Source of the DNA: Pseudomonadota bacterium
GTDB taxonomy: Bacteria; Pseudomonadota; Gammaproteobacteria; Steroidobacterales; Steroidobacteraceae
NCBI GenBank assembly: GCA_021805865.1
Contig: JAJZDX010000001.1
Span: 151,588 to 215,587 of the forward strand
Length of the DNA: 64,000 bases
Direction of reading: 5' to 3'
Shown here: piece after piece, positions 1-64,000 of the stretch
How the letters are laid out: every line of letters begins with the position of its first letter
How positions within the stretch are numbered: the stretch's first letter is position 1
Notes under the pieces: model-generated
Databases searched by the model: none
Seen by the model: the letters and a program-made list of their open reading frames with translations, nothing else
What the model was told of the DNA's origin: nothing
Position numbers and translations under genes: made by a program

Positions 1-354
1 ACGGGCGCTGCCATGGGTATTCGCGGCACGGGCGCTAGCGTCTCGCTGAAGCAAGGCATCCGGGGTACCGGAGACGCCATGGGCATTCGCGGCACGGGCG
101 CTGCCATGGGTATTCGCGGCACGGGCGCTAGCGTCTCGCTGAAGCAAGGCATCCGGGGTACCGGAGACGCCATGGGCATTCGCGGCACGGGCGCTGCCAT
201 GGGTATTCGCGGCACGGGCGCTAGCGTCTCGCTGAAGCAAGGCATCCGGGGTACCGGAGACGCCATGGGCATTCGCGGTACGGGCGCTGCCATGGGCATT
301 CGCGGTACGGGCGCTAGCGTCTCGCTGAAGCAAGGCATCCGGGGTACCGGTTGA
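1..354 (+). CDS. GIRGTG tandem-repeat protein (3' part, start outside window)
   Basis: The reading frame is open from the first base and ends at TGA 352-354, giving 117 visible residues. The visible part is entirely repetitive. A 31-residue (93-bp) unit starts at 13, 106 and 199, and a shortened fourth copy starts at 292. Each unit holds three GIRGTG hexapeptides separated by the linkers ASVSLKQ, DAM and AAM. The first 12 bases (T-G-A-A) are the end of another unit, so the array continues upstream. Copies are nearly identical in DNA, differing only by silent changes such as ggc/ggt in the last two units, which points to recent expansion or gene conversion. I see no signal peptide or membrane segment in the visible part. 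I do not recognise a function. The Gly/Arg/Thr-rich composition suggests an unstructured or repeated-ligand protein. Internal ATGs occur in every unit, so the true start cannot be set here. Confidence 0.6.
   Translation, partial: TGAAMGIRGTGASVSLKQGIRGTGDAMGIRGTGAAMGIRGTGASVSLKQGIRGTGDAMGIRGTGAAMGIRGTGASVSLKQGIRGTGDAMGIRGTGAAMGIRGTGASVSLKQGIRGTG
13..351 (+). repeat. 93-bp in-frame tandem repeat, about 3.7 copies visible
   Basis: Unit boundaries at 13, 106, 199 and 292 are exactly 93 bp apart. The last copy is cut after its second GIRGTG and closed by a stop codon. Because 93 is a multiple of three, gain or loss of units keeps the frame open. The unit has internal sub-repeats encoding GIRGTG in three different codon spellings (ggtattcgcggcacgggc, ggcatccggggtaccgg and ggcattcgcggcacgggc). 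The hexapeptide is therefore conserved as protein while its DNA varies. The array runs off the left edge. Confidence 0.9.
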
Positions 355-355
355 A

Positions 356-391
356 ATGACACCTCCTTCCGGCATCCGCGGCAGCGGCTGA
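356..391 (+). CDS. 11-codon ORF ending in GIRGSG
   Basis: Immediately after the TGA of the repeat gene, in another frame, an ATG at 356 opens an 11-residue ORF reading MTPPSGIRGSG, stopped by TGA 389-391. It ends in the same hexapeptide as the repeat gene, with Ser for Thr. The ATG is one base after the upstream stop, a spacing suited to translational re-initiation. It could be a separate micro-peptide. Alternatively it is the former C-terminus of the repeat protein, put out of frame by a small indel. Both readings place a GIRG(T/S)G motif at the protein end. There is no independent evidence of translation. Confidence 0.3.
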   Translation: MTPPSGIRGSG

Positions 392-406
392 TCCTTGCCT
401 GAGTGG

Positions 407-440
407 ACGCCGGTGCCTCCGATGGAGGTGCCGGCGTTTT
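407..440 (+). terminator. Rho-independent terminator
   Basis: A 14-bp stem (407-420 with 424-437, two G-U pairs) closes a GAT triloop and runs into TTTT followed by GCTTCTT. It ends transcription of the repeat gene on the plus strand. The minus strand lacks a T-run, so it is not a good fadD terminator. Confidence 0.8.
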
Positions 441-445
441 GCTTC

Positions 446-2113
446 TTATTGGCTACTCGGATCTGCCCGCAATTCCTTGCGCAATACCTTGCCCACGTTG
501 CTCTTGGGCAGCTCTCGCCTGAAATAGACGTGCCTTGGCACCTTGTAGCCGGCCAGAGACTTGCGGCAATGCGCGATGATGTCCTGCTCGGTGACGTTGG
601 GGTCTTTGAGCACCACGTATAGTGCGACAACTTCGCCGGAATGCGGATCCGGCTGAGCCACGGCGGCGGCCTCGAGGACGCCCGGGTGGGTCACCGCGAC
701 GTCCTCCACCTCGTTCGGATACACGTTGAAGCCCGATACCAGGATCAGATCCTTCTTGCGGTCCTGCAGGTAGACATAGCCGCGCTCGTCCAAGTACCCG
801 ACATCGCCGGTGCGCAACCATCCGCCGGCCACCATCACCTTGGCGGTCTCCTCGGGGCGGTGCCAATAGCCGCGCATCACCTGGGGTCCGCGCACGCAGA
901 TCTCGCCGCTCTGGCCGGTGGGCAAATCGTTGCCGGCATCGTCCTTGACCGCGATATCGGTGGAGGGGAGCGGCAGCCCGACCGAGCCGTTGAACTCATC
1001 GGTCATGAGATTGATCGCCACCCCTGGCGAGGTCTCGGTCAGGCCCCACGCCTGGGTGAGGATGTTGCCCGTGACCTCCTTCCAGCGCTGCGCCACCGAG
1101 GCCTGCACGGCCATGCCGCCGCCCAGGGTGACCTTGAGGCGGCTGAAATCCACTTTGTCGAAACCCGGCGTGTTGAGCAACGCGTTGAACAAGGTGTTCA
1201 CCCCGCTGAAAAATGCGAACGGCTGGGCCTTCATCTCCGCCACCAGGGCCGGGAAATCCCGGGCGTTGACGATGAGCACGTTCTTCCAGCCGATGTAGGT
1301 GAAGAGGAGGCAGTTCACCGTGAGCGCGAACACGTGGTAAAGCGGAATGGCGGTGATCAGTACGCCGCGTTCCTCCTCGAAGCGGCTGCCGAGCCAGGCC
1401 CGCGCCTGCAGGATGTTGGCGCAGAGGTTGCCGTGGCTGAGCATAGCCCCCTTGGCGACGCCGGTCGTGCCGCCGGTGTACTGCAGGAAGGCGAGATCCT
1501 CAGGCACCACTTCGACGGGCTGGAGCATCATCCGGCGCCCCGAGCGCATCGCGTCACGGAACGACAAGGCTCCCGGGATGCGCCACGCGGGCACCTGTTT
1601 GCGCCGGTGGCGGACGATGTAATTGACGATGTGGGACTTGGGGAAGGAGAGAAAATCCCCGATCGCGGTCACCAGGATGTGCTTCAGCTTGCAGTGCGGT
1701 GCAACTTCCGCCACCACATGGGCGAAATTCTCCAGCACCACGATCGCGCTCGCGCCGGAGTCGATCAGTTGGTGCTCGAGCTCACGGGCGGTATACAGCG
1801 GGTTGGTATTGACGACGGTGAGACCGGCGCGAAGCGCGCCGAACAGAGCGATGGGATACTGCAGCGTGTTGGGGAGCATGATGGCGATGCGCTCGCCCTT
1901 GGCGAGCCCCGCCGACTGCAGCCACGCGGCGAACGCGCGCGAGAGCTCGTCCAGGTGTGCGAAGGAGAGCACCTTGCCGAGCTGCTCGTACGCCGGTCGA
2001 TCCCGGTGAGCGGTACAGGCGTGCTCGAGCAGCTGCACGAGCGATGTCAGCCGCTCGGGCTCGATCTCTGCCGGCACGCCCGGCGGGTAGGACTTCAGCC
2101 AGATTCGGTCCAC
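446..2113 (-). CDS. fadD: Long-chain fatty acid--CoA ligase (FadD)
   Basis: Activates long-chain fatty acids with ATP and CoA for beta-oxidation at the inner membrane. Two adenylate-forming signatures are visible: YTGGTTGVAKG near residue 211, and the C-terminal block GWLRTGDVGYLDERG followed by DRKKDLILVSGFNVYPNEVE near 450. I chose the GTG at 2113 because the product then begins VDRIWLKSYPPGVPAEI, matching the usual FadD N-terminus, and an AGGGGG ribosome site lies nine bases upstream. A longer frame reaches an ATG at 2170 without family-like sequence. The product is 555 aa, close to the E. coli protein (about 560). It is transcribed toward the repeat gene, and a LytTR regulator lies upstream on the same strand. 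Confidence 0.93.
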   Translation of the reverse strand: MDRIWLKSYPPGVPAEIEPERLTSLVQLLEHACTAHRDRPAYEQLGKVLSFAHLDELSRAFAAWLQSAGLAKGERIAIMLPNTLQYPIALFGALRAGLTVVNTNPLYTARELEHQLIDSGASAIVVLENFAHVVAEVAPHCKLKHILVTAIGDFLSFPKSHIVNYIVRHRRKQVPAWRIPGALSFRDAMRSGRRMMLQPVEVVPEDLAFLQYTGGTTGVAKGAMLSHGNLCANILQARAWLGSRFEEERGVLITAIPLYHVFALTVNCLLFTYIGWKNVLIVNARDFPALVAEMKAQPFAFFSGVNTLFNALLNTPGFDKVDFSRLKVTLGGGMAVQASVAQRWKEVTGNILTQAWGLTETSPGVAINLMTDEFNGSVGLPLPSTDIAVKDDAGNDLPTGQSGEICVRGPQVMRGYWHRPEETAKVMVAGGWLRTGDVGYLDERGYVYLQDRKKDLILVSGFNVYPNEVEDVAVTHPGVLEAAAVAQPDPHSGEVVALYVVLKDPNVTEQDIIAHCRKSLAGYKVPRHVYFRRELPKSNVGKVLRKELRADPSSQ

Positions 2114-2204
2114 GATGCAATGCCCCCTAGGATGGCGTCGTTCGTCGGGCGTGCCGGACAGATCCGGCACGAGGTCCGCGAGTGGACCAGTTTAGCCTGT
2201 GCGC

Positions 2205-3044
2205 TCACCCCGCGGCATTGCGCCGCAGTGCGGCATCGCCGAGGAAGTACTCGATCTTGTCGCGGTAGGTGCGCGAGAGCTTCAGCTCCTGGCCGCCTTC
2301 CAGGGTCAGAAAGTACTCCCCGTTCATGTGCTTGCGCAGGCTCTTAACGTAGCGCAGGTTCACGATGGTCGAGCGGTGGACACGCTGGAACAGCCGGGAG
2401 TCGAGGATCTCCTCCAACTCCTTCATGGTGCCGCGCAGGATGTGCGTCTCGCCCTCGGCGTGAACGCACATGTAATCGCCCGCCGCGTCGATCCATTGGA
2501 TCGAGGAAACCGGCACGCGCGCCGTGTGCCTGCCCTGGCGGATGGGCAGGATCTGCGGATAGCGCGCATCGAGCGCCGCATCGCCCTGCGCGAGCAGCGT
2601 CTCGATCTCGATCTCTCCCGAGCCGGTGATCTCCGCCACCACAGCAAGCAGCTTGTCGCGCTGATCCACGGCGTTGCGCGCCTGGATGCTCTGGCGCACC
2701 CGCTCCAGGGTCATCTCGAAGCGCTGCTCGTCGATGGGTTTGAGCAGGTAGTCGACCGCTTGCGCCTCGAACGCCCGCACCGCGTATTGATCGTAGGCGG
2801 TAATGAAGACCACCAGGGGCATGTCGTCCTGCGGGATGTGCGCCAGCACCTCGAAACCGGAGAGCGCCGGCATCTGGATGTCGAGAAACACCAGATCCGG
2901 GCGCTCCTGGCCGATGATGCGCACCGCGTCCCGGCCGTTGCCGCATTCAGCGACCACCTCGAAATCCGGCGTTCCGCGCAACCGCAGCTCGATGCCGCGC
3001 CTCGAGAACGCCTCGTCGTCGACGATGACGGTCTTGATCTTCAT
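2205..3044 (-). CDS. LytTR-family response regulator (orphan)
   Basis: 279 aa. An N-terminal receiver carries VIVDDEAFSRRGIEL, the phospho-acceptor Asp in DLVFLDIQMP, and the conserved Thr and Lys in FITAYDQYAV and DYLLKPID. A linker of about 45 residues follows, then a C-terminal LytTR DNA-binding domain (IQWIDAAGDYMCVHAEG ... FQRVHRSTIVNLRYV). I start at the ATG of MKIKTVIVDDE, with GGA five bases upstream. An in-frame ATG 15 bp further upstream is possible. No histidine kinase gene is adjacent, unlike the second LytTR gene at 50077. AlgR-type proteins share this architecture, but target and partner cannot be told from sequence. Confidence 0.85.
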   Translation of the reverse strand: MKIKTVIVDDEAFSRRGIELRLRGTPDFEVVAECGNGRDAVRIIGQERPDLVFLDIQMPALSGFEVLAHIPQDDMPLVVFITAYDQYAVRAFEAQAVDYLLKPIDEQRFEMTLERVRQSIQARNAVDQRDKLLAVVAEITGSGEIEIETLLAQGDAALDARYPQILPIRQGRHTARVPVSSIQWIDAAGDYMCVHAEGETHILRGTMKELEEILDSRLFQRVHRSTIVNLRYVKSLRKHMNGEYFLTLEGGQELKLSRTYRDKIEYFLGDAALRRNAAG

Positions 3045-3131
3045 GTTTCCATGGGCCACGGGCCGTGGGGCAACCCGCGGAGCCTGAATGTTACCTGAAT
3101 TCGAGGCGTCGTGACCGCGGACTCGGCCGCG

Positions 3132-4610
3132 TCAGTCGATCCCGGGCTGCTGCAGGCGCTCGATCGGCAGCGGGCGGGCGAGGATCTGACCCTGAGCAAA
3201 GTCGCAGCCGATGGCGGTCAGCCAGCGCACCGCGAGTTGCGTGTCGACCTGCTGCGCCGCGCAATGGATGCCGAGCACCTTCACCGCCTGCACGATCGCC
3301 ACGACCAGCGCCTGGGACAGCTTGTCCTTCAGCACCGAGGCGGTGAGGCGCGCATCGATCTTCACCAGGCGCACCGCTTTGGACCGCAGCAGCGACACCA
3401 CCGCCGAATCAAAAGAAAAGCCGTCGATGACGACGAAGCAGCCCAGCCGCTCGCAGCCGCCGATGAACCGCTCTACCTGTGCGCGGCGCTGTGTGCACAG
3501 CGGCTCTGCGATCTCGAACCCCAGGGTGTCGGCGGAGATGCCGCTCCTTCCGAGCCGTGCGGCGAGGTGGCGCAGAAACCGCTCGTCCTCCAAGGTGGCG
3601 ATGGACAGGTTGAGCGTGAAGCCGGTGGGCTCCTGCGTCCAGGCGTCCCGATGCGCGGTGAGCCATGAGAGCAACCGGTCGACAGCCAGCACATCGAGGG
3701 ACGCGGGATCGCGGTTCTGGCGGGCCGTACCCCGGGGCAGCACCTCGAAGCGGCGCGTGCGGCCGCCGGCACGCAATTTGACGAAAGGCAGCACCTCCAG
3801 GATCACCGGGACCGCATCGGAGGCGCTAGCCGCTGGGGCCGGCGCAAGCTCAGTGGCCGGGGCAGCGGTGGCGCGCTCAACGGACCGGGAATCGGCAGGC
3901 GGCGAGACGGTCGGCGGTTGCGAGGCGGGAGCGGTCGAGGCGTCCGCGGACTCGAGCTCGAGCGTGATCTCGCCACTGTCCAGGATCTCGTCCACCGCTT
4001 TGGGCGCCAGCAACCGGCCGGCGCCCGGAGGGCTGTCGTTGCTCGGGTTCGCGGGGACCGCCGACGGCTCGTCGTCGGCCAGGGACAACATCATGTGGGT
4101 GGGGTCTTGATCGGCGTGTGACCCGGCAGGGCGCAGGAGCGGGGCCAGCTTTTGCGCCGCGGCGTGGACGGGCGCCGTCGAGATCCGGTTGAGCAGGCCC
4201 TCGCCCCCCAATTTGAACTCGGCGAGGACCATCACCAGCCCGACCAGAGACCCCTGCGGGGCCCGCACGGGCAGAAAAGCCGCAGTTCGACCGTCCTCCA
4301 GCTTTTGCCCGCCACCGGCTCCCTGAGCCTCGCCGGCAAGGCTCTCGAGGGCCTCGAGCACGAGCGCATGCTCATCCGGCCCGAGCGCCCCTTCACTGAG
4401 CCACAGGACGTTGCCCTGGGCGTCGTAAATCGATACGGAATGGAGCCTGATGAGGGGCGGCAGGGCCGCGCGCAGCTCCCAGCCGAGCGACTCCACGGTG
4501 AGCAGCCCGCCACCCCCCGGCACATGCCCGATCGCGTGGGCGCCAGGGGGGTGAGAGACCTTGCCGATTGCCGAGTGCATGCTCATCCCGTCTTCGAAGG
4601 GTGACAGCAT
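3132..4610 (-). CDS. Degenerate EAL-domain protein
   Basis: About 492 aa. The N-terminal third (SVSIYDAQGNVLWLSEG, then LPVRAPQGSLVGLVMV) resembles a small sensory fold of roadblock or PAS type. A Pro/Ala/Ser-rich linker follows, and the C-terminal ~240 residues align with EAL phosphodiesterases. The catalytic residues are eroded. EAL reads EVL (FEVLPR), the DDFG metal-binding segment reads IDGFSFDS, and the AEGVE block reads AAQQVDT. The TLNLS, FEIAEP and VKIDARL strands remain. It therefore probably binds or senses c-di-GMP, or a partner, rather than hydrolysing it. The start is uncertain: ATGs at 4610, 4586 and 4580 and a longer frame to 4718 are all possible. Confidence 0.75.
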   Translation of the reverse strand: MLSPFEDGMSMHSAIGKVSHPPGAHAIGHVPGGGGLLTVESLGWELRAALPPLIRLHSVSIYDAQGNVLWLSEGALGPDEHALVLEALESLAGEAQGAGGGQKLEDGRTAAFLPVRAPQGSLVGLVMVLAEFKLGGEGLLNRISTAPVHAAAQKLAPLLRPAGSHADQDPTHMMLSLADDEPSAVPANPSNDSPPGAGRLLAPKAVDEILDSGEITLELESADASTAPASQPPTVSPPADSRSVERATAAPATELAPAPAASASDAVPVILEVLPFVKLRAGGRTRRFEVLPRGTARQNRDPASLDVLAVDRLLSWLTAHRDAWTQEPTGFTLNLSIATLEDERFLRHLAARLGRSGISADTLGFEIAEPLCTQRRAQVERFIGGCERLGCFVVIDGFSFDSAVVSLLRSKAVRLVKIDARLTASVLKDKLSQALVVAIVQAVKVLGIHCAAQQVDTQLAVRWLTAIGCDFAQGQILARPLPIERLQQPGID

Positions 4611-4806
4611 ACCCCAAGCGCCGCTGTGAATTCGCTCGCGTTCCTCCCGCTGCTTTCGGTTTGGCGAAGTGCGCGCTCGAGCTTTGTCATAACGGTCCCG
4701 TTGTTCAAGGACTTGCACGGCGACGTACGCTGCCGGGCGGCAGGTTTGACATATCGGCCTCCCGGGGGACTCTGCGGAACGCGTCCCCGGTGCACGGGCC
4801 GAGTCG

Positions 4807-4845
4807 ATCCTACTGACGGGAAAGTATGCTACTCATCAGTAGGAT
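4807..4845. promoter_or_regulatory. 10-bp perfect inverted repeat upstream of acyl-CoA dehydrogenase
   Basis: ATCCTACTGA (4807-4816) is repeated in inverted form at 4836-4845, and a smaller AGTA/TACT dyad lies between the arms. It is about 57 bp before the start of the acyl-CoA dehydrogenase, and a -10-like TACACT follows near 4862. No T-run follows, so an operator for a dimeric repressor is more likely than a terminator. The binding protein is unknown. Confidence 0.4.
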
Positions 4846-4901
4846 AACTTCCGAAAACGGGTACACTAGGCTCAATACACGACCTCGGGGGGAGTCGACC
4901 C

Positions 4902-6674
4902 ATGTATCGCGCACCGCTCAGAGAGCTGCGTTTCGTGCTCGAGGAACTGCTCGGCATCAGACAGCTCGCCGCCTGTCCCGGCCTGGCCGACTATTCCGAC
5001 GAGCTCGGCGCTTCCATCCTCGAGGAGGCCGGGCGGTTCGCGGAGGCCGTGCTCGAGCCGCTCAATCGCACGGGCGATCGCGAAGGGGCCCGCTGGAGCC
5101 CCGAGGGCGTGCGTGCGGCCACGGGCTTCAAGGACGCCTACCGCCGGTACACCGAGGGCGGCTGGCCGCAGCTCGGTGCCGACCCTCGCTTCGGCGGACA
5201 ACGCGTGCCCCAGCCCGTGAGCAGCGCGATGCAGGAGATCATCGCCTCGGCGAACCTGGCATTCAAGCTCTGCCCCATGCTCACCCACGGGGCCGTGCAC
5301 GCGCTCGAGAGCAGCGCCTCCGATGCGCAGCGGCGCCTGTTCCTGCCGAGGATGGTGAGCGGGGAGTGGACGGGCACCATGGTGCTCACCGAGCCGCAGG
5401 CAGGCTCGGACCTGGCGCAGGTGCGCACGCGCGCGCTGCCGGAGGCGGACCGGTACCGGCTCTTCGGGCAGAAGATCTTCATCACCTGGGGCGACCATGA
5501 TCTCACCGACAACACCATCCACATGGTGCTCGCGCGCATCGAGGGCGCCTCGCCCGGCGTCAAGGGCATCTCGCTTTTCATCGTGCCCAAGGTGCTGGTG
5601 AACGCCGACGGCTCGCTCGGCGGGCGCAACGAGGTACGCTGCGTGTCGATCGAGCACAAGCTCGGCATCCACGCCAGCCCGACCTGTGTCATGGAGTTCG
5701 GCCACGACAAGGGCGCGGTCGGCTATCTGGTCGGGGAGCCGAATCGCGGCCTGGGGTACATGTTCGTCATGATGAACACCGCCCGCCTCGCGGTGGGTGT
5801 CGAAGGCTACGCCGTGGGCGAGCGCGCCTTCCAACAGGCGGCCGAGTACGCCCGCAGCCGCCTGCAGGGCAGGACCCCGGACGGGCAGGCGCCGGGACCC
5901 ATCATGGATCACCCCGACGTGCGCCGCATGTTGCTGACCATGAAGTCCTGCACCGAAGCTTCGCGGGCGCTGGCGCTGTACTCGGGACTGCAGCTCGATC
6001 TGGGAGCGCATCATCCGGATCAGGCGGTGCGCGCCGCCGCGCAGGCGCGCGGCGATCTGCTGATTCCCATCGTCAAGGGCTGGTGCACCGAGACCGGAAA
6101 TGAGACCGCTGCGATCGGCATACAGGTGCACGGCGGCATGGGCTTCATCGAGGAAACCGGCGCCGCGCAATACGTGCGCGATGTGCGCATCACGACCATC
6201 TACGAGGGCACGACCGGCATCCAGTCGAACGATCTCATCGGCCGCAAGCTCGCCCGCGACCACGGCGCCGCCATGAGCGCTCTCGTCACCGACATGCGCC
6301 GCGAGCTTCAGGCGCTCGATCCCGCCGACCCCGCGGCACGGGACACACGCGAGTGCGCACTCCAGGCAGTCGGGCAACTGGAGGCGGCGACCCGCTCGCT
6401 GCTGGCCGGGCTCACCGCCAGCCCGGTCCAGGGGCTCGCGGTGTCGGTCCCGTATCTGAAGCTCTGCGGCCTCACCATGGGCGGCTGGCTGCTCGCGAAA
6501 TCCGCGGCCCTCGCGGCGGCGGGCCTCAGCGGATCCGACCAGCGCTTCTACCGGGCGAAAATCCAGACCGCGCACTTCTTTGCCCGGCAGGTGCTGCCCC
6601 GCGTATCCGGCCTCGCCCAGGTGGTCGGGGGCGGCGCGGCCAGCGTGCTGGAGGCGGATCCGGATCTGGTCTGA
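4902..6674 (+). CDS. Acyl-CoA dehydrogenase (FadE-type, long form)
   Basis: 590 aa FAD enzyme that introduces the alpha-beta double bond in acyl-CoAs. Signatures are MVLTEPQAGSDLAQ near residue 160, the acyl-CoA-binding and C-terminal helices, and RDVRITTIYEGTTGIQSNDL with the presumed catalytic Glu near residue 435. The length, and the extra C-terminal region after that motif (residues ~450-590), place it in the long bacterial subgroup with an acyl-CoA dehydrogenase C-terminal extension. A short 40-residue N-terminal lid segment precedes the core. With fadD in the same window it fits fatty-acid beta-oxidation, although the chain-length preference is not readable. It is preceded by a 10-bp inverted repeat. 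Confidence 0.92.
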   Translation: MYRAPLRELRFVLEELLGIRQLAACPGLADYSDELGASILEEAGRFAEAVLEPLNRTGDREGARWSPEGVRAATGFKDAYRRYTEGGWPQLGADPRFGGQRVPQPVSSAMQEIIASANLAFKLCPMLTHGAVHALESSASDAQRRLFLPRMVSGEWTGTMVLTEPQAGSDLAQVRTRALPEADRYRLFGQKIFITWGDHDLTDNTIHMVLARIEGASPGVKGISLFIVPKVLVNADGSLGGRNEVRCVSIEHKLGIHASPTCVMEFGHDKGAVGYLVGEPNRGLGYMFVMMNTARLAVGVEGYAVGERAFQQAAEYARSRLQGRTPDGQAPGPIMDHPDVRRMLLTMKSCTEASRALALYSGLQLDLGAHHPDQAVRAAAQARGDLLIPIVKGWCTETGNETAAIGIQVHGGMGFIEETGAAQYVRDVRITTIYEGTTGIQSNDLIGRKLARDHGAAMSALVTDMRRELQALDPADPAARDTRECALQAVGQLEAATRSLLAGLTASPVQGLAVSVPYLKLCGLTMGGWLLAKSAALAAAGLSGSDQRFYRAKIQTAHFFARQVLPRVSGLAQVVGGGAASVLEADPDLV

Positions 6675-6676
6675 GA

Positions 6677-7978
6677 TCAGCTGCGGCGCTTGCGCATCGC
6701 GGGCACCCGCAGCGGCAACGACGGCGGCTCGCTGAGGTTCTGCAGGAACACCTGGCGCTGCAGGGGCGTCATGCGCGGCCAGTTCAGCTTGTCGGTCTTG
6801 AGACGGGACAACTGACGGTCGCCGATGCGGGCCTGCGCGCGGCTGCGGCTGACCCAGCGTGTCGGCAGGTGCCGTGTCGAGCCTTTCAACAACAGGTCGA
6901 CGAGGGCCGAGGCGACACTGGCATCGCGCGTCAGATCATTGTGCGCGACAGGCGCGTAATAGGACTTCGCTCCGTTCAGGGCCGCGCTGGCGGCGGGCAC
7001 GGTGCCGTCGCCGCCGCGGGTGACGGTGTAGACAAACTCGTTGGACCGCCGGGACAGGGCCGTCACGGTCTTCTGGCCCACCCCGGCGATCGCCGCGAAC
7101 CGCGCATCCGGCGCGGGCAGTCCTGCCAGGAAGCCCCGCGCGTGCTCGAGCAGCTCTGTACGAGGCGAGGGGCCGAGCGACGGCCATTGCGTCCTGTCGA
7201 GCAGATCCACGCCACACTCGGGCCCGGGGAGCATCTGGTAAAGACTCACGAAGCCGCTGAACACCTGCGCGGTGAGCTCCTCGGCGGATCGGCACAGGTC
7301 GAGACGGGCCATGTTCCTGACCACGGGGTAAGTGCCTCGCAGGGCCTGCAAAGGTGCGAGCGCACCGAGGTTCGGGGTTCCAAGCAGCACCGCGCGCTCG
7401 ACGTGTCCGGCCTGCGGCAGCGCAAGCGCGGCGCGGCTCACGAGGCCACCCATGCTGTGGGCCACGATCGCCACCCGGCCCGCATCGTGATCGCGCAGGG
7501 TCTGCGCCAGCGCCGCCGCCACCGCCTCGATGCCGAGCCGCCAATCATAAGGGTACAGCGTGACCGCAAACCCACGGGCGCGCAGATACAACTTCAGCCG
7601 CAGGTACGAGAACAGCACCACACCGAGCGGCACGACGGGCGTGCCGGCGGCCGGATCCAACAGCGGCAGGCGGCCGTTCTGGATGTCGAGCGGGTCCACC
7701 CAGAGCACGTCATCCGGCAGAGGCCGACGCCGTCGCAGCCCGAGCTGCGAGCCCAGGATGCCGGGGATCACGAGCACATGCGGCAGGGAGTCTTTCGTGC
7801 CGGCACGGTGCGCCCGCCGTGCAAGGCGCGCCAGCGCCCGGTATTCCGCCTGACCGAAATAGGCGGCCAGCGCCTGGTGCTGCTCGCCCGAGGCCAACAT
7901 GCGCTCGACCTCGACATCGCTCCAGCAGAACCGGTCGTAGGGGGTGACGTGGTCGGCGGGGACGGCAGGACGGCTCAC
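6677..7978 (-). CDS. LCAT-like alpha/beta hydrolase
   Basis: 433 aa. The nucleophile elbow is AHSMGGLVSRAA with Ser about residue 175. It is preceded by an oxyanion/entry region VLVIPGILGSQL near 70-80 and a strand YPYDWRLG. These features match the lecithin:cholesterol acyltransferase/phospholipase branch of alpha/beta hydrolases (PF02450). A possible acid (GGDGTVP) and a His (APVAHNDL) follow in the expected order, with the GDGTVP motif typical of this group. No signal peptide is visible, so it is probably cytoplasmic. The substrate is likely an ester or acyl lipid, unproven. It converges with the acyl-CoA dehydrogenase, with two bases between the stop codons. Confidence 0.8.
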   Translation of the reverse strand: MSRPAVPADHVTPYDRFCWSDVEVERMLASGEQHQALAAYFGQAEYRALARLARRAHRAGTKDSLPHVLVIPGILGSQLGLRRRRPLPDDVLWVDPLDIQNGRLPLLDPAAGTPVVPLGVVLFSYLRLKLYLRARGFAVTLYPYDWRLGIEAVAAALAQTLRDHDAGRVAIVAHSMGGLVSRAALALPQAGHVERAVLLGTPNLGALAPLQALRGTYPVVRNMARLDLCRSAEELTAQVFSGFVSLYQMLPGPECGVDLLDRTQWPSLGPSPRTELLEHARGFLAGLPAPDARFAAIAGVGQKTVTALSRRSNEFVYTVTRGGDGTVPAASAALNGAKSYYAPVAHNDLTRDASVASALVDLLLKGSTRHLPTRWVSRSRAQARIGDRQLSRLKTDKLNWPRMTPLQRQVFLQNLSEPPSLPLRVPAMRKRRS

Positions 7979-8006
7979 GGCTGCCGATTATGCCAGAGAG
8001 GCAATC

Positions 8007-8903
8007 TCACCCTACGCGCTTTGCGATCAGGTCGCACACCGAGTCAATGGCGGCCCGGCGTACCGTGGTCTTGCGCCAGATCGCGCCTATCTGGCGCGTA
8101 GGCACGGGTTTGGCGAAGGGCAACACGGCCACGCCCCGCGCGCCGGCGTAAGCGCCCTGCGTGGCAAGCTGTGGCAGCAGCGTGATGCCCGCCCCCGTCG
8201 CCACCATCTGCCGCAGTGTCTCCAGGCTGGTGGCCCGGAAGTCCTGGCTCTCGCCGAGCCCCGCCCGGCTGCAGACCGCAAGCGCCTGATCGCGCAGGCA
8301 ATGACCTTCCTCCAACAGCAGCAGCTTCTCGCCCTCCAGGTCGCTCACATGGACTCGCTCGCGTTTGGCCAGGCGATGGCCGGCGGGCAGGGCGACCGTG
8401 AACGGCTCGGCGTAAAGCTCCCGCGCCTGCAATCCATCGAGGTCCACCGGCAGCGCGAGGATGCCGAGATCGAGCTCGCCGCCTCTCAGCTTTGCCTGCA
8501 TCGGCTCGGTCTGGTACTCGTGCAGGTGCAACTCCAGGCGCGGCAGCGCCCGGTGAAGCGCCTGCGCCACGAGCGGCAGCAGATAGGGGCCGATGGTCGG
8601 CAGGAGCGCCACGCGAAGCCGTCCCGCCAGCGGATCACGGTGGGTGCGCGCCAGAGTGCTCACGTCCTCGCACGCTTCCAGGATGCGCCGCGCGCGCGTG
8701 ACGATCTGCTCGCCCGCTTCCGTGAGCGCGACGTTGTTCGGCTGGCGCTCGATGAGCTGCACCCCGAGGTATTGCTCGAGCTTCTTCAATTGTGCGGAGA
8801 GCGTCGGCTGGCTGACGAAGCAGCGCTCGGCCGCACGCCCGAAATGGCGGGTGTCGGCCACCGCGACCAGGTAACGCAGATCTTTGAGCTTGATATCGGC
8901 CAC
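8007..8903 (-). CDS. oxyR: Peroxide-sensing LysR-type regulator OxyR
   Basis: 298 aa. The N-terminal winged helix (LRYLVAVADTRHFGRAAERC, QPTLSAQLKKLE) is followed by the LysR effector domain. The redox pair is in place. EEGHCLRDQALAVC contains Cys202 and Cys211, nine residues apart as in E. coli OxyR (Cys199/Cys208), and is followed by the OxyR-specific FRATSLETLRQMV and AGITLLPQ. This makes OxyR far more likely than another LysR protein. No catalase or peroxiredoxin gene lies next to it. Its upstream region carries two dyads that could be autoregulatory sites. Confidence 0.93.
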   Translation of the reverse strand: MADIKLKDLRYLVAVADTRHFGRAAERCFVSQPTLSAQLKKLEQYLGVQLIERQPNNVALTEAGEQIVTRARRILEACEDVSTLARTHRDPLAGRLRVALLPTIGPYLLPLVAQALHRALPRLELHLHEYQTEPMQAKLRGGELDLGILALPVDLDGLQARELYAEPFTVALPAGHRLAKRERVHVSDLEGEKLLLLEEGHCLRDQALAVCSRAGLGESQDFRATSLETLRQMVATGAGITLLPQLATQGAYAGARGVAVLPFAKPVPTRQIGAIWRKTTVRRAAIDSVCDLIAKRVG

Positions 8904-8926
8904 GGACGAATCTCTCCGCCATTCGA

Positions 8927-8971
8927 GATATGGTCGTTATCGCAATTTCACAATCAATCGATTGAATCGAT
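8927..8971. promoter_or_regulatory. Two dyads upstream of oxyR
   Basis: GATA-N7-TATC at 8927-8941 and ATCGAT-TGA-ATCGAT at 8957-8971 have centres 30 bp apart, about three helical turns. They lie between the starts of oxyR and the end region of the preceding gene. OxyR tetramers bind spaced ATAG/CTAT-like half-sites, so autoregulation is a reasonable guess, but the match to the E. coli consensus is imperfect. Confidence 0.35.
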
Positions 8972-9006
8972 GCGGGGCGCGCGGCCGGCGAAACACGGCG
9001 GCTCTT

Positions 9007-9588
9007 TCACAGCACGAACGGGATCAGCATCTTGGTCCGCCGCCGGTAGGAAGGATAGGCGTCCGGGAACTGCTCGGATAGCATCTTCTCCTCGGTGCGC
9101 GCGCTGAGCACGAAAAACACTCCAACCAACACCATCGCCGGCAGCCACTGCATGCCGAGCGTCAGCACGGTGCCGAGGCCGGCCAGCAGGAGACCGGAAT
9201 AAATGGGATGGCGCACACGGGCATAGGGCCCGGTGGTCACGAGCTCGTGCTGCTCGCGCAAGGACATCGGAACGCCCCAATTGCCGCCGAGGTACAGCCT
9301 CGCCCAGATCGCGAACAGGAAGCCCGCCAGGCACAGCACAAGTCCGGTCCACTGCCAGAATCGGGCCGGCTGCAGAAGAAAGTCGCCCGGGCGCGCCAGC
9401 CAGGCGCCGAGGCCGGACAGGCGCGTCAGCTGCAGAACGACGATGATCGCTGCGATCAGGCCCAGACGCATTGCCCACGCCCTGGCCCGCCACGAGCCGC
9501 CGCGGCTCGCCTTCTTGTTGAACAACGCCCAGATCCACCACAGGATCAAGAACCCGAGCCACAGCTGCGCAACGAGGTGTCGGAACAC
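9007..9588 (-). CDS. Isoprenylcysteine carboxyl methyltransferase-family membrane protein
   Basis: 193 aa with about five hydrophobic segments (for example LWLGFLILWWIWALF at the N-terminus and LIAAIIVVLQLTRLSGLGAWL). The C-terminal cofactor-binding motif GPYARVRHPIYSGLLLAGLG is typical of the ICMT/phospholipid methyltransferase superfamily, as is the final RTEEKMLSEQFPDAYPSYR. Bacterial members methylate diverse small molecules or lipids, and the substrate is unknown. It lies ten bases downstream of yajQ on the same strand, so the two are probably co-transcribed. Confidence 0.8.
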   Translation of the reverse strand: MFRHLVAQLWLGFLILWWIWALFNKKASRGGSWRARAWAMRLGLIAAIIVVLQLTRLSGLGAWLARPGDFLLQPARFWQWTGLVLCLAGFLFAIWARLYLGGNWGVPMSLREQHELVTTGPYARVRHPIYSGLLLAGLGTVLTLGMQWLPAMVLVGVFFVLSARTEEKMLSEQFPDAYPSYRRRTKMLIPFVL

Positions 9589-9597
9589 CGGACGCTC

Positions 9598-10080
9598 TCA
9601 ATCGCGGCAGTTGTTGAACTGCAGGGGCGCATCGAGCGGCGCGGCGCGCAGCAGCTGGATGGCGGCCTGCAGATCGTCGCGCTGCTTGCCGGTGACGCGC
9701 ACCTTCTCGCCCTGGATGCTGCCCTGGACCTTGAGCTTGGAGTCCTTGATCAGGCGGGTGATCTTCCTGGCGGTCTCGGCGTCGATGCCCTGGCGCAGCA
9801 GCACCTGTTGGCGGGCCGAGGACAGGGTGATCTGCGGGTCCTTCACCTGCAGGCATTTGAGATCGATGCCTCGCCGACCCAGGCGCAGCTTGAGGATCTC
9901 CCGCATCTGCCTGAGCTGAAAGTCCACCTGTGCCTCGAGGGTCACGGTAAAGTCCTCGAGAGTGAATCGGGCCCCGGTGTCCTTGAAATCGAAGCGCTGG
10001 GCGATCTCCCGGTTGGCCTGGTCGACGCCGTTGGCCACCTCGTGCGCGTCGAGCTCGGAGACCACATCGAACGAGGGCAT
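9598..10080 (-). CDS. yajQ: YajQ-family nucleotide-binding protein
   Basis: 160 aa, full length for the family. The sequence begins MPSFDVVSELDAHEVANGVD and contains FDFKDTGARF and the C-terminal VTGKQRDDLQAAIQLLR, which are hallmarks of YajQ. Members have two RNP-like folds. Xanthomonas homologues bind c-di-GMP and influence transcription, while others bind tRNA or nucleotides. A -10-like TACAAT on the minus strand lies near 10118. It is divergent from the trp leader. Confidence 0.93.
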   Translation of the reverse strand: MPSFDVVSELDAHEVANGVDQANREIAQRFDFKDTGARFTLEDFTVTLEAQVDFQLRQMREILKLRLGRRGIDLKCLQVKDPQITLSSARQQVLLRQGIDAETARKITRLIKDSKLKVQGSIQGEKVRVTGKQRDDLQAAIQLLRAAPLDAPLQFNNCRD

Positions 10081-10150
10081 GGCGGCGGATCCCTAATCGG
10101 TGCAAGGGGCAGGTATTGTATCCCCCGCAGCGCAGGTGTAGGCTCCGGCC

Positions 10151-10237
10151 ATGCTTCTTCGCCAGCCCAATCACACCCTCGGCCGTGAGGCCTGGTGGTG
10201 GCGCACTCCTCGACCGGAGTGGGCCGCGGGCTGCTAG
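10151..10237 (+). CDS. trpL: trp operon leader peptide (28 codons, four Trp)
   Basis: An ATG at 10151 opens a 28-residue peptide ending at TAG 10235-10237. It contains three consecutive Trp codons (TGG at 10193, 10196 and 10199) and a fourth at 10220. It sits 90 bp before trpE and directly ahead of a terminator hairpin. This is the layout of a ribosome-stalling attenuation leader. The peptide itself has no other expected function. The ribosome-binding site is weak. Four Trp codons in 28 residues is far above chance, and their position next to the 1:2 hairpin arm at 10204-10209 supports the call strongly. Confidence 0.9.
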   Translation: MLLRQPNHTLGREAWWWRTPRPEWAAGC

Positions 10238-10302
10238 TTTCTCACCCAAGAAAACGAATTCATCCGCCAAAACCCATCTCCGGACGCCGGGATGGGTTTT
10301 TG
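10204..10302 (+). promoter_or_regulatory. trp attenuator (1:2, 2:3 and 3:4 structures)
   Basis: Segment 1 CACTCC (10204-10209) pairs with GGAGTG (10216-10221). Segment 2 CCGGAGTGGG (10214-10223) can instead pair with segment 3 CCCA-T-CTCCGG (10273-10283), giving ten pairs with one bulge. Segment 3 also pairs with segment 4 as the terminator: 10270-10283 with 10287-10299, 13 pairs, one bulged T, loop ACG, then TTTTTG. Ribosome stalling at the Trp codons would mask segment 1, favour 2:3 and allow read-through into trpE. With Trp-tRNA abundant, the 3:4 terminator forms. Confidence 0.88.
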
Positions 10303-10327
10303 TCGTGCTTGAATCCGGGAGAACACG

Positions 10328-11713
10328 TTGAAGCAGCCTTTCGACATACCAGGTGACCTCGATACGCCCGTCTCGGCGTTCATGAAGCTCACCGGGTTCG
10401 CGCCGCACTTCCTCCTGGAAAGCGTGGAAGGTGGCGAGCGCGTGGGACGTTACTCTTTCATTGGCTTCGGCGATGCGCTCACCGTGCGGCTCGACCGTGA
10501 CGGGCTCACGATCGGCACGGAGCGGCGGCCCGTGCCTCGCACCGGCGCCGAGCTGCTCAACGGACTGCGCGAAGCGTTGCGGCGCACAGCGGCGCCCGGA
10601 CCGGGCATTCCGGGTGTGCCGCTCGCCGGCGGCCTGGTTGGCTACGCCGCTTACGACGTGGTGAGGTTCTTCGAGCGGCTGCCGGCGGCGGCCGGGAAGG
10701 AGCCGGACGTGCCGGCGCTGCACTACGTGGCGCCCCGATCGCTGCTGGTGTTCGATCACCTGACACGGGGCATCGCCCTGCTGCATGCCGGCTCGGAGCA
10801 GGAGCGCCAGGCCCTGAGAAAGGAAGTCATCCGGGCGCTGCGCGGAGCGTTGCCCAACTGCGGCCGGTCCGGCCGCTACGCGGTCCCGACACCCTCCAGC
10901 AGCCGGACCGAATACATCGGCGGTGTGAAACGGGTGAAGGAGTACATTGCCGCGGGGGACGTGTACCAACTGGTGCTGTCTGCGCGCTTCCAGGGGCATC
11001 ACGAGCTCGACCCCTTCCAGGCCTACCGGGCGCTTCGCATGATCAATCCCTCGCCCTACATGTACTACTGCGCCCTCGGTGAGGTGACGGTGGTCGGCTC
11101 CTCACCCGAGGCGCTGGTGCGCCTGAAGGACGGCGCGGCGCAACTGCGGCCCATTGCCGGCACCCGGCCCCGCTCGGACGATCCGCCGACCGATGCGCAG
11201 CGGGAGGCGGAGCTGCGCGCCGACCCGAAGGAGAACGCCGAGCACGTCATGCTGGTAGACCTCGCGCGCAACGACCTCGGCCGCGTGGCGCAGGCCGGAA
11301 GCGTCACGGTCGACCCGTACCGGACGATCGAGCGCTACAGCCACGTCATGCACATGGTGAGCGGCGTCAACGGCCGGCTCGGCTCGGGAAGCGACGCGTT
11401 CGATCTGTTCGCGGCGACGTTTCCGGCCGGCACGCTGGTCGGCGCCCCCAAGGTGCGCGCCATGCAGATCATCGATGAGCTCGAGCCCGTGAGCCGCGGC
11501 CTCTACGGCGGCACGGTCGGCTACTTCGGGGCGCGCGGCGACATGGACCATGCGATCACCATTCGCACGCTGGTGTTCCGCGGCGACGAGTACAGCTATC
11601 AGGCCGGCGCAGGACTCGTTGCCGACAGTGTACCTGAAAGCGAGTACGACGAGGTTCTCGCCAAGGGCGCCGCCATGGCGCGCGCGCTCGAGATGGCGCG
11701 GGAGGGTTTCTGA
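10328..11713 (+). CDS. trpE: Anthranilate synthase component I
   Basis: 461 aa; converts chorismate to anthranilate with ammonia from TrpG. The N-terminal [18 protein letters not shown] is the region that in TrpE carries the tryptophan feedback site (LLES). The catalytic half has the chorismate-binding blocks [28 protein letters not shown] and [15 protein letters not shown]. The start is TTG at 10328 with GGGAGA seven bases upstream. No ATG or GTG nearby gives a family-like N-terminus. The product is slightly shorter than typical TrpE (about 490-520 aa), the difference being at the extreme N-terminus. The gene overlaps trpG by 3 bp (TGATG). Confidence 0.95.
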
Positions 11714-12336
11714 TGCCGCAGCTGCTGCTCATAGACAATTACGACTCCTTCACCTACAACCTGGTGCAGGCGTTCCTGGTGCTTGGCGCGGACGTGCGCG
11801 TGCATCGCAACGACGCCATCGGCGTGCAGGAGGCCCTTGCGCTCTCGCCCACGCACCTGTGCATCTCGCCCGGCCCCGGCACCCCGGGCGATGCGGGGGT
11901 GTCCATGGACATGATCCGCGCCTTCGCCGGCCGCATCCCGGTGCTCGGCGTGTGCCTGGGTCACCAGTCGATCGTGGAGGTGTTCGGCGGCGAGGTGGTG
12001 CGTGCCGGCCGGCTCATGCACGGCAAGACCTCCATGATTCAACATGACGGCCTCGGAGTTTTCTCCGGCCTGCCGCGGCCGTGCGAGGTGGGTCGCTATC
12101 ACTCGCTCATCGCCGCCCCCGAGACCCTGCCCGCCGGGCTCATGGTGAGCGCCCGGACCGCGGAAGGCGAGATCATGGGCGTGCGCCATCGCGAGCTGCA
12201 AATCGAGGGCGTGCAGTTTCACCCGGAGAGCATCCTGACACCCGAGGGGCCCAGGCTGCTCGAGAACTTCCTGCGGCTCGCCGCCGGCGCGCGCGCGGCC
12301 TCCTTCGCCGAGACCTCCGATGTCCTCCGTGCGTGA
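11713..12336 (+). CDS. trpG: Anthranilate synthase glutamine amidotransferase
   Basis: 207 aa class-I amidotransferase that supplies ammonia to TrpE. Visible are [15 protein letters not shown], the oxyanion segment [11 protein letters not shown], the nucleophile Cys in [15 protein letters not shown], and the His/Glu pair in [14 protein letters not shown]. The start ATG overlaps the trpE stop. The 3' end overlaps trpD by 17 bp. It is not fused to TrpD, unlike the E. coli arrangement. Confidence 0.96.
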
Positions 12337-13342
12337 GCTGCTCGAGCGCCTGCTCGAGCGACACGACCTCACCCAGTCCGAGGCCGAGGAGCTTCTCAGG
12401 TCTCTCACCGATCTCGAGACCCCCGCAGCCGTCAGCGGCGCGGTGCTCGCCGCGCTGCGCGCCAAGGGTGCGGTCGCGGACGAGGTGCGCGGCTTTGCGG
12501 AGGCCATGCGCCGCCTGGCGCGCCGCCCCGACATCCCCTCGGGCGTGCGCGCCATCGACATCGTCGGCACGGGCGGTGACCGCTCCGGAAGCCTCAACAT
12601 CTCGACCGGCACGGCATTGCTCACCGCGGCCTGCGGCCAGCCGGTGGTCAAGCACGGCAACCGCTCGATCTCGAGCCGCGCCGGCAGCGCCGATGTGCTG
12701 GAGGCGCTGGGACTGCCCATGCCGCTCGATGAGCGCGCGGTCGGTAAGTGTCTGGCGGCATGCCGGTTCACTTTCCTGTTCGCGCCCCACTTTCATCCGG
12801 CCACCAAGGCGGTGGCCGCGGTGCGCTCGGCGCTCGGTGTGCGTACCGTGTTCAACATTCTCGGGCCGCTCACCAACCCGGCGCACCCGCCGCTTCGCCT
12901 GATCGGGGCGTTCAGTCCCGAGACCGCCGCCCTGATGGCCGATACGCTCGCCGGCATGACGATAGAGCGGGCGTTTGTCGTTCATGGCGCACAGGGTTGG
13001 GACGAGCCGACCCCGATCGGGCCGTTCACGGTGTACGACGTGCGCCCGGGTCAGGTTGCGCATGAGACTCGCACTCCTGAGGATTACGGCCTGATGCGCT
13101 GCGAGGCGGACGCGCTCACCGGCGGGGATGCTCGGCACAACGCCGAGGCGCTGCGCGCGGTGCTCTCGGGCGAGGATCGCGGAGCTCACCGGGACTGCCT
13201 GTTGCTCGGCGCGGCGCTCGCGCTAGAGATCGCCGGTCTCGCCGGCGGCCCGCGCGAGGGGATGGAGCGGGCCGCCCATGCCATCGACAGCGGCGCGGCA
13301 GCCGGCGTGTTACGGGCGCTCGCCGCGGTGGGGCGCCCGTGA
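12320..13342 (+). CDS. trpD: Anthranilate phosphoribosyltransferase
   Basis: 340 aa; transfers phosphoribose from PRPP to anthranilate. Signatures are [20 protein letters not shown] (PRPP and Mg site), [20 protein letters not shown], and [13 protein letters not shown] with the following FVVHG. It starts inside the end of trpG (17-bp overlap) and overlaps the trpC start by four bases (GTGA), indicating translational coupling through the operon. Confidence 0.96.
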
Positions 13343-14184
13343 GCGCAGACTTCCTGGCCCAGATGGCCGCTTCCAGCCTCGAGCGGGTGCGCGCGGCCCG
13401 GGCCGCCTGCCCCGAGGATGAGCTGATGCAGCGTGCGCTCGCCGTCGAGCCGGCGCCGCCGCTTCGACTCACGCCGGGGGGCTTCGATCTGATCGCCGAG
13501 ATGAAACTGCGCTCGCCCGCGGCCGGCCGGCTCAAACAGGCGGACGAAACCGACATCGCGGAGCGCGTGAGCGCCTATGCCCGCGCGGGCGCGGGCGCGG
13601 TGTCGGTGTTGACCGAGCCCAGCCGGTTCGAAGGGAGCCTCGGGCACCTCTCGCACGCGGCCGCCGCGCTGCGGCCGTTCGGCGTGCCGGCCATGCGCAA
13701 GGACTTCCTGGTCGATCCCTACCAGGTCATCGAGGCGCGCGTGTCGGGCGCCGGCGGGGTACTGGTGATCCTAAGGATGCTGAGCGATGCGCAGGCCGCC
13801 GCCCTGATCCTGCGCGCCCGTGAATTGAGCCTGTTCGTGCTGCTCGAGACCTTCGACGAGCGCGACATCGAGCGGCTGCACGGCCTTGTGGCGCAGCTCG
13901 GCGGCACGGGCCTGCTGGCGGGCGTCAACTCGCGCGATCTCACCACGCTCGAGGTGGTGCCGAGCCGGCTCGAGCAGCTCTGCCCCCGACTGCCCGAGCG
14001 CATCCCGCGGGTCGCCGAGAGCGGCGTCGGCGCGGCCGAGGATGCCGCTCGGATGGCGCGGGTGGGCTACGATCTGGCGCTGGTCGGCAGCGCCTTGATG
14101 CGCGAGGAAAACCCTGAAACGCTCGCTCGGGCCATGCTGGAAGCGGCAAGGGCGGCCAGGAACGCGGGAGCGCGCGGACAATGA
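13339..14184 (+). CDS. trpC: Indole-3-glycerol phosphate synthase
   Basis: 281 aa TIM barrel. Key segments are LIAEMKLRSPAAGRL (the Lys of the usual EIKRASPS block shows as MKLRSP), SVLTEPSRFEGS, MRKDFLVDPYQV with the catalytic Lys, LLAGVNSRDLTTLEV, and AESGVGAAEDAARM. The usual 'KRxSPS' reads KLRSPA, a conservative variant. It starts at GTG 13339 within the trpD stop and overlaps trpF by four bases. It is a separate gene, not fused to trpF as in E. coli. Confidence 0.94.
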   Translation: MSADFLAQMAASSLERVRAARAACPEDELMQRALAVEPAPPLRLTPGGFDLIAEMKLRSPAAGRLKQADETDIAERVSAYARAGAGAVSVLTEPSRFEGSLGHLSHAAAALRPFGVPAMRKDFLVDPYQVIEARVSGAGGVLVILRMLSDAQAAALILRARELSLFVLLETFDERDIERLHGLVAQLGGTGLLAGVNSRDLTTLEVVPSRLEQLCPRLPERIPRVAESGVGAAEDAARMARVGYDLALVGSALMREENPETLARAMLEAARAARNAGARGQ

Positions 14185-14804
14185 GCCCGGCCCGGCCCCG
14201 TGCGCCGATTTGGATCAAGATCTGCGGCCTGACGACGCAGGAGGCGGTGCTGGCGGCGCTCGATGCGCACGTCGATGCGGTCGGATTCGTTTTCGCGGAC
14301 TCACCGCGACGGGTGACGCCCGAGCAGGCGGCGCGGCTCGCCGCGCCCGCCCGCGGAAAGCTGCGCTGCGTGGCGGTCACGCGCCACCCCGGCCAAGGCC
14401 TGGTGGAGGAGATTCTCGCCGGATTTCAGCCCGATGTGCTGCAGACGGACGCACAGGACCTGGAGGAGCTGCGATTGCCCCGGGGGCTCGAGCTGCTTCC
14501 CGTGCTGCGCACGCCGACGGACCTGCCAACCTTGCCGGAGAGACTGCTGTTCGAGGGGGCAGTCAGCGGTGCCGGCCGGGTGTGCGACTGGAGCACGGCC
14601 GCCGAGGTGGCGCGACGGACGCAGCTCGTGCTGGCCGGCGGCCTGCATCCGGGCAACGTCGCCGGGGCGATCGCAGCGGTGCGGCCGTTCGGCGTCGATG
14701 TGTCGAGCGGGGTGGAGCTGCGGCCGGGCATGAAAGATCCGGCTGCGATCGAGCGATTCGTGGCCGAGGCGCGCGGCGCCGGAAATATTGTGCAGGAGTC
14801 ATGA
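14181..14804 (+). CDS. trpF: Phosphoribosylanthranilate isomerase
   Basis: 207 aa TIM barrel catalysing the Amadori rearrangement of phosphoribosylanthranilate. The N-terminal WIKICGLTTQEAVLAAL contains the catalytic Cys. The Asp acid is expected in the VLQTDAQDL region, and GGLHPGNVAGAI with FGVDVSSGVELRPGMKD forms the phosphate-binding end. The start (ATG 14181) overlaps the trpC stop and the end overlaps trpB by ATGA. Confidence 0.95.
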   Translation: MSPARPRAPIWIKICGLTTQEAVLAALDAHVDAVGFVFADSPRRVTPEQAARLAAPARGKLRCVAVTRHPGQGLVEEILAGFQPDVLQTDAQDLEELRLPRGLELLPVLRTPTDLPTLPERLLFEGAVSGAGRVCDWSTAAEVARRTQLVLAGGLHPGNVAGAIAAVRPFGVDVSSGVELRPGMKDPAAIERFVAEARGAGNIVQES

Positions 14805-16042
14805 CGTTGAGCTCAATCACTGAACCCACGGATGCGCTGGCAGACCTCGTCGCGGGCAGGTTGCCGGACGCGCGCGGCCGCTTCGGCCCCTTCGGCGGGC
14901 GCTACGTGCCCGAGACACTCATCCCGGCGCTCGAGCGTCTGGAGGATGGCGTGCGGCAGCATCTGCGCTCACCGTCCTTTCAACAGGAGCTCGCCGCGGA
15001 GCTCAAGAGCTGGGTGGGCCGGCCCACGGCGCTCACCTTCGCCGGCCGGCTCTCCGAGCGCTGGGGCGCGCGGATCTGGCTGAAGCGCGAGGACCTGGCG
15101 CACACCGGCGCACACAAGATCAACAACGCCATCGGCCAGGCCTTGCTCGCGAAGCGTCTCGGTGCGGGACGCATCGTGGCCGAAACCGGCGCCGGCCAGC
15201 ACGGGGTGGCGAGCGCGGCGGCCTGCGCGCGCCTGGGACTGCCCTGCACCGTCTATATGGGCTCGATCGACATGCGCCGCCAGGCCCCCAACGTGGACAG
15301 GATGCGCCTGCTCGGGGCGACCGTGGTCGCGGTGAGCACAGGGGACGCCACGCTGCGCGCGGCCATCGATGAGGCGCTGCGCGATTGGGTGGCGGACCCG
15401 CTCGGGACCTACTACCTGCTCGGCTCGGCGGTGGGACCCCATCCCTATCCCTATCTGGTGCGCGAGCTGCAGGCGGTGATCGGGCGCGAGGCGCGCGCCC
15501 AATTCCTGGAGAAGGCGGGCGCGCTGCCCGATGCGGTGATCGCCTGCGTGGGCGGGGGATCGAATTCCATCGGGATGTTTCATGCGTTCGTGCCCGAGCG
15601 AGAGGTCGAGATCATCGGGGTGGAGGCCGGCGGCCGGGGCGAGGCGCTGGGGGACAATGCCGCGACCGTCTCGTACGGCCGCCCCGGCGTGCTGCACGGC
15701 ACCTACTCCCTGCTGCTTCAGGACGCGGACGGCCAGGTACAGGAGACCCATTCGGTGTCGGCGGGTCTGGACTATTCCGGAGTCGGCCCCGAGCACGCGT
15801 TCCTCGCCCATGTAGGACGAGTGCGCTACGAGAGCGCCGGCGACGAGGAGGCTCTGGCGGCGGTGCGCGCGCTGTGCGAGGCCGAGGGCATCCTCCCGGC
15901 GCTCGAGAGCGCTCACGCGATCGCCGGCGCGAAGCGCTGGGCCGCGAGTCATCCGGGCGGCACGATCATCGTGTGCCTCTCCGGCAGGGGAGACAAGGAC
16001 ATGCCCACTCTCCAACAGACGTTGTTGAAAGGCGAGAAATGA
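14801..16042 (+). CDS. trpB: Tryptophan synthase beta chain
   Basis: 413 aa PLP enzyme joining indole and serine. The start at ATG 14801 overlaps the trpF stop. The product has GRFGPFGGRYVPETL, the PLP lysine in HTGAHKINNAIGQ, AETGAGQHGVASA, VGGGSNSIGMF for phosphate binding, and the C-terminal CLSGRGDKD. A longer open frame upstream of 14801 lies inside trpF and is not used. The stop overlaps the trpA start by four bases. It forms the alpha2-beta2 complex with TrpA. Confidence 0.97.
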   Translation: MTLSSITEPTDALADLVAGRLPDARGRFGPFGGRYVPETLIPALERLEDGVRQHLRSPSFQQELAAELKSWVGRPTALTFAGRLSERWGARIWLKREDLAHTGAHKINNAIGQALLAKRLGAGRIVAETGAGQHGVASAAACARLGLPCTVYMGSIDMRRQAPNVDRMRLLGATVVAVSTGDATLRAAIDEALRDWVADPLGTYYLLGSAVGPHPYPYLVRELQAVIGREARAQFLEKAGALPDAVIACVGGGSNSIGMFHAFVPEREVEIIGVEAGGRGEALGDNAATVSYGRPGVLHGTYSLLLQDADGQVQETHSVSAGLDYSGVGPEHAFLAHVGRVRYESAGDEEALAAVRALCEAEGILPALESAHAIAGAKRWAASHPGGTIIVCLSGRGDKDMPTLQQTLLKGEK

Positions 16043-16812
16043 GCGCCCACGAGCACATCAGCGCCGCCATCCGCGCGGCCAACACCCGGGGCGAGCCCGC
16101 ACTCATCGCCTACCTCACCGCCGGCTTTCCCAGCCGCGAGCGCTTCCAGGAGCACCTGCGGCAGGTCGCGAGCGGCGCCGATGTGGTCGAGATCGGCGTT
16201 CCCTTCAGCGATCCCATGGCCGACGGGGTCACCATCCAGCGCTCGAGCCGGCAGGCGCTCGCCCAAGGCGTCAGCCTTGGCTGGATTCTCTCTGAGCTCG
16301 AAGCGCTTGCGCCGCGGCCCGAGACACCGCTCCTGCTGATGAGCTACCTCAATCCGCTGCTCGCGTTCGGACCGGAACGGCTGGCGCAATGCGCCGAGCG
16401 CGCCGGCGTCGCGGGCTTCATCGTGCCGGACCTGCCCTTTGACGAAGGCGAAGCGCTGCGCCCGGCGCTCTCGAGCCGGGGGCTCGCGCTGGTGCAGATG
16501 GTGACGCCCGTCACGAGGCCGGAGCGGCTCGGGCAGATCTGCGCGGCCAGCCAAGGCTTCGTGTATGCGGTCACCATGACCGGCACCACCGGGAAGAACG
16601 TCGCCGTGCCGCCGGAAGTCACCGGCTACCTCGACTCGGTGCGCGCCCTGTCGCCGGTGCCGGTCTGTGCCGGTTTCGGGATCCGGGGCCACGAGCAGCT
16701 CGAGCGGCTGCGCGACCACGTCGATGGGGTGGTGATCGGCTCCGCGCTGGTGGAGGTGCTGGAGCGGGGCGAGGATCCCGCGAAATGGCTGCACGCCCTG
16801 AGGCAAGGGTGA
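16039..16812 (+). CDS. trpA: Tryptophan synthase alpha chain
   Basis: 257 aa TIM barrel releasing indole from indole-3-glycerol phosphate and channelling it to TrpB. Visible are ALIAYLTAGFPSRE, the catalytic Glu in VVEIGVPFSDPMADG, catalytic Asp in GFIVPDLPFDEGEAL, the TGTTG loop (TMTGTTGKNVAVP) and GFGIRGHEQL. It is the last gene of the trp operon. About 120 bp follow before the next coding region, without an obvious T-rich terminator. Confidence 0.97.
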   Translation: MSAHEHISAAIRAANTRGEPALIAYLTAGFPSRERFQEHLRQVASGADVVEIGVPFSDPMADGVTIQRSSRQALAQGVSLGWILSELEALAPRPETPLLLMSYLNPLLAFGPERLAQCAERAGVAGFIVPDLPFDEGEALRPALSSRGLALVQMVTPVTRPERLGQICAASQGFVYAVTMTGTTGKNVAVPPEVTGYLDSVRALSPVPVCAGFGIRGHEQLERLRDHVDGVVIGSALVEVLERGEDPAKWLHALRQG

Positions 16813-16933
16813 GGCAGCCAGCAATGGCCACCGCGCGACGGCGAAGCGCGGCCCGATGATCACGGCGGCCGCCATGACACCTTGCGGCCCGCAGCCGGAT
16901 ATCCTTGCGACTGGCTTACTAGGATTGAGCACG

Positions 16934-17572
16934 ATGGCACGCCCCGCCAAACCTCCGAAGAAATCCCCACCCGCGGTCCCTACGAGCCCCGAGCCGGCCG
17001 CTCAGCGCTGCGAGACTTGCCGCCAGGAGCTCGCCGTTTGCGACGGTGTTCACTACGGCTCTGCGGAGAGCGGCTACCGGCTGCTGTGCAGCCGCTGCTT
17101 CAATGAGGAGGTGGCCGAGGCCGGTGGGCTCGACTTCCAGCACATTCAGTTCGATCCGCTGGAGATGCGCGATGCCGGCGGCGGGCGCCACGAATTCCAT
17201 TTCCGGGTCCACCTGCTCGGGGACCGGGTGGCGCTCGATGCCTTCGAGCTCCAGGGCGGCGAGCCGCGCGGCTACCAATTTCAGGCGCTCGACGATGCCG
17301 AGGTGGACCTCTTTGCGCTGATGGGACGCCTGGTCGAGCGTATGCGACGCCTCCTCGCGGCCTGCCACCTCGAGGAGGAGCATGGCCGGCTTCACATCAA
17401 GGATCTGCTCGCCCGCGGCCGCATCGAGTGGGACGAGAACGAAGATGGTCGGGTACCGCTCATCGTCATCGACGGGCGGGAGATCACTTGGGAGGACTTT
17501 GGCCACATGCTCATGACCTTCGAAGGTTGGCAGTTCAAGCTCGAGATTCGTGACAAGAGCGAGGAAGTTTGA
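16934..17572 (+). CDS. Zinc-ribbon protein of unknown function
   Basis: 212 aa. After a Pro/Lys-rich N-terminus, a CxxC pair (RCETCRQEL) and a second (LLCSRCFNEEV) form a likely zinc ribbon in residues ~20-55. The rest is an acidic alpha/beta region (HEFHFRVHLLGDRVALDAFEL, LIVIDGREITWEDFGHMLMTFEGWQFKLEI) that matches a domain-of-unknown-function family I cannot name securely. The start ATG has AGGA nine bases upstream. An upstream in-frame ATG at 16856 is less likely because that stretch is not protein-like. It may be soluble and nucleic-acid or protein binding, but no function is known. Confidence 0.7.
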   Translation: MARPAKPPKKSPPAVPTSPEPAAQRCETCRQELAVCDGVHYGSAESGYRLLCSRCFNEEVAEAGGLDFQHIQFDPLEMRDAGGGRHEFHFRVHLLGDRVALDAFELQGGEPRGYQFQALDDAEVDLFALMGRLVERMRRLLAACHLEEEHGRLHIKDLLARGRIEWDENEDGRVPLIVIDGREITWEDFGHMLMTFEGWQFKLEIRDKSEEV

Positions 17573-17893
17573 GAGCCGCTCCCCACTCGATCCCGATCGG
17601 CGCCCGATGGCGCTGCGGCAGGCCGCTGACCTTCCGGGGGCCGAGGCCGCGCAGCAGCGTCACCCGCACCCGCTCGCGATCGAAGGTGTACGCGTCGAGA
17701 TAGGCTCCCCGAGGTCTTCGGTTCGACGACCGAAAGCCAAGCCTCTCGCGGCACGGGTGTGCCGCCATGCCCCGAGAGCGGCCGGCGCCTCGGAGCAGAT
17801 CCGGACGGTTGCGGATGAGGCTTGCCAGGCAGACCCGCCTGCGCCGCCTCCCTCACCCGAGGTCACCGAATGGGGCCTGTGCTATGGTGAGTC
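17573..17893. other. Gene-free stretch with a coding-like minus-strand segment
   Basis: No confident gene. On the minus strand an ORF from ATG 17768 to 17535 (77 aa) contains GAYLDAYTFDRERVRVTLLR and GLGPRKVSGLPQRHR with strong G/C third positions. It runs 38 bp into the 3' end of the zinc-ribbon gene, and I recognise no family. It may be a small gene or a remnant. Two small inverted repeats (TTCGGT/ACCGAA at 17717-17734, and GCGGCAC/GTGCCGC just after) fall in the same stretch. Confidence 0.3.
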
Positions 17894-18607
17894 ATGGCCA
17901 CTCTTACCGTTGCGCGCCGCTTCTGCGGCCCGGCGCAGTCCGCCAACGGCGGTTATTTCTGCGGCTGCGTGGCCGCGCAGGCAGCGCAGACGATGACCGT
18001 GCGCCTGATCCGGCCGCCGCCGCTGGATACGCCGCTCACCGTCCGGGAGCTCGAGAGCGGTGAGCTTGCCATCACGCTGGGAGAGGAACGCATCGCGGAG
18101 GCCCGGCCCGCGACGCTGACGCTCGATCTGCGCAAGCCCCCGGCATATTTCGAGGCGGTCGAGGCGTCCCGCCGCTACGCGGGCTTTGCACATCACCGGT
18201 TCCCAACCTGCTTCGTCTGCGGTACGGACCGCCCCCGGGGAGATGGCATGCGCATCTTCGCCGGTCCCATCCCGGAGCGTGACCTGGTCGCCTCCCCGTG
18301 GGTGCCGGACAGCTCTCTCGATCGGGGCGACGGCAAGGTTCGGCCGGAGTTCATGTCGGCGGCGCTCGACTGCCCGGGCTTCTATGCCGTCAGCCTCGAT
18401 GACCGCATGATGCTGCTCGGGGAATTCACGGTGCATGTCAACCGTCTGGTCCACGTCGGCGAGCGCTGCACCGTCACGGGTTGGCGGATCGCATCCGACG
18501 GCCGCAAGCACACGGCCGGCACCGCGGTCTTCGACGAGGACGGAGAGCTCTGCGGCAGCGCCCGCGCGCTGTGGATCGAGCCGAAAGCCTCTCCAGGCGG
18601 AACCTGA
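17894..18607 (+). CDS. Hotdog-fold thioesterase-like protein
   Basis: 237 aa. The layout is of a double-hotdog protein. SANGGYFCGCVAAQAAQTMTV resembles the substrate-binding helix, FPTCFVCGTDRPRGDGMRIF is a Cys-containing central segment, and SAALDCPGFYAVSL plus LLGEFTVHVNRLVHVGERC form the second half. Proteins of this shape act on acyl-CoA or acyl-ACP thioesters, and the reaction here is not established. It converges with ppa, ten bases separating the genes. Confidence 0.6.
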   Translation: MATLTVARRFCGPAQSANGGYFCGCVAAQAAQTMTVRLIRPPPLDTPLTVRELESGELAITLGEERIAEARPATLTLDLRKPPAYFEAVEASRRYAGFAHHRFPTCFVCGTDRPRGDGMRIFAGPIPERDLVASPWVPDSSLDRGDGKVRPEFMSAALDCPGFYAVSLDDRMMLLGEFTVHVNRLVHVGERCTVTGWRIASDGRKHTAGTAVFDEDGELCGSARALWIEPKASPGGT

Positions 18608-18616
18608 GCCCCGGGC

Positions 18617-19240
18617 TCAAACCTGGGGCCGGCCGAAATACTCGCGGTAGTCCTCGATGGCGGCGCGGATCACCTGCGCGGCCTCGGCGTGGCCGTATCG
18701 ACCGGCCAGATGGATCCCGGAGGGCTCGCCGGGTATCAGCTTGTAGGTCGTGAAGTAGTGCTCCAGGCGCTCGACCAGGGTAGCAGGCAGCTCGGTGAGC
18801 TCGCGCGCCCCGCCCCAGACGTAATCACCTTCGAGCACCGCGACGATCTTGTCGTCGGCTTCGCCCCGATCGACGATCTTGAGGCCGCCAAGGATGCGGG
18901 CGCGCAGCAGGATCTCCGAATGGGTGATCGGCCGTTCGCTGATCACACAGATATCGAGCGGGTCTCCGTCCCCCCGCTCGCAGCCCGGCGTCAAACGCCG
19001 GACCCGCTCGCCGCAGTAGGTCTGCGGGATGAACCCGTAGAGCGAGGGCGGATGCGACGAAGTGCGTTGCGGCCGGTCCACGCGCAGGTAGCCGGTGATC
19101 TTGTCGACCTCGTACTTCATCAGGTCGAACGGGGTGATCTCGATGTAGGCCGTTACCACCTCTGGACACTGCGGTCCGGGATCGAGACCATGCCAGGGAT
19201 GGGGACGCCAGTGGAAATGCGAGTGCGGGGGTTCAGTCAT
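18617..19240 (-). CDS. ppa: Inorganic pyrophosphatase
   Basis: 207 aa family-I soluble pyrophosphatase that hydrolyses PPi to drive biosynthesis. The metal-binding signature [15 protein letters not shown] is intact, followed by [19 protein letters not shown] (the EADDK acidic site) and FFTTYK-like [22 protein letters not shown]-like residues are replaced by [18 protein letters not shown], a family variant. It lies near rpsTHX on the same strand, with about 40 bp between them. Confidence 0.94.
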
Positions 19241-19279
19241 GGCCGGCCTGAGGCGTGCGCCGCTCGGGATCCGAGCCGA

Positions 19280-19390
19280 TTACTTCTTGGCGGTGCGCTT
19301 GGCCTTTTTCGCAGGGCTTTTCGGACGGCTCTTGCCGAAGGACCCCCGGTAGATCTTGCCGCGCCGGGTTCTCATGTCACCCTTGCCCAT
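19280..19390 (-). CDS. 30S ribosomal protein Thx (36 aa)
   Basis: A very short basic protein, MGKGDMRTRRGKIYRGSFGK followed by a Lys/Arg/Ala-rich tail. GKGDxRTRRGKI is the signature of the Thx (bTHX/S31e-like) small-subunit protein, which binds near the top of the 30S head. The ribosome site GAGGAG lies six bases before ATG 19390. Compared with the 26-27-residue Thermus protein it has a roughly ten-residue Lys/Ala tail. A -10-like TACACT with an upstream TG lies near 19430 on the same strand. The first M-G-K-G start is unambiguous. Confidence 0.92.
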   Translation of the reverse strand: MGKGDMRTRRGKIYRGSFGKSRPKSPAKKAKRTAKK

Positions 19391-19483
19391 CGAATACTCC
19401 TCGGTCGGTGCTGAATCGGGCGCGCAGTGTAGCAGAGCGCATCGCTCCGGCGCCCCAAAACGAAAACAGAGCGGAATGAAGAG

Positions 19484-19516
19484 GGCCGGCCCGCAGGGGA
19501 TCCCGCGGGCCGGCCG
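19484..19516 (-). terminator. GC-rich hairpin after the RRM gene
   Basis: On the minus strand GGCCGGCCCGC pairs with GCGGGCCGGCC across a short loop (19484-19516), 16 bases after the RRM stop codon, and is followed by CTCTTCATTC. The stem is strong but the T-tract is weak, so termination is likely rather than certain. Confidence 0.55.
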
Positions 19517-19531
19517 CCACAGCCGATAGGC

Positions 19532-19816
19532 TTACCAGCGCTTCGGTGCGCCGCCGCGACCGCCGCCGCCGCCGCCGCGCTCCTGGGCCTCATTGACCCG
19601 CAGCGGACGCCCGCCGAGCTCCCGGCCATTCAGGTTCTGGATGGCGCGGGTCGCGTCCGCACGCGCCATTTCCACGAACCCGAAGCCGCGCGGCCGTCCG
19701 GTCTCCCGGTCGGTGATCAGGCTCACGGACTCCACGGTCCCGTGCTGCGAGAACAGCTCGCGGAGCTCATTCTCACTGGCCGAAAACGGGAGGTTTCCGA
19801 CGTAAATCTTCGTCAT
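19532..19816 (-). CDS. RRM-family RNA-binding protein
   Basis: 94 aa single RNA-recognition motif. RNP2 is KIYVGNLPFS at the N-terminus and RNP1 is RGFGFVEMA in the middle, with a Gly/Arg tail (GGGGGGRGGAPKRW). This is the layout of bacterial/cyanobacterial glycine-rich RNA-binding proteins, often cold-responsive chaperones. The 240 bp upstream (to korB) contain no other gene; an AT-richer patch near 19830-19870 probably holds its promoter and 5' leader. Confidence 0.9.
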   Translation of the reverse strand: MTKIYVGNLPFSASENELRELFSQHGTVESVSLITDRETGRPRGFGFVEMARADATRAIQNLNGRELGGRPLRVNEAQERGGGGGGRGGAPKRW

Positions 19817-20055
19817 GCAATCAAACTCCAGATACGGAACTTTCCGTCCCCGCGCGCTTTAATCGTGTTCTGCAGGGCGGTTTCCGAACAATCACAGCAG
19901 GATCACTGCCACCTGGTCGGAAACGATTCGGCTTTTCTCCGTAAGCCGGCTCGGAAACCGAGCGGGCAGCAGGCGGCAGGAAAGGGAAAGGTCACAGACC
20001 GGTCGGCACGATACCCCAGGAGGGCGGTGGGACACAAGCCGCAGGCGGTAGGCAA

Positions 20056-21117
20056 TTACCGATAGCGGTCGAGAATCTTCGCAAGTCCCTTGGAGCCGGG
20101 CGAAAGCGCCTCGTAGGGCAGGCTGTTGATCGGCTCCTCCGGGGTGCCGCTGACTTGGTGGAACTCGGGCCGCTCTCCGCTGGCATCGAGGTAGATCAGC
20201 CCGGTCAGATGCTCCCCCTCGCCCATGCGCTGCTGTACTTTGGCCGCCGCGGCGGCCCGGTCTGTCGGATCATAGTCGGTCTCGAGCTTGCGCAGCACGA
20301 TCCGGCTGCCATCGTGCAAGGTGACCTCGCGCGTCTCGCCGGCCGCGTACTCGACGGTGATCTCCCGCTCCCGCGGCACGAAATCCGCCAGCACCGTCCG
20401 CTCATAGTGCTCGCGTGTGTAGGCGTAGCTCTTGGTCGAGCCCTCGTGATCGTTGAAGGTCACGCACGGGGAAAGCACATCGATGAGCGCGAAGCCCCGG
20501 TGCCTGAGGCCCGCTTCGATGAGCGGCACCAGCTGGCGCTTGTCGCCGGAGAAGCTCCGCGCCACGAACGTCGCCCCGAGATCGAGCGCCAGCAGCACCG
20601 GATCGATGGGTGGCTGCAGGTTGGTCTCGCCCTTCTTCGCCCGGGTACCGATGTCGGCCGAAGCGGAAAACTGCCCCTTGGTCAGCCCGTACACGCCGTT
20701 GTTCTCGATGAGATACAGCATGTCGAGATTGCGGCGGATGGCGTGGCAGAACTGCCCGAGGCCGATCGACAGCGTGTCGCCGTCGCCGGAGACCCCGATG
20801 TAGCTCAGGCGCCGGTTGGCGGCATTGGCCCCGGTGGCGATCGAGGGCATGCGGCCGTGCACGGCGTTGAAACCGTGCCCGCCGCTGACGAAGTAGGCGG
20901 TGGTCTTGGACGAGCAGCCGATGCCGGAGAGCTTCACCAGGTTCTGCGGCTCGAGCGACAGTCCCCAGCAGGCCTCCACGATGGCAGCGGTGATCGAGTC
21001 GTGGCCGCAGCCGGCGCACAGCGTCGACAGCGCCCCCTCGTAGTCGCGGCGCGTGAAGCCGAGCGCGTTACGCGGCAGCGAAGGGTGTGCGACCTTGGGT
21101 TTGGCGATGAATGTCAT
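20056..21117 (-). CDS. korB: 2-oxoacid:ferredoxin oxidoreductase beta subunit
   Basis: 353 aa thiamine-diphosphate subunit of a 2-oxoacid:ferredoxin oxidoreductase. The TPP/Mg motif is visible as YIGVSGDGDTLSIGLGQF then IENNGVYGLTKGQFS. Cys residues in LCAGCGHDS, SGIGCSSKT and DVLSPCVTFNDHEG are placed to ligate a [4Fe-4S] cluster. The partner KorA gene ends 15 bp upstream, and both follow a GltD-like gene on the same strand. 2-oxoglutarate is the likeliest substrate for this two-subunit type, but pyruvate or other oxoacids cannot be excluded. Confidence 0.88.
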   Translation of the reverse strand: MTFIAKPKVAHPSLPRNALGFTRRDYEGALSTLCAGCGHDSITAAIVEACWGLSLEPQNLVKLSGIGCSSKTTAYFVSGGHGFNAVHGRMPSIATGANAANRRLSYIGVSGDGDTLSIGLGQFCHAIRRNLDMLYLIENNGVYGLTKGQFSASADIGTRAKKGETNLQPPIDPVLLALDLGATFVARSFSGDKRQLVPLIEAGLRHRGFALIDVLSPCVTFNDHEGSTKSYAYTREHYERTVLADFVPREREITVEYAAGETREVTLHDGSRIVLRKLETDYDPTDRAAAAAKVQQRMGEGEHLTGLIYLDASGERPEFHQVSGTPEEPINSLPYEALSPGSKGLAKILDRYR

Positions 21118-21132
21118 GTCCGGATTCCCCGC

Positions 21133-22968
21133 TCAGGCGTGCGCGATGTCCCGCGGATGCGCGGCGGAGCGCTCGATCTCGGCCAGCACCCCCTCGACGA
21201 TGAAGCTGGAGCTGACCGGCAGCCCGCTGTAGTGCAGCAGCGAGCGCAGCTTCGCCTTCTCCACCGCGGTCTCGAGCGTCAGGAGCGAGCGCAATTGCGC
21301 GTCGCGGTTCTGCTCGACGACGAACAGCAGGCGATGGGCGGCGAGGAAGCGCTCGACCTCCTCCCCGAACGGGAAGGCGCGCACGCGCAGATAATCGACC
21401 GCGACGCCGCGGCCGCGCAGCACGGCGAGCGCCTCCTGGATGGCGCTGTCACCGCTGCCGAGCGATACGATGCCGATCTCGCCGCCCGCGCCGTCCACGA
21501 GCGGGCGCGGCACGCGCTGCTTGATCGTCTCCCACTTCCTGAGCAGCCGGTCGAGCACCGCTTGATAATCCGCCGAATCCTCGGTGTAGGTGCCGAACTG
21601 GGTGTGCCCGGAGCCGCGCGTGAAGTACGCGGCCTTGGGATGCACGCCGGGAAATGTGCGATAGGGAATGCCATCGCCATCCTTGTCGACATACCGCTGG
21701 AATTTCTCCAGCTTGAGGATCTCATCGAGGCCGAGCACTTTGCCCCGGTCCGGCCGATACGCATCGTCCCACTCGAGATCCGGGCACATCCAGTCGTTCA
21801 TGCCGATGTCGAGGTCGGAGAGCACCAGCACCGGGGTCTGCAGACGCTCGGCGAGATCGAACGCATCGCGCGCCATGTAGAAGCACTCCTCCGGGTTCGC
21901 CGGGTAGAGGCAGACATGGCGGGTATCGCCATGCGAGGCGTAGGCGCAGGCCATGAGGTCGCCCTGCTGCGTGCGCGTGGGCATGCCCGTCGAGGGACCC
22001 ACGCGCTGGATGTCGAACACGACCGCCGGAACCTCGGCGTAGTAGGCGAGGCCCAGGAACTCGTTCATCAGCGAGATGCCGGGCCCGGAGGTCGCCGTGA
22101 AGGAGCGCGCGCCGTTCCACGAGGCGCCGAGCACCATGCCGATGGCGGCGAGCTCATCCTCCGCCTGGATGAAGGCGAAGCGCCGGGCGCCGGTCTCGGG
22201 ATCGATGCGCAACCGCTCGCAGAAGCCCTTGAACGCATCCATCAACGAAGTCGACGGAGTGATCGGATACCATGCGGCGACCGTGGCGCCGGCGAACACA
22301 CAGCCGAGCGCCGCCGCGGTGTTACCATCGATCATGATGTGGCCGGCGGTGCGGTCCATGGGCTCGACCGAGATCGGCAGGGGGCAGGCGAAGTGCTGCC
22401 GTGCGTACTCGTAGCCGAGCTGGATCGCTTTCATGTTGCTCTCGACCAGCTGCGGCTTCTTGGCGTAGGTCTCGGCGAGCAGGCCGCGGATGCGCTCGAG
22501 ATCGAGCGACAACAGCGCGGCCAGCACGCCCGCGTAGCAGATGTTCTTCATCAGGATGCGTGTGCGCACCCCGTTGAAGTGCTCGTTGCACATCTGCGCG
22601 AGCGGCACGCCGAGAACCGTGATGTCCGAGCGCGACAGCAACGCCGGGCGCGGCCAGGTGCAGTCGTAGAGCAGGTAGCCGCCGGAGGCGACCTCCCGCA
22701 CGTCGCGCGCGTATGTCTCGGGGTTCAGCGCCACCATCATCTCCACCTTCCCCGAGCGCGCCACGTGCCCGTCTCGGGACACGCGTATCTCGTACCAGGT
22801 GGGCAGTCCCTGGATGTTGGAGGGGAAGAAGTTCTTGCCCATCACGGGCACACCGCTTCGGAAGATGGACTTCATGAGCAGCGTGTTGGCGCTCGCCGAG
22901 CCGGTGCCGTTGACCGTGGCGATCTTGATGGTGAAGTCGTTAACGCGGCTTGTTGCCATTGTTGACAT
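21133..22968 (-). CDS. korA: 2-oxoacid:ferredoxin oxidoreductase alpha (gamma-alpha fusion) subunit
   Basis: 611 aa, with the gamma domain first (FTIKIATVNGTGSASANTLL ... FPSNIQGLPTWYEIRVS, residues ~10-190) and the alpha domain after residue ~205 (MIDGNTAAALGCVFAGATVA, AAWYPITPSTSLMDAF). The YPITPS motif contacts the cofactor/substrate. The oxidoreductase core continues with SGPGISLMNEFLGLAYYAEV and ends in a CoA-binding-like domain. The fusion is the usual form in aerobic and facultative bacteria. Its own cluster Cys residues are few, as expected where electrons pass through KorB. Oxygen-tolerant versions occur in some aerobes. Confidence 0.9.
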   Translation of the reverse strand: MSTMATSRVNDFTIKIATVNGTGSASANTLLMKSIFRSGVPVMGKNFFPSNIQGLPTWYEIRVSRDGHVARSGKVEMMVALNPETYARDVREVASGGYLLYDCTWPRPALLSRSDITVLGVPLAQMCNEHFNGVRTRILMKNICYAGVLAALLSLDLERIRGLLAETYAKKPQLVESNMKAIQLGYEYARQHFACPLPISVEPMDRTAGHIMIDGNTAAALGCVFAGATVAAWYPITPSTSLMDAFKGFCERLRIDPETGARRFAFIQAEDELAAIGMVLGASWNGARSFTATSGPGISLMNEFLGLAYYAEVPAVVFDIQRVGPSTGMPTRTQQGDLMACAYASHGDTRHVCLYPANPEECFYMARDAFDLAERLQTPVLVLSDLDIGMNDWMCPDLEWDDAYRPDRGKVLGLDEILKLEKFQRYVDKDGDGIPYRTFPGVHPKAAYFTRGSGHTQFGTYTEDSADYQAVLDRLLRKWETIKQRVPRPLVDGAGGEIGIVSLGSGDSAIQEALAVLRGRGVAVDYLRVRAFPFGEEVERFLAAHRLLFVVEQNRDAQLRSLLTLETAVEKAKLRSLLHYSGLPVSSSFIVEGVLAEIERSAAHPRDIAHA

Positions 22969-23174
22969 CCGATGACATTACCGTTCCGCTCTGCGAGCGC
23001 ATCACAAGATGCCTCTTTTTCGGGACACCGTCAGGCGCAGCGCGCCGACCTGCCCCGGCCGCTCGCTCGGCGCATGCGGGGAGCGAGCGGGGGCTCGCGG
23101 AAAAATCCGACGCTGTGGTCGCGTTCGCGGGTGGCGGTGCGGCATTGGGTGAAGCGGGTCGCTCTCGATGCAAC

Positions 23175-25019
23175 TCAGGCGATCTTCGGCTTGCGCTGCT
23201 CGAGCGCGCGGGCCTCGTCGCCGGCGTGCGGCCAACGGATGAGCGACTTCTGCATGTCCCAGGCCGCAGTCGGGCAGCGCTCGGCGCACAATCCGCAGTG
23301 CACGCACAGATCCTCGTCCTTGACCATCACGCGGCGGGTCTGCGGCAACGCCGCCGAGACGTACAGCGGCTGGGCCGGGTTGCCCGCCGGCGCCTTCAGG
23401 CTCGCGCGCAGCTGCGCCTCCGTCCCGTTCGCAACGATGCTGAGGCAGTCCACCGGGCAGATGTCGAGGCAGGCGTCGCACTCGATGCACAGCTTTGCGC
23501 TGAAGGCGGTCTGCACGTCGCAGTTGAGGCAGCGCTGCACCTCCTGCGCCACCTGCTCGGCGGAGAAGCCGAGCTCCACTTCGATGTTGATCCTCTTGAA
23601 GCGCTCCTTCAGCGACACGTGCGGCATCAGCCGCCGCTCCACCGGCGCGTAGTCGTTCGAGTACGACCATTCGTGCATGCCCATCTTGCGGCTTTGCAGG
23701 GTGACGCCCGGGGACAGCCGCTCAGCGAGCGGCGCGCCCTGGCAGTGCCGGTGAATGGAAATGGCCGCCTGGTGCCCCTGCTCCACCGCCCAGATGATGT
23801 TCTTCGGTCCGAAGGCGGCATCGCCGCCGAAGAACACCCCGGCCAGCGTCGACTCGAACGTCACCGGATCGACCACGGGCACATCCCACTTGTCGAATCG
23901 GATGCCGATGTCGCGCTCGATCCAAGGGAAGGCGTTCTCCTGGCCGATTGCAAGGATCACGTCGTCCGCGGGGATGAACTCCTCGCCGCTCACGCGTTCG
24001 GCCGTGATGCGCCCTCGTGCATCAAGCTCGTATTCCATGCAATCGAACATCATGCCGGCGAGCCGGCCGCCCTCGAGGACAAAGGACTTCGGCGAGCGGT
24101 TGACGATGATCTCGACGCTTTCCTCCTCGGCGTCCTCGAGCTCCCAGGCCGAGGCCTTGAAGAAGGAGCGCGGCTTGCGCGCCATGACCTTCACCTGCCT
24201 GGCGCCGAGCCTCAAGCTCGTGCGGCAGCAGTCCATCGCCGTGTTGCCGACTCCGATGATGAGCACACGCTCGCCGATGCGCTCGATGTGCCCGAAGGCC
24301 ACCGACTCCAGCCAGCTGATGCCGATGTGCACGTTGGCGGCGGACTGCTCGCGGCCCGGCAAAGACAGCTCCTTGCCCCTGGGCGCGCCCGAGCCGACGA
24401 ACACGGCATCGAAGCGTCCGTCTGCAAGCAGCTCCTTGAGGCTCTCGACGCGGTGCCCGAGCTTCAGATCCACCCCCATCGAGAGAATCATGCCGATCTC
24501 TTCATCGAGCACGCTCGCCGGCAGGCGGAAGGCGGGAATGTTGGTGCGCATCAGGCCGCCGACCTGCTCGAGCTGCTCGAAAATGGTCACCTCGTAGCCG
24601 AGCGGCATCAAGTCGTTGGCTACCGTGAGCGAAGCGCAGCCGGCGCCGATGCAGGCGATGCGCTTACCGTTCTTGACCTTCGGAATCTTCGGCAGCCGTC
24701 CGGCGATGTCGTCGCGGTAATCGGCGGCGACCCGCTTCAGGCGGCAGATGGCCACGGGCTTCGCCTCGACCCGGCCCCGGCGGCAGGCCGGCTCGCAGGG
24801 CCGGTCGCACACTCGGCCGAGAATGCCCGGAAAGACGTTCGAATGGCGATTCACCATGTAGGCGTCGGTGAATCGGCCCTGGGCAATCAGGCGGATATAT
24901 TCGGGAACGTCGGTGTGGGCAGGACAAGCCCACTGACAATCGACTACGCGATGGTAATAGTCAGGGCGGGAAGTATCGGTGGCGTCCACGGTGTTCCACT
25001 GCTGGGGCAGGGTGCACAA
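23175..25019 (-). CDS. GltD-like FAD/NAD(P) oxidoreductase with ferredoxin domain (Kor partner)
   Basis: About 614 aa. The N-terminal cluster-binding region has WACPAHTDVPEYIRLIAQGR and GRVCDRPCEPACRRGRVEA. The FAD site is RIACIGAGCASLTVANDL and the NAD(P) site VLIIGVGNTAMDCCR, with FFGGDAAFGPKNIIWAVEQG as the closing FAD motif. The C-terminal ~110 residues hold two 4Fe-4S motifs, CIECDACLDICPVDC and [16 protein letters not shown]. This is the glutamate-synthase small-subunit fold fused to a bacterial ferredoxin. As the first gene of the korA-korB operon it likely links NAD(P)H and ferredoxin to the oxoacid oxidoreductase. Several starts are possible (TTG 25019, GTG 24989, or an ATG at 25100 inside the hairpin T-run). 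Homologues begin near LPQQW. Confidence 0.8.
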   Translation of the reverse strand: MCTLPQQWNTVDATDTSRPDYYHRVVDCQWACPAHTDVPEYIRLIAQGRFTDAYMVNRHSNVFPGILGRVCDRPCEPACRRGRVEAKPVAICRLKRVAADYRDDIAGRLPKIPKVKNGKRIACIGAGCASLTVANDLMPLGYEVTIFEQLEQVGGLMRTNIPAFRLPASVLDEEIGMILSMGVDLKLGHRVESLKELLADGRFDAVFVGSGAPRGKELSLPGREQSAANVHIGISWLESVAFGHIERIGERVLIIGVGNTAMDCCRTSLRLGARQVKVMARKPRSFFKASAWELEDAEEESVEIIVNRSPKSFVLEGGRLAGMMFDCMEYELDARGRITAERVSGEEFIPADDVILAIGQENAFPWIERDIGIRFDKWDVPVVDPVTFESTLAGVFFGGDAAFGPKNIIWAVEQGHQAAISIHRHCQGAPLAERLSPGVTLQSRKMGMHEWSYSNDYAPVERRLMPHVSLKERFKRINIEVELGFSAEQVAQEVQRCLNCDVQTAFSAKLCIECDACLDICPVDCLSIVANGTEAQLRASLKAPAGNPAQPLYVSAALPQTRRVMVKDEDLCVHCGLCAERCPTAAWDMQKSLIRWPHAGDEARALEQRKPKIA

Positions 25020-25100
25020 TGATAGTGCAACCGGCCCGGCACAAAAAGGCGTCCCTTCCTTTCCGGCCGTCCGGGATGGCGCCGCGGCTCTGAAATCCAT

Positions 25101-25133
25101 AAAAAAAGCCGGACAGTTTTGACACCGTCCGGC
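25101..25133 (-). terminator. Rho-independent hairpin just upstream of the Kor operon
   Basis: On the minus strand GCCGGAC (25133-25127) and GTCCGGC (25114-25108) form a 7-bp stem followed by seven Ts (25107-25101). It points in the same direction as the downstream operon and lies only ~80 bp before its likely start. It may end a short upstream transcript, or act as an attenuator for the oxidoreductase operon. Confidence 0.7.
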
Positions 25134-25491
25134 CCCGAAGGTTTCAAGACCCCCGTACGCGGGCGGATTATTCGCACCAAGTGTGTCAAAAAGCAAATTC
25201 TTCCCTATTCCGGATGGGCCTTGACAGAGCACACCGATATTCGGTAAGCCCTCGGGACGGGACCGCAAGGATCCCGCGCGGGCGCCCTGCGCCGGGCGCC
25301 GCCTCGGGTCTCGGGCACGCACAATGCACCGCGCCACAAGCCGCTTGCGGCGCGATCGTCAGCTCTGCGGGGCCCCATTGGCCGGCGCCGCTTCCAGCGT
25401 CGTGCCCGCGCGACCATGGAGACTTCGCCGCGCTCCTGAGGCCGCCACGCTCCTGGGATACAATGCCGCCCTTTCGGGGATGGCGGGCGAA
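25134..25491. other. Gene-free region between the Kor operon and ubiE
   Basis: No convincing coding sequence. On the minus strand a possible -35 TTGCTT and -10 AATAAT around 25165-25200 could start a ~60-nt leader ending at the hairpin described at 25101. On the plus strand GATACAAT near 25457 is a plausible -10 element for ubiE. Confidence 0.4.
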
Positions 25492-26241
25492 ATGAGCGAG
25501 GATCAAGCCACCGATTTCGGTTACGAGCGCGTTCCATGGGGCGAGAAAGCCCGCCGTGTGCGGGGCGTTTTCGATTCGGTCGCCCGCAACTACGACCTGA
25601 TGAACGATCTGATGTCGGGCGGCGTGCACCGGCTTTGGAAACGCTTCACCCTGGCCCTGACTGGTCTGCGGCCCGGCCAGCGGGCGCTCGATGTCGCCGG
25701 CGGCACCGGAGACCTCGCCTCGGGACTGGCCCGGCAGGTCGGTGAGGGCGGACTGGTCGTGCTCAGCGACATCAATGCGGCCATGCTCGGGCAGGGCCGG
25801 GACCGGCTGACCGATCGCGGTGTGCTCGGCAACGTCGAGTACGTCCAGGCCAATGCGGAAAATCTGCCGTTCCGCGAAGGGACCTTCGATTGCATCACCA
25901 TCGGCTTCGGGCTGCGCAACGTGACCGACAAGCCCGCGGCGCTCGCCTCCATGCATCGGGTGTTGAGGCCCGGCGGGCAGCTGCTGGTGCTCGAGTTCTC
26001 GCACCCGGTGGCACCGGGTCTGGGAACGATCTACGATGCCTACTCATTCCGGGTGCTGCCGCTGCTCGGCAAGCTCGTGGCGCGCGACGAGGCGAGCTAC
26101 CGCTACCTGGCGGAGTCGATCCGCATGCATCCGCCCCAGGAGAAGCTCCTCGCCATGATGCAGGCGGCGGGGCTCGAGGGCTGCCGCTACCACAATCTCT
26201 CGGGCGGCATCGTAGCGGTGCACCGCGGCTACAAGTACTGA
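25492..26241 (+). CDS. ubiE: Ubiquinone/menaquinone C-methyltransferase UbiE
   Basis: 249 aa SAM-dependent methyltransferase acting on the 2-polyprenyl-6-methoxybenzoquinol ring. [20 protein letters not shown] is the UbiE N-terminus. [13 protein letters not shown] is SAM motif [21 protein letters not shown] is UbiE-specific, and [20 protein letters not shown] is the C-terminal signature. I start at [10 protein letters not shown] to match family length (E. coli 251 aa). An ATG four codons earlier (25480) is equally plausible. It is first of ubiE-ubiJ-ubiB. Confidence 0.95.
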
Positions 26242-26249
26242 GCGCACCG

Positions 26250-26849
26250 ATGTCCATGCTCATCGGGACGATCGAGAACATCCTCAACCGCGGCTTGCCC
26301 CGCTCGGTGCGAGCCCGGCAGCTGTGCGCCGAGCTCGCCGGGCGGCGCCTCGCCATCGAGGCCCCGGCGCTGGCGCGTGTGCTGATCGGATCCACCGGCA
26401 GCTCGCTCAGCTTGAGCTGCGGAGCAGGCTCTGCGGACGCGCAGATCATCGGCGGCCCGCTGAGCCTGGCGGTGCTGAGCGGCGGCTTCTCGCAAGGCCC
26501 CCTGCGGCGCGGGGAGACGCAGATCCGCGGCGACGCCGAGGTGGCGCAGAAGTTCCAGGAGCTGCTGAGGCTGCTGTCGCCGGACCCGGAAGAGGAACTC
26601 TCGCTGCTCATCGGCGATGCGCCCGCGCACCGCGTCGGACGGCTGGCGCGCGGCACGCTTGGCTGGTCACGCAGGGCCGTCACGACTTTGCTGCGGGACC
26701 TCGGCGAGTACGCCAGCCACGAGCGGGGGGATCTGGTCTCTCGCCAGGAGGGGGATCAGTTCCTGCGCGGGGTGGACACTCTGCGCGAGGAGGTCGATCG
26801 ATTCGAGGCGCGCCTGACGTTGCTTCAAAAAGCCTCGGAAACAAGGTAA
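26250..26849 (+). CDS. ubiJ: Ubiquinone biosynthesis accessory factor UbiJ
   Basis: 199 aa SCP2-like lipid-binding protein that organises the soluble ubiquinone-biosynthesis complex. Weak but typical features are VLIGSTGSSLSLSCGAG, GGPLSLAVLSGG, GETQIRGDAEVAQKFQELL, and the charged C-terminal coil REEVDRFEARLTLLQK. It begins eight bases after ubiE, and its stop overlaps the ubiB start by one base. The position between ubiE and ubiB is the strongest evidence. Confidence 0.88.
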   Translation: MSMLIGTIENILNRGLPRSVRARQLCAELAGRRLAIEAPALARVLIGSTGSSLSLSCGAGSADAQIIGGPLSLAVLSGGFSQGPLRRGETQIRGDAEVAQKFQELLRLLSPDPEEELSLLIGDAPAHRVGRLARGTLGWSRRAVTTLLRDLGEYASHERGDLVSRQEGDQFLRGVDTLREEVDRFEARLTLLQKASETR

Positions 26850-28501
26850 TGCCGGTCGCCCGGTCCATGAGGCTGCGCGTCCTGGTGCGGCTGATACAGA
26901 TCCAGCATGTGCTCGTGAAGCACGGACTGGACGATTTCGTGCGCGAGACCCATCTGTACCGGCCGTTGCGCTTTCTGCTGCTTCTTTACCCCGGCACGTG
27001 GTTCGGACCCGGCCGCCGCGTTCCCCTCGGCGAGCGGCTGCGCCTCGCGCTCGAGGCCCTGGGTCCCATCTTCGTGAAGTTCGGCCAGGCCGTCTCCACG
27101 CGCCGCGACCTGCTTCCGCCCGACATCGCCGAGGAGCTCTCGAAGCTGCAGGATCGCGTCCCCCCCTTCAGCGGCTCGATGGCGCGCGAAGCGATCGAGC
27201 GCAGCCTCGGCCGACCGGTGAGCCAGATCTTTGCGGCATTCGACGAGACGCCGCTGGCGGCGGCCTCCATCGCGCAGGTCCATGCCGCGCGTCTCGACAA
27301 CGGCCGGGAAGTGGTCGTGAAGGTGCTGCGCCCCGGCATGCGCGCGCGCATCGAGAAGGATCTCGAGGTGCTCTATTCGCTCGCGGCGCTGGCGCAGACC
27401 TATTGGCGCGCGGCGCGGCGCCTGCGTCCCGTGGATCTGGTCGACGAGTACGAGAAGACCATCCTCGACGAGCTCGACCTGATGCGCGAGGCGGCCAACG
27501 CGACACAGTTGCGGCGAAACTTCTCCGGCTCGGAATTGCTGTACGTTCCGGAGGTGTTCTGGGACTACTGCCGCACCGACGTGATGGTGATGGAGCGCAT
27601 CCGCGGCATCCCCATCAGCGACATGGCGCGGCTGCGCGCCGCCGGCACCGACATCGCGCGGCTCGCCGAGAACGGTGTGCGCATCTTCTTCACCCAGGTG
27701 TTCCGCCACAATTTCTTTCACGCGGACATGCACCCGGGCAACATCTTCGTCCTGACGGATGATCCGGCCCGGCCGCGCTATGCGGCCATCGACTTCGGCA
27801 TCATGGGGACGCTCGATCCGCGTGACCAGCACTACCTGGCGGAGAACTTCCTGGCGGTGTTCGAGCGCGACTACCGCCGTGTGGCGGTGCTGCACGTCGA
27901 ATCGGGCTGGGTGCCGCCCGGGACACGTGTCGATGAGATGGAATCGGCCATCCGCACCGTCTGCGAGCCGATCTTCGATCGTCCGCTCGCGGACATCTCC
28001 TTCGGGCATCTGCTGCTGCACCTGTTCGAGATCTCGCGGCGCTTCAACATGCAGATCCAGCCGCAGCTGATGCTGCTCCAGAAGACCCTGTTCAACATCG
28101 AGGGCTTGGGGCGCGAGCTGTATCCGCAGCTCGACATCTGGACCACCGCCACGCCCATCCTGCGCGAATGGATGCGCGAGCGGGTCAGCGTCGGGCGGCT
28201 GTGGAAGAGCCTGCGGCGCCAGCTGCCGGACGTCATGGAGTCCATTCAGGCCCTGCCCGCGGTGTTCACGCAATCGGTGCGGCGGACACAGGAGCCCGAG
28301 GCCCACCCGGAGGTGGCCGCCATGAGCCTGCTGCGCGAAGAGATGCGCGCAGCGGCGAGACGGCGTGACGGGGTGACCGTCGGCGCCGCGGTGTTGCTCG
28401 GCGGACTGGTGTGGCTCGCCGTCGCGCCGGTGGCCTGGCCGGGCTGGGTGCTCACCGCCGGCGGGATCCTGGGACTGCTGGCGGCCTACCGCTGGTTGTA
28501 G
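26849..28501 (+). CDS. ubiB: Atypical kinase/ATPase UbiB
   Basis: 550 aa ABC1/ADCK/UbiB protein. It has the family KxGQ motif (VKFGQAVSTR), the Ala-rich nucleotide loop in LAAASIAQVHAARL in place of a kinase glycine loop, VVVKVLRPG, the catalytic-loop-like HADMHPGNIFV, and AIDFGIMG. Two C-terminal hydrophobic helices (VGAAVLLGGLVWLAVAPV and WVLTAGGILGLLAAYRWL) anchor it in the inner membrane. E. coli UbiB is 546 aa. ATG 26849 overlaps the ubiJ stop; ATG 26867 is an alternative. Confidence 0.95.
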   Translation: MPVARSMRLRVLVRLIQIQHVLVKHGLDDFVRETHLYRPLRFLLLLYPGTWFGPGRRVPLGERLRLALEALGPIFVKFGQAVSTRRDLLPPDIAEELSKLQDRVPPFSGSMAREAIERSLGRPVSQIFAAFDETPLAAASIAQVHAARLDNGREVVVKVLRPGMRARIEKDLEVLYSLAALAQTYWRAARRLRPVDLVDEYEKTILDELDLMREAANATQLRRNFSGSELLYVPEVFWDYCRTDVMVMERIRGIPISDMARLRAAGTDIARLAENGVRIFFTQVFRHNFFHADMHPGNIFVLTDDPARPRYAAIDFGIMGTLDPRDQHYLAENFLAVFERDYRRVAVLHVESGWVPPGTRVDEMESAIRTVCEPIFDRPLADISFGHLLLHLFEISRRFNMQIQPQLMLLQKTLFNIEGLGRELYPQLDIWTTATPILREWMRERVSVGRLWKSLRRQLPDVMESIQALPAVFTQSVRRTQEPEAHPEVAAMSLLREEMRAAARRRDGVTVGAAVLLGGLVWLAVAPVAWPGWVLTAGGILGLLAAYRWL

Positions 28502-28526
28502 CGCTCCAGGGGACCTTGGGCGCCGC

Positions 28527-29039
28527 TCAGGCGCCGTCGTCGGAATTCGAGGCGGCCCTGCCATCCGACCAGGTGGCCCGCGACAGCGCGCGGTTGGTGT
28601 AGGGCGCCTGCAGCACCACCAGGGTGGTGGTGCTGACGCTCGGATGGACCTTCAGGATCCGGTCGAGCACCGCCTCCAGATGACCCACCGACATCGCAAC
28701 GACGCGCAGCGAGCCGGAGTCCTCTCCGGCCAGGCGGCGGTAATCGAGCACTTCCGGGATGTCCGCCAGCACCTGTCCGATGCGCGAGCATACGCTGCCG
28801 TCGCAGCGCAGCCGGATCACGGCTTCGATTGCGTAGCCAAGCTTTCGCGGATCGACGTCGGCCCGATAGCCGCGGATCACCCCGGTATCCTCCAGGCGTT
28901 TCACCCGCTCGGCTGCGGCGGGCGAGGAGAGGCCGACCTGCCGGCCGAGTTCCGCATAACCGCTGCGAGCATCCGCCTGCAGCAGCTCGAGGAGCTGCCA
29001 GTCCTTGGCATCCAGGGTGAATTTTGATTCGAAGCTCAT
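28527..29039 (-). CDS. Lrp/AsnC-family transcriptional regulator
   Basis: 170 aa. An N-terminal HTH (DWQLLELLQADARSGYAELG, VGLSSPAAAERVKRLEDTG) is followed by the AsnC/RAM effector domain (IRLRCDGSVCSRIGQVL ... VSTTTLVVL). I start at MSFESKFTL because the longer frame to 29120 is not family-like. A degraded gene remnant lies on the other side of its start, and an amino-acid-responsive role is likely, but the ligand is unknown. Confidence 0.9.
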   Translation of the reverse strand: MSFESKFTLDAKDWQLLELLQADARSGYAELGRQVGLSSPAAAERVKRLEDTGVIRGYRADVDPRKLGYAIEAVIRLRCDGSVCSRIGQVLADIPEVLDYRRLAGEDSGSLRVVAMSVGHLEAVLDRILKVHPSVSTTTLVVLQAPYTNRALSRATWSDGRAASNSDDGA

Positions 29040-29391
29040 CGCGGGTCTTTTTCGCAGGAACGATCGTAAACCCGGCGAAGCATATGCATTATCTGCATTC
29101 AATGCCAAATCCTGAGCCACTAGGATGCGCCTCGAGCTTTCTCATCCATCGCAGCCGGCAATGACGAGAGCGAGGCGGGATCGGCAGCCTAGTATGCGTC
29201 CTCTTCCCATACCCTGGCCCTAAGGGATCCCCCATGGAGAAAACCGCTCACCTCGACACCCGGGCTGGCCGACCCTGGCCGGCGGCGCGGTCATCGAGGG
29301 TGGGGTGATTCCGGCCAACACACGCGGACGCGCCGCCGTCGAAGCCACCGTCCAAACCGCCTGCGAATCATGATGTCAGTGGAGGTTGTCC
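29040..29391 (+). pseudogene. Intergenic stretch with a probable gene remnant
   Basis: An ATG at 29234 opens MEKTAHLDTRAG, which looks like the start of a Cys/Met-metabolism PLP enzyme (those often begin with K-x-x-LDT-x-A-x-H-A-G). It stops at TGA 29306. In another frame, 29275-29373 reads LAGGAVIEGGVIPANTRGRA and on to a stop, with G/C-biased third positions. The two pieces look like the head and tail of a gene whose middle was lost and which shifted frame. The family of the tail is not recognised. The promoter side toward the Lrp gene shows nothing else. Confidence 0.3.
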
Positions 29392-30084
29392 ATGTACGCG
29401 CTGTATATCGCCAACAAGAATTACTCCTCCTGGTCCTTGCGCCCCTGGGTGCTCATGGAGACGCTCGGCATCCCGTTCGAGGAGCGGCTGGTGCCGTTTG
29501 GCCAAGGCCCCGACGGGCATGACTTCCGCAGATTCTCTCCCAACGGCAAAGTGCCTTGTCTTCACGATGGCGCGACCGTGATCTGGGACTCTCTGGCCAT
29601 CGTCGAGTACCTGGCGGAGCGTCATGGCGGGGTATGGCCCGCGGATGCGGCCGCCCGCGCCTTTGCGCGCTCGGCCGCCGCGGAGATGCACTCGGGCTAT
29701 GCGGCCCTGCGCCAGGCCTGCAGCATGACCTGTGGCCTGAGGGTTCGGCTGCATCGGATCGCCGCAGACTTGCAGAGGGATCTCGAGCGGCTGCAGGAGG
29801 TGTGGCGGGACGGGCGGTCGCGCTTCGGCGGTCCGTATCTGGCCGGACCGGAGTTCGGCGCCGTGGATGCCTTCTTCGCGCCGGTGGCCTTTCGCATCCA
29901 GACCTACGGACTCGAGCTCGACCAGCCGGCGATGGACTACGCGGCGCGGCTGCTCGCGCTGCCGGCGATGCGGCGCTGGTATGAGGCGGCGCTGGCGGAA
30001 ACCTGGCGTGATGCCGCCCACGACCAGGAGACGCTCGCGTCAGGCACGGTGCTCGAGGATCTGCGCCGCGCTGCCGGCGCATAA
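29392..30084 (+). CDS. Glutathione S-transferase family protein
   Basis: 230 aa. The N-terminal thioredoxin-like domain (YIANKNYSSWSLRPWVLMET) has the Ser-x-x-Ser-x-R of the catalytic segment. The cis-Pro is in NGKVPCLHDG, with the glutathione-binding WDSLAIVEYLAERH after it. An all-helical C-terminal domain follows. An ideal GGAGG lies six bases before ATG 29392. The substrate class is unknown, and this is not the MaiA protein at 37998. Confidence 0.88.
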   Translation: MYALYIANKNYSSWSLRPWVLMETLGIPFEERLVPFGQGPDGHDFRRFSPNGKVPCLHDGATVIWDSLAIVEYLAERHGGVWPADAAARAFARSAAAEMHSGYAALRQACSMTCGLRVRLHRIAADLQRDLERLQEVWRDGRSRFGGPYLAGPEFGAVDAFFAPVAFRIQTYGLELDQPAMDYAARLLALPAMRRWYEAALAETWRDAAHDQETLASGTVLEDLRRAAGA

Positions 30085-30311
30085 GCGGCGAAGCCTGACT
30101 CAGCACCCCGGGAGACAGGAGCGCCGGCGCCTTCGGGGCCCGGCGCGGCCGCTTCCTGGCGCTCCCGATTCCAAGGCGGGACCATCCGGAATCACGGGCC
30201 GTCACATCCATGTCGCCCGGTCGCATGACTGTGCCTTCTTGTGTTTCCCCCGTGAACGCTTGCACACTTGATCCCCGGCGACTGTCTTACGCCTCGCAAC
30301 AGGGGTCTGTC

Positions 30312-30764
30312 ATGAACCACTCCAAAGTCAAAGGTGCCGACGGCATATTGTTGGCGGCGCGGATCCTGATCGCGCTGCTCTTCCTGATCTTCGGCTGGCA
30401 GAAGCTGCTCGACTACTCGGGCACGGTGCGGTTCATGGCCCATGTCGGCGCGCCGCTGCCGCCGCTGGCGACCGTCATCGCGATCATCATGGAGTTCTTC
30501 GTCTCGATCGCCATCATCCTCGGTGTGGCGACCCGGCCGCTCGCGGCGCTGCTGGCGCTCTACACGCTGGGCACGGCTCTCATCGGCCACCGTTACTGGT
30601 CGATGACGGGCGCGGCCCGCTTCGAGAATGAAATCAACTTCTGGAAGAACATCAGCATCATCGGCGGACTGCTTGCGCTCCATGTCGCAGGCGCCGGCCG
30701 TTACGCCATCGATGGCCTGTTGCGCAAGCAGAGCGCGCACGGCGGCGCGCCGGCCGGAGGTTGA
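30312..30764 (+). CDS. DoxX-family membrane protein
   Basis: 150 aa with four hydrophobic helices. LLAARILIALLFLIFGWQKL is the DoxX signature helix, followed by PLATVIAIIMEFFVSIAIIL and others, and FENEINFWKNISIIGGLLAL. DoxX proteins occur in respiratory or redox-stress membrane modules, and no specific reaction is established. AGGGG sits six bases before ATG 30312. The 228 bp upstream (30085-30311) hold no recognisable gene. Confidence 0.85.
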   Translation: MNHSKVKGADGILLAARILIALLFLIFGWQKLLDYSGTVRFMAHVGAPLPPLATVIAIIMEFFVSIAIILGVATRPLAALLALYTLGTALIGHRYWSMTGAARFENEINFWKNISIIGGLLALHVAGAGRYAIDGLLRKQSAHGGAPAGG

Positions 30765-30831
30765 GCCGCGCGGCGGGTGAGCGCCCGAAGAAAGCAAACG
30801 GGACGACGGCCCCGCGTCCGGAGCGGACGAT

Positions 30832-31908
30832 TTAGGCTGGCGTCGGCTGCGCGGCCGCAGGCGGCCCGACCGATCCGTCGAGTTTCGCCCCGAAGACGAT
30901 CAGGCGTTCCCTGACGTCGCCTTCCGCGGCCGCGAAGTCCAGCTCGATCCCCGCGCCGTCGTGTTGCGCTACCGTACAATCGCTGAAATCGACCGCGATC
31001 CCGGTGCGCCCGAGAATGCTCTGGCGAGCGTCGTCGCGGTATTGCGCCGAGCCCCCGAGCCGCTCCATGTCGAGCACGAGATCCGCCGCCGGTAAGGCGA
31101 CCGCATGCGAGAGCAGATAGACGCCGATGAAAGCGCGATACGACAGCTCATCTCCACAGGGATGCACCGCGGCATGCAGCGACTCCATCTGCCGTTTCAC
31201 ACTGCGCGCCCAGGGGGAGGGCCGTGGCAAGCCGAGGCTGCGCGCCAGAGCGGCGGCGGGCGAGCCGGGCGGCGCGAGAGCAAGGATGAGCAGATGACAC
31301 AGCTCGAAGTAGGGCAGCGGTCCGTTCCCGCGATAGCTGCGGCAGGAAAGCCACTGCTGGCGCGGATCGCGGCGGATCACGACGTGGTAGCCGCCGAGGG
31401 CCTGCTTGAGGGCGGCGGCACGGGCTAGAGAGCGCGAAAAGCCCAGCACCGGGTGCGTGCCGCGTCCGCGGGCGTGCTCGATGAGCCGATCGAGATAGGC
31501 GCGCTCGGGCCCGAGGTGATCGCGCGGAAAGTAACGCGCCAGCGCGAGCTGCTCGTGATAGCCGCGCACGCCCCGACCCACGCGCCGCAGCAGCGGCAGG
31601 TACTCGCTGCGGTATGGGGCACTCAGCCGCGGGTGGCGCGAGTCCCAGCCGCCCGATGTGTCACGCCCGATGCGCTTGGCGGAGCTGTGGGCCAGCCGCT
31701 CGGCGAACGGCTCGTAGAAGCAGGTCGTCAGCGAAGAGGCGCGAAAGCGGCTCCAGACGTAGGTGCTGGCGCAACGCCAGCCGCCGTGCAGGAACACGGT
31801 CGATAATGGATCGGTTGGCACGGGCAAGACGAGCGGGCAACTGTCGGGCCGTGAGTATAAGGACGCGTCGCACGGCGCCTCAAGCCTCACGGAGGCGTCG
31901 ATCGGCAA
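30832..31908 (-). CDS. Sulfotransferase-like protein
   Basis: 358 aa. TVFLHGGWRCASTYVWSRF near residues 38-56 resembles the P-loop-like 5'-phosphosulfate loop of PAPS-dependent sulfotransferases. GYHVVIRRDPRQQWLSCRSY near 170 resembles the 3'-phosphate-binding segment (R-x-P-x-x-x-x-x-S). The remainder is helical and variable. No signal peptide is visible. The start could lie further downstream, since the first ~30 residues look non-family. Acceptor unknown; this is a fold-level assignment. It converges with doxX. Confidence 0.5.
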   Translation of the reverse strand: MPIDASVRLEAPCDASLYSRPDSCPLVLPVPTDPLSTVFLHGGWRCASTYVWSRFRASSLTTCFYEPFAERLAHSSAKRIGRDTSGGWDSRHPRLSAPYRSEYLPLLRRVGRGVRGYHEQLALARYFPRDHLGPERAYLDRLIEHARGRGTHPVLGFSRSLARAAALKQALGGYHVVIRRDPRQQWLSCRSYRGNGPLPYFELCHLLILALAPPGSPAAALARSLGLPRPSPWARSVKRQMESLHAAVHPCGDELSYRAFIGVYLLSHAVALPAADLVLDMERLGGSAQYRDDARQSILGRTGIAVDFSDCTVAQHDGAGIELDFAAAEGDVRERLIVFGAKLDGSVGPPAAAQPTPA

Positions 31909-31935
31909 CCGGGCAATGCGCCGTCAGCCGGGTGC

Positions 31936-32044
31936 TTTGGCGCGCCCGACTGGATTACTCGGCTCATCCTGAGCCTCGGCCCTCCGGGCCCGCGGCTGCG
32001 CCGCGTTCAAAAACGCTCCCGGCGATTTTGTCGAACCAGCGACC
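31936..32044 (-). repeat. Split partial copy of the tRNA-Arg 3' end with 74-bp hairpin-rich insert
   Basis: Bases 31936-31956 duplicate the last 21 bases of the tRNA region (32075-32095, including CCA). Bases 32031-32044 duplicate the next part of the T-arm (32095-32108). Between them is a 74-bp insert absent from the tRNA. Read on the minus strand, the insert falls in the T-loop of the copy and forms consecutive small hairpins, three with GGA in or near the loop (GGCTCA-GGA-TGAGCC, GGCCC-GGA-GGGCC, CGC-CGGGA-GCG). E. coli tyrT has downstream repeats carrying the tRNA 3' end, the nearest known parallel. Confidence 0.75.
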
Positions 32045-32076
32045 GCCGACGGATTCAGTTGAGCCTTCTCGTAATT

Positions 32077-32153
32077 TGGCGCGCCCGACTGGATTCGAAC
32101 CAGCGACCTGCAGCTTCGGAGGCTGCCACTCTATCCAACTGAGCTACGGGCGC
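32077..32153 (-). tRNA. tRNA-Arg (CCG anticodon)
   Basis: A full cloverleaf is readable on the minus strand. Acceptor GCGCCCG pairs with CGGGCGC, the D arm is GCTC...GAGT, the anticodon stem GCAGC/GCTGC has loop CTCCGAA, and the T arm is GCTGG-TTCGAAT-CCAGT. The discriminator is G and CCA is encoded (32079-32077). The anticodon CCG reads CGG arginine codons, useful in this high-GC genome. Confidence 0.97.
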
Positions 32154-32357
32154 GCCGCCCGGAAGGCCGGGGTAATCCCGGCCCGGGTCGGCAATGATAC
32201 GCGGCTCGGCGCTTGCTCGTCCATGTCGAGGGCCCCACGGGGGGAGAAGCCGGAAAGGCGCCTCCGTGCGGCAACGGCCCCGCATCTGCCTCAGCCGGAT
32301 GGTGCGCAAACGGCTATACTGGCGGCTCCGTGTTCACCGATTCCCCAGAGAGGTATC
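32154..32357. other. tRNA-Arg upstream / cytochrome c leader region
   Basis: About 200 bp with no gene. It must hold the tRNA promoter on the minus strand and that of the cytochrome c gene on the plus strand. On the plus strand TATACT near 32314 is a possible -10 element. No terminator is apparent. Confidence 0.4.
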
Positions 32358-32918
32358 GTGAGCAAGCAGGACCGTCATTTCTTCAATGTGTTCAGTCTGC
32401 TGATCGGCATGCTCGCCACGATCGCCATACTGATCTTCGTTTTTGCCCGTTACGTCGGCAGCCACACGCAGGGCAGGGAGATCCGGACGGAGACCGAATA
32501 CATCAAGGATGTCTCCAAGCGCGTTGCCCCCTTTGCCCAAGAGGCGATCGCCGGCCAGAACAACGCCGCTCTTGCGATCAAGCCTTCGGCAGGCGCTACG
32601 TCCGCCGGCAGTGCCGGCAGCGGCGCTCTCGGCATTCCGACCACGGGCAAACAGCTGTTCGAGCAGACCTGCAGCGCCTGTCACGGACCGGGCATCGCCG
32701 GCGCGCCCAAAGCGGGCGACAAGGCGGCGTGGGCGCCGCACATCGCCAAGGGGCTGCCGACGCTCTATGACCATGCGCTGCATGGGTTCACCGGGCATAC
32801 CGGCACCATGCCGGCCAAGGGCGGACGTGCGACCCTGCCGGACGCGATCGTAAAGCGGGCGGTCAACTACATGGTGTCCCTGGTGGACCCCACCCTGGTC
32901 AAGGGCAAGAAGAAATAG
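32358..32918 (+). CDS. Membrane-anchored cytochrome c5-like protein
   Basis: 186 aa. An N-terminal helix (FNVFSLLIGMLATIAILIFV) anchors it to the inner membrane. The C-terminal ~85 residues carry one haem site (CSACHGPG) and a distal Met (GTMPAKGG), typical of small cytochromes of the c5/class-I type. Such proteins shuttle electrons to oxidases. The start is GTG 32358, preceded by GAGAGG. The 3' end overlaps comM by 20 bp in convergent orientation. Confidence 0.88.
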   Translation: MSKQDRHFFNVFSLLIGMLATIAILIFVFARYVGSHTQGREIRTETEYIKDVSKRVAPFAQEAIAGQNNAALAIKPSAGATSAGSAGSGALGIPTTGKQLFEQTCSACHGPGIAGAPKAGDKAAWAPHIAKGLPTLYDHALHGFTGHTGTMPAKGGRATLPDAIVKRAVNYMVSLVDPTLVKGKKK

Positions 32919-34428
32919 CGCGCTCCCGGTCCATGCATCGCAGCATCACCGCCTCGCCCACGTGCGATGCGGTGATGTCCGGCCGGCCTTCGAGGTCGGC
33001 AATGGTGCGCGCCAGTTTCAGGACGCGCTGGCGTGCCCGGGCCGAGAGGCGCAGCCGCTGCATGGCCTGATCGAGCAGCGCGCGAGCGCGAGCATCCGGC
33101 GCGCACCACTCGCTCAGCTGCGCATCCGTCAAGCGCGCGTTGCACCTTCCCTGGCGCTGCAGCTGCAAGGCCCTGACCCGTGCCACACGCTCGGCCAGGA
33201 CGGTGCTGGCTTCCCCCCGCGGTCCGTCGCTGAAGTCTGCAGCCGCAAGACGCGGCACCTCGACATGGATGTCCAGCCGGTCGAGCAGCGGACCGGAGAT
33301 GCGGGCGCGGTAGGTGCGCACCTGGGCTGGCGTACAGCGGCAGTTCCCGCCCGGATCGCCCTGGTGGCCGCAGGGGCAGGGATTCATGGCGGCGATGAGT
33401 TGAAATGCCGCCGGGTACTCGGCATGCGCCGCGGCTCGCGATACCGTCACCGTCCCGGCCTCCAGAGGCTCGCGCAGCGCCTCGAGCACGCGCCGGTCGA
33501 ATTCCGGAAGCTCGTCGAGAAACAACACCCCATGATGGGCCAGACTGATCTCCCCGGGGCGCGCCTGGGCGCCGCCGCCGACCAGGGCGATCGCCGAGGC
33601 CGTGTGATGAGGGGACCGGAAGGGCCTCTCACCGAAAGCGCCCGGATTGAAGCCGGCCGTGCTGACCGAGGCGATGCCCGCGCAATCGAGCGCCTCCGAA
33701 TGTGTCAGGGGAGGAAGCAAGCCCGGCAGGCGCTGCGCCAGCATGCTCTTGCCGCTGCCGGGTGGACCGATCATGAGCAGGCTGTGGGATCCTGCGGCCG
33801 CAATGAGCAGGGCGCGCTTGGCCTGCAGCTGCCCGCGCACGTCGGTCAAGTCGGGAGCGGCCCGAGGAGGCCCCGGGGGACGGAGTGCAGCTCGGCCCGG
33901 CGGCAGCACGGCGCGGCCCGCCCAATGGTCGCAGACTTCCCTCAGGTGCGTGGCCGCCCGGACATGGCCGGCCGCCACGATGAGCGCTTCCTTCAGATTG
34001 GCGCTCGGGACGATCAGCTCGTGCCCGTCGCCCCTGGCATGGGCGGCCGCGAGAAGGATGCCGCGGACCGGCTTCACCTCACCATCCAGGCTGAGCTCAC
34101 CGTACAGCTCGCAGAGCGGCGCGCCGGGCTGCGGCGCAAGCTGTCCCGAGGCCACCAGGATACCGAGGGCCATCGGCAGCTCGAAACGCCCGCCTTCTTT
34201 GGGGATTTCCGCCGGCGCGAGGTTGACGATGATTCGCCCGGCAGGATAGTCGAAGCCGCAGGACAGCAGTGCGGCCCGCACCCGCTCTCGGCTTTCCTTC
34301 ACGACCGGAGCCGGCAGGCCCACGATGTAGAACACGGGCAGACCGCTGGCCAGCGTCACTTCCACCTGCACCAGCGGCGCTGACAGACCGACCTGGGCCC
34401 GACAGGCCAGGCGCGCGACGATGGCCAT
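32899..34428 (-). CDS. comM: Mg-chelatase-like AAA+ protein YifB/ComM
   Basis: 509 aa. An N-terminal Lon-protease-like fold (LACRAQVGLSAPLVQVEVTL ... SGLPVFYIVGLPAPVVKES) is followed by an AAA+ module with Walker A GPPGSGKSMLAQRLPGL near 215 and Walker B HHGVLFLDELPEFDRRVLEA. A CPCGHQGDPGGNCRCT Cys cluster lies near 350, and the C-terminal domain is Mg_chelatase_C-like. ComM is a helicase that promotes branch migration in natural transformation. Confidence 0.93.
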   Translation of the reverse strand: MAIVARLACRAQVGLSAPLVQVEVTLASGLPVFYIVGLPAPVVKESRERVRAALLSCGFDYPAGRIIVNLAPAEIPKEGGRFELPMALGILVASGQLAPQPGAPLCELYGELSLDGEVKPVRGILLAAAHARGDGHELIVPSANLKEALIVAAGHVRAATHLREVCDHWAGRAVLPPGRAALRPPGPPRAAPDLTDVRGQLQAKRALLIAAAGSHSLLMIGPPGSGKSMLAQRLPGLLPPLTHSEALDCAGIASVSTAGFNPGAFGERPFRSPHHTASAIALVGGGAQARPGEISLAHHGVLFLDELPEFDRRVLEALREPLEAGTVTVSRAAAHAEYPAAFQLIAAMNPCPCGHQGDPGGNCRCTPAQVRTYRARISGPLLDRLDIHVEVPRLAAADFSDGPRGEASTVLAERVARVRALQLQRQGRCNARLTDAQLSEWCAPDARARALLDQAMQRLRLSARARQRVLKLARTIADLEGRPDITASHVGEAVMLRCMDRERAISSCP

Positions 34429-34457
34429 GGCGAGGGCCCTTCGGGCCGGCGATCCGC

Positions 34458-34715
34458 CTAGCGGCCCGTCGGTGGCGAGCCGCCTTCCAGCGCCTGAAGC
34501 CGCGCCTCGAGCTCGGCCAGACGCTCACGTGTGCGCTGCAGCACCCGCGCCTGGGTGTCGAATTCATCCCGCGTCACCAGATCGAGCTTGCTCAGGCTGG
34601 CGCGCAACACCGCCCGGAAGTTGTCCTCCAGGTCCTTCTGCATGGTGCGCAGAGCGGGAGGGACGCTGTCGGCAAGCCGGCGGGCGATCGCATCGATACC
34701 AAAGATATCCATCAT
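34458..34715 (-). CDS. ubiK: Ubiquinone biosynthesis accessory factor UbiK
   Basis: 85 aa small helical BMFP protein. MMDIFGIDAIARRLADSVP and DNFRAVLRASLSKLDLVTRD lead to a C-terminal coiled coil (RERLAELEARLQALEGG). It is a partner of UbiJ in the aerobic ubiquinone complex. The longer frame to 34775 is not family-like. GAGG lies six bases before the chosen ATG. It is 29 bp upstream of comM on the same strand. Confidence 0.9.
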   Translation of the reverse strand: MMDIFGIDAIARRLADSVPPALRTMQKDLEDNFRAVLRASLSKLDLVTRDEFDTQARVLQRTRERLAELEARLQALEGGSPPTGR

Positions 34716-34765
34716 CGCTGACCTCGAAATACGTGCCCCGCTTTGGGGCGAAGAGATGGGCGGGC

Positions 34766-34782
34766 AGCACCACATCGGTGCG
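34766..34782. promoter_or_regulatory. NtrC-binding site upstream of amtB
   Basis: GCACCACATCGGTGC at 34767-34781 is a near-perfect match to the NtrC dyad (TGCACCA-N3-TGGTGCA), with one mismatch per half and one in each flank. It lies about 55 bp upstream of the sigma-54 promoter and just past the divergent ubiK start. One site is clear, and I did not find a second strong one. Confidence 0.7.
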
Positions 34783-34834
34783 AGACCTGGCGCAAATTCG
34801 ACGCAAGCCGCGGAAACTGCATTGAAAATTCCGA

Positions 34835-34850
34835 TGGCATGGATTCTGCA
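34835..34850 (+). promoter_or_regulatory. Sigma-54 promoter of amtB
   Basis: TGGCATG-GATT-CTGCA matches the -24/-12 consensus TGGCACG-N4-TTGCA at every position except two (T for C in the -24 block, C for T in the -12 block), with the invariant GG and GC 10 bp apart. With the NtrC site at 34766 it fits nitrogen-starvation control of the ammonium transporter. The transcript leader is about 100 nt. Confidence 0.78.
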
Positions 34851-34960
34851 CCACGGCCCGCGTCATCAGCTTACGCGCCTCGCAGCGGGTCGGGCAGTCC
34901 CCATTTGCAGCCCGATCGCCTCGAAACGCACGCCGCACGAGAACCGCCTCGGGAGAGAAC

Positions 34961-36340
34961 ATGCGCATTGCTCCAAAACACGTCAAATTCCTCTTCATGA
35001 CGGGAGCCGCCGCCCTCGCGGCGCTCGGTCCCACGATGGCCTGCGCCGCCACGCCCGTGCCGAACAAGGGCGACATGGCCTGGATGATGACCTCCACCGC
35101 CCTGGTGCTGCTGATGTCGGTGCCGGCGCTCGGCCTGTTCTACGGCGGCCTCGTGCGCACCAAGAACATGCTCTCGGTGCTGATGCAAGTGTTCGTCGGC
35201 TTCTCGCTGATCACGGTCCTGTGGTGCATCTACGGCTATTCCCTGGCCTTCACCGCGGGCAACGCCTTCATCGGGGGCCTGAGCCGCCTGTTCCTCGCCG
35301 GCACGTTCAACCCGGCAACCGGCGCGTTCTCCACGATCGGCACGTTCGACAAGGGTGTCGTGCTCAATGAGCTGGTGTACGTGGGCTTCCAGGCCACCTT
35401 CGCCGCCATCACCTGCTGCCTGATTCTGGGCGCGCTGGTCGAGCGGGTGAAGTTCTCGGGCATCCTGCTGTTCCTGGCGTTCTGGTTCACCTTCTGCTAC
35501 TGCCCGGTGGCGCACATGGTGTGGTACTGGCCGGGCCTCGATACCACACCGGGCGCGCATCCCGTGGGCGGGTTCCTGTGGAAGCTGGGCGCGCTCGACT
35601 TCGCCGGCGGCACCGTGGTGCATATCAATGCCGGCGTCGCGGGCCTGGTGGGGGCGATCATCCTCGGCAAGCGCATCGGCCTCGGCAGGGAGCCGATGCC
35701 CCCGCACAGCCTCACCATGACCATGATCGGCGCCTCGCTCCTGTGGTTCGGCTGGTTCGGGTTCAATGCCGGCTCCGCCCTCGAGGCCAACGGCTCAGCG
35801 GCGCTCGCGTTCCTGAACACCTATCTCGCCACCGCCTGCGCGGTGCTCGCCTGGATGGGCACGGAATGGATCATCAAGGGCAAGCCCTCGATGCTGGGCG
35901 CGGCCTCGGGCTCGGTGGCCGGCCTCGTGGCCATCACGCCGGCCGCCGGCAACGTCGGCATACCGGGCGCGTTCCTGATCGGGCTCGGCGTCGGCCCGCT
36001 TTGCTTCTGGGGTGTCACGGGACTGAAGAAAATGATCCGCACCGATGACGCGCTGGACGTGTTTGGGGTACACGCCCTGGGGGGCATCTTCGGCGCACTT
36101 GCCACCGGCATCTTCAACGACCCAGCGCTCGGCGGACCGGGCGGGAGCGCCTACCCCGGCATCTGGCACCAACTGCTCGTCCAGGCCGAGGCCGTGGGTG
36201 TAGTCATCGTGTGGACCGCAGTGGTCTCGGCCATCGGTTTCTACCTCATCAAGCTGACCATCGGCTTGCGCGTGAGCGAAGACGAGGAGCGGGAGGGCCT
36301 GGACATTACCGTCCACGGCGAGCGCGCTTACGATCTGTAG
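34961..36340 (+). CDS. amtB: Ammonium transporter AmtB
   Basis: 459 aa. A cleavable N-terminal signal (MTGAAALAALGPTMACAA) precedes 11 membrane helices. The twin pore His residues are visible in GGTVVHINAGVAG and DVFGVHALGG, with the Phe/Trp gate region in FYGGLVRTKNMLSV. The C-terminal tail (GLRVSEDEEREGLDITVHGE) is the PII/GlnK contact. No glnK gene adjoins it, unlike the common glnK-amtB pair, so any GlnK must lie elsewhere. A ribosome site GGGAGA precedes ATG 34961. It is under NtrC/sigma-54 control as judged from upstream sites. Confidence 0.96.
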   Translation: MRIAPKHVKFLFMTGAAALAALGPTMACAATPVPNKGDMAWMMTSTALVLLMSVPALGLFYGGLVRTKNMLSVLMQVFVGFSLITVLWCIYGYSLAFTAGNAFIGGLSRLFLAGTFNPATGAFSTIGTFDKGVVLNELVYVGFQATFAAITCCLILGALVERVKFSGILLFLAFWFTFCYCPVAHMVWYWPGLDTTPGAHPVGGFLWKLGALDFAGGTVVHINAGVAGLVGAIILGKRIGLGREPMPPHSLTMTMIGASLLWFGWFGFNAGSALEANGSAALAFLNTYLATACAVLAWMGTEWIIKGKPSMLGAASGSVAGLVAITPAAGNVGIPGAFLIGLGVGPLCFWGVTGLKKMIRTDDALDVFGVHALGGIFGALATGIFNDPALGGPGGSAYPGIWHQLLVQAEAVGVVIVWTAVVSAIGFYLIKLTIGLRVSEDEEREGLDITVHGERAYDL

Positions 36341-36381
36341 GCTTATGTAAGCTCAAGATCCAGTACCGGCTCCCAACCGAA

Positions 36382-36420
36382 CCCCCGGGTCCGCCGCCTG
36401 CGACCCGGGGGCTTTCTTTT
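36382..36420 (+). terminator. Rho-independent terminator after amtB
   Basis: CCCCCGGGTC (36382-36391) pairs perfectly with GACCCGGGGG (36402-36411), loop of ten bases, then CTTTCTTTTTTT. A strong terminator for amtB. Confidence 0.93.
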
Positions 36421-36509
36421 TTTGGGACCCCGGTCCACCCGCCGCCCACGGGTCAGGGCTTTAGAATGGCGGCTCGACCAGGCGGGCACCGCCATGCCGG
36501 GAGACGTAC

Positions 36510-36971
36510 ATGTCACGCACCTCATTCTTGATCCTGCTATCGGGATTCATCCTGGCCGGCACGCTCGGCCTGGCCCGCGCCGATGTCTACCGCTGGGTCG
36601 GCAAAGACGGCGTGGTGCACTACAGCGACCAGTGGGTGCCGGGCGCGAAGCTGGTCATGAGGACATCGGGATCGCTGCGCGCGGGCAGCTCCGCCGCTGC
36701 GCTGCGGGGCATCGCGGGCGAGAGCAAGGCGGCCGACCATCAGATCCGGCAGGCGGCCGATGAGCGCACGGTGCAAGCCAAAGAGGCCAAACTGCAGGCC
36801 GAGCGGTGCAAGAGCGCGAAGGCGACCTACCAGCGGCTGATCTATGCCCGCCGCCTGTTCACGACCGGCAAGCACGGGCAGCGCCATTACCTCTCCGGCG
36901 CGCAGGCGGATGCCGCCCGGGCCAAGGCGCTCGCGACCATGAACCGGCTCTGCGCAGCCCATTCGGGCTAG
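36510..36971 (+). CDS. DUF4124-domain periplasmic protein
   Basis: 153 aa. A signal peptide (ILLSGFILAGTLGLARAD) precedes DVYRWVGKDGVVHYSDQW, the DUF4124 signature, followed by a charged coil (RQAADERTVQAKEAKLQAER). The family is widespread and periplasmic in gammaproteobacteria, with no clear function. Bounded upstream by the amtB terminator. Confidence 0.85.
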   Translation: MSRTSFLILLSGFILAGTLGLARADVYRWVGKDGVVHYSDQWVPGAKLVMRTSGSLRAGSSAAALRGIAGESKAADHQIRQAADERTVQAKEAKLQAERCKSAKATYQRLIYARRLFTTGKHGQRHYLSGAQADAARAKALATMNRLCAAHSG

Positions 36972-37055
36972 CTCAAGCGGCGCCGTCCGGAGGCAGGAAA
37001 TCCGCACGACAGTCTCTCGAGCCCCGGCCGGGGCCGGTTTCAGATCGCCCTCTGA

Positions 37056-37069
37056 GCCACTATAGTGGC
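37056..37069. promoter_or_regulatory. 14-bp perfect palindrome overlapping a -10-like element
   Basis: GCCACTATAGTGGC is a perfect palindrome 43 bp before ATG 37112. It contains TATAGT, a possible -10 hexamer. An operator overlapping the promoter of the downstream dehydrogenase is the simplest reading. The regulator is unknown. Confidence 0.4.
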
Positions 37070-37111
37070 GACGCGGCCGGCCGGCCGCTTCCCTCGAGGA
37101 GGGGGCGAACC

Positions 37112-37996
37112 ATGCGGGTAGGATTCGTCGGATTGGGCGCGATGGGTCTGCCCATGGCCCGCAACCTGCACCGGGCGGGACTTCTGGCTGCAGTCTGGAG
37201 CCGCACCGGCGAGAAGGCCCGGACACTGGCCACCGAGCTTGCCATCCGGGCGCCGGCCACGCTGGCGGAGCTCGCCGCCGACGTCGATGCCGTCGTGAGC
37301 TGCGTATCCGCCGATGCGGATGTGCTCGAGGTCGCCGGCGCCCTCGCGCCCGCGCTGGCCCCGGGTGCGTTGATGATCGACTGCTCGACCATAGCGGCCG
37401 ACACCGCGCGACGCGTCGCAGAGCTGCTGCATCGCAGCGGGGCGGACTTCCTCGATTGCCCCGTGAGCGGCGGAGTCGAAGGGGCGCGCGAGGGAACGCT
37501 CGCCATCATGGCGGGCGGTGCGCCGGAGGTGTTCGAGCGGGCCCGGCCCGTGCTTGCGGCCATGGGGCGCACCATCACCCTGTTCGGTCCCGTGGGCAGC
37601 GGTCAGGCGGCCAAGGCCACCAACCAGATCATGTGCGCCGGCATCATCGAGGCGGTCTCGGAAGCGATGGCGTTCGCGCGCGCGCAGGGCCTGCCGCTCG
37701 ATAAGCTCATCGACACCCTGGGCAAGGGCGCGGGCTCGAGCTGGTATTTCGTACACCGCGCACCCAACATGGTGCGCGGCAGCTACCCGGCCGGCTTTCG
37801 CGTGCGCCTGCACGCCAAGGACCTTGCGATCTGCCGCGACATGGCGGCGCGCCTCGGTGTGGCGCTGCCGGTGGTCGAGCGCATGCTGGCCGAGTACGAT
37901 GAGCTCATCGCCCGCGGTCACGGCGATGAGGACATCTCGGCGACTTTCCGTCTGAAGACGGAGCTGTTCGCGCCCGCCCGGGACAACCCCGCCTGA
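37112..37996 (+). CDS. 3-hydroxyisobutyrate dehydrogenase-like NAD(P) oxidoreductase
   Basis: 294 aa beta-hydroxyacid dehydrogenase. The Rossmann start is VGFVGLGAMGLPMARNLHRAG. Substrate-binding DCPVSGGVEGAREGTLAIM and catalytic-Lys segment GSGQAAKATNQIM follow, then LHAKDLAICRDMA. The group includes 3-hydroxyisobutyrate dehydrogenase, tartronate-semialdehyde reductase and GhrA-like enzymes, and the specificity is not settled. A valine-pathway role (with mmsA at 52052) is possible but the genes are far apart. GAGGAGGGGG precedes ATG 37112. Confidence 0.85.
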   Translation: MRVGFVGLGAMGLPMARNLHRAGLLAAVWSRTGEKARTLATELAIRAPATLAELAADVDAVVSCVSADADVLEVAGALAPALAPGALMIDCSTIAADTARRVAELLHRSGADFLDCPVSGGVEGAREGTLAIMAGGAPEVFERARPVLAAMGRTITLFGPVGSGQAAKATNQIMCAGIIEAVSEAMAFARAQGLPLDKLIDTLGKGAGSSWYFVHRAPNMVRGSYPAGFRVRLHAKDLAICRDMAARLGVALPVVERMLAEYDELIARGHGDEDISATFRLKTELFAPARDNPA

Positions 37997-37997
37997 A

Positions 37998-38633
37998 TCA
38001 GACTGCGTCCGGTTGCGCAGCGGGTGCCGCCCGCGCGAACTCGGGCAGCGCCTCCAGGTGCTCGCTGATCGCCCGCAGGGTCGGATAGGGCTGGAGGTCG
38101 CAGTCGAAGCGGCGGGCGTTGAACATCTGTGGCACCAGGCAGACATCCGCCAGGGTCACTTCGCCACCGAACAGGTGCCGGCCGCTACCGTGGCGCTGCG
38201 CCTCCTTCTCCAGGGCCGCGAAGCCCTCCGCGATCCAATGACGATACCAGCCGTTGACGGCGCCCTCGTCCTGCCCGAGGACCGAGCGCAGATAATTCAG
38301 CACCCGCAGGTTGTTGAGCGGGTGCAGATCACAGGCGATGGAGAGTGCGAGCGAGCGGACACGGGCTCGGTCTGCCGGTGCGCGCGGCAGGAGCGGCGGC
38401 TGCGGATGGGTCTCATCCAGATACTCCAGGATGGCGAGCGACTGGCCGAAGACCGTCCCGCCGTCCTCGAGCGCCGGCACCAGTCCCTGGGGGTTCATCG
38501 CCAGATACTGCAGACGGCGCTGCGTCCCGGAGCGCAGGTCGACGGGAACCGGCTCGCAGGCGATACCTTTGAGATTGAGCGCGATGCGCACGCGGTAGGC
38601 CGCGGAACTGCGAAAATAGGTGTAGAGCTTCAT
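37998..38633 (-). CDS. maiA: Maleylacetoacetate isomerase (zeta-class GST)
   Basis: 211 aa. MKLYTYFRSSAAYRVRIALN carries the zeta-class SSxxYRVR catalytic motif, followed by NPQGLVPALEDGG (cis-Pro), GQSLAILEYLDETHPQPPL, CDLHPLNNLRVLNYL and DVCLVPQMFNARRF. This is the glutathione-dependent isomerase of tyrosine/homogentisate degradation. Homogentisate dioxygenase and fumarylacetoacetase genes are not in the window. It overlaps nothing and converges with the dehydrogenase, with one base between stops. GAGGGAA precedes ATG 38633. Confidence 0.9.
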   Translation of the reverse strand: MKLYTYFRSSAAYRVRIALNLKGIACEPVPVDLRSGTQRRLQYLAMNPQGLVPALEDGGTVFGQSLAILEYLDETHPQPPLLPRAPADRARVRSLALSIACDLHPLNNLRVLNYLRSVLGQDEGAVNGWYRHWIAEGFAALEKEAQRHGSGRHLFGGEVTLADVCLVPQMFNARRFDCDLQPYPTLRAISEHLEALPEFARAAPAAQPDAV

Positions 38634-38741
38634 GAAGATTCCCTCGCCACCGGACCCCGGCAGGCGCTCAAGGGTGCCATGGACGACGGCGCCTCGGAAA
38701 GGCCCGAGACGGCCTGGCTGCGCGGCAGCTAGAATCCCGCC

Positions 38742-39179
38742 GTGAGCATCTGGCAGCGCGAAGTCACACCCCAGTCCCTGGAGCGGATCGCAGGCGGCGG
38801 ATTCGCCCATCGCATCGGGATCCGGATCACGGAGATCGGCTCCGATCACCTGCGCGCGACCCTGCGGGTCACGCCCGATCTGCACCAGCCCTATGGCATC
38901 CTGCACGGAGGAGTCTCCGCTGCGCTTGCGGAGACCGTCGGCAGTCTCGCTGCGGGCCTGTGCGTAGATCCTGAGCGTTTCATGTGCCTCGGACAGGAAC
39001 TCAACGCCAATCACCTGCGCCCGGTGAGCGCGGGCGTCATCACGGCGACGGCTCGTCCCTTTCACATCGGCCATCGCAGCCAGGTCTGGGGCATCGAGAT
39101 CCGGGACGAGGAAGGCAGGCTGACCTGCGTATCCAGACTGACGATGGCCGTGGTGCCGCGCCGCGCCTCGGCACCCTGA
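38742..39179 (+). CDS. PaaI/YbdB-type hotdog thioesterase
   Basis: 145 aa single hotdog domain. HQPYGILHGGVSAALAETVG carries the HGG and catalytic Glu region, and LGQELNANHLRPVSAG is the second conserved strand. It hydrolyses small acyl-CoA thioesters; 1,4-dihydroxy-2-naphthoyl-CoA, phenylacetyl-CoA or enterobactin-type thioesters are candidates. GTG start at 38742. The stop is seven bases before lptM. Confidence 0.85.
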   Translation: MSIWQREVTPQSLERIAGGGFAHRIGIRITEIGSDHLRATLRVTPDLHQPYGILHGGVSAALAETVGSLAAGLCVDPERFMCLGQELNANHLRPVSAGVITATARPFHIGHRSQVWGIEIRDEEGRLTCVSRLTMAVVPRRASAP

Positions 39180-39186
39180 GGCCCCG

Positions 39187-39405
39187 ATGAGAGTGCGCAT
39201 GCTCATCGCCGGGCTGAGCGCCACGCTCGGCTGCGCGGCCTGCGGCTTCAAGGGGCCTCTCTATCTGCCCGGACGGAGCGCCACGGTGGTCACCCATCCG
39301 GCGCCGGCCGCCGAAGCTGCGCCCGATCGCCCGCAGGGTCCCGCCCAAGCCAAGCACAAGGACGGCCGAGCGAGCGCTGCGCAGGGGGGCGCCGGGCCGA
39401 ACTGA
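39187..39405 (+). CDS. lptM: LPS translocon assembly lipoprotein LptM (YifL)
   Basis: 72 aa lipoprotein. Lipobox LGCAAC at residues ~14-19 gives a lipidated Cys, and CGFKGPLYLPG after it is the LptM hallmark. The rest is a low-complexity Pro/Ala tail. LptM helps mature the LptD/E outer-membrane translocon. In many relatives it lies next to lysA/dapF, but here it is upstream of polA. Confidence 0.9.
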   Translation: MRVRMLIAGLSATLGCAACGFKGPLYLPGRSATVVTHPAPAAEAAPDRPQGPAQAKHKDGRASAAQGGAGPN

Positions 39406-39441
39406 GCGGCCCGCACGGGCGCTGTCCGTATACTTGCGCGC

Positions 39442-42243
39442 ATGGAACCGCCCACCTCTCCCGATCTCGTCCTCATCGACGCCTCCTCCTACCTCTACCG
39501 GGCCTTCAACGCCCTGCCGCCCCTCACCAGCTCGCGCGGCGAACCGACCGGCGCGCTGTTCGGCGTGCTGAACATGCTCTCCAAGTTCCTGAAGGAATGC
39601 CGGCCGCGTCATCTCGCCCTGGTATTCGACGCCCCGGGACGCACCTTCCGCGACGAGCTGTTCGCAGAATACAAGGCGCACCGGCCGCCGATGCCCGATG
39701 CTCTGCGGGCCCAGATCGAGCCGCTGCTCGCCGCGCTCACCGCCCAGGGGCTGCCGCTGCTTCGCATCGAGGGCGTGGAGGCGGATGATGTGATCGGCAC
39801 CCTGGCGCGCCGCACGGCGCGGGCCGGCGAGCGGGTGCTGATCTCGACGGGCGATAAGGATATGGCCCAGCTGGTCGATGACTCGATCACGCTCGTCAAC
39901 ACGATGAGCAACACGGTGCTCGACCGCGCCGGTGTCAAAGCGAAGTTCGACGTCTTTCCGGAGCAGATCGTCGATTACCTCGCCCTGGTGGGCGACAGCG
40001 CCGACAATATCCCGGGCATCGACAAGGTCGGCCCCAAGACCGCGGCGAAGCTGCTCGGCCAATACGGAACTCTGGACAATCTCATCGCACACGTCGGCGA
40101 GGTGGGCGGCAAGGTGGGCGAGAACCTGCGAGCGGGCCTGGCGACGCTCGATCTCTCACGCAAGCTCGCGACCATCGACACCGATGTCGACCTGCCCGTG
40201 AAGACGGATGAGCTGAATCCGTCCCCACCGGACCTCGAGCGGCTGCGTGAGTTGTATGTGAGGTACGAGCTGCGCTCGCTCCTGCGCCAGCTCGACGGGA
40301 GCGAGACGGACTCCATGGCGGGAGCTGCCGCCGGCGGCAGCTCCCGCAGGTCGGACTCCTTGTCCGGCCGCTCGCCGCTCGAGCGCGGCTCCACCGGCGA
40401 TTCGCCACCGGCGCCGGCCGAGTCGACCCGGCCGCCCCGTCATTACGACACGGTGCTCACACGCGCGGACCTCGATCGATGGCTGCGGAAGCTGAGCGGC
40501 GCCGAGCTGGTCGCGTTCGACACCGAGACCACCGGCCTCGATTACATGCGGGCCGAGATCGTCGGCGTATCGTTCTGCGTCGCGCCGGGCGAGGCGGCCT
40601 ACGTGCCGCTGGCGCACGCGTATGCGGGGGCGCCGGCGCAGCTCGACCGCGCCCAGGCCCTCGAGGCGCTACGGCCCATGCTGGAGGACCCGGCCAGACC
40701 GAAAATCGGCCACCACCTGAAATACGACGCGCACGTGCTCGCCAATCACGGCATCCGCCTGGAGGGCATGCGGTACGACACCATGCTCGAATCCTACGTG
40801 TGGGACAGCGTGGCGACACGACACAACATGGACTCGGCGGCAAGGCACTATCTTGGGGTACAGACCATCACCTACGAGCAGGTGGCCGGCAAGGGCGCAA
40901 AGCAGATCCCCTTCGCGCAGGTGCCGGTGGAGAAAGCCGGCGAGTACGCCGCGGAGGACGCCGATGTCACGTTGCAGCTGCATCGGATGCTGTGGCCGAA
41001 GATCACCGGCGTGCCCGTGCTCGAGCGGCTCTACGAGACCATCGAACAACCCTTGGTTCCGGTACTGCAGCGCATGGAGCGCCGCGGCGTGCTGGTCAAT
41101 GCCGGGCTGCTGCGCGCGCAGAGCACGGAGATCGCCGAAAAGCTCGTGGAGCTGGCCGAGCGGGCGCGCCGGGAGGCGGGGACGGACCTCAATGTCGACT
41201 CGCCGAAGCAGCTCCAGCAGGTGCTGTTCGAGAAGCTCGGCCTGCCGGTGCTGCGCAAGACGCCCAAGGGCCAGCCCTCTACCGCCGAGGACGTCCTGGA
41301 GGAGCTTGCCGCTTCCTACCCGCTGCCGCGTACGGTGCTCGAATACCGCGCACTCGCCAAGCTCAAATCCACCTACACCGAGAAGCTCCCCGAGCTGATC
41401 AACCCCGTCACGGGGCGTATTCACACTTCCTATCATCAGGCCGTCGCGCAGACCGGGCGGCTGTCCTCGACCGATCCGAACCTTCAGAACATTCCGATCC
41501 GCACACCGGAAGGCCGGCGCATCCGCCAAGCCTTCATCGCGCCGGCCGGCCATGTGCTGCTGGCGGCCGATTACTCGCAGATCGAGCTGCGCATCATGGC
41601 GCACCTCTCCGGCGATGAGGGGCTGCTCGGGGCCTTCGCCGAGGAGCGCGACGTCCACCGGGCCACGGCGGCCGAAGTGTTCGGGACACCGCTCGATGCG
41701 GTCACTGCCGATCAGCGACGGCTCGCCAAGACCATCAATTTCGGGTTGATCTACGGCATGTCCTCATTCGGCCTGGCGCGCCAGCTCGGCATCGATCGCG
41801 CCTCGGCGCAGCGCTACGTGGAGCGCTACTTCCAACGCTACCCAGGCGTCCGCCGCTTCATGGACGAGACCCGCGCGCAGGCCCGGGAGATCGGCTACGT
41901 CGAAACGGTGTTCGGGCGGCGACTGTATCTGCCCGACATCCGCTCCGGTAATCAACAGACCCGCCAGTACGCCGAGCGCAGCGCGATCAACGCTCCCATG
42001 CAAGGCACCGCCGCCGATATCATCAAGCGGGCCATGATCGCGGTGGACGCCTGGTGCATCGAGCAAGACGCGCCGGCTCGGCTGATCATGCAGGTACACG
42101 ATGAGCTGGTGCTCGAGGTGCGCGAGGATTCCGCCGGCACCGTGACCGAAGCGGTTCGTGGCCACATGACAGATGCTGCAGCGCTCAAGGTCCCGCTACG
42201 CGTCGAGATTGGCACGGGCGCGAACTGGGACGAGGCCCATTGA
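39442..42243 (+). CDS. polA: DNA polymerase I
   Basis: 933 aa. N-terminal 5'-3' exonuclease/flap domain (LIDASSYLYRAF, GVEADDVIGTLARR, GDKDMAQLVDD, NIPGIDKVGPKTAAKLL). The central 3'-5' exonuclease has an intact DxE motif (LVAFDTETTGLDYM). The polymerase domain carries ADYSQIELRIMAHLSGDE (motif A), the O-helix KTINFGLIYGMSSFGLA (motif B) and MQVHDELVLEV (motif C). The repair and Okazaki-fragment processing enzyme. A spacer of ~60 residues (about 292-350) is Ser/Arg-rich. It is followed by a structured intergenic region and engB. Confidence 0.97.
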   Translation: MEPPTSPDLVLIDASSYLYRAFNALPPLTSSRGEPTGALFGVLNMLSKFLKECRPRHLALVFDAPGRTFRDELFAEYKAHRPPMPDALRAQIEPLLAALTAQGLPLLRIEGVEADDVIGTLARRTARAGERVLISTGDKDMAQLVDDSITLVNTMSNTVLDRAGVKAKFDVFPEQIVDYLALVGDSADNIPGIDKVGPKTAAKLLGQYGTLDNLIAHVGEVGGKVGENLRAGLATLDLSRKLATIDTDVDLPVKTDELNPSPPDLERLRELYVRYELRSLLRQLDGSETDSMAGAAAGGSSRRSDSLSGRSPLERGSTGDSPPAPAESTRPPRHYDTVLTRADLDRWLRKLSGAELVAFDTETTGLDYMRAEIVGVSFCVAPGEAAYVPLAHAYAGAPAQLDRAQALEALRPMLEDPARPKIGHHLKYDAHVLANHGIRLEGMRYDTMLESYVWDSVATRHNMDSAARHYLGVQTITYEQVAGKGAKQIPFAQVPVEKAGEYAAEDADVTLQLHRMLWPKITGVPVLERLYETIEQPLVPVLQRMERRGVLVNAGLLRAQSTEIAEKLVELAERARREAGTDLNVDSPKQLQQVLFEKLGLPVLRKTPKGQPSTAEDVLEELAASYPLPRTVLEYRALAKLKSTYTEKLPELINPVTGRIHTSYHQAVAQTGRLSSTDPNLQNIPIRTPEGRRIRQAFIAPAGHVLLAADYSQIELRIMAHLSGDEGLLGAFAEERDVHRATAAEVFGTPLDAVTADQRRLAKTINFGLIYGMSSFGLARQLGIDRASAQRYVERYFQRYPGVRRFMDETRAQAREIGYVETVFGRRLYLPDIRSGNQQTRQYAERSAINAPMQGTAADIIKRAMIAVDAWCIEQDAPARLIMQVHDELVLEVREDSAGTVTEAVRGHMTDAAALKVPLRVEIGTGANWDEAH

Positions 42244-42403
42244 CGCTCATTAGCCTTGGAATTGCTTTGATTTGAATTACTTTCGAAAACAATTCGATAC
42301 ATTTGACTGGCGAAGGGGTGATGCAGGAGAGCATGCACCCGGATCCACCGGAAATCCGGCGCCGGCACCGGAACTTTCCGGAAGCCTGTCACTCCAATTT
42401 ACT

Positions 42404-42520
42404 GAGTGCCAAGGCACTCCCCGCTTCCCTCCCTGAGCGGGTCAAAACCCGGTTCACAACGAGACCTGTGCCGGGTTAGTCTGCCCCGGTGGCCCATAGG
42501 GCCATCGGGGTCTTTTATTT
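42404..42520 (+). ncRNA. Candidate small RNA between polA and engB
   Basis: Downstream of polA the intergenic DNA is unusually structured. A perfect 7-bp dyad GAGTGCC-AA-GGCACTC lies at 42404-42419, then CCCGCT...AGCGGG, then AACCCGG...CCGGGTT, and a 12-bp stem at 42484-42510 followed by TCTTTTATTT, a classic terminator. In enterobacteria Spot 42 RNA is encoded in exactly this polA-engB gap, and Pseudomonas carries a related RNA there. Synteny plus a dedicated terminator supports an RNA. The promoter is not clear. The terminator overlaps the last bases of engB (opposite strand). Confidence 0.45.
42484..42520 (+). terminator. Rho-independent terminator
   Basis: CCCCGGTGGCCC (42484-42495) and GGGCCATCGGGG (42499-42510) pair with one G-U, loop ATA, then TCTTTTATTT. 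It points along the plus strand and closes the polA/small-RNA region. Confidence 0.9.
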
Positions 42521-43117
42521 CCCGACGTCCCCGAGCCACACCGACAGCACTCGGTAGGCCTCCTCGACCCCGACACGGGTGTGTGCGGAGAACAACTGCA
42601 CGGACACCCCTTCGCCCACGGCTGCAGCAGCGGCGATGAGCGCCCGGCGCGCATCGTTGCGGCTCAACTTGTCCGTCTTCGACAGCAGCACATGCGCCCG
42701 CTGCGCCGGTCCGGCCCACTCGAGCAGCGCCACATCGCCTTCGGTGATGCCACGGCGCGCATCCACGATCACGAACAGCCCCTTCAGCGAGCTGCGCTGC
42801 CGCAACGCCTCGAGCAGCTGCGGCCAGGTACGCCGGTCGCTCTCCGGCGCGCTCGCATAGCCATAGCCGGGCAGATCGACCAGGCGCCGCCCCGCGGAGA
42901 GCTCGAAGAAGTTGATGAGCCGGGTGCGTCCGGGAGTTTTGCTCGCCCTCGCCAGCGCCTGCCGGTCCACGATGGCGTTGATGGCGCTCGACTTTCCGGC
43001 ATTCGATCGGCCCGCGAAGGCGACTTCGGCGCCCGAATCGGCGGGAAACTGCGCCGCCGCGGCGGCGCTCAGTAGGAACTGCGCTTGGGGGAATCGTGCC
43101 ACGGTCGTAGTGTACAA
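42515..43117 (-). CDS. engB: Ribosome biogenesis GTPase EngB (YsxC/YihA)
   Basis: 200 aa. G1 is FAGRSNAGKSS, G3 DLPGYGYA, G4 LLSKTDKLSR and G5 SVQLFSAHT. An essential 50S-assembly GTPase. Start MYTTTVARFPQAQFLLSAA is family-like. It is divergent from the cytochrome c4 gene, with 44 bp between starts. Confidence 0.95.
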   Translation of the reverse strand: MYTTTVARFPQAQFLLSAAAAAQFPADSGAEVAFAGRSNAGKSSAINAIVDRQALARASKTPGRTRLINFFELSAGRRLVDLPGYGYASAPESDRRTWPQLLEALRQRSSLKGLFVIVDARRGITEGDVALLEWAGPAQRAHVLLSKTDKLSRNDARRALIAAAAAVGEGVSVQLFSAHTRVGVEEAYRVLSVWLGDVGK

Positions 43118-43161
43118 TCGCCGGCTTTCGCATCACGGGTCGAAACGAGAAAGAGCGAACC

Positions 43162-43872
43162 ATGGCGAAAAGAACCTTCCTCCCGTCCATGCTTGCGGCC
43201 GCGGCCTTCCTGGCCGCAACGCTCTCGCACGCCGGCCCGGCGGCCGCCGCCCAGCCCTCGGCAGCCCCGCCCGCTGGCGCCAAGTCCGCTGCCGTGACGC
43301 CCGATCCCTATATCGACGGGACGGTGAAGGCCGGAGCAGCCAAGGCTGCGGAGTGTTTCGCCTGCCACGGACCGGATGGCGATAGCGGCGTCCCCACGTT
43401 CCCGCGGCTCGCGGGCCAGAACGCCGTCTATATTGCCGAGCAGCTGCACCTCTTCCGCTCCGGAGTACGGCCCAACCCTGTGATGGGCCCGATGGCCCAG
43501 ACCCTCAGCAACCAGGACATCGACAACCTTGCGGTTTTCTTCGCTGCGCAGACACCGGCGGGCCTCGATGCCGACCCCACCCTGTGGAAGGCGGGCAAGG
43601 TCCTGTACCTCTCCGGCGACCCCAGGCGCGGTATACCCGCTTGCGCGGCCTGTCACGGGCCGCTCGGCCGCGGCAACCCGGCGGCGGGCTATCCGGCACT
43701 TCAGGCCCAGCAATCAGTCTATGTCGTGGCGCAGCTTACGAGCTACGCCGACGGCACCCGCTACACTGGACCGCACGCGACCCCAAACAGCAGCATCATG
43801 TTCGACATTGCCAAACGCCTGACGCCGTCGGAAATGCAGGCGGCCGCGTCCTACGTGCAGGGCCTGCGCTGA
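43162..43872 (+). CDS. Di-haem cytochrome c4
   Basis: 236 aa with a signal peptide (AAAAFLAATLSHAGPAAAA). It has two haem sites, CFACHGPDGDSG near 74 and CAACHGPLGRG near 158. Each is followed by a Met-containing axial segment (NPVMGPMAQTLS; NSSIMFDIAKRL). Periplasmic electron carrier to terminal oxidases. It sits in the engB-c4-dsbA order seen in related gammaproteobacteria. Confidence 0.93.
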   Translation: MAKRTFLPSMLAAAAFLAATLSHAGPAAAAQPSAAPPAGAKSAAVTPDPYIDGTVKAGAAKAAECFACHGPDGDSGVPTFPRLAGQNAVYIAEQLHLFRSGVRPNPVMGPMAQTLSNQDIDNLAVFFAAQTPAGLDADPTLWKAGKVLYLSGDPRRGIPACAACHGPLGRGNPAAGYPALQAQQSVYVVAQLTSYADGTRYTGPHATPNSSIMFDIAKRLTPSEMQAAASYVQGLR

Positions 43873-43897
43873 GCAGGCAATGGGAGATCCGCCGCTC

Positions 43898-44737
43898 ATG
43901 ACCCGTACGCTCGTCCTGTCCGCCGCGCTCGTCCTCGCCTTGTGCGCCTGCAGCTCGCATCCGGGGCAGACCTCTCAGGCTGCCACGCCGGCCGCGCTGT
44001 CCGGGCGGATATCCTCCGGCGCGACCACGCAGCCCGGCGCATCGGGCCAGCACACCACGGAGAGCGGCAGCGCATCGGGCGCCACGGCGAGCGACACCGC
44101 GCGCGGACCCCTCGCCCTGCCCACGAGCAGCCGGTGGAAGCCCGGGGTCAATTACGACGTGATCGCGCCGGCCCAGCCGACCAGCGCGCCGCCCGACAAG
44201 GTGCAGGTCATGGAGGTGTTCTGGCTCGCCTGCCCGCACTGCTATGCACTCGAGCCCTATATGCGGGCTTGGCGCAAGTCCAAGCCCGACTATGTCCAGT
44301 TCGTGCGCGTACCGGTGATGTGGGGTCCGGTTCAGCAGGCTCACGCGAGGCTGTTCTACACGCTGAAGGCGCTCGGTCGCGAGGATCTGGTGGAGAGCGC
44401 CTTCAAGACCATCCACGACCTCGAGACGCGGACCGGCACGGAGTCGATCATGATCGGCGCCAGTCAGGCGGGCACGATGAGGCTGCAGGAGGCGTTCGCG
44501 GTCCGCAACGGAGTGAGCGCCGCCGCTTTCGGGAATGCCTACAACTCCTTCGATGTCCATGCCGAGCTGGCGAAGGCCGAGGAGATCACCCAGCTCTACG
44601 AGATCCAGTCGGTGCCGACGGTCATCGTCGACGGCCGATTCCGCACCGACCCGGCCAAGGCCGGCGGCGAAAAACAGACGATCGCGCTGATCGACTTCCT
44701 GGCAAAATGGGTCCACGATCACCGGAGTGCGCCATGA
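43898..44737 (+). CDS. DsbA-family thiol:disulfide oxidoreductase (CPHC), lipoprotein
   Basis: About 279 aa. An N-terminal signal with a lipobox-like LCACSS indicates lipid attachment, followed by a Gly/Ser/Thr linker. The DsbA domain begins near 85, with VMEVFWLACPHCYALEPYM (CPHC active site) and the cis-Pro segment IQSVPTVIVDG. ATG 43898 is preferred over the ATG at 43880 because it directly precedes the signal. The stop overlaps the following dsbA gene (ATGA). Confidence 0.88.
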   Translation: MTRTLVLSAALVLALCACSSHPGQTSQAATPAALSGRISSGATTQPGASGQHTTESGSASGATASDTARGPLALPTSSRWKPGVNYDVIAPAQPTSAPPDKVQVMEVFWLACPHCYALEPYMRAWRKSKPDYVQFVRVPVMWGPVQQAHARLFYTLKALGREDLVESAFKTIHDLETRTGTESIMIGASQAGTMRLQEAFAVRNGVSAAAFGNAYNSFDVHAELAKAEEITQLYEIQSVPTVIVDGRFRTDPAKAGGEKQTIALIDFLAKWVHDHRSAP

Positions 44738-45480
44738 GGGCAATGCCCGTCTCGAAAGTGAATCGCGTCCTGGCTCTTGCGACCGCGCTGCTGCTTGCCG
44801 CGGTCTCCGGCGCGCAGCCGGCTCGCGCGGCCAACACACCGCCGCCCGTGAGCAGCCGCTGGAAAGCGGGCGTCAACTACAAGGTGATCTCGCCCGCCCA
44901 GCCGACCAATACGCCCCCGGGCAAGGTGCAGGTCATCGAATTCTTCTATCTCGCCTGCCCGTTCTGCCATGCGCTCGAGCCGCACATGCTCGCCTGGCGC
45001 AAGACCAAGCCGGCCTATGTCCAGTTCGTGCGTGTGCCGGTCATGTGGGCGCCGTTGCAGGTCGCGGACGCGCGGCTCTTCTACACGCTGGAGGCGCTGG
45101 GCCGGGATGACCTGGTCGAGACCGCGTTCAACACCCTGCACCAGATGGAGAAACAGGCCGGCACCGAGGCGGTCATGGTCGGCAGCACCCCGGCGCGGAC
45201 GCTCGCGCTCCAGGAAGCCTTCGCCGAGCAGCACGGCGTCAGCGCCGCCGCCTTCGTCAACGCTTACAACTCTTTCGACGTCCACGTCGATCTCGGTCGG
45301 GCGCGCCAGCTCGGACAGATGTACGAGATCACGGGCACCCCCACGATCATCGTCGACGGCCGCTACCGGACCGGACCGTCGTTCTTCCGCTTCCGCCAAG
45401 GCAGGGCGCCGCGCGCCAGCGGCGATAATCGCATGATCGAGCTGATCAACTTCCTCACCCAGTGGGTCCACGACCACTAG
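44734..45480 (+). CDS. DsbA-family oxidoreductase with CPFC active site
   Basis: 248 aa paralogue of the preceding gene. A signal peptide (LALATALLLAAVSGAQPARA) is followed by VIEFFYLACPFCHALEPHM with Cys-Pro-Phe-Cys in place of DsbA's CPHC, and by TGTPTIIVDG. CPHC-to-CPFC changes the middle residues that tune the Cys pKa and redox potential, so this copy may be a weaker oxidant. It is translationally coupled (ATGA) to the upstream copy. Both probably fold cytochromes or envelope proteins. Confidence 0.88.
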   Translation: MRAMPVSKVNRVLALATALLLAAVSGAQPARAANTPPPVSSRWKAGVNYKVISPAQPTNTPPGKVQVIEFFYLACPFCHALEPHMLAWRKTKPAYVQFVRVPVMWAPLQVADARLFYTLEALGRDDLVETAFNTLHQMEKQAGTEAVMVGSTPARTLALQEAFAEQHGVSAAAFVNAYNSFDVHVDLGRARQLGQMYEITGTPTIIVDGRYRTGPSFFRFRQGRAPRASGDNRMIELINFLTQWVHDH

Positions 45481-45516
45481 GCACCCCGCGCCGTCTGCAA
45501 GGGCGGCGGTGCCTTT
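45479..45516 (+). terminator. Hairpin after the dsbA pair
   Basis: AGGCACC and GGTGCCT flank a GC-rich interior and are followed by TTTGTGG. The T-tract is short, so terminator strength is uncertain. Confidence 0.45.
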
Positions 45517-45592
45517 GTGGCCGGTGCGGCGCGCGTCCCGCTCCCCTGGTGGCGGGAATCACGGGGCTGGCCTACTAAGCAGTGCGCCGCCG

Positions 45593-46930
45593 CTACAGGA
45601 TGTAGCGGCTGAGGTCCTCGTCCTTGGCGAGGTTGCCCAGGTGCTCATCGACATACTTCGCGTCGAGGAGGACCTCGGCACCCGAATGCTCGGACGCGTC
45701 GAAGGAAACCGACTCCAGCAGCCGCTCCATGACGGTGTGCAGCCGCCTCGCCCCGATGTTCTCGGTGCGCTCGTTGACCTGATGGGCGATCTCGGCGATG
45801 CGCCGCACGCCGTCGGTGGAGAATCGCACTGACACGCCTTCGGTCTGCATCAGCGCCTGGTACTGCGTCGTCAGCGAGGCGTCGGGCTCCGTGAGGATGC
45901 GCACGAAATCGCCCACTTTCAGCGAATCGAGCTCCACGCGGATGGGCAGCCGCCCCTGCAGCTCCGGGATCAGATCCGAGGGCTTCGACAGGCTGAAGGC
46001 GCCCGAGGCGATGAACAGCACGTGGTCGGTCTTGGCGGGACCGTACTTGGTCGCCACGGTCGAGCCCTCGACCAGCGGCAGCAGGTCGCGCTGCACTCCC
46101 TCGCGCGAGACATCGGCGCCGGCCGTCTCCTGACGGCGCGTGACCTTGTCGATTTCGTCGATGAACACGATGCCGTTCTGCTCGGCGTTGGCGAGCGCCT
46201 TGATTTTGAGCTCATCCTCGTTGATGAGCTTGCCCGCCTCCTCCTCGAGCAGGAGCTTCGACGCCTCACGCACCTTGACCTTGCGGGTACGCGTGCGGTC
46301 GCCACCGAGGTTCTGGAACATGGACTGAAGCTGCTGCTGCATCTCCTCCATGCCCGGGGGCGCCATGATCTCCACCCCCATGGGGAGCGAGCGCACATCG
46401 ATTTCGATCTCGCGCTCGTCAAGCTCGCCGGCGCGCAGCATGCGGCGGAATTTCTCCCGCGTCTCCGCATCGCGCGGCTGAGCCGGCTCGTCGGTCGAGA
46501 AACCCATCATGCGCGGCTTGGGCAGCAACGCATCGAGCACCCGCTCCTCGGCGGCCTCGGCGGCGCGCTGGCGAACCTTCTCCATTTCCTGCTCGCGCGT
46601 CATCTTGACCGCGACATCCACCAGCTCTTTGACGATGGAGTCGACGTCCCGGCCAACGTACCCCACCTCGGTGAACTTGGTTGCCTCGACCTTGACGAAC
46701 GGCGCATTCGCCAGACGCGCCAGGCGGCGGGCGATCTCCGTCTTGCCGACGCCGGTCGGACCGATCATGAGGATGTTCTTGGGCGTGATCTCCTGGCGCA
46801 ACGACTCCTCGACCTGCATGCGGCGCCAGCGGTTGCGCAGCGCGATGGCTACGGCCCGCTTGGCGGCCTCCTGGCCGATGATGTGCTTGTCGAGCTCTTG
46901 TACGATCTGGCGGGGAGTGAGCGATGACAT
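45593..46930 (-). CDS. hslU: HslU ATPase (ClpY) of the HslVU protease
   Basis: 445 aa AAA+ unfoldase. Walker [16 protein letters not shown] near 58, the pore segment [18 protein letters not shown] with GYVG, the I-domain, and Walker [11 protein letters not shown]. The C-terminal SRYIL docks into HslV. Order xerC-hslV-hslU is as in relatives. Confidence 0.96.
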
Positions 46931-46953
46931 GGTGTGCGCGACGCGGGCGCGCC

Positions 46954-47514
46954 TCAGGAGGCGGCCTGCTCCAGCTCCTCGATGGTGAGATTGCGGTTGG
47001 TGTAGATGCAGATGTCGGCGGCAATGTCGAGCGAGCGCTGGACGATGTCGCGTGCGCCGAGCCCGGTCGCATCGAGCAGCGCCCGCGCGGCGGCGAGGGC
47101 GTATTGTCCGCCCGAGCCGATCGCGGCGGCATCGGTCTCCGGCTCGATGACATCGCCGTTGCCGGAGATCACCAGCAGCTTCCCCGGATCCCCGACCAGC
47201 AGCAGCGCCTCGAGGCGCCGCAGGTAGCGGTCCGCGCGCCAGTCCTTGGCGAGCTCGATGGCCGCGCGGGTGAGGTTGCCGTACTTCTCCAGCTTGCCCT
47301 CGAACCGCTCGAACAGGGTAAAGGCGTCCGCCGTGCCGCCGGCGAACCCGGCGAGGACTTTGTCGTTGTAGAGCCTGCGCACCTTGCGTGCGTTGCCCTT
47401 CATCACCGTGTTACCGAGGGTCACCTGGCCATCTCCGCCGAGGGCAACGATGCCGTTGCGGCGCACGCCGAGGATGGTGGTGCCGTGGGGGTCGAATGCG
47501 GTGGAATCGGTCAT
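46954..47514 (-). CDS. hslV: HslV protease (ClpQ)
   Basis: 186 aa threonine peptidase. The mature N-terminus is likely the Thr in [14 protein letters not shown], preceded by an 11-residue propeptide ([11 protein letters not shown]) rather than the single Met of E. coli; Xanthomonas HslV has a similar extension. Continues [19 protein letters not shown]. Forms the degradation chamber with HslU, whose gene starts 24 bp downstream. Confidence 0.95.
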
Positions 47515-47565
47515 GGGAGGGCCTGGGTCGGAAAGTCGGTGTAGGGAGTCCTCCGGACGAGAGTC

Positions 47566-48504
47566 TCAGGATCTGCGGCGCGCCCGGGGATGGGTTGCGT
47601 CGTAGATGCGGGCGAGATGCTGAAAATCAAGATGGGTGTAGATCTGGGTGGTGGAGATGTCCGCGTGGCCGAGCAGCTCCTGCACGCCGCGCAGTTCCGC
47701 GCCGGACTCAAGCAGATGCGAGGCGAAGGAATGACGGAACAGGTGCGGATACACGTGCTGCGGCAGGCCCTGGCGGCGTGCCCAGTAGGCCACCCGCTTC
47801 TCGATCATCCTGCGGCCGAGCCGACGACCGGAGCGGCCGGTGAATAACGCCCGCTCATCGGGCTTCACCCACTGCTTCCTCTGCTCCAGCCAGCGCCCGA
47901 GAACCCCCAGGGCGATCCGGCCGACCGGCACGGCTCGCTCCTTGCGTCCCTTGCCGAGCACCCGCACGGTCCGGTCCCCGAGATCGAGGTCGCTCACGTC
48001 CAGGCCGGTGATCTCCGCGAGGCGCAGCCCCGAGGAATACAGCAGCTCCATGATGGCGCGGTCGCGGAGCGCCATCGGGGAGTCCTCGGCGATGGCGAGG
48101 AGCCTCGCCATCTGATCCGCGTCCAGAGTCTCGGGCAGGCGGCGCGCGGCCTTGGGCGCGCGCACCGCGTGCGCCGGGTTGACGCACAGCCCGGCGATGC
48201 CTTCGCTGCCTCCCGGCCCTGCCGCCCGCGCCTCGCGCAGCAGGAAATCGTAAAAGCTGCGCACCGCCGACAGGTGCCGCTGAATGCTGCGCGGCGAGAG
48301 GCCCGCGCCGTGGAGCCGGGCCGCGAAGATGCGCACCTGCACGGTGTCGAGGTCGGCCCAGCGGATCACTCCTGCCCGATCGCAATGCGAGACCAGCGAT
48401 CCGAGGTCGCGCAGGTAGCTCAAGACCGTGTGCGGCGAGCAGCGCCGCTCAGTGCTCAAGTAGCGCCGGAACCGCTCGAGCCATGCGAGGTCCTCGGGAG
48501 TCAT
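47566..48504 (-). CDS. xerC: Site-specific tyrosine recombinase XerC
   Basis: 312 aa chromosome-dimer recombinase. An N-terminal SAM-like core-binding domain (WLERFRRYLSTERRCSPHT), then the catalytic domain with Arg in SSGLRLAEITGLD, HLFRHSFASHLLESG, and the GHADISTTQIYTHLD block with the nucleophilic Tyr. It lies in the conserved dapF-DUF484-xerC order, which separates it from phage integrases. Confidence 0.95.
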   Translation of the reverse strand: MTPEDLAWLERFRRYLSTERRCSPHTVLSYLRDLGSLVSHCDRAGVIRWADLDTVQVRIFAARLHGAGLSPRSIQRHLSAVRSFYDFLLREARAAGPGGSEGIAGLCVNPAHAVRAPKAARRLPETLDADQMARLLAIAEDSPMALRDRAIMELLYSSGLRLAEITGLDVSDLDLGDRTVRVLGKGRKERAVPVGRIALGVLGRWLEQRKQWVKPDERALFTGRSGRRLGRRMIEKRVAYWARRQGLPQHVYPHLFRHSFASHLLESGAELRGVQELLGHADISTTQIYTHLDFQHLARIYDATHPRARRRS

Positions 48505-48510
48505 CGCCCG

Positions 48511-49215
48511 TTAGTTTCGCTGGGAGAGCAGATCGGTGATCAGGTCGGCCATGCGCGCGAGGAACTCCGTGCTCATTCCGGGATGAAAGCGGTCCCGGTC
48601 GGGGCTGCCGAGCGCAAGCACGCCGACGGCTGCGCCTTTCTCGGCAAGTGGCACGAGCGCCACCGAGCCGATCTGGGCGGACTCGGGGCCGAACAGCAGC
48701 TCCCGCTGCGAGTCGCGCGCCTGACCGCATCGCGGTTTGCCGCCGGCGAACAGGGTGTCGAAGGACTTCAGGCCCGGCTCCTCGCGCGCCAGCGTCCGCA
48801 CGAAGCGCTGCGGGATCAGATCAGGGTGCTCGCCGATCAACAACAGCACGCTGTGGAAGGCGTCGAATTCCTCGCGAAGGCCGGCTTCGATGCGCGCCAC
48901 CGCGTCGGCGCGGGATGCCGCCTTCAGGAGCCGGCGGGTGAAGCGGTGCAGCTTGTCGGCGATCGCGTCATTGGCGCGGGCGACGCTCACCAGCTCCGCG
49001 AGCTTCGCTTCGAGCGCCGCATGCTTCTCGCGCATCACCTCGATCTGCCGCTCCACCAGCGAGATCGTCGAGCCGCCGCGCGCGTGCGGCAGTCGCAGCT
49101 TGAGGAGCAGCCCCTGGTGGCGCTCGAAGAAATCCGGATTGTGCTGCAGGTAGGTCGCGATGGACTGCTCGTCCATCCCGTTGGCCGCCATGCCGTGTGC
49201 TTCGCGTGTTGTCAT
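48511..49215 (-). CDS. DUF484 (GAF-like) family protein
   Basis: 234 aa. QSIATYLQHNPDFFERHQGLLLKLRLPH is split by family convention into the DUF484 N-terminal helical region (first ~60 residues, with HNPDFFERHQ), and a C-terminal GAF-like domain (VALVPLAEKGAAVGVLALG). The family sits between dapF and xerC in many proteobacteria, with no assigned activity. It starts 12 bases after dapF stops and ends 6 bases before xerC starts. Confidence 0.88.
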   Translation of the reverse strand: MTTREAHGMAANGMDEQSIATYLQHNPDFFERHQGLLLKLRLPHARGGSTISLVERQIEVMREKHAALEAKLAELVSVARANDAIADKLHRFTRRLLKAASRADAVARIEAGLREEFDAFHSVLLLIGEHPDLIPQRFVRTLAREEPGLKSFDTLFAGGKPRCGQARDSQRELLFGPESAQIGSVALVPLAEKGAAVGVLALGSPDRDRFHPGMSTEFLARMADLITDLLSQRN

Positions 49216-49227
49216 GATGATCCCGCT

Positions 49228-50061
49228 CTAGGAGATTTCAATGTGGCCCTCGAACACAATCTGCGCAGGGCCGGTCAACCAGATGGACTCGCTTGGGTCC
49301 GCCCAGCTCACCCTCAGCTGCCCGCCGGGTGTGCTCACGGTCACCGCCGGGTCCAGAAGCCCCCAGCGCCGTCCCACCGCCACCGCGGCGCAGGCGCCGG
49401 TGCCACAGGCGAGCGTCTCGCCCGCGCCGCGCTCATGCACTCGCAACCGGATGTGCGAGCGGTCCACGACCTGCATGAAGCCGGCGTTCACCCGATTCGG
49501 GAAGCGTACATGTCGTTCGATCGCGGGCCCGAGCCGAGCCACCGGTGCCGCCTCGACCGACTCCACCGCAAGCACGGCGTGGGGATTGCCGATCGAGACC
49601 GCGCCGATCTCGAGTGTCTCGTTCCCGACTTGCAGCCCGTAACGATCGGCTCGCGCGGCCGCCTCGAAGGGCAGCGCCGCCGGATCGAAGCGCGCCGGCC
49701 CCATGTCGACCGAAACGCACCCGCCGGGCTCGGCACGCGCCAGGATGAGGCCCGCCGGGCTGTCCATCGTGACGACCCCTTCGTGCGCCAGCCCCCGCGA
49801 GGCGAGCAGGGCCGCGATGCACCTTGCGCCGTTGCCGCACTGCTCGACCTCGATGCCGTCGGCATTGAAGATGCGGTAGAACACCGCGGTCTCGGCCTGC
49901 CTGGGCGGCTCGAGAATCAGCGCCTGATCGAAGCCGATGCCCGTGTGGCGGTCGGCGAGGCGGTGCAATTGAGCGCCTGAGAGGGGCGCGCCACCGGCCG
50001 GGGTCTCGAACAGCGCGAAGTCGTTGCCCAGGCCGTGCATCTTGGTGAACGCGATGCGCAT
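49228..50061 (-). CDS. dapF: Diaminopimelate epimerase
   Basis: 277 aa PLP-independent epimerase that converts LL- to meso-DAP for lysine and peptidoglycan. Two active-site Cys are visible, in VEQCGNGARCIAALL and LACGTGACAAVAVG. The start at MRIAFTKMHGLGNDFAL matches the family; an in-frame ATG four codons earlier (50073) is the alternative. Confidence 0.95.
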   Translation of the reverse strand: MRIAFTKMHGLGNDFALFETPAGGAPLSGAQLHRLADRHTGIGFDQALILEPPRQAETAVFYRIFNADGIEVEQCGNGARCIAALLASRGLAHEGVVTMDSPAGLILARAEPGGCVSVDMGPARFDPAALPFEAAARADRYGLQVGNETLEIGAVSIGNPHAVLAVESVEAAPVARLGPAIERHVRFPNRVNAGFMQVVDRSHIRLRVHERGAGETLACGTGACAAVAVGRRWGLLDPAVTVSTPGGQLRVSWADPSESIWLTGPAQIVFEGHIEIS

Positions 50062-50076
50062 CGGTGCGAGCATACC

Positions 50077-50808
50077 CTAAATCCTGAAGCGCTCGAGCAG
50101 CTCTCCGGCGAGGCGCCGGCTCACCGTCAGCACCGCGGCGCAGCCTCGCAGCCTCACCGAGTAGCGGCCGTCGGGATTGCGCTCGATGCGCTCCAAATGC
50201 CGCACATTGACCAGGGCGTTGCGATGGATGCGCACGAAGCCGCTGCCGAGCTCCTCTTCCAGCGTACGGAGCGACTCCTCGATCAGGTCCTCCCCCTGCA
50301 AGTGCCGCACGGTGGTGTATTTCTGCTCGGCCTGGAAAAAGAGGATCTCCGCGGTGGGAATGAGACGGACCTCCTCGCGGCGGCGGGCGGCGATGTGTGA
50401 GCGGCGTGGCTCCCCGGCCGCCGCGGCGAGGCGCTGCAGCTGTGGCCGCGTCAGTCGGTTCGCCTGGGTGAGCGCCGCGGCGAGCTTGTCCTTGTGCACG
50501 GGCTTCAGCAGGTAGCCCACGGCGCGGGTCTCGAAGGCGTTGACGGCGTACTGGTCATAGGCGGTGGTGAAAATCACCGCCGGCGGCTCCTCGAGAACGC
50601 TCAAGTGGCGCGCGGTCTCGATCCCGTCCATGCCGGGCATTCGGACATCGAGCAACACCACGTCCGGCGAGCACCTCGCGGCCTGCTGCAGCGCTTCGCT
50701 GCCGGTGGCGGCCTCGCCGGCAACCCCGACGCCGCCGATCTCGGCGAGCAGCCGCCTCAGGCGCTCGCGCGCCGGCGGCTCATCATCGGCGATGAGGACC
50801 GTGAGCAT
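50077..50808 (-). CDS. LytTR response regulator
   Basis: 243 aa. Receiver with DDEPPARERLRRLL, the Asp in DVVLLDVRMPGMDG, FTTAYDQYAVNAFE, and GYLLKPVHKDKL. A LytTR DNA-binding domain follows (EILFFQAEQKYTTVRHLQ, FVRIHRNALVNVRHLERIE). The cognate kinase gene ends eight bases upstream, so the two form a LytS/LytR-type pair. The target is unknown. Confidence 0.93.
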   Translation of the reverse strand: MLTVLIADDEPPARERLRRLLAEIGGVGVAGEAATGSEALQQAARCSPDVVLLDVRMPGMDGIETARHLSVLEEPPAVIFTTAYDQYAVNAFETRAVGYLLKPVHKDKLAAALTQANRLTRPQLQRLAAAAGEPRRSHIAARRREEVRLIPTAEILFFQAEQKYTTVRHLQGEDLIEESLRTLEEELGSGFVRIHRNALVNVRHLERIERNPDGRYSVRLRGCAAVLTVSRRLAGELLERFRI

Positions 50809-50816
50809 GCTCCGCC

Positions 50817-51953
50817 TCAGGGCACGCTTCGTTCCGGCGAGCCCGGTGTGACTTCCGCGGGCACGGGGCCCGCGACCGCCGGCGCGCCCGCCAGGTAGGG
50901 AAATCGCAGAGTCACGATGTACTCCTCCTCGAAGCGGCCGGCCTTCACCAGCGCGCGCGCGCCATAGAGAAGCGCCAGCCGCTCGCGGATATTGGCGAGC
51001 GCTACGCCATTACCCTCGCGCCCGGCCTGCCGCTCGTCCACCGGATTGCGCACCACCACGGAGACGAGCTCCGCGGTGCGCTCGCCCGTGACGGTAACCG
51101 TCCCGCCTTCCGGCCGCGGCTCGATGCCATGATAGATCGCATTCTCCAGCAGCGGCTGCAGCATCAGGCCCGGCACCCGCGCATCTCCCGGCAGGCTGCG
51201 CACATCCCAGTGCACGTGCAGCCGCTCGCCGAGGCGCAACTGCTCGATGCGCTGGTAGGTGCGGGCGATCGCGAGCTCCTCGGCGAGCGTGATCGTCTGG
51301 CGCCGATCGCTCAGGGATGCGCGGAACAGATCGGCCAGATCCTGCACCGCCTGCTCGGCGAGGGCCGGATCCGAGCGCGTCAGCGAGGCGATGGTGTTCA
51401 TGCTGTTGAACAGGAAATGCGGGCGGATGCGCGCCTGCAGCGCGTGCACCCGGGCGGCGGCGCGCATCTCGATGTTGCGCCGCCACTGGTGGGTCACATA
51501 GAAATACCGCAGCGCCACCGCGATGATGACGAAGCCGATGACGGTGTTGCGCGCCACGAAGGGCCACAGCTCGCTCGGGAAATACGCACTCGCTCCGGCG
51601 CCCGCCACCAGATGACTGCGACCGAGCAGGGACACGCCCGCGGAAATCCCGGCGACCACGGCCGTCAGCATCACCAGCACCGCCGCCGAGCCGCGGCCGG
51701 CCTCGAGCCTCGCCAGCCTGGGACGCAGCCCGCACAGCAGGGCCGCGCTCACCAGGCCGACCCACAGCAGGAACAGCGAGCCGCGCGCGAGCTCCCCCCA
51801 GAAACCCACCGTGGCGCTTTGCCGCGCGATCGAGAGCACGATCGCGGTAAGCTCCGCGATCAGCACGATGGCGAAGGCGGCGCGCGAGGCGCAGAAATCC
51901 GGCAGGTAGAAGGAATCGGCGTCGCCGCGGAAAGTGCCGCCTGGTGTGGCCAC
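50817..51953 (-). CDS. LytS-type sensor histidine kinase
   Basis: 378 aa. Four N-terminal transmembrane helices (for example FAIVLIAELTAIVLSIA and VLVMLTAVVAGISAGVSLL) with little periplasmic sequence between them. The kinase core has the His_kinase (PF06580) signature ARIRPHFLFNSMNTIASL with phospho-His, LLENAIYHGIEPRP (N box) and GNGVALANIRERLALLYG (G box). It likely senses a membrane-borne signal and phosphorylates the adjacent LytTR regulator. Confidence 0.92.
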   Translation of the reverse strand: MATPGGTFRGDADSFYLPDFCASRAAFAIVLIAELTAIVLSIARQSATVGFWGELARGSLFLLWVGLVSAALLCGLRPRLARLEAGRGSAAVLVMLTAVVAGISAGVSLLGRSHLVAGAGASAYFPSELWPFVARNTVIGFVIIAVALRYFYVTHQWRRNIEMRAAARVHALQARIRPHFLFNSMNTIASLTRSDPALAEQAVQDLADLFRASLSDRRQTITLAEELAIARTYQRIEQLRLGERLHVHWDVRSLPGDARVPGLMLQPLLENAIYHGIEPRPEGGTVTVTGERTAELVSVVVRNPVDERQAGREGNGVALANIRERLALLYGARALVKAGRFEEEYIVTLRFPYLAGAPAVAGPVPAEVTPGSPERSVP

Positions 51954-52051
51954 TGTGTTCTGGCTGAAGCGTGCCCTTGAGCGCTCCTATTCTATGAGCT
52001 ATCCGCCCAATGGGCCATCAGCCGGGCTTGAGCCCGATCCCAGCCGAGAGG

Positions 52052-53581
52052 CTACTTGGCGGCCGGCAGATGGAATTCGGCGCCGCTCGAGCCCCGCGGC
52101 CAGCGTTGCATGACGGACTTCTGCCGGGTGTAGAACCGCACGCCCTCCTCGCCATAGGCGTGCAGGGCGCCGAACAGGCTGCTCTTCCATCCGCCGAAGC
52201 CGTGCCAGGCCATGGGGACCGGGATGGGCACGTTGATGCCCACCATCCCGACCTCGATGTGCCGGGCGAGCTCGCGCGCCACGCCGCCGTCCCGGGTGTA
52301 GCAGGCCACACCGTTTGCGAACGGGTGTGCGTTCACCAGCGCGATGGCCTGCCCGAGATCCGCCACCCGCACACAGCAGAGCACCGGTCCGAAGATCTCC
52401 TCTTTGTAGAGGGTCATGTCCGGCCGGACCTGATCGAACAGCGTACCGCCGAGGAAGAACCCTCCCTCGTGGCCGGGTACCTCGAGTCCCCGGCCATCCA
52501 CCACCAGCTTTGCGCCCTCGCGCACGCCCGTGTCGACGTAGTGGTGGATGCGCTCGAGCGCCGCCCGGGTGACCACCGGCCCCATCTCCACCCCCGCCTC
52601 CATGCCGTCGCCGATCTTGAGCGCGCGCACGCGCCCGGCAAGCTTCGAGACGATGTGATCGGCCGCCTCGCCCACCAGTACCGCCACGCTGATGGCCATG
52701 CACCGCTCGCCGGCCGATCCGTACGCGGCGCCGATCAGCCCGTCGACCGCCTGATCGATGTCCGCATCGGGCATCACGACCAGGTGGTTCTTCGCTCCGC
52801 CGAGGGCCTGCACGCGCTTGCCGAGCTCGGCGCCTCGCCGGTAGAGATGCCACGCGACGGGCGTGGAGCCCACGAAGCTGATCGCCTTGACTTGCGGGTG
52901 TCCCAGCAGAGCCTCCACCGCCTCCTTGTCGCCTTGCACGACGTTGAACACCCCGTCCGGCAGACCGGCGCGCCGCAGCAGGTCCGCCATGAAGAGCGAT
53001 GCCGACGGATCGCGCTCGCTCGGCTTGAGCACGAAGGTGTTGCCCGCGGCCAGGGCCAACGGAAACATCCAACAAGGGACCATGCAGGGGAAATTGAACG
53101 GCGTGATGCCGGCGACCACCCCGAGCGGCTGGCGCACCGTCCAGTTGTCGATGCCGGTCGCCACCTGCTCGGTGAAATCCCCCTTGAGGAGCTGCGGGAT
53201 GCCGCAGGCGAACTCCACCACCTCGATCCCGCGCATGATCTCGCCCTGCGCATCGGAGAACACCTTGCCATGCTCCTCGGTGATCAGCCTGGCAAGCCCG
53301 TCCCGATGCTCATTGAGCAGGGCGAGAAAGCGGTTCAACACGCGGGCGCGGCGGATGGGCGGGGTGTCGGCCCAGGCGGGCAAGGCCGCCGCGGCCAAGG
53401 CCACGGCCCGGCTCACGACCTGCGCATCGGCCATGGCGACGCGGCGCGCGACCCGGCCGGTGGCGGGGTTGAAGACATCCTGCAGGCGGCCGGCGGCGGC
53501 AACCGGGCCGCCGATCCAGTGGCCGAGGTCCCCGGCGCGGGCATCGGCCGGATCGGGAGAGGTTTGTGCAACGCTGGCCAT
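52052..53581 (-). CDS. mmsA: Methylmalonate-semialdehyde dehydrogenase (CoA-acylating)
   Basis: 509 aa aldehyde dehydrogenase family. NAD-binding [20 protein letters not shown] and [15 protein letters not shown], catalytic Cys in [14 protein letters not shown], and [15 protein letters not shown] with [14 protein letters not shown]. CoA-dependent MMSDHs lack the general-base Glu of ordinary ALDHs, which agrees with [13 protein letters not shown] here. It oxidises (methyl)malonate semialdehyde to propionyl- or acetyl-CoA in valine and inositol catabolism. The LysR gene is divergent. Confidence 0.92.
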
Positions 53582-53694
53582 GGGATCATCCAGAGACGAG
53601 GCGGGACGAGTGGCAGTCTAGGCCCGCCCGGCGCAGTTGAGAATCCGCCGTTTGCGACTACACTGTTCAAAATTCCGAACGATGGAGGATGCTC

Positions 53695-54645
53695 ATGGGC
53701 GCCCCGGAATTCGCCGCCATCCTGCCCGATCTGCACATGCTGACGGTGATCGCAGAGACTCGCAGCCTCACCCAGACGGCCCGGCGGCTCGGCGTGGCCA
53801 AATCCTCGGTCAGCATGCGCCTGAAGGACCTGGAGCGCGCACTGGGCATGCCGCTCGTGCGCCGCACCACCCGCTCGATCACCCTGACAGCCGCCGGGCA
53901 GCAGCTGGTGGGCGAGACGCGCGGCTCGTTCGCCCACATCGAGCAGGGGGTATGCGGCGTGAAAGACCTCGCCGGGGCGCCGCGCGGACTCGTACGGGTG
54001 AGCGCGCCGGTGGCGCTGGGGCGTCAGCACGTTGCGCCCGCCATCCCGGCACTGCTGATGCGCTATCCCGACATCCGCCTGGAGCTCGATCTGACCGACC
54101 GGTTCGTCAACCTCGTGCAGGAGGGGTTCGACCTCGCCATTCGCCACGCCAGCCGCGTGCCCGACTCGCACATCGCCACGCCGCTGTGCGAGTCGCATTC
54201 CGTGCTGTTGGCGAGCCCGGATTACCTCGCGCGCCGCGGCATGCCCGGGCACCCGGCGCAGCTCACGCGCCACGAGTGTCTGCTCTACCTGCGCGATGGC
54301 ACACCCAGCTGGTCATTCGAGCGCACCGCGAGCCGCAGGCGCGTGGAGCGTGTGAGCGTGCCGGTGCGTGGACCTCTGAAGGCCAACAACAGCGAGGTGC
54401 TGCGCGATGCGGTCTTCGGCGGACTCGGCATCGGCATGCTGCCGGACTTCACCGCCTGGAGCGGTGCGGCCTCGAAGACCCTGGTGCAGGTGCTGCCCGA
54501 CTGGAGGCCGGTGGGCTTCTTCGGCGAGCGGCTGCAGGTCATACGCCCATGGGCTCCCCGCACCCCGCGCGCCGTGCAGTGCGTGATCGATCACTTGCGC
54601 GCGGTGCTGGGCGGAGGATTCAGCCGGTCAACGCTTGATCCGTGA
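53695..54645 (+). CDS. LysR-family transcriptional regulator
   Basis: 316 aa. Winged HTH (TVIAETRSLTQTARRLGVAK, SSVSMRLKDLERALGMPLV) and a periplasmic-binding-like effector domain (LPDFTAWSGAASKTLVQVL at the end). I use ATG 53695 because GGAGG sits six bases upstream. The first ATG, 53689, directly abuts that site. It is divergent from mmsA (114 bp gap) and may regulate it. The final 18 bp overlap the argH end (convergent). Confidence 0.88.
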   Translation: MGAPEFAAILPDLHMLTVIAETRSLTQTARRLGVAKSSVSMRLKDLERALGMPLVRRTTRSITLTAAGQQLVGETRGSFAHIEQGVCGVKDLAGAPRGLVRVSAPVALGRQHVAPAIPALLMRYPDIRLELDLTDRFVNLVQEGFDLAIRHASRVPDSHIATPLCESHSVLLASPDYLARRGMPGHPAQLTRHECLLYLRDGTPSWSFERTASRRRVERVSVPVRGPLKANNSEVLRDAVFGGLGIGMLPDFTAWSGAASKTLVQVLPDWRPVGFFGERLQVIRPWAPRTPRAVQCVIDHLRAVLGGGFSRSTLDP

Positions 54646-55845
54646 TGGATCGCTCTCCAGCCCCTTCAGCCTCGCCGCCACGCGCCGATAAGCCTCGCGG
54701 AAAGGGACGCCCTCGCTCACGACCAGGCGATTGGCTTCCTCTGCGGCGTGAATGGCCGGGTCGAGCGCGATCCGGCCGGGGCGGAATTTCATGGCATCGA
54801 GGGCGGCAGGCAGGAGGCCGAGGGTTTGCTGCGCGATGTCGATGCTGCGGAACAGGGGGAACTTCAACAGCTGCAGATCTCGCTGATAGCCCGAAGGGAG
54901 CTTCGCGCAGATCGCCAGCGCCTCGGCAAGACAGGCCTGCGCCGTGGCCGAGCGGCCACGGATCAGCTCGAAGAGATCCGGATTGCGCTTCTGCGGCATG
55001 ATCGAGGAGCCGGTGGTGAACGCCTCCGGCAGCTCGAGAAAGCCGAATTCCTGGGTATAGAAGAGCAGCACGTCGGCCGCCAGGCGCCCGAGATCCTGCA
55101 TCAGCAGTGTGATTGCGAACAGCAGCTCGGCCTCCGCCTTGCCGCGGGAGAGCTGCACGGCCGTCACCGGCTCCTGCACCGCCGCAAAGCCGAGCTTGCG
55201 CCGGGTCGACTCCCGATCGAGCGGCAATCCCGGCGTGCCATAGCCGGCCGCCGAGCCCAAGGGGCTGCGGCCGAGGCGACGCTCGACCTGGCGCAATCCT
55301 TCCGCATCGTCGCGCACCTCGGCGGCGAAGCCGCCCGCCCATAGCGACACCGAGCTCGGCATGGCCTGCTGCATGTGGGTGTAGCCGGGCAGGGTCGTGT
55401 CGCGCTCGCGCCCGGCGAGACGTTCCAACGCCTCTGCCACCGCAAGCGCGCCCTTGACCAGCTCCTCGACCGCATCGCGCAGATACAGCCGTAATGCCGT
55501 CAGCACCTGATCGTTGCGGGACCGCCCCAGGTGCACCCGGCCGCCGGCCGCTCCGATCCGCTCGGTCAGGCGCCGCTCGAGAGCGGTCTGGCCGTCCTCG
55601 TCCTTAAGCTCGATCTGCCAGAGACCGCGGGCGTGCTCGTCGGCGAGAGCGGTCAAACCGGCGCAAATCGCCTCGAGATCCGCGTCCGACAGGAGCCCCT
55701 GGTCGCGCAGCATCTGCGCATGCGCGATCGACGCCCGCACGTCATAGCGCACAAGGCGCTCATCCAGAGCATAGTCCTCCCCGGCGGTGTAGCTCAGCAC
55801 CCGCTCATCGAGCGGCGCACCCTTGTCCCACAGTCGCGTCATCAT
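54628..55845 (-). CDS. argH: Argininosuccinate lyase
   Basis: 405 aa fumarase/aspartase-superfamily lyase releasing fumarate and arginine. It has VHLGRSRNDQVLTALRLYLR, TTLPGYTHMQQAMPSSVSL, and the signature GSSIMPQKRNPDLFELI. Somewhat shorter than typical ArgH (430-470 aa), chiefly at the C-terminus. The start overlaps the argB stop (TGATG); ATG 55842 is the alternative. Last gene of the operon. Confidence 0.92.
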   Translation of the reverse strand: MMTRLWDKGAPLDERVLSYTAGEDYALDERLVRYDVRASIAHAQMLRDQGLLSDADLEAICAGLTALADEHARGLWQIELKDEDGQTALERRLTERIGAAGGRVHLGRSRNDQVLTALRLYLRDAVEELVKGALAVAEALERLAGRERDTTLPGYTHMQQAMPSSVSLWAGGFAAEVRDDAEGLRQVERRLGRSPLGSAAGYGTPGLPLDRESTRRKLGFAAVQEPVTAVQLSRGKAEAELLFAITLLMQDLGRLAADVLLFYTQEFGFLELPEAFTTGSSIMPQKRNPDLFELIRGRSATAQACLAEALAICAKLPSGYQRDLQLLKFPLFRSIDIAQQTLGLLPAALDAMKFRPGRIALDPAIHAAEEANRLVVSEGVPFREAYRRVAARLKGLESDPSRIKR

Positions 55846-56780
55846 CAAGCCTGCGCGCTCTGCTCCGCCGGCGTGAGCGCGTTGACATCCTCCACGATCA
55901 GCGTGCCCGTGCCCTCGTTGGTGAACACCTCGCCCAGGATCCCCTCCGGCGCACTGTATGACACGACGTGCACCCGCCGCACCCCGCCACGGATTGCCGT
56001 CTCGATGGCCTTGGCCTTCGGCAGCATCCCGTCTGCGATACGGCCTTCCTCGCGCAGGCGCGCAAGGCCGCCCAGGTCCGTATAGGAAATGAGCGACCCC
56101 GGATCGCCGAGCTCCGCCAGGATGCCGGGGGCCCCGGTGCACAGGATCAGCTTCTCGGCCCCGAGCGCCGAGGCGATGGCGGCGGCCACCGTGTCGGCGT
56201 TGATGTTGAGCAGCGTGCCGCTGTCGTCCGCCGAGAGGGGGCTCACCACCGGCATCAGTCCGTTGTCGAGGAGCTTGCGCAGCACCGTGGGATCGACCTG
56301 GTCGATGTCGCCGACGAAGCCGTAGTCCACCATCTCGCCGCTCGATTCCACCTTCACCGGGGGACGCTTGTGCGCGCGCACCAGACCCGCATCGACGCCG
56401 CTCACGCCGACCGCCTCGATGTTCAGCTCGCGGCAGATGCCGAGGATGCTGGTGTTGATGGTACCGTTGAGCACCATGGCCGTCACGTCGATCGACTGCC
56501 GGTCGGTGACGCGCCTGCCCTCCACCATGCGCGTGGCGACCCCGAGCGCCCCGGCCAGCTCGGTGAGCTGCGGCCCGCCGCCGTGCACGAACACGACGCG
56601 CACGCCGAAGTAGTGCAGGATGGCAAGCTGCTCGATGAGCACGCGGGTGGAGTCCTCATCGGCGAACACCCCGCCGCCGGCTTTCACCACGAAGATCTTG
56701 CCGCGATACATGCGGATATAGGGCGCGGCGTTCTTGAGCGCGCGGATGGCGAGTGCCTGATCGCCTGAGTGCATGATCAT
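55845..56780 (-). CDS. argB: Acetylglutamate kinase
   Basis: 311 aa amino-acid kinase. KIFVVKAGGGVFADED is the P-loop-like start, VVFVHGGGPQLTELAGALGV the substrate loop, AMVLNGTINTSILGI, AVGVSGVDAGLV and LLNINADTVAAAIASAL. It phosphorylates N-acyl-glutamate. It is not fused to an acetyltransferase domain, unlike the ArgAB fusion of some xanthomonads. It lies six bases after argF'. Whether the acyl group is acetyl or succinyl is not decided by this sequence. Confidence 0.9.
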   Translation of the reverse strand: MIMHSGDQALAIRALKNAAPYIRMYRGKIFVVKAGGGVFADEDSTRVLIEQLAILHYFGVRVVFVHGGGPQLTELAGALGVATRMVEGRRVTDRQSIDVTAMVLNGTINTSILGICRELNIEAVGVSGVDAGLVRAHKRPPVKVESSGEMVDYGFVGDIDQVDPTVLRKLLDNGLMPVVSPLSADDSGTLLNINADTVAAAIASALGAEKLILCTGAPGILAELGDPGSLISYTDLGGLARLREEGRIADGMLPKAKAIETAIRGGVRRVHVVSYSAPEGILGEVFTNEGTGTLIVEDVNALTPAEQSAQA

Positions 56781-56786
56781 GTCGAG

Positions 56787-57788
56787 TCAAATCCCCTTCA
56801 GTAATCGATACAACACCGCCATCTGCGCCGTCAGGCGATTGTACGCCTCGAGCTGCACGATGCTGCGGGCGCTGTCGAGCACCTCGTCGGCGACGGCGAC
56901 GTTGCGCCGCACGGGCAAGCAGTGCATCAGGCGGCAATCGGGGGCGGTGCGGCTGAACCAGTCGTTGCGTACGCACCAGCCGGTGAGACGGGCACGCAGT
57001 GCGGCATCGGCCTCGGCGTCGCCGTAACACGACGTCGCGCCCCACTCCTTCGCATAGAGGATGTGTGCGCCGGAGAGCGCCTCGTCCCGCTCGTCCGTCT
57101 CGCGCACCGATCCTCCCGACAACCCGGCCGCGTGGCGCGCTTTGTCCATGAGCGGCTTCGGCAGGGCGAACCCTTCCGGCCGCAGCACCACGACCTCCAT
57201 GCCGCGCAGCGCCGCCATGTGCAGTGCCGCCGCCGGCACCGCGAGCGGCAGCGGACGCGGATGGTATGCCCAGGAGAGAACGAACCGGCCGCCGCGCGGC
57301 ACGCCCAGATCGTCCATCGTCTTCCAGTCGGCGAGCGCCTGGCAGGGATGGTTGACGGCGGACTCGAGGTTGATCAGCGGCTTCCCGATGAGCTCCGCCA
57401 TGGCGTTGAATCTCGATTCGGCGAGGTCCGCCCCGAGATCCTTGCCGTCCGCGAAGGCCCGGATCCCGAGCGCGTCGCAGTAGGAGGCGAGCACCGGAAT
57501 CCCCTCACGCACATGCTCGGCCGCCGCCCCGTCCATGACCGCGCCGAGCCTCGTCTCGAGCTGCCATGTCCCCTGGCCGGGCGTGATGACGAAGGAGCTG
57601 CCTCCGAGCCGCGCCATGCCCGCCTGGAAGGAGGCCAGGGTGCGCAGCGAGGGATTGAGAAACAGCAGCCCGAGGATTCTGCCGGAGAGCGCGTGCGGCT
57701 CCGGAGAGCGCGTCAGCCGCCGCGCCAGCTCGAGCAACGAGATGACTTCTTCGCGCGTGAGATCCGCCAGGTCGAGGAAGCGTTTCAT
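56787..57788 (-). CDS. N-acylornithine carbamoyltransferase (AOTCase/SOTCase class)
   Basis: 333 aa. Carbamoyl-phosphate site FLNPSLRTLASFQAGMARLG (not the OTCase F-x-x-x-STRTR), GTWQLE near 73-78 with the class-specific Trp, VMDGAAAEH at 85-92, NHPCQALADW, YHPRPLPLAVPAAAL and HCLPVRRNVAVADEV. These mark the acetyl-/succinyl-ornithine class rather than ordinary ornithine carbamoyltransferase. The residue at 90, known in this class to choose the acyl group (Glu in Xanthomonas AOTCase, Pro in Bacteroides SOTCase), is Ala. The carboxylated Lys of AOTCase in HCLPLRRNVK is also Ala. The product would be N-acylcitrulline. Confidence 0.85.
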   Translation of the reverse strand: MKRFLDLADLTREEVISLLELARRLTRSPEPHALSGRILGLLFLNPSLRTLASFQAGMARLGGSSFVITPGQGTWQLETRLGAVMDGAAAEHVREGIPVLASYCDALGIRAFADGKDLGADLAESRFNAMAELIGKPLINLESAVNHPCQALADWKTMDDLGVPRGGRFVLSWAYHPRPLPLAVPAAALHMAALRGMEVVVLRPEGFALPKPLMDKARHAAGLSGGSVRETDERDEALSGAHILYAKEWGATSCYGDAEADAALRARLTGWCVRNDWFSRTAPDCRLMHCLPVRRNVAVADEVLDSARSIVQLEAYNRLTAQMAVLYRLLKGI

Positions 57789-58939
57789 AGGCCCGACAGC
57801 GCGTCCCGCAGCAGATCGACATGCTCCTCCTTCAGGATGAAGGGCGGCAAAAGGCGCACGACGTTCGGATCGCTCGCGCCGCCCGCGAGGATGCCGCGCT
57901 GCAGCAACTGCGCCTGGACCTGTTTGGCCGGGCGGCTGGTGCGCAGCCCCAGCAGGAAGCCCTCGCCCTGGGTGGCCGTGACCGGGCCGACCACGCAAGT
58001 CTTGCGGATGTAGGCCGAGACCCTGCGGATGTTCTCGAGCAGTCCCTCCGACTCGATGGCCTCGAGGGCGGCGAGCACGGTGGCACAGGCCATTGGACCG
58101 CCGCCGTAGGTCGTGCCGAGCAGCCCCACCTTCAGGGTGGCGGACACTTTGGCCGAGGTGAGCAGCGCCGCCACGGGGAAGCCGTTGCCGAGCGCTTTCG
58201 CAGTCGTGATCATGTCGGGCACCACGCCGTACAGGGTGGCGGCAAAGGGCGCGCCGATCCGGCCGAAGCCGCACTGGACCTCGTCGAAAATCAACAGCGC
58301 GCCGACCTGCCCGCAGCGCCGGCGCAGCGCCGCCAGGTACTCGGCACCGAGGTCCACCGCGCCCGCGAGACCCTGTACGGGCTCGACGATCACCGCCGCG
58401 GTGCGCTCGGTCACCTGAGCCTCGACGGCTGCCAGATCCCCCCGCGGCATGAAACTGACTTCGAAGGGCTTGCGCGGAAAGCCATACCACGCCTCGGAGC
58501 CCCAGGTGACGGCCGAGGCCGCCGCAGTGCGTCCATGGAATGCCCCTTCGACGGCAGCCACGTGAGTCCGTGAAGTCATGCGCAGCGCCAGACGCAACGC
58601 GTTCTCGTTGGCTTCGGCGCCGGTGCTGACCAGGAACACGCTGGCGAGATCCAGCCCGGAGAAATCGAGCAGGCGCCGCGCGGCGCGCGCGCGGATCGGC
58701 ATCGGCAGGGCGTTGGTCTGGAACTGGCACGCGCGCGCTTGGGCGATGAGCGCCTCCGTCCAGCCGCGGTGGCCGTAGCCGAGCGCCGCCACGGCGTGAC
58801 CGCCGTACAGATCGAGCACGCGCTCGCCTCCGGCGCCCATCAGCCAGACACCCTCGGCGGATGCAACCTCGAAGGGATATTGGGCATAGACCGGTGCAAG
58901 GCCGTCGGGCGGCGTCGCGGGAAGCGCGGTGGCGTTCAT
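57785..58939 (-). CDS. argD: Acetylornithine/succinylornithine aminotransferase
   Basis: 384 aa class-III PLP aminotransferase. VFLVSTGAEANENALRLAL, VAAVEGAFHGRTAAASA, LLIFDEVQCGFGRIG and the PLP Lys in TTAKALGNGFPVAAL, then LLGTTYGGGPMACAT. It makes N-acylornithine from the semialdehyde. Stop overlaps the argF' start by ATGA. The open frame above 58939 lies inside argC and is not used. Confidence 0.92.
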   Translation of the reverse strand: MNATALPATPPDGLAPVYAQYPFEVASAEGVWLMGAGGERVLDLYGGHAVAALGYGHRGWTEALIAQARACQFQTNALPMPIRARAARRLLDFSGLDLASVFLVSTGAEANENALRLALRMTSRTHVAAVEGAFHGRTAAASAVTWGSEAWYGFPRKPFEVSFMPRGDLAAVEAQVTERTAAVIVEPVQGLAGAVDLGAEYLAALRRRCGQVGALLIFDEVQCGFGRIGAPFAATLYGVVPDMITTAKALGNGFPVAALLTSAKVSATLKVGLLGTTYGGGPMACATVLAALEAIESEGLLENIRRVSAYIRKTCVVGPVTATQGEGFLLGLRTSRPAKQVQAQLLQRGILAGGASDPNVVRLLPPFILKEEHVDLLRDALSGL

Positions 58940-58962
58940 GGTATCTCGCTGATGGGAGCTGT

Positions 58963-60093
58963 TCAGGTCCAACCCGGTGCGGGCGCCGTGAGCCCTTCGG
59001 TTTCGGGCAATCCCAGCATCCGGTTCATCCACTGCACGGCGCCGCCGGCCGCGCCCTTGTTCAGGTTGTCGATGGCGCACATCACGGCCACCGTGCGACC
59101 GTTGGATGCGGCGGACAGATGCGCGTAGTTGGTGGTGGCGACGTCCTTCACCCGGGGCGCGGTGCCGCTGACCCGCACGAACGGCGAGCGGGCGTAGAAC
59201 TCGCGCAGCGCCGCCAGCACACCCGCCGTGTCCAGCGGCCTCGCCAGCTGCGCCTGCACGGTCACGTGAATGCCCCGTGCAAAGGGCCCCGAGTGGGGCA
59301 CGAAGGCGAACTCCGCCTCCACGCCGCTCGCCGCCCGCGCACAGGCCGTGATCTCGGGCGCGTGGCGGTGCGTCAACACGTTGTAGGCGTACAGGTCGCT
59401 GTGCCGCAGCGGATGATGGGTGCCGGAGACCGGCTTGCGGCCCGAGCCGGTGCTGCCGGTGACGCCCGAGACGAAGAGTGCGGGCACGGCAAGCTCCATC
59501 GAGAGCAGCGGCACGCTCGCCAGCAGCGTCGCGGTCGAAAAGCAGCCGGGATGGGCGACGTGGGCGGTCTCGAGCTTCGCCAGGTGCTCCGGCACCGCGC
59601 AGGTGAACTCCTTCAGGCGCGCCGGCGCGCCATGCGGATGCTTGTACACCCTCTCGTAGTCCGCCGCGGATCGGAAGCGGAAATCCGCGGAGATATCGAC
59701 GACGCGCGGCCGCGTGCCGGTGCTCGCTGCGCCCGTCAGAAGCGAGTCGATCAGCTGTGCGGATACGCCGTGCGGGGCGGCGGAGAACACCGCGCACTGC
59801 GGAGCGTGGGCGAGAAGCCCCTGCACTTCGGCCTGCGGCTTGAAGCGGGTGTCGCCGTAGACGGCCGCGAGGTGGGGGAAAGCGTCGGCGAGCGGCTCAC
59901 CCGGCTGGCTGTCCGACATCACCGCGGCCAGCGTGAGGCGCGGATGGGCCGCGATCAGGCGCAGCAGCTCCCCGGCCACGTAGCCGGTGCCGCCGAGCAC
60001 GACCGCCGCAATGGCGTTGCGGGGCTCCGCTCCTGCGCCTCGCCCCTCGGGCCGGCTGCCGCCCTCCGGAGTCGCTTCACGCGATTCTGTCAT
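58963..60093 (-). CDS. argC: N-acetyl-gamma-glutamyl-phosphate reductase
   Basis: 376 aa. NADP-binding VVLGGTGYVAGELLRLIAAH, catalytic Cys in HVAHPGCFSTATLLAS, and SGVTGSTGSGRKPVS with SAASNGRTVAVMCAIDNLN. Reduces N-acyl-glutamyl phosphate. The N-terminal ~25 residues before the Rossmann fold are a Gly/Arg/Pro-rich extension. ATG 60093 overlaps the stop of the upstream P-loop gene (ATGA). Confidence 0.93.
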   Translation of the reverse strand: MTESREATPEGGSRPEGRGAGAEPRNAIAAVVLGGTGYVAGELLRLIAAHPRLTLAAVMSDSQPGEPLADAFPHLAAVYGDTRFKPQAEVQGLLAHAPQCAVFSAAPHGVSAQLIDSLLTGAASTGTRPRVVDISADFRFRSAADYERVYKHPHGAPARLKEFTCAVPEHLAKLETAHVAHPGCFSTATLLASVPLLSMELAVPALFVSGVTGSTGSGRKPVSGTHHPLRHSDLYAYNVLTHRHAPEITACARAASGVEAEFAFVPHSGPFARGIHVTVQAQLARPLDTAGVLAALREFYARSPFVRVSGTAPRVKDVATTNYAHLSAASNGRTVAVMCAIDNLNKGAAGGAVQWMNRMLGLPETEGLTAPAPGWT

Positions 60094-61166
60094 GGAGCCG
60101 CTCCCCGCGGCAGGCCCACGGCCTCCATCACTCGGTCGCCGAGCGCCGCGCCGTCGCTGATGGCGTTGAATGCGGCGACGCCCAGTTGGCTGGTGATCAG
60201 GTCGATCCCCACCTGGTTGTCGGTAGCGGGCCCGGTGACGACGCAGGGCTCGATGCCGAAGCGCTCGCGCAGCAGCTTCACGCCACCCCAGGCCGCGACC
60301 GGATCGTTGGCGGAGAGGGCCACGCCGGTGAGCGCAGCGCGAATGTCCGGGCATTCCAGGATCGCGTCCACCCCGTAGGTGCCGAGAATGCCGTCACCGA
60401 GCTCGAACACGATCGCGTCCGGCTTGCCGGCCGAGAGCTCGGTCAGCATGGCGCGCGTCAGCGCCGGACCATTGTGCCTCGTGGTGGTGACCACGCCGAA
60501 GTCGGTGAAGATCGCCGAGCGGCGCGCGCCGGCATCTTCCATGGCGAGGATGTCGCGCCGAAGGGAGACTCCCGTCGCCTTGAACGCGTCGATGGTGAGC
60601 CCACGGTGGCGCATGCGGCTGATCATGGCGCAGGCGGCCGCGGTCTTGCCCGCCTCCATGCACGTGCCGGCGAGCGCCACCACCGGCACTTGCCGCACAT
60701 CGAGCACGCCGGGCTGCTCGAGCTTGCGCAGGCCCACCCGGGCCGGCACCCCGATGCGCTCGCCGAGGTACGGGAAATGCAGCGCCACGCCGAGCACGCG
60801 GCAATCGAACGGCTGGCCCTTCTCGGGATTGACCGAGTCGCACGCTCCGAGCACTCCGCCGATGTTGAGCATCTGGATCACATCGCCGGGCTTGACCGAG
60901 GCGGGGATGTGGCCGGAGTAGCCGAACAGCGCCTTGCGGTGACCGAGGGCTCCGACCACGATGTCTCCCTTGCCGACCTTGGCCATGCGCCCGCTGGTGA
61001 GCTCCAGGGTGTTGTAGGTGGACTTGTTGGTCAACACCTCGACCACAATCACCACGCCCTCCTCGGCGGGGATGTCGGGGGAGATGCGCACCTCGTGCGA
61101 AAGGCGGCAGGCCTGGGCCACGGAGGCGATCTTGTCGACGACGACGCTTCTCATGCCGCTGTTCAT
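60090..61166 (-). CDS. P-loop protein of unknown function inside the arginine operon
   Basis: 358 aa. Residues ~1-155 form a beta-rich N-terminal region (VVIVVEVLTNKSTYNTLELT, GDIVVGALGHRKALFGYSGH). Residues ~160-350 form a P-loop NTPase core with VVALAGTCMEAGKTAAACAM (Walker A G-T-x4-G-K-T). DAFKATGVSLRRDILAMEDA and FELGDGILGTYGVD follow. The fold resembles BioD/DUF1611-like ATP-dependent ligases or kinases. It is coupled by ATGA overlaps to argG before and argC after, so its function should be tied to arginine. I do not recognise an arginine enzyme. Confidence 0.7.
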   Translation of the reverse strand: MNSGMRSVVVDKIASVAQACRLSHEVRISPDIPAEEGVVIVVEVLTNKSTYNTLELTSGRMAKVGKGDIVVGALGHRKALFGYSGHIPASVKPGDVIQMLNIGGVLGACDSVNPEKGQPFDCRVLGVALHFPYLGERIGVPARVGLRKLEQPGVLDVRQVPVVALAGTCMEAGKTAAACAMISRMRHRGLTIDAFKATGVSLRRDILAMEDAGARRSAIFTDFGVVTTTRHNGPALTRAMLTELSAGKPDAIVFELGDGILGTYGVDAILECPDIRAALTGVALSANDPVAAWGGVKLLRERFGIEPCVVTGPATDNQVGIDLITSQLGVAAFNAISDGAALGDRVMEAVGLPRGAAP

Positions 61167-62389
61167 TTCGAGCTCTCGCCGGCCCGCCGGTGGAACACGC
61201 CCGTCAAGGCGACGATCTTGGAGAACCCGAGGGCGTCCTGCGGCGTCCACTCGCCGGCCGCCTCGCCGTACACACCCCTGGAGGCGGCCATGAGCGAGTG
61301 GGGCGAGTCCACGCCCTCGACGAACAGGTTCCCCGGGCGGAACGACACCCGGACCTCGCCCGTGACACGCTCCTGGGAGGACTGAAGGAGCGATTCGATG
61401 TCGCGGCAGACCGGATCGAGCAGCTGGCCCTCGTGCACCAGATCGCCGTAGGGCTGGGCGACCAGCTCCTTGATGCGCTGCTGGCGGCCGGTGAGCACGA
61501 GCTTTTCCAACTCGCGGTGAGCGGTGAGCAGCACCTCCGCGGCCGGCGCCTCGAACGCCACCCGGCCCTTGGTGCCGATGATGGTATCCCCCAGATGAAT
61601 GCCGCGCCCGAGGCCGAAGGGCGCCGCCAGCGCCTCCAGCGCCTCGATCAACGCCACCGGGGAGAGCGGCCGGCCGTCGAGACCGCTCGGCCGGCCGCGC
61701 TCGAACCGGATGACGTGCGTTTCAGGGGTGCGCGGCTTCGTAAACGCATCCTTCGTCAGCACCCATGCATGCTCCGGGATGGTGCCGGAGGAGGTGAGGG
61801 TCTCCTTGCCGCCGATGGTCACGCCCCACAGGCCGCGGTTGACCGAGTAGGCCGCCCCATAGGGCGGCACGGGCAGGCCGCGCTCCTCGAGGTACGCGAG
61901 CTCCTCCTGGCGCTTGAATGCGTGGTCGCGCACCGGGGCAAGGACCTCGAGCTCGGGGGCCAGCGTGCGCATTGCAACCTCGAAGCGCACCTGGTCGTTG
62001 CCTGCGGCTGTGCAGCCATGGGCGATCATGCTGGTGCCGAGCTTGCGTGCCATGTGCGCGATGGTCTGCGCCTGCATGACGCGCTCGGCCCCGACGCACA
62101 GCGGATAGAGCTGGCCGCGCCTGACGTTGCCCATGATCAGGAATCGCAGCACTTGCTCGAAGTAATCGGCACGCGCATCGACTTGGTGGTGCTCGAGCGC
62201 GCCGAGCGCCCGGGCGCGCTCGCCGAGCGTGCGCGCGGCCGCCTCGTCGATACCCCCGGTGTCGACGGTGACGGTGATGATCTGACGGCCATAGGTGTCC
62301 TTCAGCCACGGCACCAGGAAAGAAGTGTCGAGGCCGCCGGAATAGGCGAGAACGATGGGCTGCCCGCCCTGGGATGCGGATGTCGGCAT
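61163..62389 (-). CDS. argG: Argininosuccinate synthase
   Basis: 408 aa. ATP-pyrophosphatase loop VLAYSGGLDTSFLVPWLKD, then AHGCTAAGNDQVRFEVA and SVNRGLWGVTIGGKETLTSS. It condenses citrulline with aspartate. The short ~400-aa form with TYGRQIITVTVDTGG resembles the type found with acylornithine pathways. It follows argR by eight bases and overlaps the P-loop gene start by ATGA. Confidence 0.95.
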   Translation of the reverse strand: MPTSASQGGQPIVLAYSGGLDTSFLVPWLKDTYGRQIITVTVDTGGIDEAAARTLGERARALGALEHHQVDARADYFEQVLRFLIMGNVRRGQLYPLCVGAERVMQAQTIAHMARKLGTSMIAHGCTAAGNDQVRFEVAMRTLAPELEVLAPVRDHAFKRQEELAYLEERGLPVPPYGAAYSVNRGLWGVTIGGKETLTSSGTIPEHAWVLTKDAFTKPRTPETHVIRFERGRPSGLDGRPLSPVALIEALEALAAPFGLGRGIHLGDTIIGTKGRVAFEAPAAEVLLTAHRELEKLVLTGRQQRIKELVAQPYGDLVHEGQLLDPVCRDIESLLQSSQERVTGEVRVSFRPGNLFVEGVDSPHSLMAASRGVYGEAAGEWTPQDALGFSKIVALTGVFHRRAGESSK

Positions 62390-62397
62390 GTAAAGCC

Positions 62398-62844
62398 TTA
62401 GATGCGGAATATGGTCTGCAGCCGCGTGACGAGCTCGTCCTGCGCGCGGCCGGTGGCGGTGGCGATGAAAATCGTGTCATCGCCGGAGATGGTGCCCGCG
62501 ACTTCCGGCCACTCGGCCCGGTCGATGGCGACCGCGACGCTCTGGGCGGCGCCGATGGTGGTCTTCAGCACGGTGAGCGAAGGCCCGGCGCGCTTCAGCC
62601 CGCGCACGAACTGGGCCAGCATGTCGAAATCGCCCTGGGTGCGGGAAACCTCGTCGGGCGGCAGCACATAGCGGCCACTCGCCTTGAGCACCCCCAAGTC
62701 GCGCAGGTCGCGGCTGATGGAGGACTGGGTCACGTCACGGCCCTCCGCGCGCAGCAGACGAACGAGGTCCTCCTGGCGATGGACCACGCCCTCGCGCAGG
62801 AGGCGCACGACGGCCTGGCGGCGTTCGAGCTGCTCGGCGTCCAC
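62398..62844 (-). CDS. argR: Arginine repressor ArgR
   Basis: 148 aa. N-terminal winged HTH (RRQAVVRLLREGVVHRQEDL, DVTQSSISRDLRDLGVLK). The C-terminal oligomerisation/arginine-binding domain contains the GDDTIFIATATGR motif. The start is GTG 62844. It is the first gene of the operon, so it should control its own and the arg genes' expression through upstream dyads. Confidence 0.94.
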   Translation of the reverse strand: MDAEQLERRQAVVRLLREGVVHRQEDLVRLLRAEGRDVTQSSISRDLRDLGVLKASGRYVLPPDEVSRTQGDFDMLAQFVRGLKRAGPSLTVLKTTIGAAQSVAVAIDRAEWPEVAGTISGDDTIFIATATGRAQDELVTRLQTIFRI

Positions 62845-62869
62845 GGGATCAGGTGGAAGGGGATATATG

Positions 62870-62912
62870 CATAAAGTTGCACATATTGTGCATATTAATT
62901 CGCAGGAGTCAA
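62870..62912. promoter_or_regulatory. Probable ArgR operator over the arg operon promoter
   Basis: TGCACATATTGTGCA (62878-62892) is a perfect 15-bp dyad, with a second AT-rich element TATGCATA nearby (62865-62873). On the minus strand a TTGACT -35 lies at 62912-62907, and a -10-like ACAATA about 17 bp further overlaps the dyad. The AT-rich, TGCA-ended dyads resemble ARG boxes. Autorepression of argR-argG-...-argH is expected. Confidence 0.6.
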
Positions 62913-62928
62913 GCGTGCATTCCGCTGC

Positions 62929-64000
62929 CTACCTCACCACGCTGAACACCAGGTCCGCCCCGCCGATCTGGCCGCTCTTGCTCTGTCCCGCGCCTTTGCC
63001 CTGGCCCGCCAGGATGCGGATCATCAAGTGCCGGGTGAGACTGTAGCGCAGCCGGATCTCGTTCAGCTGCTGGGTGAGCCCCACGCCGTAGCTGACGTAA
63101 AGACGCGGCGAGAGGTACTTGCCGAGCACGAGAGAGGTCACGTTATTGAGGTCGGTTTCAAGGCTCATGGCCGGCAGGCCGATTCTCTGACCCAGCTGCT
63201 GTGCGAGCAGCGCCCCGCCCTGGGCCAGCAGCTCGCCGGCCGCGGTGGTCTGCTGAGTCTGCGCGGTGGACCCCGTCTGCAGTGCCTGCAGCGAGCCGCC
63301 ACCGCCGGAGAAAAGCAGCGACATGATCTGCGACTGCGACAGCGAGGGGTTCGAGAAGAACGACACCTGAGGCTGTTTCAGGGTGCCGCTGACGTCGATG
63401 CCCGCCGTGATCTGGGGATAGCTCTTCACGGCACGGATCTCAATGCCGGGATCATCGAGCAGACCACCCCTGAAGAGCAGCCGTCCATACTCGATATCGA
63501 GCTTGCGCGCGTAGGCGGCGTACTGGCCCTGCACGATCAGCAGCTCGCCCGTGGCCCGCGTCCCGGTGCCGTAGCCGCTGCGCACCGTGAATGCGCCCGT
63601 CAGCTTGCCGGTCAGGCCCATCGTGTCGATGTTCACGTTGTTGCCTAACCCCAAGGTGACCGTGCTCATGACTTGATAGCGGCGCGCCACGACGGCCGAC
63701 TCCTGGCCGACGATCACCTGGTCCGAGGAAGTGCGCATCGCACCCGTGAAATTCCTCGGATGGATGGATGCATACGGCACGAAGACCGTCCCCGACACCT
63801 CGATCCTGTGAGCGGCCACGTCGAAATCGAGATCCGGGGAGGCATCGACCTGCGCCTCCGGCGTGTCGACCACCAGCAGGTCGTTGCCCGTCAGGTGCAG
63901 GCGACCATAGGGCAGCAGGCCTCGCCAGCTCATGCGGCCGGCGGCACGCACGGTGCCGCGGCCGACGCGGGCCGAGCCCTGGAACACCACGCCGCCGTTG
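62929..64000 (-). CDS. tamB: TamB (translocation and assembly module), C-terminal part
   Basis: Reads N-G-G-V-V-F-Q-G at the right edge, so the gene continues outside the window; about 357 residues are seen. The DUF490/TamB domain is visible as RRYQVMSTVTLGLGNNVNID, GELLIVQGQYAAYARKLDIE, GRLLFRGGLLDDPGIEIRAV and SFFSNPSLSQSQIMSLLFSG. It ends in a beta-strand-rich tail (LYVSYGVGLTQQLNEIRLRY). TamB is an inner-membrane-anchored bridge with TamA that handles outer-membrane lipid transport and autotransporter assembly. It lies upstream of argR on the same strand, separated by 84 bp with the arg promoter. Confidence 0.9.
   Translation of the reverse strand, partial: NGGVVFQGSARVGRGTVRAAGRMSWRGLLPYGRLHLTGNDLLVVDTPEAQVDASPDLDFDVAAHRIEVSGTVFVPYASIHPRNFTGAMRTSSDQVIVGQESAVVARRYQVMSTVTLGLGNNVNIDTMGLTGKLTGAFTVRSGYGTGTRATGELLIVQGQYAAYARKLDIEYGRLLFRGGLLDDPGIEIRAVKSYPQITAGIDVSGTLKQPQVSFFSNPSLSQSQIMSLLFSGGGGSLQALQTGSTAQTQQTTAAGELLAQGGALLAQQLGQRIGLPAMSLETDLNNVTSLVLGKYLSPRLYVSYGVGLTQQLNEIRLRYSLTRHLMIRILAGQGKGAGQSKSGQIGGADLVFSVVR

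Follow-up and report, generated by a model that had tools for sequence, protein, structure and literature searches.

Among the closest described systems to the arginine locus presented here are two pathways that run through N-acylated intermediates. The Bacteroidetes pathway is succinylated and uses the carbamoyltransferase SOTCase/ArgF3 together with ArgA2 (BT3761), a GNAT protein; it has an acyl-transfer candidate gene inside the arg operon and neither ArgA nor ArgJ (PMC7311316, PMC9026213). The xanthomonad pathway proceeds via acetylcitrulline and relies on an acetylornithine carbamoyltransferase (AOTCase), an M20-family argE (NF006439) and a fused acetylglutamate synthase/kinase (NAGS/K). 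Another protein type for acylglutamate synthesis, the predicted deacetylase-like ArgA3, is described in PMC9026213.

The operon analysed here resembles both pathways and departs from each. With the Bacteroidetes pathway it shares succinyl-type carbamoyltransferase residues, a candidate acyl-transfer gene within the operon and the lack of ArgA and ArgJ; however, that candidate, termed X, encodes a P-loop protein rather than a GNAT protein, the phyla differ, and its carbamoyltransferase as a whole sits nearer the xanthomonad one. With the xanthomonad pathway it shares a knotted-type carbamoyltransferase that would act before deacylation, but it has none of the specificity residues E/N/K (A, P, A in the window), the M20 argE or the NAGS/K fusion of those clusters. 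Within the order, other families have the xanthomonad-type pathway. On balance we lean towards the hypothesis that this operon directs arginine synthesis via N-succinylated intermediates, with X performing the first step in place of a GNAT synthase.

The window, a stretch of 64,000 nucleotides from a member of the Steroidobacteraceae, carries the operon on its minus strand from 62844 to 54628 in the order argR-argG-X-argC-argD-argF'-argB-argH, as read from the sequence and family searches, and Pfam and NCBIfam scans returned the expected family matches for all seven arg genes. This is the eight-gene order that an earlier note on this DNA had described; the interval it gave, 57785-62844, stops at argD, short of the true end. 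The features are as follows.

62863..62912, minus strand: putative promoter/ArgR operator region; TTGACT, then AT-rich palindromic GAATTAATATGCACAATATGTGCA...TTTATGCA
62398..62844, minus strand: argR, arginine repressor, 148 aa, GTG start; PF02863 E 1.5e-18, PF01316 E 3.5e-13
61163..62389, minus strand: argG, argininosuccinate synthase, 408 aa; TIGR00032 over cut-off
60090..61166, minus strand: X, P-loop protein, 358 aa, proposed N-succinylglutamate synthase
58963..60093, minus strand: argC, N-acyl-gamma-glutamyl-phosphate reductase, 376 aa; TIGR01850 over cut-off
57785..58939, minus strand: argD, acylornithine aminotransferase, 384 aa; PF00202 E 3.9e-81, best NCBIfam model TIGR00707 under cut-off
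56787..57788, minus strand: argF', acylornithine carbamoyltransferase, 333 aa; NF003384 343.5 bits against a cut-off of 288; succinyl-type A90, P181, A298
55845..56780, minus strand: argB, acylglutamate kinase, 311 aa, no GNAT domain; TIGR00761 over cut-off, AA_kinase only in Pfam
54628..55845, minus strand: argH, argininosuccinate lyase, 405 aa; TIGR00838 over cut-off

The ATGA overlaps noted earlier at argG/X (61166-61163), X/argC (60093-60090) and argD/argF' (57788-57785), as well as the one-base argB/argH overlap at 55845, can all be read in the sequence, while gaps of 23 and 6 bases separate argC from argD and argF' from argB, respectively. The region at 62863..62912 probably acts as the promoter, and ArgR is likely to control the operon. 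TTTATGCA is present in 60 of 73 upstream regions, and the motif TGCA-N4-8-TGCA is found in 44 of the 73, compared with a mean of 0.6 and a maximum of 3 over 200 plain shuffles that preserve base content only. Three loci (L010, L012 and L013) contain TGAATTATTATTCA, which we take to be the ARG-box consensus.

Chance does not explain this arrangement: with few variants it is repeated in 80 related loci, either complete or truncated at the end of a contig. In these loci, the closest 80 of 317, X lies among arg genes without exception and after argG in 78. Across 147 genomes of the order, an X orthologue was detected in 109, a fused acetylglutamate synthase/kinase in 21 and both in none, an exclusion that follows mostly family lines, for which a Fisher test overstates independence, and that is based on genome lists entered by hand. 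The comparison of related genomes proposed in the earlier note ties X to arg genes and sets it apart from the fused enzyme. PF04768, the NAT domain of the NAGS/K fusion, matched neither the window's genome nor a single one of the 109 genomes with X, in a search that also gave no match in 14 control genomes and so had no positive control there. Two loci consist of just argR-X-argC-argB, corresponding to steps 1 to 3. At L071 and G520, X adjoins argB and argC with no argF' nearby. One genome (G100) has an X-type argF' and no X match, which a contig end does not account for. The bacteria that carry the X operon live in soil and water.

The N-terminal part of X is beta-rich and is followed from about residue 154 by a SIMIBI-type P-loop domain. 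No Pfam or NCBIfam model scored over its cut-off, and neither scan found a GNAT domain in the protein. The fold of the C-terminal half resembles CTP synthase, BioD and DgcN, with equally good matches to CTP synthase, BioD and others; relative to BioD and CTP synthase, X carries about 150 additional residues at its N-terminus and has no family-level sequence match. DgcN, a DUF1611 protein and N-acetyltransferase of D-glutamate catabolism (PDB 7xrj), is alike in its P-loop domain, GT....GK and ATG motifs and similar length. However, X reaches 15.1 bits against PF07755 (cut-off 25; best E-value 8.7e-4 over 49 X proteins), has no NF041892 match and neighbours arg genes rather than DgcA, and the figure for X alone against DgcN/DUF1611 is only 10% in a comparison set without L134, a wrong-frame entry. 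The residues shared by all 28 X and X-like proteins compared are Gly167, Met170, Gly173-Lys174-Thr175, Lys196, Thr198-Gly199, Asp205, Asp222, Thr228 and Glu255, a set that, judged from sequence, appears to fit Mg-ATP chemistry better than plain CoA transfer. Sister groups of P-loop proteins adjoin peptidases, transporters and a phosphonate-like gene cluster; the phylum search for relatives scored at most five first-look candidates per genome and may have missed some.

How, then, would a genome with this operon begin arginine synthesis? The window's own genome is 98.75% complete. None of the 147 genomes, this one included, gave a match to ArgJ (PF01960), nor did X itself, and the same model matched in 10 of 14 control genomes. 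Classical ArgA likewise gave no match over the cut-off in the 147 genomes with the NAGS models used, whose detection of the Bacteroidetes GNAT ArgA2 is not established, so that an unseen GNAT may exist. TIGR01890 (argA) recovered from the window's genome only the kinase half of argB and one GNAT, both under cut-off, and Pfam identified no GNAT among the eight genes of the operon. These results agree with the earlier note, which saw no argA or argJ in the gene order, and the same is true of an ordinary OTCase, since the two carbamoyltransferases over cut-off in this genome are argF' and a second one that, from its sequence, we read as PyrB. The claimed lack of argE holds for the operon, where Pfam and NCBIfam scans of the eight genes found none (NF006439); elsewhere in the genome, two of the four M20-family matches were scanned, a DapE and an M20D amidohydrolase, and neither is a clear ArgE. 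A weak M20 match was also seen at L197.

The assignment of argF' to the acetyl-/succinyl-ornithine class in the earlier note is correct as to acylornithine type and can be narrowed, as its residues are succinyl-type rather than acetyl-type. Aligned to the X. campestris AOTCase, whose acetyl-type residues are Glu92, Asn185 and Lys302, the window's argF' has A90, P181 and A298; the succinyl-type test set was A/S/P/V/Q, P and V/I/E at AOTCase positions 92/185/302. In X clusters, every argF' that could be read (65 of 65) carries A/P at the first two positions, the succinylornithine pattern, and Ala (63), Val (1) or an unread residue (1) at the third, so the match is strict at two of three positions, with Ala at the third in neither published list. 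In contrast, E/N, the acetylornithine pattern, is present in 15 of 15 xanthomonad-type clusters (14 with the fused synthase, plus one fragment). Alternatively, the group added could be acetyl, with X acting as a P-loop N-acetylglutamate synthase and argF' as a diverged acetylornithine carbamoyltransferase. The enzyme does pass the NCBIfam acetylornithine cut-off, its PDB matches place it nearer AOTCase (218 bits) than SOTCase (173 bits), and the precedent DgcN is named an acetyltransferase. However, the uniform Ala/Pro signature argues against an acetyl substrate, as a swap of the first specificity residue switches carbamoyltransferase preference according to PMC7311316 and PMC4581275, and we consider this alternative unlikely.

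Less probable again is that X acts as a transacylase, an ArgJ analogue that moves the acyl group of N-acylcitrulline to glutamate and replaces both synthase and deacylase. X clusters are indeed without the NAGS domain and M20 argE of acetyl-type clusters (NF006439 was over cut-off in both of the two scanned), and in two single-contig X genomes, G029 and G070, the M20 complement is DapE plus, in either case, a single weak match near 40 bits. Yet other X genomes contain several M20 proteins, the family that the deacylase search covered, X persists beside argB and argC in L071 and G520, and its conserved residues (Walker A, Lys196, Asp and Glu255) point to ATP chemistry. P-loop proteins are often switches, and X could instead regulate or activate ArgB or ArgR while an unrecognised GNAT elsewhere makes acylglutamate, as the weak GNAT matches in some X genomes might indicate. 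We rate this a shade lower still, because the GNAT of the window's genome passes the ArsN2 cut-off (156 against 125), the only ArgA-model match is argB itself in 5 of 7 single-contig X genomes (a second, weak match occurs in the other 2), and X never coexists with the fused synthase. That X is the N-acylcitrulline deacylase missing from the operon, with another protein as synthase, seems very improbable: SIMIBI P-loop proteins are not known to be amide hydrolases, and X keeps its place beside argB and argC even at loci without an adjacent argF'.

The earlier suggestion of a plausible new arginine variant in which X supplies a missing step gains support from the arg linkage, the NAGS/K exclusion and the absence of ArgJ and ArgA. 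Among the acyl-transfer, deacylation and regulatory roles then considered, the first acyl-transfer step fits the data best, given that X takes the place of the synthase domain and that two loci hold just argR-X-argC-argB. We infer that X is catalytic. In the succinyl pathway that we prefer, X, or an enzyme with X as its catalytic core, would place a succinyl group from succinyl-CoA, or possibly from succinate with ATP, onto the amino nitrogen of L-glutamate. ArgB, ArgC and ArgD would convert N-succinylglutamate to N-succinylornithine, which argF' would carbamoylate to N-succinylcitrulline. A desuccinylase encoded outside the operon, possibly DapE, would presumably release citrulline, transacylation by X being another option, and ArgG and ArgH would complete arginine, with ArgR as controller. 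More tentatively, and with greater doubt than we attach to the pathway, X may represent a new acylglutamate synthase class. It would be a P-loop enzyme resembling BioD that couples succinate or a different small acid to glutamate at the expense of ATP, or else transfers the acyl group of acylcitrulline to glutamate, replacing the CoA-dependent synthase and the deacylase in most of the order.

No earlier report of an X-type arginine operon was found in the literature searched. Automated annotation would judge its carriers incapable of beginning arginine synthesis, or place them in the acetyl pathway. If the model is correct, the succinyl route exists outside Bacteroidetes, and the sister P-loop groups found beside other genes would gain a first biochemical handle. 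If X is the first enzyme, it would join GNAT, ArgJ and the predicted ArgA3 (PMC9026213) as a further, unrelated kind of protein that makes acylglutamate, and most of an order would use an unrecognised step to begin making arginine.

The arginine operon is read from the minus strand and contains an unassigned P-loop gene, here called X, between argG and argC.

62844 to 54628, minus strand: argR, argG, X, argC, argD, argF' (acylornithine carbamoyltransferase), argB and argH, in this order.

Family scans of the window genes placed argG, argC, argF', argB and argH each over an NCBIfam cut-off; for argR and argD the assignment comes from a Pfam match. The ATGA overlaps that the earlier note described at argG/X, X/argC and argD/argF', and the one-base overlap at argB/argH, are exact in the sequence; its interval covers argR to argD, but the operon continues beyond this to 54628. 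The 358-residue X falls below every Pfam and NCBIfam cut-off, and its best Pfam match is DUF1611 (15.1 bits versus a cut-off of 25).

A profile scan of genome contigs revealed 317 stretches encoding X relatives, the best 80 of which were fetched. These 80 loci derive mostly from metagenome genomes labelled Gammaproteobacteria, Proteobacteria or Steroidobacteraceae, with one cultured source, Povalibacter uvarum (NCBI order Steroidobacterales). Arg genes surround X in all 80, the full eight genes occur in the window's order in 53, and argG upstream and argC downstream are each the neighbour of X in 78, the exceptions to argG-X-argC being contig ends (L015, L019, L081) and locus L071, which reads argR-X-argC-argB. 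Across the 53 full loci, mean identity to the window is 84.4% for X, 82.9% for argG, 80.8% for argB and 73.4% for argC, such that X is the most conserved product of the operon in a set that was selected by X and is biased towards it. The record titled Klebsiella pneumoniae (L064) is a metagenome genome with an X-type arg cluster (X 78% identical), and its species label looks wrong. In L055 and L059, argF' directly follows argC with no argD match in between, and the aminotransferase must be either elsewhere in the genome or too diverged.

What step would X perform? Two smaller clusters bear on this question.

L178 (genome G520, another class), 5589-9239: argR-X-argC-argB.
L071, 9391-13129: argR-X-argC-argB.

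No other arg genes, including argF', argG and argD, were found in these two stretches, of which L071 ends at argB. Together these genes correspond to steps 1 to 3 of the pathway, and X takes the position of the first. Among 398 genomes of the phylum searched, an X orthologue was found only in the window's own genome and in G520. The acetyl-type (xanthomonad) cluster is ordered argF'-argG-M20-NAGS/K-argC-argH in the four clusters with frames listed (argH was not found in one, L181), where NAGS/K is the fused acetylglutamate synthase/kinase. Two M20 proteins were scanned and both exceed the cut-off of NF006439, acetylornithine deacetylase; the single fusion scanned exceeds that of NF003387. The X cluster lacks argE and any synthase domain, and carries X. 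According to two papers, the step 1 gap in Bacteroidetes is filled by a GNAT protein of the arg operon, ArgA2/BT3761 (PMC7311316, PMC9026213). We propose with moderate confidence that X acts at the first step of arginine synthesis, and with somewhat more confidence that the protecting group would be succinyl.

The distribution of X was surveyed with five queries against the same 147 genomes of the order. An X orthologue is present in 109 (split in two pieces in a few); 6 others have only an X-like protein, and the remaining 32 have neither. The synthase (NAT) domain of NAGS/K was observed in 21 genomes, all 21 without an X orthologue, and in 0 of 14 control genomes. ArgJ was found in none of the 147 (10 of 14 controls were positive), and neither was PRK05279-type ArgA over its cut-off (one control passed), for which argB and scattered GNATs give weak matches. 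Fisher's test on the resulting X versus NAT table (0/109/21/17) gives p = 2e-15, although the number of independent events is far smaller, since a given family tends to have just one of the two types. A clear case of an independent swap is G137: it belongs to family f7, most of whose genomes have X, but its own cluster is acetyl-type and includes NAT and an M20 gene. The argF' family exceeds its cut-off in 129 of 147 genomes, and 14 of the 17 genomes with neither X nor NAT have no good argF' (five of family f10, eight of f13, and G125). Of the other three, G042 carries an argF' of the acetyl type on a contig of 3 kb, and in G131 an X-type argF' lies so close to the contig start that the X position would be cut off. 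The third, G100, is an exception, with an X-type argF' but no X match and no NAT.

The succinyl assignment rests on the specificity residues of argF', since overall similarity and the NCBIfam cut-off point to the acetyl enzyme. The window argF' exceeds the NCBIfam acetylornithine cut-off and, with 218 bits to AOTCase versus 173 bits to SOTCase in the PDB comparison, is overall nearer in sequence to AOTCase. According to a transcarbamylase review, the acetyl enzyme is recognised by Glu92, Asn185 and Lys302, and the succinyl enzyme has A/S/P/V/Q, P and V/I/E at these positions (PMC4581275); the GapMind study describes a single position as the switch between the specificities, succinyl being favoured by S, P, A or V (PMC7311316). 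The window argF' has Ala, Pro and Ala. Among 67 X loci with an argF' match, 63 read A/P/A, one A/P/V, one A/P with the third unread, and two are unreadable, whereas of the 15 xanthomonad-type clusters retrieved, 14 coming from the 21 NAT genomes and one being the G042 fragment, 13 read E/N/K and 2 E/N/Q. Acetylornithine model scores are ~285-380 bits for the X type versus ~500-580 for the xanthomonad type, fragments left out. The best PDB chain, 3l02, has Ala at the first position in the printed alignment, and other chains of that enzyme have Glu, Ser or Val. An extra argF'-like protein (~227-262 bits) occurs in G004, G006, G016, G021, G030, G033, G042, G053, G056 and G063, and is the only good match in G063.

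No ArgJ match was found in the window's own genome, an assembly of 4.68 Mb in 83 contigs with 98.75% completeness. Two carbamoyltransferases exceed the cut-off, argF' and a putative PyrB, read as such from its sequence. The classical NAGS model has just two matches, the kinase half of argB and a GNAT of 160 aa, the latter over the ArsN2 cut-off. The ArsN2-type GNAT lies at 1435-1917 of locus L088, flanked on one side by putative aspartyl-tRNA synthetase and hydrolase genes and on the other by a putative mutS; no arsenic genes were recognised around it within that stretch.

How, then, would the acyl group be removed? There are four M20 matches in the own genome, including DapE and an M20D amidohydrolase. 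Among 14 X genomes searched, the single-contig genomes G029 and G070 hold only DapE (confirmed) and one weak ~40-bit match each, and others hold up to 13 M20 proteins. Given a succinyl route, the cheapest explanation is that DapE would desuccinylate N-succinylcitrulline. Alternative hypotheses are that a non-M20 enzyme performs deacylation, or that X itself transacylates in place of a separate deacylase.

Among 73 sequences upstream of argR, TTTATGCA occurs in 60 and TGCA-N4-8-TGCA in 44; in 200 plain shuffles, the latter count averaged 0.6 and peaked at 3. L010, L012 and L013 read TGAATTATTATTCA there, which we take to be the ArgR box consensus. Given such recurrent motifs, the operon is probably under ArgR control.

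The A1 profile also detected weaker X relatives, mostly at 65-114 bits, and 15 of some 30 were fetched.

L099 to L106, L110 and L113: type A X-like genes (n = 10).
L107 to L109, L111 and L112 (five of the 15), also L144 and plasmid stretches L200 and L201: type B X-like genes.
L199 (Priestia megaterium plasmid NZ_CP085446.1), 5974-7035: X-like gene.

X is 23-31% identical to types A and B. Each type A gene directly follows a ~390-residue gene with overlapping ends (10/10), and the only partner scanned, that of L100, is related to M20 hydrolases; several type A loci have an additional ~200-residue gene upstream. Three of the five type B genes adjoin a putative ABC transporter gene of 554 to 607 residues, an annotated ABC transporter lies next to each of the two plasmid relatives, and two type B genes are publicly annotated as DUF1611 protein and dethiobiotin synthase. 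The neighbours in L199 are an ornithine carbamoyltransferase, two ATP-grasp genes, an M20 peptidase, two thiamine-diphosphate enzyme genes and a PEP-mutase-family gene, a phosphonate-like cluster. This company of ligases and M20 proteins suggests that the general theme of X relatives may be forming or protecting amide bonds.

No earlier report of an X-type arginine variant was found in the literature searched. The earlier note's observation is correct, and its proposal of a new arginine synthesis variant stands.
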